NCBI GenBank assembly: GCA_938005675.1
Contig: CALKXH010000029.1
Location: 1 to 46,589 of the forward strand
DNA: 46,589 nt
Direction: 5' to 3'
From: an uncultured Anaerolineae bacterium
Lineage (GTDB): Bacteria; Chloroflexota; Anaerolineae; Aggregatilineales; UBA2796
Within the stretch, counting starts at the first letter, position 1, and every line of letters begins with the position of its first letter. Shown one piece after another: positions 1 through 46,589 of the stretch. The notes beneath the pieces are model-generated. The model was not told the DNA's origin. It saw nothing but the letters and a program-made list of their open reading frames with translations, and searched no databases. Both the position numbers and the translations under genes were made by a program.

Positions 1-3000
1 GTCCGCATCAGCAAGCCTGAAGCCAAAGAGCTGCTGCGCAGCATGATCCTTGAGCTGGACGGCGCGTGGTGGATGGTCGGCTTCGAGACGGACGCTTGGT
101 TCAAGTACGATGGCACGCAGTGGGTTCAAGCGACTCCGCCCGGCTTGACGCCCCGCTCAGGCGATCTGCTGGTGCCAGATGCGCCCGATAAACTCAGCGC
201 TCCAAAAGTCTCCACTGGCGAGCAGAAAGTTGTGACCGTGCCTGAACAATCGACTCAACCTCCCGTCGAGCCTTCCGCCGACTCTCAGTCCACTGAGCGA
301 CCTGCCTCGCCCCTGCCCAAACAGCCGTCTTTGGTCGATGAACAAGGCACGGTTGTTGGCAGATGGGCATCGCGCTTGCAGACTGAGGAGAGCGGCTCCG
401 GTCCGACGGTGCCGAATCGCCTGCTGGATATGACGCAGCCGCACGTCGGCGCGGGCGCCACCGTCCCGAATGCCGTCCTCTCCGGGCAGACGATCCCGGC
501 TGGCTCGCCCGCCTCGCTGCAGCAGCGCGCTGCGACGGGCATTCCCGCGCCTGTGCCGCCTGCCAGCTTCCAGCCCGATTACGGCATTCAGCCCAAACTG
601 CAGGATAGCCCCGAGCGACTGGGCGGCTTGATCATCCGCATCGCTTTGGTGTTGTTCTTCGCCACGTTGAGCGGCTTGCTATTGGTCGTGATTGGCACGA
701 TCATCTTCTACCTGAACATCATCGGGCGCTATGAGGCGCGCATCGCGGCGCTGGGGCAAGTCATCGATGCCGAGTCGCAATCCGTGCAGATTTTCGATGC
801 CTCCGGACGGCTGATCCATCAGCTCAACGATCCGAATTTGGGCGCGCGCTTGTACGTCACGCTCGGCGAAATCTCGCCCTACCTGATCCACGCGACCGTC
901 TCCACAGAAGACAAGCGCTTCTACGAGAATCCCGGCTTCGATCTGATCGCCATGTTCCGCGCCATCCTGCAGAACTTCTCCAGCGGCGAGACGATCAGCG
1001 GCGCCAGCTCGATCACGCAGCAGCTGGCGCGCGCTAAAGTGTTAGATGCCGGCGCCGCGCTGGATCGCTCGGTCGGGCGCAAGATCGACGAGGTGATCGT
1101 CGCCTCTGAGATTTACCGCCGCTACAGCAAGAGCCAAATCCTTGAGTTCTACCTGAACACGGTCTACTACGGCAATCTCGCCTACGGCGCCGAAGCCGCC
1201 GCCCAAACCTACTTCAAAAAGTCCGCCAAAGACTTGAATCTGGCTGAGGCGTCTTTCCTCGCTGGCTTGGTGCAGGCGCCCGCCACCTACGATCCGTCGA
1301 TCCGCCCGCCTCAAGGGCAAGACCCCGCTTGGCTCATTCGTATGCGCGAGGTGCAGCGCCTGATGGCGGAGGCGGGCTGCATCCGCATGGAGCATCCGCC
1401 CTATGACCGCGCGCCCTTCTGCATCACGCAGAATCCCGCCGACCAGAGTCCCGCCGCCGTCGCCGCCTCGATTTCGGGCAATGTGGCTCAAACTGCCCTT
1501 GTGATCGCCAACATGTTCGCCTTCCGCCCGACCTACGGCGAGATGACCTACCCGCACTTCGTGGTCTATGTGCGCCAACTCCTGGAGGCGCAGTTCGGGC
1601 AGGATGCCCTCTACACCTCAGGCTTCAGCGTCTACACCACCATCGATCCGCGCATTCAGGACGCCGCCCAAGCTGCCGTCAGCCGCCAAGTGGCGGGATT
1701 GGCGAGGCAGAACGTGCGCAACGGCGCGCTGCTGGCTGTGCGCCCAAGCGATGGCGCGATCTTGGCGATGGTCGGCAGCGCGGACTTCAACAACACCGAG
1801 ATCGACGGGCAAGTCAACGTGACGCTTTCGCCGCGTCAGCCCGGCTCCGCCCTGAAACCCTTCGTCTACCTCACGGCGCTGGAGCGCGATGCCCAAAACC
1901 GCTACTGGACGCCCGCTACGGTCATCTGGGACGTGCAAACTTGCTTCGGGACTCAAGCGCAGCCCTACTGCCCGCGCAACTACGATAACACCTTCCACGG
2001 TCCGCAGTCGATGCGCTCGGCGCTAGCAAACTCGTACAACGTACCAGCCGTCAAGGCGCTCGCTTACACCGGCATCGACCGCTTCAGGGCGCTGACAGCG
2101 CGCGTGGGCATCAACTTCCCGCTCACTCAGCCTGAGCAAGCAGGTCTGGCGACGGCGCTGGGCGCCGCCGAGGTCACCATGCTCGATCTGGTGCGCGGCT
2201 ACAGCGTGCTCGCCAACGGCGGCAGAGCCGTGCCACTGCACGCCATCGAGCGCATCACCCGCAAGCGCGGCGGCGTGGAGGAGGTCGTCTTCCAGTATAC
2301 GCCGCCCACGCCCGTTCAAGTCGTGGAGCCGGGCTTGGCGTACCTGATCACGCACATGCTCTCCGATAATGAGGCGCGCACGCCCGCCTTCGGCGCCAAC
2401 AGCCCGCTGCTCCTGCGCAACGGGCACGCCGCCGCCGTGAAGACCGGCACCACCGATAACAACCGCGATAACTGGACGGTCGGCTATACGCCGCAGGTGG
2501 TAGTGGGCGTGTGGGTCGGCAACACGCGCGGGGAGCCGATGGTCGGCACGAGCGGCATCGTCGGCGCGGCGCCCATTTGGAATGAGGTCATGACCGCGAT
2601 CCTCGCTAACGTGCCGCCGCAAGGCTTCCCGACGCCGCCGAACGTCGGTCAGACGACCGTGTGCGCCGATTTCGGCACGCAAGACTTCGAAGGCTGCGTC
2701 ACGCGCCGCCCGGAGCTGATCTTCGCGCCCAATCCGCCGCCGCCCGCCGACTCGATCTTCCGCGTTGTGCGCGTGGATAGCTTCTCCAACTTGATCGCCA
2801 ACGAATTCTGCCCTGAGTACATTGAGGACAGAATCTTCCTGAACATCGACGACCCCAGCGCCTTCGCTTGGCTGAATAACACGCCAGCGGGACAGGCGTG
2901 GGCGCGCCAACGCAACTTACAGTTGCCGCTCGCCCCGCCGCCCACAGAGGCGTGCCGTCCGGGCATGGAGCGCCCCAACGTCAGCATTGCCAGCCCGTTG

Positions 3001-3519
3001 CCGCAAGCCATCGTCAACAGCGTGGTGCAAGTGATCGGCACGATCAGTATGCCCAACTTCGCCCGCTACGAGATCGAGCTGGGCGTCGGGCATTCGCCGC
3101 TAGGCTTCACGCGCATCGACGGTCCGTACAACCAGCTGCCCAGCTTGCCCAACACCATCCTCGGCGGCTGGGACTCGCGCACGCGCCCTGATGGCGCCTA
3201 CACGCTGCGCTTGGTGGTCTTCGATCAGCAAGGGCGCCGCCTCGAGGCGAGCGTGCCGATCTTCGTCCAGAACACGGCTGTGCAGCCGACTGAGCCGCCT
3301 TTCTTCGTCACGCAGCCGCCCTTCTTCGTCACGGAGACGCCGCCCGGCTTCTTCTTCCCGACCAGCACGCCGGAGTTCATCTTCCCAACGTCGCCGCCGC
3401 TCTTCCCGCCGACGGCGACGCCGCAACCGATTGAGAACATCCCGCCCGCCTTCACGCCCGATGCGCCGCCGACGGCGACGCCGCCCATCTCGATCTTCCC
3501 GCCCACTCAAGCGCCCTGA
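1..3519 (+). CDS. Class A penicillin-binding protein (transglycosylase/transpeptidase), 5' end outside window
   Basis: Bifunctional peptidoglycan synthase that polymerises lipid II and cross-links stem peptides at the outer face of the membrane. The frame is open to base 1, so the start lies upstream; numbers here count from the Met at 43. An N-terminal Trp-rich stretch and a Pro-rich cytoplasmic linker precede one membrane helix (about 194-224). The GT51 domain (about 270-440) has the catalytic Glu289 in TEDKRFYENPGFD and the GASSITQQ motif. The transpeptidase has S602-A-L-K605, S664-Y-N and K800-T-G-T. An Ig-like domain (about 978-1075) and an aromatic/Pro/Thr tail follow. All catalytic motifs are intact. 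PBP1A versus PBP1C class cannot be settled here. A strong terminator follows directly. Confidence 0.93.
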   Translation, partial: VRISKPEAKELLRSMILELDGAWWMVGFETDAWFKYDGTQWVQATPPGLTPRSGDLLVPDAPDKLSAPKVSTGEQKVVTVPEQSTQPPVEPSADSQSTERPASPLPKQPSLVDEQGTVVGRWASRLQTEESGSGPTVPNRLLDMTQPHVGAGATVPNAVLSGQTIPAGSPASLQQRAATGIPAPVPPASFQPDYGIQPKLQDSPERLGGLIIRIALVLFFATLSGLLLVVIGTIIFYLNIIGRYEARIAALGQVIDAESQSVQIFDASGRLIHQLNDPNLGARLYVTLGEISPYLIHATVSTEDKRFYENPGFDLIAMFRAILQNFSSGETISGASSITQQLARAKVLDAGAALDRSVGRKIDEVIVASEIYRRYSKSQILEFYLNTVYYGNLAYGAEAAAQTYFKKSAKDLNLAEASFLAGLVQAPATYDPSIRPPQGQDPAWLIRMREVQRLMAEAGCIRMEHPPYDRAPFCITQNPADQSPAAVAASISGNVAQTALVIANMFAFRPTYGEMTYPHFVVYVRQLLEAQFGQDALYTSGFSVYTTIDPRIQDAAQAAVSRQVAGLARQNVRNGALLAVRPSDGAILAMVGSADFNNTEIDGQVNVTLSPRQPGSALKPFVYLTALERDAQNRYWTPATVIWDVQTCFGTQAQPYCPRNYDNTFHGPQSMRSALANSYNVPAVKALAYTGIDRFRALTARVGINFPLTQPEQAGLATALGAAEVTMLDLVRGYSVLANGGRAVPLHAIERITRKRGGVEEVVFQYTPPTPVQVVEPGLAYLITHMLSDNEARTPAFGANSPLLLRNGHAAAVKTGTTDNNRDNWTVGYTPQVVVGVWVGNTRGEPMVGTSGIVGAAPIWNEVMTAILANVPPQGFPTPPNVGQTTVCADFGTQDFEGCVTRRPELIFAPNPPPPADSIFRVVRVDSFSNLIANEFCPEYIEDRIFLNIDDPSAFAWLNNTPAGQAWARQRNLQLPLAPPPTEACRPGMERPNVSIASPLPQAIVNSVVQVIGTISMPNFARYEIELGVGHSPLGFTRIDGPYNQLPSLPNTILGGWDSRTRPDGAYTLRLVVFDQQGRRLEASVPIFVQNTAVQPTEPPFFVTQPPFFVTETPPGFFFPTSTPEFIFPTSPPLFPPTATPQPIENIPPAFTPDAPPTATPPISIFPPTQAP
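3294..3335 (+). repeat. Two 21-bp tandem repeats in the PBP tail
   Basis: Two adjacent 21-bp copies differing at two positions encode a repeated PPFFVT(Q/E) unit. They begin the low-complexity C-terminal tail. A further 18-bp copy pair encoding PPTATP lies at about 3408-3425 and 3468-3485. The tail is extracytoplasmic by topology. Confidence 0.7.
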
Positions 3520-3525
3520 GCGCGC

Positions 3526-3563
3526 AGCGTCCGCCCTTGAAGACTCAAGGGCGGACGCTTTTT
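3526..3563 (+). terminator. Rho-independent terminator after the PBP gene
   Basis: A perfect 15-bp stem (arms 3526-3540 and 3545-3559) with a 4-nt loop AGAC is followed by a run of T ending at 3563. It begins 7 nt after the stop codon and separates the PBP gene from the next gene. Confidence 0.92.
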
Positions 3564-3583
3564 ATGCAAGTTGCCCAAGCCTT

Positions 3584-3612
3584 TTGCTCTGCTCTGAGAA
3601 TTTTGCTACACT
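3584..3612 (+). promoter_or_regulatory. Candidate sigma-70-type promoter of the substrate-binding protein gene
   Basis: TTGCTC (3584-3589) and TACACT (3607-3612) are separated by 17 nt, about 45 nt before the start codon and just after the upstream terminator. The -35 match is only 3 of 6, so this rests mainly on position and spacing. Confidence 0.4.
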
Positions 3613-3656
3613 TCAAAGCGTCTTCTAAAGCACATTTGCACAAGGAGCAGTGAAAG

Positions 3657-4694
3657 ATGAACTTTCGTGGCACAAAACTTGTTTTGGTAGCTCTGGTGGC
3701 GTTCCTCGCCGTGGCGATGGCACTGCCTAACGTCGCCGATGCACAGGAAGGGCTTTTGGCGCGCGTGCGCGAGCGCGGCAACTTGATCTGCGGCGTGAAC
3801 GGCGCCTTGGCGGGCTTCGGCTTGATCGCGCCCGACGGCGCAGTCAGCGGCTTCGATGCCGACTTCTGCCGCGCCATCGCAGCGGCGATCTTCGGCGACC
3901 CGACCAAAGTTGAATTCAAGCCGATCAGCGCCGCCGACCGCTTCCCCTCCATCCAAGCTGAGCAGATCGACGTGCTGATCCGTAACACGACCAACACCTT
4001 CGAGCGCGATACCCGCCAAGGCGCCGATTTCGGTCCGACCATCTTCTACGACGGTCAGACCTTCCTCGTGCGCCGCGCCGATAACCTCAGCACGGTCAAA
4101 GACCTCGACGGCGCGACCATCTGCGTGATCAAGGGCACGACCACTGAGGCGAATCTCTCCGATATCATCGAGGCGAGCGGCATCAATGCGACCGTCACGC
4201 CCTATGACGACGTCAATCTCGTCTTCGAGGCGTTCATCGCCGGCAGCTGCCAAGCCGTGACCTCCGACCGCTCGCAGTTGGCGTCTCGCCAAGCGACCGC
4301 CGCGCAGGGCAGCGAGTGGGTGCTGTTCGATGAGAACTTCTCCAAAGAGCCGCTGGCGCCGGTCTACAAGGCGGGCGATGCCCAATGGGGCGACTTGGTG
4401 CGTTGGGTCACCTACGCCACCATCATCGCCGAAGAGTACGGCTTGACCAGCGAGAACGTCGAGATGATGGCGGCTGATCCCAACCTCCCGCCGGAGGCGA
4501 AGCGCTTGCTGGGCGTCGAGGGCGAGCTGCACACCTTCCTGGGCTTGGAGAAGAACTGGGCGATCAACGTGATCAAGGCGGTGGGCAACTACGCCGAAAT
4601 CTACGAGCGCAACCTGGGCGCGCTGGGCGTGGAGCGCGGTCCGAACAAGCTCTGGACGAACGGCGGCTTGCTCTACGCGCCACCCTACCGTTGA
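3657..4694 (+). CDS. Amino-acid ABC transporter substrate-binding protein (AapJ/BztA-like)
   Basis: Predicted exported binding protein (345 aa) that captures amino acids for an ABC importer. A signal peptide (charged MNFRGTK, hydrophobic stretch, cleavage probably after ADA at residue 29) is followed by a type II periplasmic-binding fold. The GNLICGVNG start, SGFDADFCRAIAAAIFGD segment and GPTIFYDGQTFLV stretch resemble general L-amino-acid binders of the AapJ/BztA family. The start is supported by AAGGAG about 8 nt upstream. The gene stands alone between its own promoter and a terminator, with no permease or ATPase of its type adjacent. The MalK-like ATPase at 6902 is of another class. Ligand specificity is not readable from sequence. 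Confidence 0.9.
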   Translation: MNFRGTKLVLVALVAFLAVAMALPNVADAQEGLLARVRERGNLICGVNGALAGFGLIAPDGAVSGFDADFCRAIAAAIFGDPTKVEFKPISAADRFPSIQAEQIDVLIRNTTNTFERDTRQGADFGPTIFYDGQTFLVRRADNLSTVKDLDGATICVIKGTTTEANLSDIIEASGINATVTPYDDVNLVFEAFIAGSCQAVTSDRSQLASRQATAAQGSEWVLFDENFSKEPLAPVYKAGDAQWGDLVRWVTYATIIAEEYGLTSENVEMMAADPNLPPEAKRLLGVEGELHTFLGLEKNWAINVIKAVGNYAEIYERNLGALGVERGPNKLWTNGGLLYAPPYR

Positions 4695-4714
4695 GCCTCA
4701 CCTGAGTCACGCAC

Positions 4715-4742
4715 AAGGCGGAGCGCACGCTCCGCCTTTTTT
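4715..4742 (+). terminator. Rho-independent terminator after the substrate-binding protein gene
   Basis: An 11-bp GC-rich inverted repeat (4715-4725 and 4728-4738) is followed by a run of six T. It starts 20 nt after the stop codon. Confidence 0.9.
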
Positions 4743-4820
4743 ATCACTTCTCACAAGTCAAAAGAGCAGGCTAGTTTTTGGGCGGCGGATATTGCTGAAG
4801 AGCGCTAGCTCGGCGTAAGC

Positions 4821-4854
4821 TCTCAGCAGCATCTGCTCAGAGATGCCTCTGAGA
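4821..4854. other. Two-part hairpin in the 3'-3' intergenic region
   Basis: TCTCAG/CTGAGA (4821-4826 with 4849-4854) encloses GCATCT/AGATGC (4829-4834 with 4841-4846), a stem with one internal loop. It has no T-tract on either strand, so it is not a standard terminator. It lies between two real terminators, and the rest of 4743-4856 shows nothing recognisable. Confidence 0.4.
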
Positions 4855-4890
4855 ATGAAAAGCGGCGTAGTCAGCCCTGACTACGCCGCT
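4853..4890 (-). terminator. Terminator of the coxCD-like operon
   Basis: On the minus strand a 13-bp perfect stem AGCGGCGTAGTCA/TGACTACGCCGCT is followed by a T-rich tail (TTTCATTC). It begins 13 nt after the stop codon of the subunit IV gene. Confidence 0.85.
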
Positions 4891-4903
4891 CAGCGCGCTT
4901 CGC

Positions 4904-5215
4904 TCAGACGAAGAACTGCATGATGACCGTCAAAATGCCGACGGCAATGGCGGGGAGCAGGAAAATCCACGTCAGAATTTTTCTTTCGTAGCGCAGGTGC
5001 ATGTAGAACTGCAGCACCAGCCACGCTTTGGCGATGGCGATCGCCACCAACAGAAACTGACCGAGAAAGGGGATGTAAACGACCGTCAGCTCGATCAAGG
5101 TCAGGACGGCTAGAGCGCCCAAGACCGCCACATACGTGCCGGGCGTAGCGTGCTTGGCGCTGTGCGTCTCGGCGTGAGATGCGGCGCCGCTTGCCAGTTG
5201 CTTCGAATCTGCCAT
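4904..5215 (-). CDS. ctaF: Cytochrome c oxidase subunit IV (caa3-type, CoxD/CtaF family)
   Basis: Small accessory subunit of a heme-copper terminal oxidase. At 103 aa it has the usual length and the three expected membrane helices: about residues 28-49, 54-75 and 80-102. The second helix holds KAWLVLQFYMHL, typical of the prokaryotic COX4 family. The N-terminus is His/Ala/Ser-rich and presumably cytoplasmic. It starts 13 nt after the subunit III stop, so the two genes are co-transcribed. Catalytic subunits I and II are absent from the window. Confidence 0.88.
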   Translation of the reverse strand: MADSKQLASGAASHAETHSAKHATPGTYVAVLGALAVLTLIELTVVYIPFLGQFLLVAIAIAKAWLVLQFYMHLRYERKILTWIFLLPAIAVGILTVIMQFFV

Positions 5216-5228
5216 CGGAGTGACTTCC

Positions 5229-5879
5229 TCAGAGTAAGTAGACCACCGTGAAGATGAAAATCCAGACCACGTCCACGAAGTGCCAGTACAAGCCCCAGAA
5301 CTCCACGCCCCAGTAGTTATCCTTCGTGTAGACGCCGTTGAACGCCCGATTGAAGACGTAAACCGCCCAGACTAACCCGATCAGCACGTGGGCGCCATGC
5401 AAGCCCGTCAGCGCGTAGAATGCCATGCCGAAAGGATGCGCCAGCGTGATGCCGTGATGGCTCAGCTCGCTATACTCGTACATCATCAGCAAAAAGAAGA
5501 GCGAGCCTAGCCCGATCACGCCCGCCAAGCCGCGCAGCAAGCGCGTCTGATTGCCCGTCTGCACGCCCGAAAGCGCCCAGACCACGCTGAAGCTGCTCAG
5601 CAGCAGGATGAAGGTGTTGATGCTGGTCAGCGGCACGTTCAATTGCGCGTGTTCTTCAGGGTGGGCGTAGCGAGCGATGATGTAGGCGATGATCAGCACG
5701 GAGAACAGAAACATCTCGGAGGCGAGGAACAGCCACATCGCCATTTTGCTGTTCTCGATGCTGTAAGTGAAGCTCGCCATCTTGAGATGATCGGCGTGCT
5801 GTTCGGCGTGATCCGCCCCGTGCTCCGCCACGACGGGGGCATGGCTTGCCACTTTGGATAATGTGGTTTCTTGCTGCAT
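5229..5879 (-). CDS. ctaE: Cytochrome c oxidase subunit III
   Basis: Membrane subunit III of an aa3/caa3-type oxidase, which stabilises subunit I during O2 reduction. The 216-aa protein has five hydrophobic segments, matching the short five-helix bacterial form. Family hallmarks are MWLFLASEMFLFSVLI, GLTGLHGAHVLIGL and the end segment YWHFVDVVWIFIFTVVYLL. The N-terminus carries a His-rich stretch (HAPVVAEHGADHAEQHADH) not needed for the fold. It is the first gene of a two-gene operon with a good promoter (5938-5966). Subunits I and II must be encoded elsewhere, unlike the usual coxBACD order. Confidence 0.95.
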   Translation of the reverse strand: MQQETTLSKVASHAPVVAEHGADHAEQHADHLKMASFTYSIENSKMAMWLFLASEMFLFSVLIIAYIIARYAHPEEHAQLNVPLTSINTFILLLSSFSVVWALSGVQTGNQTRLLRGLAGVIGLGSLFFLLMMYEYSELSHHGITLAHPFGMAFYALTGLHGAHVLIGLVWAVYVFNRAFNGVYTKDNYWGVEFWGLYWHFVDVVWIFIFTVVYLL

Positions 5880-5937
5880 TTTATTCGCCTGTGCGACTCT
5901 TTAACCTGAAAACGAGGATCGGCTTCGCTTAAGCAGG

Positions 5938-5966
5938 ATGATAGACACGATCAGGGAGATTGTCAA
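5938..5966 (-). promoter_or_regulatory. Sigma-70-type promoter of the ctaE-ctaF operon
   Basis: On the minus strand TTGACA (5961-5966) and TATCAT (5938-5943) are separated by exactly 17 nt. The predicted transcript start is near 5931, about 50 nt before the ctaE start codon. Confidence 0.7.
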
Positions 5967-6045
5967 GGAATGCCGCCTTTTTCTCTAGACCTTTGCCATA
6001 AATGCGGTAGACTCGAGCCGAACTTTAGTCAAGGTCTGACTGGCT

Positions 6046-6885
6046 ATGTCTCGTCCCGTCGCTCATCGACTGATAAGCTCTCTTATCGGAAGCGCTTTGA
6101 TCGCCTTTGTCGCTCTGGTCGGGCTTATGCCGCGCGTTTCTAGCGCCCAGACGCCCACTCGCACGCCCTTGCCCAGCCTGACTCCCTCCGCCACGCTCAG
6201 CTTGCCGACCGCCGCGCCGATCCAGACTGAGCCGCCGCAACCGACGCCCACCTCGCCGCTGCTCGCCGCCACCGCGACGCCCTCCCTGATGCCCAGCGCC
6301 ACGCCGAATCTGCTGCGCCGAGGCAGCCCGCCGCCCCTGACCCTCGATCTGCCCTCTGATTGGCGCGTCGGCTACCAGATCGTGCCCGTGCGCGTAGCGC
6401 TGGAAGCGTATCCGATGAACGTAGCAGTCTATCGCGGCGCGCTGCGCGAGGGCGGCATCGGCACGTTGATCGTCTTGTGGGGCTTCCCCAGCATCGCGCC
6501 GCCGCCGACTTTGCCGCCCCTCGCAGGCACGCCCACCGCCCCGCCCGATCCGCTGAGCGATTTCGTCTCGCGCGCGTTGTACTCCGATGGACTGCGCTTG
6601 CTGCAAGGCGCCGTGATCGACATCACTTGCAACGTCGGCACAACCGGGCAGACTCCACTGAGCGTGGCGGGCAGGGCGGGCGTCGGCACGTATTTCAGCG
6701 TCACGCAGTGCCAAGGCGAGCCGGATACAGCCGGTTGGTTCGTGGGCGTGCGCGTCGATAACCGCAACTACTTATTCTACGTCTACGTCGAGCCAGTCGA
6801 GGCGTACAACGCCGCCCGCGCTCAGTTGCAAGAGATTCTGGACTCGGTGCGCTTCCTCGCCCCAACGCCGACCGCCGCACCTTGA
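6046..6885 (+). CDS. Secreted protein with Thr/Pro linker, function unknown
   Basis: I do not recognise a characterised family. The 279-aa product has an N-terminal signal peptide (cleavage probably after VSSA, residue 34), a low-complexity Pro/Thr/Ser linker (about 35-95) and a compact globular domain (about 97-272) ending in a short TPTAAP tail. The end of the domain (FYVYVEPVEAYNAARAQLQ, then an ILDSVRF strand) resembles PsbP/DUF1795-like domains, but this is only a visual impression. There is no lipobox. It sits 16 nt before the ABC ATPase gene, so the two are probably co-transcribed. AAGG lies about 11 nt upstream of the start. Confidence 0.75.
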   Translation: MSRPVAHRLISSLIGSALIAFVALVGLMPRVSSAQTPTRTPLPSLTPSATLSLPTAAPIQTEPPQPTPTSPLLAATATPSLMPSATPNLLRRGSPPPLTLDLPSDWRVGYQIVPVRVALEAYPMNVAVYRGALREGGIGTLIVLWGFPSIAPPPTLPPLAGTPTAPPDPLSDFVSRALYSDGLRLLQGAVIDITCNVGTTGQTPLSVAGRAGVGTYFSVTQCQGEPDTAGWFVGVRVDNRNYLFYVYVEPVEAYNAARAQLQEILDSVRFLAPTPTAAP

Positions 6886-6901
6886 AGACGCGAGGTGCAC
6901 T

Positions 6902-8029
6902 ATGACCACGATTCGCTTGTATGACGTGCGGGTCTCGCTGGAACACGCCGCGCTCGCCCAGAGCGCCTTCAACCTGCCGCCGAGCGCGCCTGTCGGCGCG
7001 CCGCGTCGCTTCGCCCTCGATGGCATCAACCTCGAAATACGGCACGGCGAGACAATGGGCATCCTCGGACCGTCCGGCTGCGGCAAGAGCACGCTCCTGC
7101 GCGCCATCGCTGGGCTGGTGCCGCTGACCGAAGGCACGATCACCTACGACGATCAGGATATGAAAGACGTGCTGCCCGGCGAGCGCGGCATCGGCATCGT
7201 CTTCCAGAATTATGCGCTCTACCCAAATATGACCAGCTACGAGAACGTCGGCTTTTTCCTGCGTCTGCGCAAGCGCGATCAAGAGATTCCAGAGCGCGTG
7301 CGGGAGGTCTCGCGCGTGATGGGCATCGGCTTCCGCGCCCTGCTGGATAAACATCCCGGTCAGCTCTCTGGCGGCGAGCGCCAGCGCGTGGCAGTGGCGC
7401 GTTGCATCGCCCGCGACCCGAAAATCTTCCTCTTCGATGAGCCGCTCAGCAACCTCGACGCCAAGCTGCGCATCCAGACGCGCAACGAGCTCAAGCGCCT
7501 GATCAATCGCTATCGGGTCACGGGCGTGTACGTGACGCACGATCAAAATGAGGCGCTGGCGCTCTGCGATCGGATCGCCATCATGCACGAGGGGCGCATC
7601 GAGCAGGTCGGGACGGCGAGCACGCTCTACGCGCGCCCGTTCTCGACGTTGGTCGCCACGTTCTTCGGCTATCCGCCCATGAATCTGTTCGAGGGCGTGG
7701 TCGCCGAGAGCGTCTGGCAGGCGCACACAGCCGATCTGCACGTGCCGCTGCCGCGCGATCTCTCGCTGGGCGAGGGGCGGCGGGTCACGCTGGGCGTGCG
7801 CGCTGAGCATATGCAGCTGGTCAGCGAGGGCGGCTGGCGCGGCGAGGTCGTATTGTTAGAGCCGATGCCCGTGCAGCGCGCCGTGATGGTCTATTTGGAG
7901 TCGCCATCGGGCAGATTCGCGGCGCAAGTGCCGCTTGAGGCGGGCGTACGGCTGGGCGAGCGACTCGGCTTTGCGCCCGATCCTGAGCATCTGCACCTCT
8001 TCGACACGCGCAGCGGCAGAAGGCTGTGA
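6902..8029 (+). CDS. ABC transporter ATP-binding protein, MalK/UgpC-like
   Basis: Cytoplasmic ATPase of an ABC importer, probably of the sugar/glycerol-phosphate/ion class. Motifs are complete: Walker A GPSGCGKST (56-64), Q-loop FQNYALYPNMTSYENV, signature LSGGERQRVAVAR, Walker B IFLFDEPLSNLDAK and H-loop VTHDQNEA. From about residue 250 a C-terminal TOBE-like domain follows, as in MalK-type proteins. The N-terminal strand region carries a roughly 20-residue insertion before GINLEIRHGE. Start ATG follows GAGGTG. No permease or binding protein of this class is adjacent, so it may serve several importers. Its stop overlaps the next start. Confidence 0.92.
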   Translation: MTTIRLYDVRVSLEHAALAQSAFNLPPSAPVGAPRRFALDGINLEIRHGETMGILGPSGCGKSTLLRAIAGLVPLTEGTITYDDQDMKDVLPGERGIGIVFQNYALYPNMTSYENVGFFLRLRKRDQEIPERVREVSRVMGIGFRALLDKHPGQLSGGERQRVAVARCIARDPKIFLFDEPLSNLDAKLRIQTRNELKRLINRYRVTGVYVTHDQNEALALCDRIAIMHEGRIEQVGTASTLYARPFSTLVATFFGYPPMNLFEGVVAESVWQAHTADLHVPLPRDLSLGEGRRVTLGVRAEHMQLVSEGGWRGEVVLLEPMPVQRAVMVYLESPSGRFAAQVPLEAGVRLGERLGFAPDPEHLHLFDTRSGRRL

Positions 8030-8895
8030 TGGCGCTCTATCCGACCGACTGGGAAGACTACGCCCTGCTGGATTGCGGCGATGGGCAAAAATTGGAGCGC
8101 TTCGGCGCTTACACGCTCATCCGCCCAGAGCCGAACGCGACTTGGCGACCGACTTCACCGCGCCGCGACTGGGACGCCGACGCCTGCTTCGAGCTGAGCG
8201 CGCCCAATCGCGGCGCGTGGCACTTTCGGCGCCCTCTGCCAGAGCGCTGGCAGATGCGCTACAAAGCGCTGCGCTTCTGGGTCGCCCCGACGCCCTTCCG
8301 CCACGTCGGAGTCTTCCCTGAGCAGGCAGTCCATTGGGATTGGCTCGCGGAGCAGCTCGCGCAGGCGCCCAGCCCGCCTCGTTTGCTCAGTCTGTTCGGC
8401 TACACCGGTTTGGCGACTCTAGCAGCGGCGGCGGCAGGCGCCGCCGTCACGCACGTGGATGCCTCTAAGAAAGCTGTGGCGTGGGCGCGTCAAAACGCCG
8501 CGCTGAGCGGCTTGGCAGAGCGCCCGATCCGCTGGATCGTGGACGATGCGCTCAAGTTCGCAGCGCGCGAGGTGCGGCGCGGCATCCGCTACGACGGCTT
8601 CATCCTCGATCCGCCGCCGTTCGGGCGCGGCGCCGATGGCGAGGTCTGGACGTTCGATAAAGCCATGCCGCAGCTGATGGCGCTGATCCGCCAACTGCTC
8701 AGCCCCGCGCCGTGTTGCATCGTCATCACCGCCTACACCGCCAAAATGAGCCGCTCTCGCCTGAGCGGCTTGCTGAAAGAGACAATGGCGGGCTACGGGG
8801 GCATCATCGAGGCGGGCGAACTCGGTTTGCGCCAAGTTAGCGCCGCGCGGACTCTGATCACGGCTTTTTACGTCCGTTGGCGCACCACCTCGTAG
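8029..8895 (+). CDS. Class I SAM-dependent rRNA methyltransferase, RlmI/RlmK-like
   Basis: Predicted S-adenosylmethionine-dependent methyltransferase (288 aa) related to the RlmI/YccW and RlmKL-C group that modifies 23S rRNA. Motif I is LLSLFGYTGLATLAAAAAG, the ribose-binding acidic residue is in VTHVDASKKAV, and the DPPPFGRG motif resembles motif IV of this family. It lacks the N-terminal PUA domain of E. coli RlmI. The ATG at 8029 overlaps the ATPase stop by one base; a GTG at 8026 is also possible. The last 28 nt overlap the convergent TrmH-family gene. The exact RNA target is unknown. Confidence 0.85.
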   Translation: MALYPTDWEDYALLDCGDGQKLERFGAYTLIRPEPNATWRPTSPRRDWDADACFELSAPNRGAWHFRRPLPERWQMRYKALRFWVAPTPFRHVGVFPEQAVHWDWLAEQLAQAPSPPRLLSLFGYTGLATLAAAAAGAAVTHVDASKKAVAWARQNAALSGLAERPIRWIVDDALKFAAREVRRGIRYDGFILDPPPFGRGADGEVWTFDKAMPQLMALIRQLLSPAPCCIVITAYTAKMSRSRLSGLLKETMAGYGGIIEAGELGLRQVSAARTLITAFYVRWRTTS

Positions 8896-9671
8896 ATCAG
8901 CAACGCCGCCGCCGCCGAGACGTTCAGCGAGTTGACCTTGCCGAACATCGGGATCGCCACGCTGTGATCGGCGGCTCGCAGCCAAAAGTCCGAGAGACCC
9001 GTTTTTTCCGCGCCGAGGGCTATGGCGACGCCAACTCGGTAATCGGGCGCAGTGTAGGGCGTCGAGGCGGCGGGCGTCGCCACGATCAGGCGGAGGGCGC
9101 GTTCGCGCAGCCACGTCAAAGCCTCCGTGCTGCGGGCAGCCGCGACTTGCAGGGCGAAGAGCGCGCCCTTGCTGGCGCGGATCACGTTCGGATTCGCCCA
9201 GTCAGTGCGCGGATCGCAGGCGATGACGGCGTCGGCGGCTGCGGCATCGGCGGTGCGCAGAATCGCGCCCAGATTGCCGGGCTTTTCCACGCCCTCGCAA
9301 AGGATCACGAACGGCGACTCGGACAGGCGCAGCTCGGCGAGGGGCGTCGGTTGAAAGGCGAAGGTCGCCAGCCAGCCATCAGGATGCTCGCGGTAGGCGA
9401 GCTTCTCGAAGACGCGCGGGCTGACCTCGTAACAAGCGCCGCCGCGCCTCTGAAATTGGGCGAGCAAGGCGCGCTGAGCGGCATCGCGGAAGTGATCGGG
9501 CGCGTAGAACAGCTCGGCGGGCTGCGCGCCGCTCTCTAGGGCAAGGCTGACTTCCTCGTAGCCCTCCACAAGGGCAAGGCGAGCTTGCTCGCGGGCGCGG
9601 CGCTCCCGCAGGGCAGCCACAGCTTTGACTTTCGGGTTGTGCGGACTGGTGATGATCATAGCTTCGATCAT
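8868..9671 (-). CDS. TrmH/SpoU-family RNA 2'-O-methyltransferase
   Basis: Predicted SPOUT-fold methyltransferase placing a 2'-O-methyl group on rRNA or tRNA. The N-terminal substrate-binding domain (about 5-105, with ITSPHNPKVKAVAAL and VEGYEEV) is followed by the catalytic knot. Motif 1 is EKPGNLGAILRTAD with its catalytic Arg, motif 2 is ALGAEKTGLS and motif 3 is IPMFGKVNSLNVSAAAAL. The length (267 aa) matches single-subunit TrmH-like enzymes. The start may be the second Met four codons in (9659). The 3' end overlaps the convergent methyltransferase gene by 28 nt, so two RNA-modifying genes face each other. Confidence 0.92.
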   Translation of the reverse strand: MIEAMIITSPHNPKVKAVAALRERRAREQARLALVEGYEEVSLALESGAQPAELFYAPDHFRDAAQRALLAQFQRRGGACYEVSPRVFEKLAYREHPDGWLATFAFQPTPLAELRLSESPFVILCEGVEKPGNLGAILRTADAAAADAVIACDPRTDWANPNVIRASKGALFALQVAAARSTEALTWLRERALRLIVATPAASTPYTAPDYRVGVAIALGAEKTGLSDFWLRAADHSVAIPMFGKVNSLNVSAAAALLIYEVVRQRT

Positions 9672-9698
9672 AACACATCGAGCGACGTAAAAAGGCTA

Positions 9699-9727
9699 TT
9701 GAGTCTGCGCCCAAGTTATGCTATGCT
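9699..9727 (+). promoter_or_regulatory. Promoter of the tRNA pair
   Basis: TTGAGT (9699-9704) and TATGCT (9722-9727) are separated by 17 nt. The predicted start lies about 6 nt before the first tRNA base at 9740. Confidence 0.6.
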
Positions 9728-9739
9728 TAGCGGGCAGAT

Positions 9740-9812
9740 GCGGCTGTAGTTCAGCTGGTAGAACGGCAGCCTTCCAAGCTGCATGTCACGGGTTCGAATC
9801 CCGTCAGCCGCT
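9740..9812 (+). tRNA. tRNA-Gly(TCC)
   Basis: Full cloverleaf of 73 nt. The 7-bp acceptor stem GCGGCTG/CAGCCGC encloses the D arm, a 5-bp anticodon stem GCAGC/GCTGC and loop CTTCCAA with anticodon TCC at 9773-9775. The T arm is ACGGG-TTCGAAT-CCCGT and the discriminator base is T. The 3' CCA is not encoded. Confidence 0.97.
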
Positions 9813-9814
9813 CT

Positions 9815-9887
9815 GGGTCCATAGCTCAACGGTCAGAGCATCCGGCTCATAACCGGCTGGTTGCAGGTTCGAATCCTGCTGGACCCA
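9815..9887 (+). tRNA. tRNA with CAT anticodon (elongator Met, or Ile2 if lysidine-modified)
   Basis: Cloverleaf of 73 nt, two bases after tRNA-Gly. Acceptor GGGTCCA/TGGACCC, anticodon loop CTCATAA with CAT at 9848-9850, T arm GCAGG-TTCGAAT-CCTGC, discriminator A, no encoded CCA. The anticodon stem lacks the three consecutive G-C pairs of initiator tRNA, so it is not tRNA-fMet. The first anticodon-stem pair (27-43) is a T-C mismatch. Elongator Met and Ile2 cannot be separated by eye. Confidence 0.93.
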
Positions 9888-9909
9888 TCAAACCCCACGC
9901 ACTTCCCCG

Positions 9910-9938
9910 TTGACATTCGCAACTGAGTTGGGCATAGT
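9910..9938 (+). promoter_or_regulatory. Sigma-70-type promoter upstream of the DUF368 gene
   Basis: A consensus TTGACA (9910-9915) is spaced 17 nt from CATAGT (9933-9938). The start codon at 9984 lies about 38 nt downstream of the predicted transcript start. Confidence 0.65.
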
Positions 9939-9983
9939 TGTGCGCTTGTATACGAACGCTAATCCACTCGGTGTGAGAAAGTC

Positions 9984-10919
9984 ATGCAGAATCAAGATTT
10001 CAGCCAACCCCGCACAGCGCGACAATTCCTGCGGCTGTACCTAACGGGCATCGCTATGGGCGCCGCCGATGTCGTGCCGGGCATCTCAGGCGGCACAATG
10101 GCGTTCATCTTGGGCGTCTACGGCACGCTGCTGAACGCGATCAAATCTTTCAACTTCAAGGCGATACAGTTGCTGCTGAGCGCCAAAATTGGCGAGTTGC
10201 TGCGCCACATCTCGTTTTTCTTCCTGTTGGCGCTGGGCGCGGGCATCCTGAGCGCCGTCCTGACGCTGGCGAATGCGCTGGGCAACGCCCTTGAGCAGCA
10301 GCCGACGCTCGTCTACGCCTTCTTCGGCGGCTTGATTGTGGCATCAATCGTCTCGGTCGCCATCCTGCTGCGCTGGAATCTGGTGGCGATCCTCGCCTTG
10401 ATCGCGGGTGCGCTCTTCGCCTATTGGCTGGTGGCATTGCCGGAGCTCGCCGACGCCGATCATTCGTTCCTGACGCTCTTTTTCAGCGGCGCGGTCGCCA
10501 TTTGCGCGATGATCTTGCCTGGTATCTCCGGCTCGTTCATCCTGCTGATTCTGGGACAGTACAAGTTTGTGTTGGATGCGGTGCGCGCGCTGAACATCGG
10601 GAGTATCCTGCCGGTTGCGCTGGGCGCTGTGATCGGCATTCTGGCTTTCTCCCGCGTTTTGAGCTGGCTGCTCAAGCATCATTACACGGTCACAGTTGCG
10701 GCGCTGGTCGGCTTCATGGTCGGGTCGTTGCGGCGGGTGTGGATCGAGGGCGAGCGGGGGCTGAGTCAGCTGGGCGCGCTTGGCGCGGGCGAGATCGCCT
10801 TGATTGTCGGCTTGTTCGCACTAGGCTTCGTGCTGGTCAGCTTCATCGATCACCTGCAATCGGGGCGCAATCCGCTGTTTGTGCGCGTGTGGCGCATCCA
10901 GCCCAAAGAGGCGGCATAA
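9984..10919 (+). CDS. popT: DUF368 polytopic membrane protein, candidate undecaprenyl-phosphate translocase (PopT family)
   Basis: Integral membrane protein (311 aa) of the DUF368 family. Members called PopT have been reported to return undecaprenyl phosphate across the membrane for cell-wall lipid recycling. The family hallmark GAADVVPGISGGTMAFILG is at residues 26-44. A second copy of the core motif, ILPGISGSFILLILG, is at about 177-191, consistent with an internally duplicated fold. At least eight hydrophobic helices are visible. It has its own promoter and terminator. The function is transferred from the family; substrate in this organism is untested. Co-occurrence with the PBP gene in the window fits a cell-wall role but the genes are not linked. 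Confidence 0.88.
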   Translation: MQNQDFSQPRTARQFLRLYLTGIAMGAADVVPGISGGTMAFILGVYGTLLNAIKSFNFKAIQLLLSAKIGELLRHISFFFLLALGAGILSAVLTLANALGNALEQQPTLVYAFFGGLIVASIVSVAILLRWNLVAILALIAGALFAYWLVALPELADADHSFLTLFFSGAVAICAMILPGISGSFILLILGQYKFVLDAVRALNIGSILPVALGAVIGILAFSRVLSWLLKHHYTVTVAALVGFMVGSLRRVWIEGERGLSQLGALGAGEIALIVGLFALGFVLVSFIDHLQSGRNPLFVRVWRIQPKEAA

Positions 10920-10924
10920 GGCTC

Positions 10925-10948
10925 AAGGCGGCGCACAGCCGCCTTTTT
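10925..10948 (+). terminator. Rho-independent terminator after the DUF368 gene
   Basis: An 8-bp stem AAGGCGGC/GCCGCCTT (10925-10932 and 10938-10945) with a 5-nt loop is followed by T residues to 10948. It begins five bases after the stop codon. Confidence 0.88.
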
Positions 10949-10989
10949 ACACGGCGCAGCTCGGCTTTTCAGCGCGCTGCAAGGCGCGC

Positions 10990-10995
10990 TATAAT
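10990..10995 (+). promoter_or_regulatory. Perfect -10 box before the small membrane-protein gene
   Basis: TATAAT lies 15 nt before the GTG start at 11010. No good -35 hexamer is visible at 16-18 nt spacing. The predicted leader would be only about 8 nt. Confidence 0.35.
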
Positions 10996-11009
10996 TATCT
11001 GAGAGGGCT

Positions 11010-11501
11010 GTGAGCGTGGAAACTGAAGTCATCCTCGGTCTGTGGGCGGGCAGCGGCGCGCTGATCGGCGCTTTGATCACGCCGTTAGTCTACTGGGCGA
11101 AGGGGCGCAAGCCCGCCAGCGGTTTCTTTGCGGGCGTCTTGGCGGGCGGGCTGGGCAACTTGCTCTTTTTGCTGCCGCTGTGGATTTTTCTGCGGCGGCG
11201 GCTGCCCGATACGCTGCGCGAGCAGCTGACCGCCTACAACATGGGCGTGGGCGCCGTAATCGGCGGGCGCTACGAGGAGGCACGTTGGTACTTCATGAAG
11301 GTGGCGACGGCGAATCCTGCCCATATTGGCGCGTGGCTGAACCTCGCTTACCTCGCCACCACGCCGCTTGAGGCGTGGAGCTACGTCGAGCGCGCCCGCG
11401 CCGTCAACCCCGCCCATCCGCAAGTTCAGCAAGCCGTCGCCATCTTGTGGAGTCAGGTGCAGAGCCATTACGCCGCTCAGCCCACCGACCGCACCTTGTG
11501 A
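11010..11501 (+). CDS. Small membrane protein with TPR-like C-terminus, function unknown
   Basis: No characterised family recognised. The 163-aa product has two hydrophobic helices (about 8-28 and 40-60) and a soluble part from about 75. The soluble part has TPR-like helical pairs: YNMGVGAVIGGRYEEARWYF, then NPAHIGAWLNLAYLA and AWSYVERARAVNPAHPQ, with the Ala/Tyr/Pro spacing of tetratricopeptide repeats. TPRs usually mediate protein contacts, so a membrane-tethered adaptor is plausible. It starts with GTG after a weak GAGAGG. It ends 30 nt before the MFS gene and is probably co-transcribed with it. Confidence 0.75.
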   Translation: MSVETEVILGLWAGSGALIGALITPLVYWAKGRKPASGFFAGVLAGGLGNLLFLLPLWIFLRRRLPDTLREQLTAYNMGVGAVIGGRYEEARWYFMKVATANPAHIGAWLNLAYLATTPLEAWSYVERARAVNPAHPQVQQAVAILWSQVQSHYAAQPTDRTL

Positions 11502-11531
11502 CTTATCGCACGCCGAATGTAAGGACAACCG

Positions 11532-12797
11532 ATGCGCACTCTGCGAGGCTTGAATCGCCCATTGGCGTTATTTTTGTGGCACAGCGCCATCTTCCACGTC
11601 GGGGCGCTGGGCGTCGCCGATGTGGTGCTGAATTTCTACTTCGTCAGCTTGGGCTACGGCTCGGAGGTGATCGGGCTGCTGCAGGGCATCTCCAGAGTGG
11701 GCGGCGCATTCTTGGGCATCCCGATTGGCATCTTCGCGGATCGAGTCGGCGCGCGGCGCGTGATTGTGGCGGCGACGCTCCTAGCCGCCCTCAGCTACTT
11801 GCCGATGTTGCTCGTGCCGACTCTGCCCGTGCTGCTGCTCAGCCGCGCCCTGTTCGGCATCGCGCTGAGCGCCACCTTCATCGCCGCCGCGCCGTTCCTG
11901 ATCGCGCTGGTGGAGCGCCAACATCAAGCTCACGCCTTCGGCTACTATCAGATCGCCACGCTGACTATGACCGCCTTTGGCAGCTTGATAGGCGGCGCGC
12001 TGCCTCGATGGCTGATCGAGGCATTCGGCTTGCCTGAGGGCGCCGCGCGCCCCGACCTCGCCGCCGCCCAGACGCCCTTTGCCTACGGCGCGACGATCCT
12101 CATCAGCGCCGCGCTGTGCTTGGTGAGCCTCTTGCCGCTGCTGCGCTTGCCGAACGTGCGCCCTGAGCGCCCGAAGACGCTTTTGCCGCCGTTGCGCGCC
12201 GTGCCGTGGCGCCCGACCTTGCTGCTCGCCTTGCCGATCCTGATCTTCGGCTTTTCGGCGGGCTTGACCTTCCCCTTCTACAACCTGTTCTTCCGCACGC
12301 GCTTCAGCTTAGCCGATGACGAGGTCGGGGCGGTTTTGAGCGTCGGCTGGCTGATGATGGGCGTGATCGGCGTGACCACGCCGTGGTGGGAGCGGCGCTT
12401 CGGCAGATTGCGCGCCACCATCGTCACGACTTGCCTTTCGGCGGGCGCCTTCGCAGCGCTGGGCTTGGCGGAGGCGGTGCTGTTTGGGGTGCTGATGTTC
12501 GTGATCGCCGCCTCTGTGCGCAATCTGCTTGTGCCGATCTACGAGCCGCTGCGCCTAGAGTACATCGACCGCAGCCTGCACAACCTCAGCAGCGCCATCG
12601 GCTCGGTCTTCTGGAGCGTCGGCTGGTTCCTCGCCAGCAGCTTGGGCGGCATTCTGCAGCGCGACTTCAACTTCGCGTTGCTCTTCGGCGTAGTCGCCGC
12701 CCTGCAGCTGCTCACTGCGCTGAGCGTGGCGCTGATCTTCCGCAAGCCTCCTCAAGCCGAGCCGACGGCGCACGCGGTCGCTCAAGCGGCTGACTAG
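11532..12797 (+). CDS. Major facilitator superfamily transporter
   Basis: Predicted 12-helix permease (421 aa). The loop between helices 2 and 3 has the MFS signature-like [14 protein letters not shown], and a related loop [12 protein letters not shown] occurs at the equivalent place in the second half. A large soluble loop around the middle ([16 protein letters not shown]) separates the two six-helix halves. An SD-like AAGGAC is seen 7 nt before the ATG. Substrate cannot be inferred; efflux of small molecules is the commonest role. Its stop codon TAG overlaps the convergent proA stop in the palindrome CTAG. Confidence 0.88.
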
Positions 12798-14059
12798 GCG
12801 CGCACGTGATACTGCCCGCGCCCGATCCACTTGTACGTGGTCAGCTCGCGCAAGCCCATCGGACCGCGTCCGTGCAGTTTTTGCGTGCTGACTGCCACCT
12901 CAGCGCCCAAGCCGAACTGCCCGCCATCGGTGAAGCGCGTTGAGGCGTTGACGTAGACAGCGGCGGAGTCGACCTCCCGTACGAAGCGCTCGGCGTTGGC
13001 AGCGTCTTCAGTCAAGATGCCATCGCTATGAGCGGTGCTGTGCGCCGCGATGTGATCTAGCGCTTCATCGAGCGAATCGACCACGCGCACGCCCAGAATC
13101 AAGCTGAGCCACTCGGTATCCCAGTCGCTCTCAATGGCGAGCAGGACGTCAGTTGCCGTCCCGTCGGCGTTCAAGATGCGGAAAGCGCGCGGATCGGCGC
13201 GGAAGGTCACGCCGCCTTGCCGCAGACGCTCCGCCATGCGCGGCAAGAACGCCTCGGCGATCTGGCTGTTGACCAAGAGCGTATCAAGGGCGTTGCACAC
13301 GCTTGGACGCTGCGTTTTGGCGTTGTAGATCACCTCGATGCTGGCAGTTTGATCGGCGCTGGCATCCACGTAGAGGTGGCAGATGCCGATGCCGCCCGTG
13401 ATGACGGGGATGGTGCTATTTTGGCGGCAGAAGTCGTGCAGGCTGGCGCCGCCGCGCGGGATGATCATGTCCACGTAGCGGTCGAGGCGCAGCAGCTCCG
13501 CCACGTATTGCCGATCTGTGCTATCGATGAACTGGACGGCTTCGGCGGGCAGCTGGCAGGCTGCCAAAGCGCCCTGAATGGCACTCACGAGGGCGCGATT
13601 GCTGTTGAGGGTCTCTTTGCCGCCGCGCAGCAAGACCGCGTTGCCCGTCTTGAGGGCGAGGGCGGCAACATCGACCGTGACGTTGGGGCGCGCCTCGTAG
13701 ATGACGCCCAACACGCCTATCGGCACGCGGCGGCGCTCCAGATGCATCCCGTTGGGCAAGGTTCGCGACTCAAGCACCTCGCCGACGGGATCGGGCAGGG
13801 CGGCGACGTTGCGCACGTCGGCAGCGATGCTCTTCAGCCGCCCCTCGAGGGAGAGGCGATCCAGCAAGGCAGGATTCATGCCGCTGGCGCGCGCTGCGGC
13901 GAGGTCTTCGGCGTTGGCGCGCATGATGTCGTCGTGCTGAGCGAGCAGGGCATCGGCGATGGCGTTGAGGGCAGCGTTTTTCTGATCAGTGCTGAAACGG
14001 GCGAGCTGCCGCGCCGCCGCGCGTGCCGCCCGCCCCAGTGCGTTCAAATCGAGGCTCAT
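12794..14059 (-). CDS. proA: Glutamate-5-semialdehyde dehydrogenase (gamma-glutamyl phosphate reductase)
   Basis: Second step of proline synthesis: NADPH-dependent reduction of gamma-glutamyl phosphate to glutamate semialdehyde. The 421-aa length and aldehyde-dehydrogenase fold are typical. Visible signatures are [23 protein letters not shown], here naming only its core YEARPNVT, the nucleotide-binding LLRGGKE, the catalytic Cys255 in [11 protein letters not shown], and the C-terminal [18 protein letters not shown] chose ATG at 14059 because GGGAGA precedes it by about 7 nt; a TTG five codons upstream (14074) is less likely. proB is not adjacent. A -10-like TACAAT lies on the minus strand at 14098-14103. 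Confidence 0.96.
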
Positions 14060-14135
14060 GGTTGAATCTCCCAAGCTAGCCGATGTTTCAAAGGGCGATT
14101 GTAGCGCGCTCAGGCGGCTTAGGGTATCACCTGTG

Positions 14136-14170
14136 TTAAAAAACGGCTGAGCGAGTCTCGCTCAGCCGTT
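14136..14170 (-). terminator. Rho-independent terminator after gyrB
   Basis: On the minus strand a 13-bp stem AACGGCTGAGCGA/TCGCTCAGCCGTT with a 3-nt loop is followed by TTTTTTAAC. It begins 21 nt after the gyrB stop and separates gyrB from proA. Confidence 0.92.
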
Positions 14171-14191
14171 CAACGCGCTTAGATGGGGCGC

Positions 14192-16180
<1,989 letters not shown>

Positions 16181-16244
16181 ACTGTCCTCCACTTTTTTTG
16201 AAAACCGCTGGAACGGGAATAGGTCAGGCTTATCAGGCAGCCCG

Positions 16245-16273
16245 ATTGTACCAGATTTTGCGCGCTGGGTCAA
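16245..16273 (-). promoter_or_regulatory. Sigma-70-type promoter of gyrB
   Basis: On the minus strand TTGACC (16268-16273) and TACAAT (16245-16250) are 17 nt apart, with a TGG just before the -10 box. The leader to the GTG start is about 58 nt. It lies back to back with the response-regulator promoter. Confidence 0.72.
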
Positions 16274-16320
16274 AGGACGGGCGTTCGAGGCGGTGCGCGC
16301 AGCGCCTGAGCGCCTCTTGA

Positions 16321-16329
16321 TGTTATAAT
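16321..16329 (+). promoter_or_regulatory. Extended -10 promoter of the response-regulator gene
   Basis: TGTTATAAT is a perfect extended -10 element, about 28 nt before a predicted transcript-plus-leader to the ATG at 16365. No good -35 box is seen, as usual for extended -10 promoters. Confidence 0.5.
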
Positions 16330-16364
16330 GAGTGCAGCATAGAGCGAACGGGCAGGCTTTAAGC

Positions 16365-17057
16365 ATGAAAATTTTGATTGTGGACGACGAACAAAACATC
16401 CGAGAGCAGCTGAGCAAGCGCTTGCGGCGCGAGGGCTTCACCGTCTTCACCGCCGCCAACGGCTTGGAGGGTCTGCGTCAATTCCACATGGAGCGTCCCG
16501 ATTTAGTGGTGCTGGACATCGTGATGCCCGAAATGGACGGCTTGACGGTCTGCCAGCGCATTCGTGAGGTCGCCGAGACGCCCATCATGATGCTCTCGGC
16601 GAACGCCATCACCGAAGAGGACGTGGTGCGCGGCTTGACGGCGGGCGCCGATGAATACCTTGAGAAGCCCGTGGGCATGGATGCCTTCGTGGCGCGCGTG
16701 CGCGCCCTGTTGCGCCGCGCGGCGATGGTCAGCTCTGAAGACGAGAAGAGCTACGCCGACGGTCACCTGATGATCGACTTGAAGCGTCGTCAGGTCTATG
16801 TGCGGGGCGTGAAAGAACATCTGACGCCGACCGAGTTCAAGTTGCTGGCAGTGCTGCTGGAGAACGCCGGACGGGTCGTCTCGCAGCGCGAGCTGCTGGA
16901 GCAGGTCTGGGGGCAGGAATACGCTGAAGATTTGTACTATCCGCGCGTGTACATCAGCCAGCTGCGCCGCAAAATCGAGCCGGATCCCGCCAACCCAACT
17001 TACATCCTAACTGAGCATCGGGTCGGCTATCGTTTTGAGAAGCAGCCCAACGGCTGA
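16365..17057 (+). CDS. OmpR/PhoB-family response regulator
   Basis: Two-component transcription regulator of 230 aa. The receiver domain (1-115) has acidic residues D7-D8-E9, phosphoacceptor Asp51 in [12 protein letters not shown], Ser78 and Lys101, all intact. The C-terminal winged helix (about 130-228) shows [17 protein letters not shown] and the [13 protein letters not shown] segment of Trans_reg_C domains. The start is the Met of [10 protein letters not shown]; an in-frame ATG at 16332 would add 11 residues that do not fit the fold. The kinase gene begins 17 nt downstream, so this pair is a cognate two-component system. Divergent gyrB is probably unrelated. Confidence 0.95.
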
Positions 17058-17074
17058 ACGGAGCGGCATCGGCT

Positions 17075-18994
17075 GTGGCACTCAGCGGCATTGCTCTGAT
17101 CGTGAGCGTGGCGGCGCTGCTGCTCTCGCTGATGATGCTCACGCTGATCCTCTGGCAGGATTCGCGCAGCGCCAACAGCCGCACCTATGCCCTCTTCGTC
17201 GGCTTGATGGTCGTGTGGATCAGCGGCGTGCTGCTCAGCCGCTTGGGCAGCTCAGTGGGCGTCACGCCGAGTCTGATCGCGCTTGGGCTGCGCCTGACCG
17301 ATATCGGCTTCACAGGCGCTTGTGTGATCGGCTATTTGCTGGTCTACGTGCTGAGCAGCGGTCAGAATCAGCCTGCCCTGCGCCTGATCTACGCCGTTGT
17401 CTTGAGCGTCTTCGCCTTGCAGACGATCCTGCTGCTCAGCGCCGAGCCGTCGCGCTACCAAGTGCGCTCGGATGGCGTGCTGGTCTATCGGCTCAGCGAG
17501 CTGGGCGTCATCACCTACAGCCTCGTGAGCGCTGCGACATTGGCTTTGCTGTGGCAGCGCCGCCGCAAATTGAAAGGGCGCTGGGCGTTCATCGGCATGA
17601 GTTTGTTCAGCCTGGGCGTGCTGAGCGAGCTGATCAGCCCTGAGTTGCGTTATCGAGGCATCGGCAGCAGCCTGAGCGCCATCGGCACTTTGGCGATCAG
17701 CTATGCCATGCTGCAGACTCAGATCATCGCGCCCTTGATCGGGCGGGCGCAGCAGCTCGAAAGCGTGCGCGCCGTCGGGCTGTCCATCACGCAGAGCCTG
17801 AACCTCTCTCAGGTGCTGGCGACCATCGCTGAGCGCGCCGCCTTGATCCTGCAAGCCGACAGCGCGCTGATCTTCCTCAATCACGGCGATTACCTAGAGC
17901 TTGCCGCTGAGTACAACCTCTCGCCCAAGTTCATCGGGACGCGCCTCGCCTATGGGGAGGGCTTGGTCGGTTGCGCCGCCAAGACGCGCCAGACGCAGCA
18001 GGTTGAGAACTACCAACGCGAGTGGCGCGGCACGCCGGATGTCCCCTACGCCAAAGAGGGCTTCGGCGCGGCGGTGGCTGTGCCGCTCCTGCTGGATCAG
18101 GAGGTGCAAGGCGTCTTGCTAGTAGTTGCGGGCGTAGATAGCAAGCGCTTCGACCGCGACGATCTGCACTTGCTGGGCTTGCTCAGCCCGCAGGCGGCAG
18201 TCGCCATCGCCAACAGCCGCAACTACGAGGCGCAACGCCAGCTGACTGAAGAGCTGACTGAGGCGACCAAGCAGCTGCGCGACATGGATAAAGTCAAGAC
18301 GCAAATGTTGCAAATGACTAGCCATCAGTTGAAAAATCCGTTATTCTCAGCCCTATCGACGCTAGAAAATTTGCAAGATGAGATGCGAGACTTGCCTAAT
18401 AGCGACGATCTACAAGAGAGTTTGAATATCCTCCGCGCCGAGTTGCAGCGCATGGAACGCATCGTCTCTAACATCTTGAACCTAGAGCGCGTGCAAAACG
18501 GCAAATTCGCCTTCAGCGAGCTGAACATCGAGCTGATCATCGAAGCCGCCGTGCATGACTTCAGCTATCAAGCTCAGCAGCGCAACATACGCCTCGAAGT
18601 GAACTGCGAGTCGCCCTTGCCGCCCCTGCGCGGCGACCGTCACTTCCTCACACAGGCGCTCGCCAATTTGCTGGAAAATGCCTTGAAGTTCACGCCCGAA
18701 GGCGGTAGCGTGACGGTTCACGCCACCGCGATCGAGGATTGCGTGGTGATCAAGGTCAGCGACACGGGCATTGGCATCCCGCCCGCCGATTTGGCGCGCG
18801 TCTTCGAGCGCTTTTTCCGCTCTGAGCAGCCTAACGCCGCCCACGCGCGCGGCTCCGGCTTGGGCTTGAGCCTCGTCAAGGCGGTCGTCGATGCGCACAA
18901 CGGGCGGGTCTGGCTGGAGAGCGCGCCCGATCACGGCACGACGGTCTACATGGCGCTGCCCTTTGAGCGTGACTCACTCGGACTGCTCCTTTGA
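17075..18994 (+). CDS. Membrane sensor histidine kinase with 7TM, GAF and kinase domains
   Basis: Cognate kinase (639 aa) of the upstream regulator. Seven hydrophobic helices (about 3-225) form an N-terminal membrane sensor. A GAF domain (about 245-390) and a short coiled coil follow. The dimerisation/phosphotransfer helix has His417 in SHQLKNPL, a variant of the usual SHELRTPL. The ATPase domain has an N box LANLLENALKFTPEGG, G1 VSDTGIGIP, F box VFERFFRSE and G2 GSGLGLSLVK. Start is GTG at 17075, 17 nt after the regulator stop, with GGAG upstream. The HisKA-coding stretch (about 18290-18480) is noticeably more A/T-rich than its surroundings. The signal is unknown. Confidence 0.92.
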   Translation: MALSGIALIVSVAALLLSLMMLTLILWQDSRSANSRTYALFVGLMVVWISGVLLSRLGSSVGVTPSLIALGLRLTDIGFTGACVIGYLLVYVLSSGQNQPALRLIYAVVLSVFALQTILLLSAEPSRYQVRSDGVLVYRLSELGVITYSLVSAATLALLWQRRRKLKGRWAFIGMSLFSLGVLSELISPELRYRGIGSSLSAIGTLAISYAMLQTQIIAPLIGRAQQLESVRAVGLSITQSLNLSQVLATIAERAALILQADSALIFLNHGDYLELAAEYNLSPKFIGTRLAYGEGLVGCAAKTRQTQQVENYQREWRGTPDVPYAKEGFGAAVAVPLLLDQEVQGVLLVVAGVDSKRFDRDDLHLLGLLSPQAAVAIANSRNYEAQRQLTEELTEATKQLRDMDKVKTQMLQMTSHQLKNPLFSALSTLENLQDEMRDLPNSDDLQESLNILRAELQRMERIVSNILNLERVQNGKFAFSELNIELIIEAAVHDFSYQAQQRNIRLEVNCESPLPPLRGDRHFLTQALANLLENALKFTPEGGSVTVHATAIEDCVVIKVSDTGIGIPPADLARVFERFFRSEQPNAAHARGSGLGLSLVKAVVDAHNGRVWLESAPDHGTTVYMALPFERDSLGLLL

Positions 18995-19058
18995 CTCTCT
19001 GCGCTCTCCATCACAGCCCGACGATCAGCCCGCCCGACGCTTCTCAGCGACGCTGCGC

Positions 19059-19064
19059 TATAAT
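19059..19064 (+). promoter_or_regulatory. Perfect -10 box before the metallophosphoesterase pair
   Basis: TATAAT lies 33-42 nt before the candidate start codons at 19092 and 19101. No good -35 box is visible at standard spacing. Confidence 0.35.
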
Positions 19065-19091
19065 CTAGCCGTTTGTGTCTCGACAAAGGTC

Positions 19092-19901
19092 ATGAGCTTT
19101 ATGCGCTTCATCCACATCAGCGATACGCACCTGGGCAAGACGCCTGATTTCACCTACAACGGCTTCAACAGCTACCGCCACCTTGAGCGCGTCATCGAGA
19201 CGATCAACGCCTTGCCCTTCGCGGTCGACTTTGTGCTGCACAGCGGCGATGTGACCGAATACGGCTCGGCTGAGGAATATGTCCTCGCCCGCCGCCTGCT
19301 AGAGCGCTCCCGCTTCCCCGTCAAGTATGCCGTCGGCAATCACGATAACGCCGCTCTGCTGCAGAGCGCCCTGCTGGGCATTGAGTCGCCCAGCGGACGC
19401 TACGATCACACCTTCAGCGTCGCGGGCGTGCAGATCGTCATCCTCGATACCAACAACGGCTTCGTGCCGAACGGCACGCTGACCGAGCGCCAGCTCGCCG
19501 ATCTGCGCGCGCTCTGCACGCCTGAGGGCGCGCCGCTGATCGTCGCCTTGCATCATCCGCCCTTGCCGCTCGATACGCCGTGGCTGCAGGAGGGCTGGGC
19601 GGGCTTCGGCTTCCGCAGCATGTTGCTGAACGAGGGTGAGGCGTTCCGCGCCGCGATTGCCCCCGCGCGGGAGCGGCTGCGCGGCGTCTTCTTCGGGCAT
19701 ATTCACCGCGCCTTTCAGGTGCAGCACGAGGGTATTTTCTACTGCAGCGCGCCCAGCACGGTCATTCAGTTCGTCGCCTATCCCGAGCAGCGCGATCCCA
19801 AGCCCGCGCCAGAGGAACTGCCCGCCTTCGCCCTCGTCACCCTCGACGAAGCACAACTGACCGTCCGCCAATACGCGCTGCCGCGCCCTGAAGCAGGTTG
19901 A
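19092..19901 (+). CDS. Calcineurin-like metallophosphoesterase, CpdA-like (first of tandem pair)
   Basis: Predicted binuclear-metal phosphodiesterase of 269 aa, resembling class III cyclic-nucleotide phosphodiesterases (CpdA/Icc group). Metal-binding motifs occur in order: DTH in HISDTHLG, GDV in LHSGDVTEY, GNHD in AVGNHDN, HH in ALHHPPLP and GHIH in FFGHIHRAF. The start is either ATG 19092 or ATG 19101; the second aligns with the start of the next gene and has better spacing from AAAGG. The next gene begins five bases after the stop and is clearly paralogous. cAMP or another phosphoester could be the substrate. Confidence 0.88.
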   Translation: MSFMRFIHISDTHLGKTPDFTYNGFNSYRHLERVIETINALPFAVDFVLHSGDVTEYGSAEEYVLARRLLERSRFPVKYAVGNHDNAALLQSALLGIESPSGRYDHTFSVAGVQIVILDTNNGFVPNGTLTERQLADLRALCTPEGAPLIVALHHPPLPLDTPWLQEGWAGFGFRSMLLNEGEAFRAAIAPARERLRGVFFGHIHRAFQVQHEGIFYCSAPSTVIQFVAYPEQRDPKPAPEELPAFALVTLDEAQLTVRQYALPRPEAG

Positions 19902-19905
19902 GAGC

Positions 19906-20721
19906 ATGTTGCGCTTCATCCACCTCAGCGATTCGCATATCAGCACGCCCGACTTCGCCAATTACGGGCATCGCTCCGCCCCGAACCTTGAGGCGGTCGT
20001 GAGCGCCATCAACGCGCTGCCCTTCGAGGTCGATTTCGTGCTGCACACCGGCGACGTCGTCCAGAACGGCGCACCTGAAGAATACGCGCTCGCCCGCGCG
20101 CTCTTGGCGCCCTTGCGCTTTCCGATCCGCTACGTCAACGGCAACCACGACGCCTCCGACCTGCTGCAGCGCGAATTGGCGGGCGTTCAGACGCCGAGCG
20201 CGCGCTACGACTACACCTTCAGCGCGAAGGGCGTGCAGATCGCCGTCTTCGATAGCGCTAACCGTCGCGATCACACGGGCAACCTGACCGACTCGCAGCT
20301 CGATGCCCTGCGCAGGCTCTGCACGCCTGAGGGCGCGCCGCTGATCCTCGTCTTGCACCATCCACCCCTACCCCTCGATACGCCGTGGATCGATCAGGGC
20401 TGGCAAGTGCCTGATCGCCCGCCCTTCGGGACGATGCTGCTGGAGAATTGGCGCGCTTTTCAAGCCGCCATCGCGCCCGCCCGTCGGCGGCTGCGCGGAG
20501 TCTTCTTCGGGCATATCCATCACGCCCATCAGGCGTGGCGCGATGGCGTCCTCTACTGCGCGGCGCCCAGCACGTTCGGTCAGCTCGCCAGCCGCCCAGA
20601 GCAGAGCGCTCCGCAGCCGACGCCTGAGCAACCCGCCGCTTTCTACGTGGTCAGCGTGAATGAGGCGCAAGTGACTGTGCGGCAAGTCAGCCTGCCGCGT
20701 CCTACCAGCCAGCCGATTTGA
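19906..20721 (+). CDS. Calcineurin-like metallophosphoesterase, CpdA-like (second of tandem pair)
   Basis: Paralogue of the preceding gene (271 aa) with the same motif order: HLSDSHIS, LHTGDVVQN, VNGNHDASD, LHHPPLPLDTPW and FFGHIHHAH. Long blocks are nearly identical between the two, for example LCTPEGAPLI and RGVFFGHIH, and the gap is only four bases, indicating tandem duplication and joint expression. The DTH-type motif reads DSH here; both forms are common. Differences cluster around the region after the first metal motif and in the loop after PPLPLDTPW, where substrate contacts may lie. Confidence 0.88.
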   Translation: MLRFIHLSDSHISTPDFANYGHRSAPNLEAVVSAINALPFEVDFVLHTGDVVQNGAPEEYALARALLAPLRFPIRYVNGNHDASDLLQRELAGVQTPSARYDYTFSAKGVQIAVFDSANRRDHTGNLTDSQLDALRRLCTPEGAPLILVLHHPPLPLDTPWIDQGWQVPDRPPFGTMLLENWRAFQAAIAPARRRLRGVFFGHIHHAHQAWRDGVLYCAAPSTFGQLASRPEQSAPQPTPEQPAAFYVVSVNEAQVTVRQVSLPRPTSQPI

Positions 20722-20759
20722 AGCTATACTAGTTTCAGAGAGCCGAGGGACATTCCGAA

Positions 20760-22001
20760 GTGAGTAAACCAGCCATTGAAGCCTACGGGATCGGCAAGCA
20801 GTATCGCATTGGTGAGACAGTTGCTTACTACACACTGAGCGAGACGCTCTCGCGCCTTGTGCGCGCGCCCTTTCGCAAGCGCCCTAAGGCTGAGAACCGT
20901 CTCTTCTGGGCGCTGCAGGATGTCTCGTTCACGCTGCAGCACGGCGATGTGCTGGGCGTAGTGGGCAAGAATGGATCGGGCAAGAGCACGCTCTTGAAAG
21001 TGCTCTCGCGCATCACCGAGCCGACCAAAGGGCGCGCCATCGTGCGCGGACGGGTCGCCTCGCTGCTGGAGGTTGGCACAGGTTTCCACTTTGAGCTGAC
21101 CGGGCGCGAGAACATCTTTCTGAACGGCTCGATCTTGGGCATGAAACGCGCCGAGATCGCCCGAAAGTTCGATGAGATCGTCGCCTTTGCTGAAGTGGAA
21201 CGCTTCATCGATACGCCCGTCAAACACTATTCAAGCGGGATGTTCTTGCGGCTGGCTTTCGCCGTCGCCGCGCACATGGAGCCCGAAATTCTGATCGTCG
21301 ATGAGGTGCTTGCCGTCGGCGATGCCGCCTTTCAGCGCAAGAGTCTGGGCAAGATGAGCGAAGTGGCGGGCGAGGGGCGCACGGTGATCTTCGTCAGCCA
21401 CAACATGCCGACTGTGCTGCGCTTGTGCAACGTCGGGCTGTTGTTGAGCGGCGGGCGCGTGGTGACGCAAGGCGATATCCAGAGCGTGGTGAACGCCTAT
21501 GTGCGGCAAGGCGTGGAGCTGGCGGGCGAACGGCGCTTTGAGCCACGACCAGAGGCTGATCTCGCCTTCACAGCTGTGCGCCTGCGCGATTGCCGCAAGG
21601 CGATCAGCGCTCAGATCAACCTGAGCGAGGGCGCCTTCGTCGAGTTGGATTACGTGGTGCGCCGCCCGATCCGCGCCGCTCAGATTGCCTTTCGGCTCTA
21701 TAACAGCGATGGCACCTGCGTGCTGACCAGCACCGACTTCGATAGCGACCCGCGCCGCTACGAAGCCACTCACGCGGCGGGCAACTATACCGCGCGCATC
21801 TTCCTGCCCAGCGCTTACTTACGGGGCGGCAGCTACTATCTAGAGCTGGTGGCGCAAGTGCCGCACGTCCGCCTGCTCGATCACATCCAGAACAGCATCA
21901 GCTTTGAGGTGCTGGACGACGGCAGCACAATTTCGCAATTCGGCGCGCGTCCGGGCGTGATCGCGCCCGTGCTGGAGTGGCAGATTGCCGCGCAAAGTTG
22001 A
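20760..22001 (+). CDS. Polysaccharide-export-type ABC ATPase with Wzt-like C-terminal domain
   Basis: ATP-binding subunit (413 aa) of the Wzt/TagH/KpsT group that exports O-antigen, teichoic acid or other surface glycans. Walker A is GKNGSGKST (69-77), the signature is YSSGMFLRLAFA, Walker B is ILIVDEVLAVGD and the switch His is in FVSHNM. Residues from about 265 form a beta-rich domain like the glycan-recognising Wzt C-terminus. The start is GTG at 20760, with GAGGGA upstream. A TATACT box lies at 20725-20730. The usual partner permease and glycosyltransferases are absent here, so this is an orphan half-transporter in this window. Confidence 0.9.
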   Translation: MSKPAIEAYGIGKQYRIGETVAYYTLSETLSRLVRAPFRKRPKAENRLFWALQDVSFTLQHGDVLGVVGKNGSGKSTLLKVLSRITEPTKGRAIVRGRVASLLEVGTGFHFELTGRENIFLNGSILGMKRAEIARKFDEIVAFAEVERFIDTPVKHYSSGMFLRLAFAVAAHMEPEILIVDEVLAVGDAAFQRKSLGKMSEVAGEGRTVIFVSHNMPTVLRLCNVGLLLSGGRVVTQGDIQSVVNAYVRQGVELAGERRFEPRPEADLAFTAVRLRDCRKAISAQINLSEGAFVELDYVVRRPIRAAQIAFRLYNSDGTCVLTSTDFDSDPRRYEATHAAGNYTARIFLPSAYLRGGSYYLELVAQVPHVRLLDHIQNSISFEVLDDGSTISQFGARPGVIAPVLEWQIAAQS

Positions 22002-22010
22002 GCGCTGCTT

Positions 22011-22038
22011 TTGCCACCATGTAAAATTCCTCTACAAT
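22011..22038 (+). promoter_or_regulatory. Promoter of the small membrane-protein gene
   Basis: TTGCCA (22011-22016) and TACAAT (22033-22038) are 16 nt apart, about 25 nt before a predicted leader carrying GGGAGAGGA and the ATG at 22070. Confidence 0.55.
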
Positions 22039-22069
22039 ATCAGCAAAAAGCGGGAGAGGACTGACTCGT

Positions 22070-22306
22070 ATGACTGATAAAAGCGCCAACGATAGCCTCG
22101 ACGATATTCGCGGCGAACTGATCGAAGACGATCTGTTCGGTGTTCCAATTGACGTGCCAAGCCCAGCCTCTCAGCGCGTAGAGCAGAAACGTATCTTCGG
22201 GCTGACGGCAGGCGAGCGCATGATTCTCTCGATCATCTTCTTCATCGCGGTCAGCGTGCTGAGCGTGGCTGTACTGCTCCTGACCAACACAATCGCCATA
22301 CCCTGA
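22070..22306 (+). CDS. Small single-pass membrane protein, function unknown
   Basis: A 78-aa protein with an acidic N-terminus (DDIRGELIEDDLFG), a short basic/amphipathic segment (about 35-50) and one membrane helix near the end (about 51-73). By the positive-inside rule the N-terminus is cytoplasmic. It has its own promoter and a strong GGGAGAGGA site, so it is expressed independently and is not an accidental frame. The receiver-kinase hybrid starts 29 nt downstream and may be co-transcribed. No family is recognised. Confidence 0.7.
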   Translation: MTDKSANDSLDDIRGELIEDDLFGVPIDVPSPASQRVEQKRIFGLTAGERMILSIIFFIAVSVLSVAVLLLTNTIAIP

Positions 22307-22335
22307 AGGCGAGCCAAATATGCCACACTAGCATC

Positions 22336-23460
22336 ATGACTGCACAACATCCAACAACCATCTTGCTGGTGGATGACGATGATGAAATTCGCACCACCGC
22401 CACGATGATCCTCGCCCTAGAGGGCTACCACGTCGTGGTCTCCAAGGATGGTCAAGAGGCGCTGCAGCTGCTGACTGAGGGCAAATGCGCGCCACAGCTC
22501 ATCATCAGCGATATCTCCATGCCGCGCATGGACGGTTACGCCTTCTTCGAGGCGATTCGCCAAATCCCCGCCCTGCGCGCCATTCCCTTCATCTTCCTGA
22601 CCGCTTTCGGCTCGCGCAGACACATCCATCTTGGGCGCGAGCTGGGCGTTGATGACTACTTGGTCAAGCCCTTCGAGCCCTCTGAGCTGATCGCCTCCGT
22701 GCGCAGCCGTCTGGGGCGCGCCCAAGAGATGCGCCAACAAGCTCACAACGAGCTCGATAGCGTCCGTCGGATGTTGGTGCAGCTGCTCTCGCACGAGCTG
22801 CGCACGCCGCTCACTTACATCACGGGCGGCTTTGAGCTGCTCGCCGATGTGCTGAGCCAACAAAGCGAGCAGGAAGAGATCGGCACCAGCATCAACCTGA
22901 TCCGCAGCGGCGCGCAGCGCCTCTTGCGCCTCGCTGAGCAGGTCGTCACCTACACCGAGCTGACCAGCGGCTTCGCTCAAAAGCAACTGGATGCCTTCGG
23001 CGAGCGCGTGCCGATTATCGAGATCGTTGAGAATGCCATCGCCGCCGCCTATCCCGAGCTGAGAGCGCACAACACTCAGATCGAAACCACTTACGAGATC
23101 AACGACAAGGTCGAAGTGCGCGGTTTGCCCCGCTTGCTCACGATGGCTGTGCATGAGATCATCCGCAACGCGGTCACGTTCAGCCCGCCGAGCAGCGTCA
23201 TCCGCTTGCGAGCCAACCTTGAAGAGCCGTTCGTCAAACTTGTCATCGCCGACCAGGGCTGCGGCATTGAGGAAGGCGATCTGGAGAGCGTATGGGAGAT
23301 CATGGCGCAATCGGAGCGCCAACGCCGCGAGCAGCAAGGCGTGGGCATGGGCTTGCCGATTGTCCGCCAAATCATGCGCTTGCACGGCGGCGAGGCAAGC
23401 CTTGAGAGTCACGTCGGGCAAGGCACGACCGTCACCTTGCGCTTGCCGATCAGCCCTTAG
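22336..23460 (+). CDS. Soluble hybrid: receiver domain followed by histidine kinase
   Basis: Signalling protein of 374 aa with an N-terminal receiver (5-125: acidic D13-D16, phosphoacceptor Asp59, Lys111) linked by a short helix to a HisKA domain with His153 in LLSHELRTPL. The ATPase domain has N box HEIIRNAVTFSP, G1 DQGCGIE and G2 GVGMGLPIVRQ. There is no membrane segment. The receiver-first order suggests that phosphorylation by another kinase controls this kinase's activity. It ends in a TTAG overlap with the convergent GNAT gene. No separate regulator is adjacent, so its downstream partner is unknown. Confidence 0.92.
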   Translation: MTAQHPTTILLVDDDDEIRTTATMILALEGYHVVVSKDGQEALQLLTEGKCAPQLIISDISMPRMDGYAFFEAIRQIPALRAIPFIFLTAFGSRRHIHLGRELGVDDYLVKPFEPSELIASVRSRLGRAQEMRQQAHNELDSVRRMLVQLLSHELRTPLTYITGGFELLADVLSQQSEQEEIGTSINLIRSGAQRLLRLAEQVVTYTELTSGFAQKQLDAFGERVPIIEIVENAIAAAYPELRAHNTQIETTYEINDKVEVRGLPRLLTMAVHEIIRNAVTFSPPSSVIRLRANLEEPFVKLVIADQGCGIEEGDLESVWEIMAQSERQRREQQGVGMGLPIVRQIMRLHGGEASLESHVGQGTTVTLRLPISP

Positions 23461-24062
23461 CGCAGCGGATACGCCCAGAAGAGCGCGAACTCCGTGATCG
23501 GCGCGTCGGGCGATTCGGTCGGGTTGGCGTACATGCCCTCGTCCAAGCCCACTAAGCGGCAGCCCATCCGCGCATAAAAGCGACAAGCGTCGATGTTGGT
23601 CTGCTGCGTCTCTAGGGTGATGGCGCGCGCGTTCCACGCCCGCGCGGCGCGCACCGCCAAGTGCCACAGTCGCCTGCCGATGCCCTGCCTGCGAAAATCC
23701 AGATCGACCATCAAATTCCAGATGAAAGCGGTCTCGTTCCAAGCTTGCCACGTCATATCCAGCAAGCCGACTCGTCGCGTCCCGTTCAGGACTGCCACGC
23801 GCTGATAGGCAGCCGTCCCGCGCTTGAGCCGTTCGCGGATGCCAGCTTGCGCTTCGGGCGTGAAGTCGTACAAGCCGCCCTTATCGAAAGGTTGCGCCAA
23901 GCGCCGCTCGCTGAGCCGCCAACTGACCAAGTATCCGCTGCCACTGCGCTCAAGGCTCAAAATCGTGTCAGCGCGGTAGGTCGGGCGGATTTCAGGCAGA
24001 TTGGGGATGTCTTCTAGCGTGAGCGGGCGAATCTCGATAATTGGCTCGTCTGGGATGCCCAT
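23457..24062 (-). CDS. GNAT-family N-acetyltransferase
   Basis: Acetyl-CoA-dependent acetyltransferase of 201 aa. The acetyl-CoA-binding motif A is VDLDFRRQGIGRRLWHLA, and motif B is TNIDACRFYARMGCRLVG. Together with ITLETQQTN this resembles streptothricin/lysine acetyltransferases of the Sat type, but that specificity is only suggested. The N-terminal half (RPLTLEDIPNLPEIRPTY) is divergent. Its stop overlaps the stop of the convergent kinase gene by four bases. No clear Shine-Dalgarno site precedes the ATG at 24062. Confidence 0.85.
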   Translation of the reverse strand: MGIPDEPIIEIRPLTLEDIPNLPEIRPTYRADTILSLERSGSGYLVSWRLSERRLAQPFDKGGLYDFTPEAQAGIRERLKRGTAAYQRVAVLNGTRRVGLLDMTWQAWNETAFIWNLMVDLDFRRQGIGRRLWHLAVRAARAWNARAITLETQQTNIDACRFYARMGCRLVGLDEGMYANPTESPDAPITEFALFWAYPLR

Positions 24063-24133
24063 AAACCGACTCGTTTCGGGTAGAATTGGTCTCCGATGAG
24101 TATTTTACATCCCAAAGACGACTGAGGCGCTGC

Positions 24134-24928
24134 ATGAAGCCAGTGACTTTGAGCTATAGCGAGCAGGGGCAAGGCGATCCGCTCGTCTTGTTGCACGGTT
24201 TTCCTTTCAAGGGCAGCCTGTGGCAGCATCAGGCGCGCCACCTGAGCGATGCCTACCGCGTGATCACGCCCGATCTGCGCGGCTTCGGGCAGAGCGAGGT
24301 CACCGACGGCATCTATGAGATGGAGGTCTTGGCGCGCGACGTGCTCGAGCTGCTAAATAGGCTAGAGTTGCCCAAAGCGATCATCATGGGGCATAGCATG
24401 GGCGGTTACGTGGCGTTGGCGCTTTGGCGCTTGGCAGCGGAGCGCTTCAGGGCGCTAGGGCTGATCGCCTCGCACGTCTGGGCGGATAGCGAGGCGCAGC
24501 GCGAAGCGCGCGAGCAGCTGATCGCGCAAATCCTAGAGCATGGCAGCGGCGCGGTCGTGCAAGCTATGTTGCCGCGCCTGTTCGCCCCTGCTTCCTCCAC
24601 GGATGAGCCGATTCAAGAGCAAGCTCGCGCCATGATGCTTGAAGCGCGCCCCACCAGTCTGATCGGCGCATTGCGCGGGATGATGCGCCGCCCCGATAGC
24701 AGCGATCTGCTGCCGCACATCAGCGTGCCGACTTTGATCCTATGTGGCGATGCCGATCCAATCGTACCGCCTGAGCGCGCTGAGGAGATGGCGCGCCAGC
24801 TGCCGAACGCCACGCTCGTCGTGGTTGAAAATGCCGCGCACATGCCCATGCTGGAGCAACCTCAAGCGACGGCGCTGGCTATGCGCACTTTCCTCAATGG
24901 CTTGCGCCACGCTCAGCCCAAAGATTGA
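24134..24928 (+). CDS. Alpha/beta-fold hydrolase
   Basis: Predicted esterase-like hydrolase of 264 aa with a complete catalytic triad: nucleophile Ser88 in GHSMGG, acid Asp206 in CGDADPIV, and His236 in ENAAHMPMLEQP. The oxyanion-hole motif HGFPF is at 21-25 and PDLRGFGQS at 46-54. A cap domain lies between about 115 and 190. The start at 24134 is supported by TGAGG seven bases upstream; an in-frame ATG at 24086 would add residues that do not fit the family. The substrate is unknown; related proteins include 3-oxoadipate enol-lactonases and carboxylesterases. The last 16 nt overlap the convergent phosphatase gene. Confidence 0.9.
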   Translation: MKPVTLSYSEQGQGDPLVLLHGFPFKGSLWQHQARHLSDAYRVITPDLRGFGQSEVTDGIYEMEVLARDVLELLNRLELPKAIIMGHSMGGYVALALWRLAAERFRALGLIASHVWADSEAQREAREQLIAQILEHGSGAVVQAMLPRLFAPASSTDEPIQEQARAMMLEARPTSLIGALRGMMRRPDSSDLLPHISVPTLILCGDADPIVPPERAEEMARQLPNATLVVVENAAHMPMLEQPQATALAMRTFLNGLRHAQPKD

Positions 24929-25383
24929 CGAGCATACTGCTGCAAAAAGGCGCGCTGAGTCTCGGAGAGCATGTGGAAGTAACACGAGAGGCGGCGCGCC
25001 TGCACGCTCAAGATGGCTTGGCGCAGGCTCTGCCCGTGCCGCATGAAGTAAACGTGCAGCAGCGTGCCTGTGCGCCCGATCCCGGCGTGACAATGCAGGT
25101 AGACGGGCTTGCTCGCCGCCGCCATCGCATCGATGTGGTCTACAATGGCGTTGGCTTGTAGCTCGCTCGGCGCGCCGAAGTCCTCGACGGGCGAGTGATA
25201 GGTCTCGATGCCGAGCGAGGCGAATAACTCAGGCGGAAAGGCGCGCAAGGCAGTCAGCGGATGCTCAGTCAGCGAGACGATGGCGCGGATGCCTTCGGCA
25301 TGCAGTTTGTTGATCTCAGCTATGCTGCTGGGAATCGGACCTGCCGCCAAGACGTTTGGCACGATCCAGTCAAATTTGAACAT
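24913..25383 (-). CDS. Dual-specificity / tyrosine protein phosphatase
   Basis: Predicted cysteine phosphatase (156 aa) with the P-loop HCHAGIGRTG: nucleophile Cys98 and Arg104. Asp68 in VEDFGAPS is the likely general acid. The size and IVSLTEHPL segment match atypical dual-specificity phosphatases, which act on phosphoproteins, RNA or phospholipids. It is the last gene of a three-gene minus-strand unit; its ATG (preceded by GAGGGG) is one base after the stop of the FkbM gene upstream, indicating translational coupling. Its 3' end overlaps the hydrolase gene. The substrate is unknown, but glycan or lipid phosphates deserve thought given the FkbM neighbours. Confidence 0.9.
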   Translation of the reverse strand: MFKFDWIVPNVLAAGPIPSSIAEINKLHAEGIRAIVSLTEHPLTALRAFPPELFASLGIETYHSPVEDFGAPSELQANAIVDHIDAMAAASKPVYLHCHAGIGRTGTLLHVYFMRHGQSLRQAILSVQARRLSCYFHMLSETQRAFLQQYARQSLG

Positions 25384-25384
25384 A

Positions 25385-26149
25385 CTAACCCCTCAAGCGC
25401 GCGTAAACATCGCCTGAACGATGCTTCTTAGGATGATTTTCTAAGGTCTGGTAGATAGCCGCTGCGTTTGCCCAATTCGGCAGCATGAAGGTGAACGTCT
25501 CTTTGTAGACGGCGTTGAATTCGTAGTCGCCCAGCTCCTGCAGACGCGCCATGCACGCAACTGCTGCTTCGAGCAGTTCGGGCGTGTATTCGAACGAGAG
25601 GGCTTTGACAGGGTGTGAGAGCCCTTGCAACACAGGTAGTTCATAGCCCTCCACATCTATTTTAATGAACGCAGGAACGCCGTGTTCGGCGATGAGCGCA
25701 TCCAGCGTGGTGACGGGCACGCGCTGTGTGGCATACCAGCGGTGATTTTCCCAGCTGGGGCGGCTCTTCACGCGTTCGATCCACTCAGGCGAGAAAGACG
25801 AGGTGACGTTGACGTTGCTCAGATGCAGCTCGAGCTCGCCTTGCTGAGCTGCCACGCCGCCCAGATAAAACGCGGCGCGCGGATGCTTGCCGAAGCGCGC
25901 CTCGATCTGCGCCATGCACGTCGCTTGCGGCTCGATTGCCACCACGCGCGCGCCGAGCGCTAGGAAGACGGCGGTGCGATCGCCAACGTTGGCGCCCACG
26001 TCGAAAACTAAGTCGTTGGGCTGGATGAACTGCCGATAGAAGGCGCGTGTTTTAGCTGCGTGCCGCCGTCGCCGATAGGCTTCCACGATTTGGCGCGCTA
26101 CGCCGTATAAGCCCAGCTTTTTGAGCGCGCTTTTGGCTAGATGTCTCAT
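25385..26149 (-). CDS. FkbM-family methyltransferase (copy 1)
   Basis: SAM-dependent methyltransferase of 254 aa. FkbM enzymes O-methylate hydroxyls of polyketides or glycans. Motif I is DLVFDVGANVGDRTAVFLALG, quoted here by its core FDVGANVG; then come VVAIEPQ, the strand VTTLDALI and FIKIDVEGYELPVLQG, all typical. The N-terminal about 40 residues form a basic amphipathic segment that may sit on the membrane. A strong GGAGG lies six bases before the ATG. The protein is a full-length paralogue of the next gene upstream, both exactly 254 aa. In surface-glycan loci such enzymes cap O-antigen or exopolysaccharide. Confidence 0.92.
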   Translation of the reverse strand: MRHLAKSALKKLGLYGVARQIVEAYRRRRHAAKTRAFYRQFIQPNDLVFDVGANVGDRTAVFLALGARVVAIEPQATCMAQIEARFGKHPRAAFYLGGVAAQQGELELHLSNVNVTSSFSPEWIERVKSRPSWENHRWYATQRVPVTTLDALIAEHGVPAFIKIDVEGYELPVLQGLSHPVKALSFEYTPELLEAAVACMARLQELGDYEFNAVYKETFTFMLPNWANAAAIYQTLENHPKKHRSGDVYARLRG

Positions 26150-26199
26150 TCAAACTACCTCCACTATGTCTGAACTTAACCGCTGCGAGTCGAATCCCA

Positions 26200-26964
26200 T
26201 CAGTTTCTCAGGCGTGCATAAATATCGCCGGACGGATGCTTGGTCGGGTGATTTTCCAGCGCCTGATAGACTGCCTCGGCGCTCGACCAGCTCGGCAGCA
26301 CGAAGACGAACGGCTCTTTGCAGACGAGGTTGAATTCGTAGTCGCCCAGCTCTTGCAGGCGTGCCATGCACGCGCGCGCTGCTTCAAGCCACTCTGCAGT
26401 GTACTCGAGGGAGAGCGCCTTGATCGGTTGCGAGAGCCCTTGCAGGACGGGCAGCTCATAGCCCTCGACGTCGATCTTGATGAAAGTAGGGACGCCGTGC
26501 GCCGCGATCAGCGCGTCCAGCGTAGTGACAGGCACTGTCTGCGTGGCGTACCAGCTCGGCTTATTCGGACGTGGACGATCCTTGACGCGTTCGATCCACT
26601 CTGATGAAAAAGACGACTTTGCGTGCGCGCTGCTCAAGTGCAGCTCTCGCTCGCCTTGCTGAGCTGCCACGCCACCCAGATAAAACGCAGCGCGCGGATG
26701 CTTGCCGAAGCGCGCCTTGATCTGCGCCATGCACGATGCTTGCGGCTCAATTGCTACCACGCGCGCTCCGAGCGCTAAAAAGACGGCTGTGTATCTGCCC
26801 ACATTCGCGCCGACGTCGAAGACGAGGTCGTCGGGCTGAATGAATTGGCGATAGAAGGCGCGCATACGGGCTGTCAGCCGCCATCGCAGATATGGACTCG
26901 CGATCTGGCGCACGAGGCTATACAAGCCCAGCTTTTTGAGCGCGCCCTTGACGAGGTGACTCAT
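26200..26964 (-). CDS. FkbM-family methyltransferase (copy 2)
   Basis: Paralogue of the neighbouring gene, also 254 aa, with motif I FDVGANVGRYTAVFLALG, VVAIEPQASCM and FIKIDVEGYELPVLQG. Divergence is concentrated in the middle (HLSSAHAKSSFSSEWIERVK against HLSNVNVTSSFSPEWIERVK) and near the C-terminus, so acceptor choice may differ. The start is the ATG at 26964, with AAAGG six bases upstream; the frame runs on to 27123 but would overlap the divergent regulator promoter and start. It is the first gene of the fkbM-fkbM-phosphatase unit. Confidence 0.92.
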   Translation of the reverse strand: MSHLVKGALKKLGLYSLVRQIASPYLRWRLTARMRAFYRQFIQPDDLVFDVGANVGRYTAVFLALGARVVAIEPQASCMAQIKARFGKHPRAAFYLGGVAAQQGERELHLSSAHAKSSFSSEWIERVKDRPRPNKPSWYATQTVPVTTLDALIAAHGVPTFIKIDVEGYELPVLQGLSQPIKALSLEYTAEWLEAARACMARLQELGDYEFNLVCKEPFVFVLPSWSSAEAVYQALENHPTKHPSGDIYARLRN

Positions 26965-26994
26965 CAGACACCTTTGCTGTATGTAGCTGCAAAT

Positions 26995-27006
26995 TTGGCA
27001 CGCCAA
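26995..27006. promoter_or_regulatory. Candidate operator TTGGC-AC-GCCAA between divergent genes
   Basis: A perfect 5+5-bp inverted repeat with a 2-nt centre lies in the 94-nt region between the FkbM and LuxR-type genes. GTGCC recurs twice at about 27022-27034. Such a site could bind the adjacent regulator, but this is inference from position only. Confidence 0.3.
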
Positions 27007-27042
27007 CACCTGAGTTTGGGAGTGCCTCCGTGCCGAACTTGA

Positions 27043-27051
27043 TGCAATAAT
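27043..27051 (+). promoter_or_regulatory. Extended -10-like element immediately before the LuxR-type gene
   Basis: TGCAATAAT lies with its last base 8 nt before the ATG at 27059, which would place transcription start at or next to the start codon. No Shine-Dalgarno sequence is visible, so a leaderless mRNA is possible. Confidence 0.35.
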
Positions 27052-27058
27052 ACAACAT

Positions 27059-27694
27059 ATGTCGATTTCAACAAACATTTTCGGGGCTTTTGAGGGTCTG
27101 CGCGTATCGATCATCGCTCGCAATCCGCTGGCGCGCGTCGGCTTAGGCGCGCTGCTGGCGGGACGGGCGCAAGTCGTCGGTGAGGGCGCGCCCGACCTCG
27201 ATCTGATCGCTCAAATCGAGCGCACGCAGCCCGACGCGCTGCTCTGGGACGTCGATTGGGAAGCGGATGCAGCGCTTTTAGCTTCGCTCAGCGCCGAGTT
27301 GCCACCGATCCTCGCCCTGCTAGGCGATTCGACGCTCGCGGCGCAGGTCTGGGCGAGTGGCGCGCGCGGTGTGCTGCTGCGCACGGCACAGCCCGCGCAG
27401 ATCGTCGCGGCGCTGGGCGCCGTCGCGCAAGGCTTGAGCGTCTTCGAGCCCGACTTGCTGGCTGTGGCAATGCCCGAGCGCGCCCGCCTGCTCGAGGAGT
27501 CGCTCACCAGCCGCGAGCGTGAGGTCTTGCGCTTGCTGGGCGAGGGACTCGCCAACAAAGGCATTGCCGCGCGCTTGGGCATCAGCGAGAATACCGTCAA
27601 GTTTCACGTCAACGCAATCATGGGCAAGTTGGGCGCTCAAAGCCGCACCGAGGCGGTCGTGCGCGCGGCGCGACTCGGTTTGATCACTTTGTGA
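27059..27694 (+). CDS. NarL/LuxR-type regulator with degenerate receiver
   Basis: DNA-binding protein of 211 aa. The C-terminal LuxR helix-turn-helix (about 147-205) is canonical: LTSREREVLRLLGEGLANKG, then GISENTVKFHVNAIMGKLG. The N-terminal domain (about 14-130) aligns with a receiver and keeps Asp64 in LLWDVDWEAD. The usual acidic pair after strand 1 is replaced (VSIIARNPLARVGL), and the conserved Lys of the LLKDA motif is Arg (LLRTA). Mg-dependent phosphorylation is therefore doubtful. No kinase is adjacent. The gene is divergent from the fkbM unit and upstream of the GntR-type regulator. Confidence 0.88.
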   Translation: MSISTNIFGAFEGLRVSIIARNPLARVGLGALLAGRAQVVGEGAPDLDLIAQIERTQPDALLWDVDWEADAALLASLSAELPPILALLGDSTLAAQVWASGARGVLLRTAQPAQIVAALGAVAQGLSVFEPDLLAVAMPERARLLEESLTSREREVLRLLGEGLANKGIAARLGISENTVKFHVNAIMGKLGAQSRTEAVVRAARLGLITL

Positions 27695-27705
27695 GGACTT
27701 GCTAC

Positions 27706-27735
27706 TTGCTATTTTTTCAACTTTGGGCGTATAAT
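27706..27735 (+). promoter_or_regulatory. Promoter of the GntR/FCD regulator
   Basis: TTGCTA (27706-27711) and a perfect TATAAT (27730-27735) are 18 nt apart. The predicted transcript start is near 27742, 40 nt before the ATG at 27783. Confidence 0.55.
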
Positions 27736-27757
27736 CTCATTATCTCGATTAATTAGA

Positions 27758-27765
27758 TTGATCAA
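27758..27765. promoter_or_regulatory. Palindrome TTGATCAA, candidate operator of the GntR/FCD regulator
   Basis: A perfect 8-bp palindrome lies in an A/T-rich stretch (27731-27772) between the predicted transcript start and the start codon. Position fits autorepression. It does not match the classic FadR half-site pattern, so the assignment is inference. Confidence 0.35.
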
Positions 27766-27782
27766 ATGATTAGCGTGTCGCG

Positions 27783-28496
27783 ATGACCCCTCGACTGGAC
27801 TCGGCGCTGTTGAACTACATTGTGGAGCATAACCTCCAGCCCGGCGATCAACTGCCCGCCCTGACCGAGCTGAGCGCCCAGCTGAACATCAATGTGGGCA
27901 AACTGCGCGAGCAGCTGGAGGTCGCCCGCGCACTTGGCTTAGTGGATGTGCGCCCGCGCACGGGCATTCGCTTCCGCGAGTACGATTTTTTGCCCGCCCT
28001 GCGCCTGAGCTTGCTGGTCGCCCTCGCCCTCGATAAACGCCACTTCATCGCCCTGACCGAGCTGCGCAACCATCTTGAAGTGGCATTCTGGCATGAGGCA
28101 GTCGCGCGCCTGACCGACGCAGACAAGGCGGCGCTGCGCGAGCTGTGTCAGCGCGCTCAGCAGAAGCTGAACAATCAGCCTTTCATCCAGATTCCGCATC
28201 AAGAGCATCGCAAGTTTCACATGGGCATCTTCGCCCACCTCGATAACCCCTTCGTCAAGGGCTTGTTGGAGGCGTACTGGGAAGCCTACGAGGCTGTTGA
28301 GCTGAATACCTATGCAGATTTAGCCTATTGGCAGGAGGCGTGGACTTATCACGAAAAAATTTTGCAACACATCTTAGAAAATGACCCCGACGCGGCGTTG
28401 CAAGCTTTCATCGAGCATACGCAACTGCTGCGCCATCGCAACGGCGCAAGCGCGCCCACTAACGAGTTTTTTCACAAGCCCGCTTCGTACGAATGA
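27783..28496 (+). CDS. GntR-family regulator, FadR/FCD subfamily
   Basis: Transcription factor of 237 aa with an N-terminal winged helix-turn-helix (about 1-65: LQPGDQLPALTELSAQLNIN, GLVDVRPRTGIRF) and an all-helical FCD ligand domain (about 75-220). Likely metal/ligand residues are the Glu/His in QEHRKFHMGIF and the His in WTYHEKILQHI, as in metal-binding FCD proteins that sense carboxylic acids. It precedes korA-korB on the same strand by 31 nt. Control of that operon by a carboxylate such as a 2-oxoacid is plausible but unproven. No Shine-Dalgarno site is visible. Confidence 0.9.
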   Translation: MTPRLDSALLNYIVEHNLQPGDQLPALTELSAQLNINVGKLREQLEVARALGLVDVRPRTGIRFREYDFLPALRLSLLVALALDKRHFIALTELRNHLEVAFWHEAVARLTDADKAALRELCQRAQQKLNNQPFIQIPHQEHRKFHMGIFAHLDNPFVKGLLEAYWEAYEAVELNTYADLAYWQEAWTYHEKILQHILENDPDAALQAFIEHTQLLRHRNGASAPTNEFFHKPASYE

Positions 28497-28527
28497 CCCG
28501 ATAAGCCCAAGGAGATTCAAGCGATCC

Positions 28528-30348
28528 ATGTGTGCCGTTGAACTGACGACCGATAAGCGCACCGAGGCCGGTGTGCTGATCAACGATTTCGCTATCGTGG
28601 CTGCCACCGTGAACGGCTCCGGCAGCCAAACCGCTAACAATACGCTGGTGCGCGCCTTGTTCAAGATGGGCATCCCCGTCAATGGCAAGAACCTGTTCCC
28701 CTCAAACATCTACGGCTTGCCGACGTGGTACACCATCCGCCTGAGCAAGGATGGCTACATCGCGCGCCGCCCCGATTACCACGTGCTAGCTGCCATGAAT
28801 CCCAAGACTCAGGCGGAGGATATCGAGAAGTTGGCGAGCGGCGGCATTTGCATCCACCCCGAAGAGTGGAAGCTCAAGCCGACCCGCAGCGACATCACCT
28901 ACATCCCGATGCCCGTCCGCGAGATGGTCAAGGAGAGCGGCGCAGCGCCCGCTCTGAAAGAGTACGTCGCCAACATGGTCTACGTGGGCGCCATGGCAGA
29001 GCTGCTGGGCATCGAGCTGGCTGAGATCAAGAGCGCGCTCAGCTACTTCCTGAAAGGCAAGGCGAAGGCGGTCGATCTGAACTACTTCCTTGTGGAGAAA
29101 GCCGCCGCCTACGTCCGCGAGAATTTTGCCGATGCGCCGCGCCACTTCCGCGCCGAACGGATGGACGCCACGCAGGGCAAAGTGCTGATCGAGGGCAACT
29201 CGGCGGCGGCGCTCGGTGCGATCTTCGGCGGCGTGAGCGTGGCGGCGTGGTACCCCATCACGCCCTCCACCAGCATGATCGACGCTCTGATGGACTACGC
29301 CAAAGAGCTGCGCGTTGAGCCAGACGGCAAGACCACGCTCGCCGTTGTGCAGGCGGAAGATGAGTTGGCGGCGGCGGGCATCATCATCGGCGCCGGCTGG
29401 ATGGGCGCGCGCTCCCTCACGGCGACCTCTGGTCCGGGCATCTCGCTGATGGCGGAGTTCAGCGGTCTGGCGTACTTCGCCGAAGTGCCGTGCGTGATCT
29501 GGGATATCCAACGCATGGGTCCGAGTACAGGCCTGCCGACGCGCACCTCGCAGGGCGACGTGCTGAAGGCGTACTACCTCAGTCACGGCGATACGCGCCA
29601 CGTGGTGCTGCTGCCCGCCAATATGAAAGAGTGCTTCGAGTTCGGTTGGCGCGCCCACGACCTCGCCGAGCGCCTGCAAACACCGATCTTCGTGCTGAGC
29701 GACCTCGACTTGGGCATGAACCTGTGGATGACCGATCCGTTCGATTACCCCGATCAGCCGATGGATCGCGGCAAGGTCATCAGCTATGAAGACCTCGAAA
29801 AATTCGGCACGTGGGGGCGCTACAAAGACGTCGATGGCGATGGCATCGGCTATCGCTCGTTGCCCGGTCAAGGTCCGGCGTATTTTGCGCGCGGCACTGG
29901 TCACACCGAGTACGCCACCTACAGCGAGCGCCCCGATGACTGGTCTAAGAACCTAGATCGGCTCGCCCGCAAGTTTGAGACGGCACGCCGCCTTGTGCCA
30001 GCTCCGATCAGCCAGATCGAAGAGGATGCAGCGTTCGGCATCATCGCCTACGGCTCAACCGATGCGCCCATCGCTGAGGCGCGCGACCTGCTCAAGGCGG
30101 CTAAGGTCACCACAAGCTACCATCGCGTGCGCGCCCTGCCCTTCAGCGAGGCAACCCACGAGTTCATCGGCTTGTACGAGCGCATTTACGTCGTCGAGAA
30201 CAATTATCTTGGGCAGATGGCGCAGCTGCTCAAGATGGAATATCCCGACTTCGCCGACCGCATCATCTCGGTGAGCCACTGCGATGGCTTGCCGCTAACC
30301 GCCCGTTGGATTGCCGATTCGATCCTAGAAAAAGAACAGGGGAACTAG
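28528..30348 (+). CDS. korA: 2-oxoacid:ferredoxin oxidoreductase, fused gamma-alpha subunit (KorA type)
   Basis: CoA-dependent oxidative decarboxylation of a 2-oxoacid, most likely 2-oxoglutarate to succinyl-CoA, with electrons to ferredoxin. The 606-aa chain has the gamma domain at the N-terminus (about 18-190, VAATVNGSGSQTANNTLVRA) fused to the alpha pyrimidine-binding domain (from about 218, VAAWYPITPSTSMIDALMDY) and domain II (from about 440). This layout is that of two-subunit KOR enzymes such as mycobacterial KorAB. The start ATG 28528 has AAGGAG 13 nt upstream, rather far. korB follows three bases after the stop. Pyruvate or branched-chain oxoacids cannot be excluded. Confidence 0.9.
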   Translation: MCAVELTTDKRTEAGVLINDFAIVAATVNGSGSQTANNTLVRALFKMGIPVNGKNLFPSNIYGLPTWYTIRLSKDGYIARRPDYHVLAAMNPKTQAEDIEKLASGGICIHPEEWKLKPTRSDITYIPMPVREMVKESGAAPALKEYVANMVYVGAMAELLGIELAEIKSALSYFLKGKAKAVDLNYFLVEKAAAYVRENFADAPRHFRAERMDATQGKVLIEGNSAAALGAIFGGVSVAAWYPITPSTSMIDALMDYAKELRVEPDGKTTLAVVQAEDELAAAGIIIGAGWMGARSLTATSGPGISLMAEFSGLAYFAEVPCVIWDIQRMGPSTGLPTRTSQGDVLKAYYLSHGDTRHVVLLPANMKECFEFGWRAHDLAERLQTPIFVLSDLDLGMNLWMTDPFDYPDQPMDRGKVISYEDLEKFGTWGRYKDVDGDGIGYRSLPGQGPAYFARGTGHTEYATYSERPDDWSKNLDRLARKFETARRLVPAPISQIEEDAAFGIIAYGSTDAPIAEARDLLKAAKVTTSYHRVRALPFSEATHEFIGLYERIYVVENNYLGQMAQLLKMEYPDFADRIISVSHCDGLPLTARWIADSILEKEQGN

Positions 30349-30350
30349 CC

Positions 30351-31400
30351 ATGACGGCTCGGACTGCCAAAACGAACGCGCTCGGTCTGGAGAAGACCGC
30401 TTACAAAGGCGCTGAATCAACTTTGTGCAACGGCTGCGGTCACGACTCGATCTCAGCCAAGATCATCGATGCCTGCTGGGAACTCGGCTTGGATCAGCGC
30501 TACATCTTCAAGCTGAGCGGCATCGGCTGCTCCAGCAAGACGCCCGCCTACTTCTTGGGGCTCTCGCACTCGTTCAACACCGTTCACGGACGGATGCCTT
30601 CGGTCGCCACGGGCGCTACCCTCGCCAACAGAAGCTTGATCGCCATCGGCGTCAGCGGCGATGGCGATACTGGCAGCATCGGGCTCGGTCAGTTCAAGCA
30701 CTTGCTGCGCCGCAACGTGCCGATGGTCTACATCGTGGAGAACAACGGCGTCTACGGCTTGACCAAAGGGCAGTTCAGCGCCACAGCCGACGAGAATCAG
30801 CGCCAGAAGTACTACGGCGTCAATCCCTTCCCGCCCATCGACCTGTGCCTTGAGGCGATTGTGGCGGACTGCACCTTCGTGGCGCGCTCTTTCAGCGGCG
30901 ATCCGCAACAATGCCGCGAGCTGATCAAGGCGGCGCTCTCGCACAAGGGCACAGCGCTGGTGGATATCATCAGCCCGTGCGTCACCTTCAACGACACGCC
31001 CGAATCGACCAAGAGCTACGCCTACGGCAAGGCGCATAACATCGAGCTGCAGCAGATCGAGCACATCCCGCCGGGCTTGGTCATTCAGCGCCAAGAGATC
31101 ACCATCCCCGACTATGCTGAGGGCGAGACCATCGCCGTGACCATGCACGACGGCTCGCAAATCCTGCTCAAGAAGACCGATCACGCTCACGATCCGCGCG
31201 ATAAGCAGGCGGCGATCCGTCTGCTGGAGCAGGCGAAGGCAGAGCAAAAGTTCATCACCGGCTTGATCTACATCGCCGAGCCGCGCCCGACGCTGATCGA
31301 GCTGGAGCAGCTGACCGACACGCCGCTCGCCACCCTGCCCGAAGAGCGTCTGCGCCCCAGCCGCGAAGCGTTGGCGAAAGTCATGGCGAGTCTGAGCTAG
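30351..31400 (+). CDS. korB: 2-oxoacid:ferredoxin oxidoreductase beta subunit (KorB type)
   Basis: TPP- and [4Fe-4S]-binding partner of the preceding gene, 349 aa. Likely cluster ligands are Cys26 and Cys29 (LCNGCGHD), Cys60 (GIGCSSK) and a Cys in ISPCVTFND. The TPP/Mg motif is GDGDTGSIG (103-111) with NNGVYGLT downstream. Such beta subunits occur in aerobes as well as anaerobes, which agrees with the oxidase genes in this window. The gene has AGGGGA before the ATG and is translationally close to korA. No dedicated ferredoxin gene is present here. Confidence 0.93.
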   Translation: MTARTAKTNALGLEKTAYKGAESTLCNGCGHDSISAKIIDACWELGLDQRYIFKLSGIGCSSKTPAYFLGLSHSFNTVHGRMPSVATGATLANRSLIAIGVSGDGDTGSIGLGQFKHLLRRNVPMVYIVENNGVYGLTKGQFSATADENQRQKYYGVNPFPPIDLCLEAIVADCTFVARSFSGDPQQCRELIKAALSHKGTALVDIISPCVTFNDTPESTKSYAYGKAHNIELQQIEHIPPGLVIQRQEITIPDYAEGETIAVTMHDGSQILLKKTDHAHDPRDKQAAIRLLEQAKAEQKFITGLIYIAEPRPTLIELEQLTDTPLATLPEERLRPSREALAKVMASLS

Positions 31401-31453
31401 ATCGCGCTCCTTCGGGGGCGCTGAAGGGCGCTCCCGACCTGAAGGCTCGCCCG

Positions 31454-32509
31454 ATGTCAATCGATCCGATAGCCTTGCTGTACGGCTTAGTCGAAATCTA
31501 CAGCCCGTCGCACCAAGAGCGGCGCGCTAGCGAGTACCTCGCTGCGCAGATGCAGGCGGCGGGCTTCGATAACGCCTTTGTGGATGCCGCCGATAACGCC
31601 GTCGGCGTGCTGGGCGAAGGCGCGCGCGAATGCATCCTGCTCGGTCACATCGATACCGTCGCGGGCTACATCCCGCCGCGCCTTGAAGCGGGCAAGCTCT
31701 ACGGGCGCGGCGCCGTGGATGCCAAAGGTCCGTTGGCAGCCTTCGCCAGCGCAGCGGCTCTGGCGGGCAGGCAGACGGGCTGGCGCATCATCGTGATCGG
31801 CGCGACTGAGGAGGAAGCGGTCACTTCGAAGGGCGCGCGGCACGCCCTGACCGTCTACAGTCCGTCGCTGGTCGTCATCGGCGAGCCAAGCCGCTGGGAT
31901 CGCATCACGCTGGGCTACAAAGGGCGGATGTTGTTGGATTATCGCTTCACGCAGCCGATCAGCCACACGGCGCGCCCAGAGCCGAACGCCCTTGAGAGCG
32001 CCGTCGCCTTTTGGAACGCCGTGCGCGCCGACGCCGAGTCTTTCAACGAGGGGCGCGAGCGCGCCTTCGATCAGCTCTTCACCTCATTGCGGCACATCCA
32101 CGGCGAGGATGATGGTTTCCACGAGACCGCCTACATGACGCTCGGTTTCCGTCTGCCGCCCGATCTGACGCCTGATCAGCTCAAGGCGCGGCTTGGCATC
32201 TACGCCAATGGCGCGCAACTGAGCTATCGCGGCGAGGAATTCACCTACCGCGCCGAGAAAAACTCGCCGCTGGTGCGCGTCTTCAACAACGCCATCCGCG
32301 ATGAAGGCGGCAAGCCCGGCTTCGTCTACAAAACGGGGACGTCGGACATGAACATCGTCGGACCGGTCTGGCGTTGCCCGATGGTCGCCTACGGACCGGG
32401 CGACTCAGCGCTCGATCACACGCCCAACGAGCACATCGAAATTGCGGAGTACGAGCGCGCGGTGCGCGTCTTGGTGCGCGTGCTGCGAAGCCTGAGCGAA
32501 CTTAGCTAA
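31454..32509 (+). CDS. lysK: [LysW]-lysine / [LysW]-ornithine hydrolase (M20 family)
   Basis: Zinc-dependent carboxypeptidase-like hydrolase (351 aa) that releases lysine or ornithine from the LysW carrier protein in the alpha-aminoadipate-type pathway. Metal motifs are GHIDTVAG (His65, Asp67), GRGAVDAKGPLA (Asp89), the catalytic GATEEEAVTSKGA and GEPSRWDRITLGYKGR. The end has KTGTSDMNIVGP. These match LysK better than ArgE or DapE: the HID and KGR motifs and the shorter length. The other lys genes, including lysW, are not in the window. It starts 53 nt after korB, perhaps in the same transcript. Its stop overlaps the convergent kinase gene (CTAA). Confidence 0.88.
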   Translation: MSIDPIALLYGLVEIYSPSHQERRASEYLAAQMQAAGFDNAFVDAADNAVGVLGEGARECILLGHIDTVAGYIPPRLEAGKLYGRGAVDAKGPLAAFASAAALAGRQTGWRIIVIGATEEEAVTSKGARHALTVYSPSLVVIGEPSRWDRITLGYKGRMLLDYRFTQPISHTARPEPNALESAVAFWNAVRADAESFNEGRERAFDQLFTSLRHIHGEDDGFHETAYMTLGFRLPPDLTPDQLKARLGIYANGAQLSYRGEEFTYRAEKNSPLVRVFNNAIRDEGGKPGFVYKTGTSDMNIVGPVWRCPMVAYGPGDSALDHTPNEHIEIAEYERAVRVLVRVLRSLSELS

Positions 32510-33774
32510 TCGCCGTAGCGGGCGCGCAGGAGCGCCATCTTATGGCGGAAAGCCGCTTGCACGGGCAGCACGACGTGGAAAGTGCTGCCTTTGAAGTTCA
32601 CCTCGTCGTGACCTTCGCTCTCCACCCAAATTTCGCCGCCGTGCGCCAAGACCGCGCCGCGCGCAATCGCCAAGCCTAGGCCGGGCCCCCCGGCTTTGAA
32701 GGCGGTCTTGCCGCTGGAGTGCAGCTGCACATCGCCCAGTCGGTAGAATTTCTCGAAGATCAGGCGGTGGTACTCTGGATCGATGCCGATGCCCGTGTCG
32801 GCGATCTGGACGTGGGCGGCGCGCTCTAAGACGGGATGATCTTCGTAGCGCAGGGTGACGCGAATCGAGCCGCCGTCGGGCGTGTACTTGATCGCGTTCA
32901 TCAGGATGTGGTAGAAGGCTTTGCTCAGCAAGCCGGGATCAGCCTCGATGTAGATGCCGCTATCGCCCTCGTTCTGCGCTAAGTCCATTTGTAGGGTCAG
33001 ACGGCGTTGCTGCAGCGCCTCTTTGAACTGCATCTCAGCCCCGCGCAGCACCAGCGGCAACGAAACTGGCACTGCCGCCACAGAGACCTGCGCCAGATCG
33101 ATGCGGTGGACGTCCAGCATGTTATTGACGATCTCGTGGAGGCGTTGGCTGCCGTTGGCGATGCCCTCGATCATCTCGCGCAGCAGGGGCGTCTCGCGCA
33201 CGAGGGGATCGGCGAGCATCATGCTGGCGTAGCCGCGCATGATGGTGAGAGGCGTGCGCAGCTCGTGAGCGGTCACCTCGATGAAGTCGAGCTTGGCGCG
33301 GTCGAGCTTTTCGAGGGTCTGGAAGGCTTTGCGCAGCTCTTCGAGAGTCATGCGGTCGTTTTGGCGCAGGCGCTCAAAGGTTTGGCGCACCATCTGCAGG
33401 GCTAAATCGGCGTTGCGCTCTAGGATGGTGCGGAAGACGTCCTGATCGATCTCGAGGACGGTCGTCTCTTTGGTGGTGGTGACGGTCGCTGAGCGCGGCG
33501 CGTCGGAGATGATCGCCATCTCGCCGAAGTACTCGCCACTGGTGGCGCGTCGCAGCACCAGATGTTCCTCGCTGAGCGTATCGAAGCGCTTGGTGATGAT
33601 GACCTCGCCCTCGCAAATCAGGTACAAGACCTTTTCGTAGGCGCCCTCGCGGCACAAGACGGTATCAGGCGGGTAGGTAGCCTGTCGGGCAAGTTGGGCA
33701 AGCTGCGCCAGCTCCGCCTCGCTTTGGATACCCGGAAAAGTTCGCTGCAAGACTTCCAGCGGTTGAATAGCCAT
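32506..33774 (-). CDS. Cyclic-nucleotide-binding histidine kinase (soluble)
   Basis: A 422-aa kinase with an N-terminal cNMP-binding domain (about 12-135) joined by a helix to HisKA and ATPase domains. The phosphate-binding cassette reads GEYFGEMAIISDAPRSATV, with Glu85 and Arg94 positioned as in CRP-type domains that bind cAMP or cGMP. His170 lies in TAHELRTPL. The ATPase has LMNAIKYTPDGG, IADTGIGID, FEKFYRLGD and GPGLGLAIARG. It has no membrane segment. A response regulator is not adjacent. The combination suggests phosphotransfer controlled by a cyclic nucleotide; related architectures are known but uncommon. Confidence 0.92.
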   Translation of the reverse strand: MAIQPLEVLQRTFPGIQSEAELAQLAQLARQATYPPDTVLCREGAYEKVLYLICEGEVIITKRFDTLSEEHLVLRRATSGEYFGEMAIISDAPRSATVTTTKETTVLEIDQDVFRTILERNADLALQMVRQTFERLRQNDRMTLEELRKAFQTLEKLDRAKLDFIEVTAHELRTPLTIMRGYASMMLADPLVRETPLLREMIEGIANGSQRLHEIVNNMLDVHRIDLAQVSVAAVPVSLPLVLRGAEMQFKEALQQRRLTLQMDLAQNEGDSGIYIEADPGLLSKAFYHILMNAIKYTPDGGSIRVTLRYEDHPVLERAAHVQIADTGIGIDPEYHRLIFEKFYRLGDVQLHSSGKTAFKAGGPGLGLAIARGAVLAHGGEIWVESEGHDEVNFKGSTFHVVLPVQAAFRHKMALLRARYGD

Positions 33775-33885
33775 CTCTGCCTCACGCGGTTTCAGCGCCG
33801 TATTTTACTATTCTAAGCGGATTTGAGCGCGAAAGAGCTCTTGGTTGCATTAGAGGCGGTTAGAATCAGGTTTAAGAAGTGACGA

Positions 33886-34674
33886 TCAGGGTAACCTGCC
33901 CTCGGCGGCTGCCATCACGCTGTGCGTGCCAGCCAGATGCGGGATGACCGAGAGCTGAAAGGGCAAGTGCTGCTTGGGCGGCAAGATTTGATCGGGCGGC
34001 AGCCGCCAATGACGGAAGCCGGTCACGCGCCCGTCTTCGTCGTAGAGGGTCGCCACGAGACTGAGGTTTTCGGCGGGGCGTTCGCCGTGATTGCGCAGCT
34101 CGCCGCTCAGTACGTAGCGCCCTTCGGCATAGGTGCTGTGCAGGCGCTCAACTGAGAGCTGCGGCAAGCTCTGCGTGTTGAGCAAGGCGCGGGCGACCTC
34201 CGCCACCGCGCCGCTGTAGTGGTAGGGAGTCTGCTCAAACTGAGCGCCGTAGGGCGTGGTCTCGTTAGGCAGCAGATAGTCGCGCGCGGTGGCGACCTCG
34301 CGGACTGCCAGCGCGTTGCCGAGCTCATCGACTAAATAGACCCGCACAGCCAGCTGCGTGATCGGCTCGCCCAGCGGGTTTTGCAAACTGCCGAGGCACA
34401 GCAAGCTGCCGACGGGCGTCTCCTTACAGTTTGGATTGTTCACAGAGAGCGGCAAGGGCGTGGGCATGAGCGTGAGGGCGATCAACGTGGCGGGGCTGAA
34501 GGTCGGCGTGCGGCGCAGACGCGGCGTGGGTGTGGCGGTCGGTGTGCTTGTCCACTTGAGCAGGGCGAGGGTCGCCACTGGGGTGGAAGGGTTGGTTGTG
34601 CCGCTCTGACTGCAGCTCGCCACCAGAACGCCTAACCAGCACCACAACCAGACCAACCGTCGGTTCTTTCGCAC
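33886..34674 (-). CDS. Lipoprotein with Thr/Pro linker, function unknown
   Basis: I do not recognise a characterised family. From the GTG at 34674 the protein has a basic N-terminus (MRKNRR), a hydrophobic segment and the lipobox LVASC, so it is a predicted membrane-anchored lipoprotein of 262 aa. A Pro/Thr linker (about 25-75) leads to a beta-rich domain like FxLYD domains (NPNCKETPVGSLLCLGSLQN), then a second one (LSGELRNHGERPAENLSLVA). The two Cys in the first domain may form a disulfide. The start has GAGAGG about 7 nt upstream; a TTG at 34689 is an alternative. A TATAAT box lies at 34715-34720. Confidence 0.72.
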   Translation of the reverse strand: MRKNRRLVWLWCWLGVLVASCSQSGTTNPSTPVATLALLKWTSTPTATPTPRLRRTPTFSPATLIALTLMPTPLPLSVNNPNCKETPVGSLLCLGSLQNPLGEPITQLAVRVYLVDELGNALAVREVATARDYLLPNETTPYGAQFEQTPYHYSGAVAEVARALLNTQSLPQLSVERLHSTYAEGRYVLSGELRNHGERPAENLSLVATLYDEDGRVTGFRHWRLPPDQILPPKQHLPFQLSVIPHLAGTHSVMAAAEGRLP

Positions 34675-34714
34675 GCTCTGACCTCTCAAGAGTTGTCTTA
34701 AAGGGCTTATGCCA

Positions 34715-34720
34715 ATTATA
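34715..34720 (-). promoter_or_regulatory. Perfect -10 box before the lipoprotein gene
   Basis: On the minus strand TATAAT lies about 40 nt before the chosen GTG start. No clear -35 box is seen at 17 nt. Confidence 0.35.
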
Positions 34721-34737
34721 CCTCGCTCTAGCAGCCG

Positions 34738-35172
34738 CTAAGCTGAAGATGTCTCTAGGGCGAGGATGCGCTCGCGCAGCAGAGCGGGTATAGGCGCTTT
34801 GGTGAGCGCCTTGTAGTCGTACATCACCACCAAGCCGCCGCCTTCAGCCGCCACTTTGCCCAATTTGTGGCTGACGATGCAGTAATCCATCATGAAGCGG
34901 TCTGCCTCCAAGCTGTGGGCGCGCACGCCGACCGAGAGCGTATCAGGGTAAGTCAGCGGGGCGCGGAAGCGACATTGCAAGGAAGCCACAATCGGACCGA
35001 TGCCGTTCTCTTGCATGTAGCTGAGCATTTGCAGGCGCTCAAAGTAGGCGATGCGCGCGCTCTCGAAGTAGCGGAAGTACACCACGTTATTGACATGCCC
35101 GAAGGCATCCATCTCGCCCCACGCCACGCTGATCGGAATGACGACCGAGAAGCCCGCTAGCAGTTGTTCCAT
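34738..35172 (-). CDS. Acyl-CoA thioesterase, 4HBT hot-dog fold
   Basis: Single-domain hot-dog hydrolase of 144 aa, YbgC/FadM-like, predicted to cleave acyl-CoA thioesters. The active-site segment is AWGEMDAFGHVNNVVYFRYF with Asp22 and the HVNN loop, followed by the long hot-dog helix FESARIAYFERLQML. Length and motif position are typical. Start ATG 35172 has only a weak purine-rich leader. It is 68 nt downstream of the giant kinase and separated from it by a weak terminator-like hairpin; it is probably functionally unrelated to the sensor operon. Confidence 0.92.
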   Translation of the reverse strand: MEQLLAGFSVVIPISVAWGEMDAFGHVNNVVYFRYFESARIAYFERLQMLSYMQENGIGPIVASLQCRFRAPLTYPDTLSVGVRAHSLEADRFMMDYCIVSHKLGKVAAEGGGLVVMYDYKALTKAPIPALLRERILALETSSA

Positions 35173-35199
35173 CGCTGATCCGCCATTGTTCAGGATTGA

Positions 35200-35232
35200 A
35201 GGCTGCTGCGCCTGTCTGGGTCACAGCAGCCT
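35200..35232 (-). terminator. Weak terminator-like hairpin after the giant kinase
   Basis: A 9-bp stem AGGCTGCTG/CAGCAGCCT with a 15-nt loop is followed on the minus strand by TTCAATCC rather than a true T-run. It lies 8 nt after the kinase stop. Confidence 0.5.
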
Positions 35233-35240
35233 GATATTGG

Positions 35241-42157
<6,917 letters not shown>

Positions 42158-42161
<4 letters not shown>

Positions 42162-44374
42162 TCTACGTTCCTCTCGTAGCTCTCTTCCGATTCTTCAACC
42201 GACTCAGAGGCGATCTGTGCGGCGAGTTGAATCGACGTCTGGGGTAGGCGCAAGGCTTGCCCTAGCTCGCGGATGGCAACTTGAAGGACTTGCTCCACGC
42301 TGGTTTGGCGGCTGAGGCGCTCTGTGATGGTGTTGACGAGGCGCTCGCGCTCAGCCAAGCGCTGGGACTGTTCGAGCAGACGGGCGTTATCGGCGTTGAC
42401 GGCGAGGCGGGCTGCCAGCTCACGGGCTAACAGACGCATATTTTCGTTATAGGTGGCGCGCGGCACCGTCCACTCAACGGCGCCGAAGCACTGCCCGCGC
42501 AGCGAGACAGGCACAGCGAAGGTGACGGTCTCTGCCTCGATGCGTTCTTGCAGTTCACCGGAGTAGTAAGCGCGTAGCTGCAGTTCGCTCCATTCCAGAT
42601 CGGGTTCGGGCGCCGTGAAGCCGCGTCGGGGCATGGCGCGCCGACGTGCTACTTCGTAGCCGCGCCACGCCTCGCCCAACATGCGCCGATTCAGGTCTTC
42701 AATCTCGGCGAGGCGCGCCTGCGACTCTTCGAAGAGCTGCGCGTTCGTCAGCGCGACGGCGATCTGATCGGCAACTGCTTTGAAAAAGCTGATCGCCTCA
42801 TCGTCGAAGGTCTCGGCGCGATGGCTGTGCAAGTCCAGCACGCCGAACAGACCTGCGTGCGTGCGCAGCGGCAGAGCAAGTTCGGCGCGCGTGCGGCTCA
42901 AGAGCTCGTTCGGGCTGCTCTCATCAAAGAGCTGCAGGGTGATTTGCTCGCTCTGCGCGGCGCGACCGATCACACTGCGCGGCGAGACTCCCACGCGGTA
43001 GCCCTGCGGCAAAGGCGACTCGCCCGTCTGCGCCATAGCGATGCGCAGGATGAGGGTCTGCGAAGCCGAGTCGAGGGCGAAGATGTGGACGTTGTCAATT
43101 TGCGGGAAAGACTCGCACACCAGCTCGACGACGCGGCGCATCAAGCGATCCGTATCGCGCAGGTTGAAAAGAGTCTGCCCGATGGCGCGCGTCAGTTCGA
43201 CCTCCTGCGCGCGCCGCGCGAGGCGTTTTTCCAGCGCCGCCACGTCCTGCTGCGAGAGGTTGCTCAAAGCGGGCAGAGCAGCGGCTACAATGCCAATTTC
43301 ATCCCTCTGTTTGACGGGCGGCTGAGCGACGTTGCGCCCCTGTGCAGCCAGCTGAGCAGCTTGGCTGAGCGAGCGCAGCGGGCGCACCACTGACCAGTCC
43401 AAAAAGAGGGCTAGGAGCGCTAAGACGCCCAACCCCAGCAATCCCACCAAGCTCAGTTCGGCGAGGAAACGCCCCGCCTCATCGGCGCGCCCCGTCAGCA
43501 AGACCTGCACCTCCGCCACTAAGACGCGATCCATGCCGCGCACAGGCACGCCAAAGCCGCGCACGACGCGATTGGTGACCGGGCTGATGTAGCTGATCGG
43601 CTCTGTGAAGGTCTGGGTGGCGAGCGCCCGCGCACGAGCGCGCTGTTCGTCGGATAGCTCAGCGGTTGCCTCGCCGAGCGTATCGAGGCGACCATCGGAT
43701 GCGATCAAGTAGAAGCCCAGCACGCCCGCCGGCACGTTCAACGGACGCAACGCCGTCAGGATGCTGGGCTGTCCGGGCGTGTTCCTGCCCGTCGGATCGA
43801 CGTTGATGACCAGATAGCCGATGGGGCGTCCGCTGCGACGCACGATGGTGGCGAACTCAAGCTCGAAGTCGTTGCCGCGCTGCGTGATCGGGCTGATGAA
43901 AGTGCCTCTGAAGGTCAGATCGCGCTGCAGAAAGCCGAAGTAAGGTTGTTCGCTCTCATTCACTCGCGGCTGAGCGGGCGTCGCCGCCAAAGTGCGTCCG
44001 CCAACCGAGACGAAGCGCACCTGCCGATAGGTCAGGTTGTTAGCTAACAGGTTTTGGAAAACATCCTCCACAAGACGGCGCTCGTCTTGCACGGCGGCAG
44101 CACCGGTGGCTAAGAGGGCGTAGGCATCCTGCAGGAGCGGATTTTCGACGAGACTGCGCAAATTGGCGGTGATGCCGTTGACGATCACCTGCAACGTGGT
44201 GCTGCGCTCGCGGGCGAGCGCTTCCAGCAGCGCGCCGCCAGCGGGCTGCACCGTGCCGACGTATTGGGCGCCGACGAAAAGCAACGCACCGATGAAAAGC
44301 GCCGCTACGATGAACAGGCTGCCCAAGACCTTCCAGCGCAAGGGCAGTGAAGCCAGACCGTAGGCAGGGTTCAT
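42158..44374 (-). CDS. Membrane GAF sensor protein without kinase domain (dCache-HAMP-GAF)
   Basis: A 738-aa protein resembling the front end of the giant kinase: TM1 (about 12-37), dCache-like domain (40-298), TM2 (304-327), HAMP-like linker (328-385), coiled coil, GAF (400-550), the motif DLNRRMLGEAWRGY (560-573), a half GAF (617-670) and a conserved tail ending in PQTSIQLA near 718. It lacks HisKA and ATPase motifs, so it cannot itself act as a kinase. An acidic stretch ends the chain. Both its start and stop are ATGA overlaps, so translation is coupled to its neighbours. It probably transmits signals by protein contact. Confidence 0.9.
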
Positions 44375-46104
44375 GAGGCTGCTCCCGAATCGATGTAGCC
44401 GTTTGAAGAGGCATCTTGGTCGCGGCGGGTGGGCAGACCGAGCCGTACACTCGTTTGGAGGGCGCCCAGCGCTTGCTGGAAAGCATCCACAGCCACTGCT
44501 ACGAGGGTATCGACGTCGCTCTTTGCCTGCAGCTCAGTCGCCACTCGATTGGCGATCTGCTCGCGAGCAATTGCCATCTGCGCCTGATCGTAGAGCCGTA
44601 GGTTATCCAGCGAGAGCGCCAAGCGCTGCGCGATGGCGCGCGCTAACTCAACGCTGCGATCATCCCAGAACTGACCGTCGGGCGCCCGAAATTCCATCAC
44701 GCCTAATGCCTGCCCGCGCGAGACAATCGGCACGACCAAGTATTGCGCGCCGTCGCGGTCTTCAATGTACGGAATATAGCCGTAGGTGCTGCGGGTGGGC
44801 ATCGGGACCGTTCGTGTGCCGCTGGTGAGCATGTCGCCATCCCAATCGAAGCTGATGACCTGCTCCGAGCGGCTTTGCAGGTAGAGTTGCCATGCCCGCC
44901 CGCTCATCTCTTGGTTGAGGCGCTCGATCTGGTGGCTGGCGGTGCGCACCTGCTCGATCAGCTCCTGTTGATCGCGATTAGCGAGCTGGAGCGCCTGTTG
45001 CAAACGCAAATTCTGAATGGCGAGCGCCAATTGAACTGCCAACGCTTCCAAGCTCTCGATCTCGCGAGCGGAGAAAGCTTCAGAATCGGTGCTTTGCAAG
45101 TCCAGCACGCCGATAGTGGCATCGCCGACGCGCAACGGCACAACCAACTCAGCGCGCACAGCGGGGGCAAACTCGCCCCGACGGGCGGGCGGCGCATCCG
45201 CTGAGATGCGCTGCGTTCTGCCCGCACGGGCGACCTCCGCGATCACGCTGGGGCTGTTGAGCATCAGGCGGCGCGCTGAGCCGTCTCGCTGAGCGGGCAG
45301 GCTGCCCGTGCTGGCGACGAGGCTCAGCGCGTCACTTTTCTCTTCGGTCAGGAAGATTTGAACGTGGTAGTAGCCCAATTTTTCATGCATCAGGGCGAGG
45401 GTTTTGTTCAGCAGCTCGTCGATGTCGGCGACCTCGCTCACGATACGGCTCAGCGCGCCGATGCGACTCAGCTCGCGGTCTAGGTTCAAGTTCGTCTGCA
45501 ACAAGGTGCGCTGACTGCCCACGAAGGCGACCAGCATCCCGCCAGAGACTGCGAAGACCAGCAACACGAAAGGAATATAGGCGGGCGTCGGCGGCGTACG
45601 AGGATAATCCACCAGACCAACGCTGATGAGGAGCGCCTGAAGCAACAGCGAGATCAACACAATGCCCGTCACGGTCAAGGCGCCCGAACGCCGCAGCAAA
45701 ACACCGCCTGCCACAATCGGGATGACATAGCCGATCAGCACGCGGCTTTGCATGGTATTATCGCCGATCAGAAAATTGAGCAGGGCGACAGAGATGAGCA
45801 ACCCGCCCACAAAAATTATGCGCGCCGCCTCCAGAGAGCCGCGCTGGATCAGGAACAAGACTAGCCCAACCGTCACCAGCACAACAAGCAGAAAGATCGA
45901 TGGATTTACCCTGACCAGCGCGCCTAGCACAACGATCTGGAAGGTTTCGTACTGCTCGCGGGCTGCAGTCAGGACGATGGCGATGCCCAGCACGGAGGAG
46001 GCTATCAGCACGATCAATGCGATGGTATACAAGGCGCGCGCCTGTTGCGCCTCAAACTCGTTGGCGAAGCGCTCGCGCAGCCGCAAGAGGTTTCTCAGTC
46101 CCAT
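44371..46104 (-). CDS. Membrane GAF sensor protein without kinase domain (6TM-GAF)
   Basis: A 577-aa protein with about six membrane helices (about 27-195), a coiled coil, GAF (223-370), coiled coil, the motif RLNQEMSGRAWQLYLQSR (395-412), a half GAF (455-510) and a helical tail ending in ALGALQTSVRLG (545-556). No kinase, cyclase or methyl-accepting segment follows. The six-helix region is a different input module from the Cache domains of the two downstream proteins. GGAGGG precedes the ATG; the upstream gene ends 12 nt before it. The stop overlaps the next start. Confidence 0.9.
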   Translation of the reverse strand: MGLRNLLRLRERFANEFEAQQARALYTIALIVLIASSVLGIAIVLTAAREQYETFQIVVLGALVRVNPSIFLLVVLVTVGLVLFLIQRGSLEAARIIFVGGLLISVALLNFLIGDNTMQSRVLIGYVIPIVAGGVLLRRSGALTVTGIVLISLLLQALLISVGLVDYPRTPPTPAYIPFVLLVFAVSGGMLVAFVGSQRTLLQTNLNLDRELSRIGALSRIVSEVADIDELLNKTLALMHEKLGYYHVQIFLTEEKSDALSLVASTGSLPAQRDGSARRLMLNSPSVIAEVARAGRTQRISADAPPARRGEFAPAVRAELVVPLRVGDATIGVLDLQSTDSEAFSAREIESLEALAVQLALAIQNLRLQQALQLANRDQQELIEQVRTASHQIERLNQEMSGRAWQLYLQSRSEQVISFDWDGDMLTSGTRTVPMPTRSTYGYIPYIEDRDGAQYLVVPIVSRGQALGVMEFRAPDGQFWDDRSVELARAIAQRLALSLDNLRLYDQAQMAIAREQIANRVATELQAKSDVDTLVAVAVDAFQQALGALQTSVRLGLPTRRDQDASSNGYIDSGAAS

Positions 46105-46116
46105 TCTGCCCTCCGT

Positions 46117-46589
46117 CTATTCATCACTGGCGGAACGCGCCACAGATGCCCCGTCTTCTTCAAGGTTGCCGATGCGGATCGAAGCTTGGACTGCCCCCAA
46201 AGCGCGGCTGAGTTCTTGGAGCGTGGCGCGCGCCAAGCCATCAATGTCGTTAATGGCTTGCAAATTGGCGCTGATCGCGTTGACTTCCAGCTCGCGCTGT
46301 GCCAGCTCTTGCGCTTGTTCAAAGAGTCGGGCGTTATCGATGCTCAGAGCGAGGCGCTGTGCCAGCGCTTGCAGGACTTCTAGCGTCTCGGCTTGGCGCG
46401 CGTTGCCGCTCAGCTCAATTTCGATGGCGCCGATGCCGCGCCCGCGCAACTCAATAGGCACTGCCACTAATTGGCGGTTCGCCGCGGTCGTCATCAGGAC
46501 GGGGCGACGATGCAGGGCGGCTTCCTCTAGGGCGGGCGTCCAGCTGGTATCGCGCTGCATTCGGCTCTCATTGAGGGTATAGCCAACCG
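46117..46589 (-). CDS. GAF sensor protein, C-terminal part only (5' end outside window)
   Basis: The frame is open to the right edge; only about 157 residues are visible. They comprise the same half GAF (VAVPIELRGRGIGAIEIELS, LAQRLALSIDNARLFEQAQE) and helical tail ending ALGAVQASIRIG as the two genes downstream, then an acidic end. The missing N-terminal part is expected, by analogy, to carry a membrane input module. It is the first visible gene of the sensor operon; the true first gene may lie further upstream. Confidence 0.85.
   Translation of the reverse strand, partial: VGYTLNESRMQRDTSWTPALEEAALHRRPVLMTTAANRQLVAVPIELRGRGIGAIEIELSGNARQAETLEVLQALAQRLALSIDNARLFEQAQELAQRELEVNAISANLQAINDIDGLARATLQELSRALGAVQASIRIGNLEEDGASVARSASDE

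Follow-up and report, generated by a model that had tools for sequence, protein, structure and literature searches.

The window, by which we mean the whole stretch of 46,589 nucleotides analysed here, carries on its minus strand three open and intact genes that lie head to tail: fkbM_A, fkbM_B and a gene for a dual-specificity/tyrosine-type phosphatase (DSP; Table 1). The original prediction described two FkbM paralogues of equal length followed by a DSP whose ATG lies one base past an fkbM stop, and this description is accurate: both fkbM frames encode 254 aa, all three proteins score above the cut-offs of their families, and a single T (25384) separates the TAG of fkbM_B from the phosphatase ATG (25383). 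A GAGGGG stretch in the fkbM_B tail is a possible ribosome site for the phosphatase. For fkbM_A an additional in-frame TTG occurs far upstream; the ATG at 26964 aligns with the fkbM_B start and has AAAGG upstream. At its 3' end the phosphatase gene overlaps the end of the convergent alpha/beta-hydrolase gene by 16 bp. We found no terminator-like site on the minus strand in 24700-27200, and from this, the spacing and the common strand we infer that the three genes form one transcription unit. The 94-bp region upstream of fkbM_A, in which no sigma-70-like site was found, is presumably the control region of both fkbM_A and the divergent LuxR-type regulator. The alpha/beta-hydrolase marks the conserved locus; its membership in the operon is without support.

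Table 1. Genes and intervals at the fkbM-phosphatase locus, in window coordinates
Feature	Position	Strand	Evidence
FkbM_A, FkbM-family SAM-dependent methyltransferase, 254 aa	26200-26964	-	PF05050 61.7 bits, TIGR01444 94.3 bits
Spacer fkbM_A/fkbM_B, 50 bp	26150-26199	-	GGAGG ahead of fkbM_B ATG (sequence)
FkbM_B, FkbM-family methyltransferase, 254 aa	25385-26149	-	PF05050 62.1 bits, TIGR01444 93.7 bits
Dual-specificity/tyrosine-type phosphatase, 156 aa	24913-25383	-	PF22785 77.8 bits, PF22784 65.7, PF00782 40.3
Intergenic region, 94 bp, fkbM_A to divergent LuxR-type regulator	26965-27058		Coordinates
LuxR-type (GerE) regulator, divergent from operon	27059-27694	+	PF00196; synteny
Alpha/beta-hydrolase, convergent neighbour	24086-24928	+	PF00561

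FkbM enzymes methylate hydroxyls, and the O-methyltransferases of this family include FkbM of FK506 synthesis and rhizobial NoeI. Both FkbM proteins of the window exceed the curated Pfam and NCBIfam cut-offs (PF05050, 22.7 bits; TIGR01444, 37.7 bits), carry the SAM-site motif VFDVGANVG and are 77% identical over their full length (196/253). They resemble the known enzymes in their SAM-binding and FIKIDVEGYE motifs, in a domain above the curated cut-offs and in a fold like that of the FkbM structure 2py6, but differ from them in lying outside any polyketide or Nod-factor cluster and in belonging to a subfamily of ~250 aa with predicted N-terminal helices, whose genes occur mostly among varied neighbours. 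The predicted structure of FkbM_B (pLDDT 84) has a class-I methyltransferase fold, and its best solved matches are class-I methyltransferases. The single FkbM-named structure among the matches listed, 2py6, lay outside the best 50 Foldseek matches and surfaced on realignment; its Z of 12.9 (rmsd 2.7 over 162 residues, 18% identity) ties with other methyltransferases among the matches listed.

Between the two copies dN is 0.145 and dS 0.91 (dN/dS about 0.16), and dN/dS in genus pairs, with an fkbM fragment of genome G001 left out, is 0.08-0.24; these values are signs of purifying selection on both FkbM copies and on the phosphatase. Given this selection on both copies and a junction that recurs in related genomes (see below), the arrangement is not a chance pattern of open reading frames. 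FkbM_A is the faster-evolving copy. At 45 columns conserved to at least 90% in 24 relatives it deviates twice (R58Y, L82I) and FkbM_B once, while FkbM_B is closer to the relatives' copy (72-77% identity) and nearer in dN to those of G002, G003 and G004. Identity between the copies ranges from 0.68 to 0.95 in 20-codon blocks with a peak at codons 61-100, which may reflect gene conversion. In the FkbM tree supports among genus members are 39-65, leaving the date of the duplication unfixed. Tandem FkbM genes are not rare, as two lie close together on contig C2 of genome G006 and on contig C219 of genome G011.

The phosphatase scores above the cut-offs of all three DSP-type families in Table 1 (PF22785, PF22784, PF00782). 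Its HCHAGIGRTG loop is intact, and the HCHAGIGRT part is identical in the genus sequences save for one I/V change in G003. Asp68 in the motif EDF, which we take to be the general acid, is kept in 4/4 genus sequences and aligns with the DF of PDB 25xa and 5z5b. By sequence the closest solved chains include 25xa, human DUSP23 and prokaryotic PTPs, among them 5z5b; a structure prediction, made from only 3 sequences, was poor (pLDDT 50). With DUSP23/VHZ and prokaryotic DSPs (25xa, 4erc, 5z5b) the protein shares its size, the HCX5RT/S loop and the aligned Asp-Phe ahead of that loop, and it differs from them in its genomic coupling to FkbM. DUSP23/VHZ-type enzymes have been tested largely on phosphoproteins. 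The top Pfam scores for the domain belong to Tc-R-P (PF22785) and PTP-SAK (PF22784), from which the window's phosphatase is set apart by being free-standing, with neither a toxin nor a multi-domain fusion. To judge from its name, Tc-R-P is presumably the DSP of polymorphic toxins, fused to toxin-system domains; we rejected this identity for the 156-aa protein, which is the phosphatase domain alone. The window's genome holds a second DSP (~197 aa, contig C115, 4124-4717) directly after a D-Ala-D-Ala-ligase-like gene, with a Mur-ligase-like gene adjoining, and in G004 a DSP (6293-6880 of the fetched stretch) follows a D-Ala-D-Ala-ligase-like gene in the same order (both judged by eye).

Five genomes of one genus, the window's own (G000) and G001-G004, were compared. 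The coupling of fkbM to the phosphatase is upheld in four of them (G000, G001, G003, G004), where the pair occupies the same place with a tight junction each time: a gap of 1 bp in G000 and 2 bp in G001, an overlap of 14 bp in G003 and 1 bp in G004. In all four the end of fkbM contains a purine-rich stretch. Synonymous sites of the phosphatase are far diverged within the genus (pS 0.53-0.71). G003 and G004 hold a single fkbM and the phosphatase between the same LuxR-type regulator and alpha/beta-hydrolase; the regulator also neighbours fkbM in G002, and the hydrolase also adjoins the phosphatase in G001, where a GNAT gene also keeps its position and fkbM is cut by the contig end. Conservation of all three genes, the check proposed originally, is not what we see: two fkbM copies are seen only in G000, G003 and G004 have one, G001 is cut by the contig end and G002 is without the phosphatase. 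A conserved three-gene system was thus rejected, the duplication being seen in only one of the five genomes, and the trio reflects fkbM duplicated locally and in tandem within a pair shared at genus level.

The fkbM sequence of G002 falls on two contig ends: C292 starts within the gene, with residues 1-226, and C309 breaks off within the last 26 residues. Compared by eye, these ends make up a single fkbM gene with about two bases missing, so that G002 probably carries one copy, two copies being the less likely alternative. Past the fkbM stop, C309 shows an 11-codon frame (VFGIDWMSRIH) that ends in a stop and resembles the phosphatase start, with other sequence beyond. The alpha/beta-hydrolase lies on another contig, C19, beside a different gene and no phosphatase. 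No close relative of the phosphatase was found in G002, the sole match being a distant paralogue. The phosphatase was therefore apparently lost in G002 while fkbM was kept, with an assembly error as a possible alternative. With no more than a remnant of the phosphatase left in G002, fkbM seems able to be maintained alone, and this apparent loss counts against strict dependence.

Outside the genus the proposed linkage breaks down. The phosphatase has relatives, 44-47% identical, in G007 (same family) and in G016 and G044 (same order), none of them beside fkbM; beyond the genus, therefore, the outcome that the original prediction had named as its refutation does occur. In a class sample of 298 genomes (phosphatase E <= 1e-12, FkbM subfamily E <= 1e-25), 25 genomes hold the phosphatase and 25 the FkbM subfamily, the window's genome being included in both counts. 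In the flanking sequence, which reached 1.5 kb at most and less where some contigs ended, no phosphatase match was found at the other FkbM loci (0/24) and no FkbM match at the other phosphatase loci (0/25, in 24 genomes). When all FkbM loci tested are taken together, some places being counted twice, a DSP occurs at 1/46 (in G038). The neighbours of the FkbM subfamily are mostly varied: the commonest family among 49 ORFs is FAA hydrolase (7/49). Two of the 49 are glycosyltransferases of GT2 type and one matches GT1 families. Among the nearest phosphatase relatives no common partner was recognised by eye, the neighbours being an alpha-galactosidase and an RraA-like gene in one case and a peptidase and a carbamoyltransferase-like gene in another. 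With the pair common to the nearest relatives and absent in distant ones, the arrangement looks local and fairly ordinary.

A second type of FkbM/DSP pair exists in the order. In 151 order genomes searched at E <= 1e-5, 101 match PF05050 and 121 match PF22785, and among the matches listed at least three pairs outside the genus lie within about 2 kb (G038, G047 and G377; positions compared by eye). Their FkbM (~310 aa) and DSP (~190 aa) belong to subfamilies other than those of the window. The two genes are 9 bp apart in G038, and in G377 a gene judged peptidase-like by eye stands between them. The ~310-aa FkbM occurs in 39/151 genomes, with a DSP at 3 of 30 fetched loci and no DSP pair among the matches listed for the nine remaining genomes. 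By a rough estimate, chance would yield 0.23 pairs within 2.5 kb over the 85 genomes that hold both families. Two independent kinds of linkage then have a Poisson P of about 0.02 (rough) and four separate pairs a P of about 1e-4; both are uncorrected for phylogeny and come from a test chosen afterwards, and 0.02 is the safer figure. In G047 (contig C136; locus L131, 5265-9682) the genes run head to tail as DSP, sulfotransferase, FkbM, M24 peptidase, RmlC-type epimerase and Y_phosphatase3, so that this glycan-like cluster holds two different phosphatases. The second pair, found once in such a sulfotransferase/RmlC setting, hints weakly that FkbM and DSP share a role in envelope glycans.

The reading we favour, with a probability of about 0.55 for the overall picture, is that of a genus-specific operon in which O-methyltransferases of a surface glycan or lipid, tandemly duplicated in G000, are accompanied by a co-translated, dispensable DUSP23/VHZ-like phosphatase. 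According to this model, the divergent LuxR-type regulator probably controls the operon, from which a class-I SAM-dependent FkbM O-methyltransferase and the small DSP would be produced together. The targets of both FkbM enzymes would be hydroxyl groups on a glycan or glycolipid of the cell surface, and the two copies may have begun to diverge, perhaps as to acceptor or position. The phosphatase would serve that envelope process too, its substrate being a phosphorylated intermediate or a protein, but methylation would not require it. The glycan setting is suggested by the FkbM family and the G047 cluster rather than by the window: a Pfam scan of 30 of its ORFs detected neither a glycosyltransferase nor a sugar-nucleotide gene. 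The GT2- and GT1-type neighbours of the FkbM subfamily also speak for the model. Against it stand the otherwise varied neighbours of that subfamily and the lack of a common partner among the nearest phosphatase relatives; a Wzt-like ABC ATPase (20760-22001) lies nearby in the window, but no close copy of it was found in the fetched G004 stretch around fkbM. That the phosphatase and the methyltransferases are directly linked in function is a tentative proposal, and we lean against it.

A serious competitor, which we put somewhat short of even odds, is that the phosphatase landed behind fkbM by chance in the ancestor of the genus and was kept by inheritance, the two activities being unrelated and the phosphatase acting, for example, on signalling phosphoproteins. 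The unlinked partners across the class sample, the varied neighbours of the phosphatase relatives and the retention of fkbM alone in G002 all agree with such an accident. However, the coupling persists in four of the five genus genomes despite the far-diverged synonymous sites, a pair from other subfamilies recurs in the order, and two independent kinds of linkage are seen where 0.23 pairs are expected.

The original prediction went further, proposing that one and the same glycan or lipid intermediate is dephosphorylated by the phosphatase and methylated by FkbM. The translational-type junction in the genus, the single run of DSP, sulfotransferase, FkbM and RmlC genes in G047 and the second DSP behind a D-Ala-D-Ala-ligase-like gene in G000 and G004 are in its favour; yet the phosphatase is by sequence near DUSP23/VHZ-type enzymes, whose tested substrates are largely phosphoproteins, it is apparently dispensable in G002 and no phospho-sugar gene adjoins it, and we consider this sequence of steps unlikely. 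One may speculate that DSP and FkbM form a recurrent, unreported two-enzyme module for envelope-glycan tailoring in this Chloroflexota order; FkbM would methylate a phosphorylated glycan or carrier edited by the phosphatase, and the module would have arisen at least twice from different subfamilies. This broader version is distinctly unlikely. A regulatory role, in which dephosphorylation by the phosphatase controls the FkbM enzymes or else the LuxR-type regulator, would suit the close fkbM-phosphatase spacing and the position of the regulator beside the operon. The 30 window ORFs scanned include histidine kinases but no recognised kinase gene of the Ser/Thr or tyrosine type, there is no evidence for phosphorylated FkbM proteins, and we regard this role as very unlikely.

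Two other identities were rejected. PADLOC gave no match for FkbM_B or the phosphatase and a partial 19-bit match of FkbM_A to mad2 over 63 residues, which does not make a defence system. PHROGs returned only generic methyltransferase families and, for the phosphatase, a weak 37-bit match to a family annotated as thymidylate synthase, which does not make a phage gene set.

Our literature searches found no report of an FkbM-phosphatase gene pair. In the available excerpts of two articles an FkbM gene stands in a polysaccharide-type cluster; the phosphatase term occurs there in a reference title only (PMC3684757) or denotes a gene of its own in the legend to a figure that compares clusters (PMC3584063). 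What we describe is two common, known enzyme families in a modestly conserved, lineage-specific two-gene operon with a local gene duplication. If the phosphatase does work with the methyltransferases, the pair would offer a lead to cell-surface decoration in Chloroflexota and a function for one of the many orphan bacterial DSPs.

Elsewhere in the window, two adjacent and mutually similar phosphoesterase-like proteins are encoded at 18891-20721 (+), each matching the other's copy in relatives at 56-59%. Behind them lies the Wzt-like ABC ATPase mentioned above (20760-22001), which carries a Wzt_C domain. Three consecutive GAF-domain sensor proteins, two with weak Cache matches and one a multi-GAF histidine kinase of 2306 aa, lie at 35241-46104 (-). 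The ORF of a 2-oxoacid:acceptor oxidoreductase alpha subunit (28381-30348, +) begins inside the preceding GntR-type gene with an overlap of 116 bp, and its true start probably lies later than listed.
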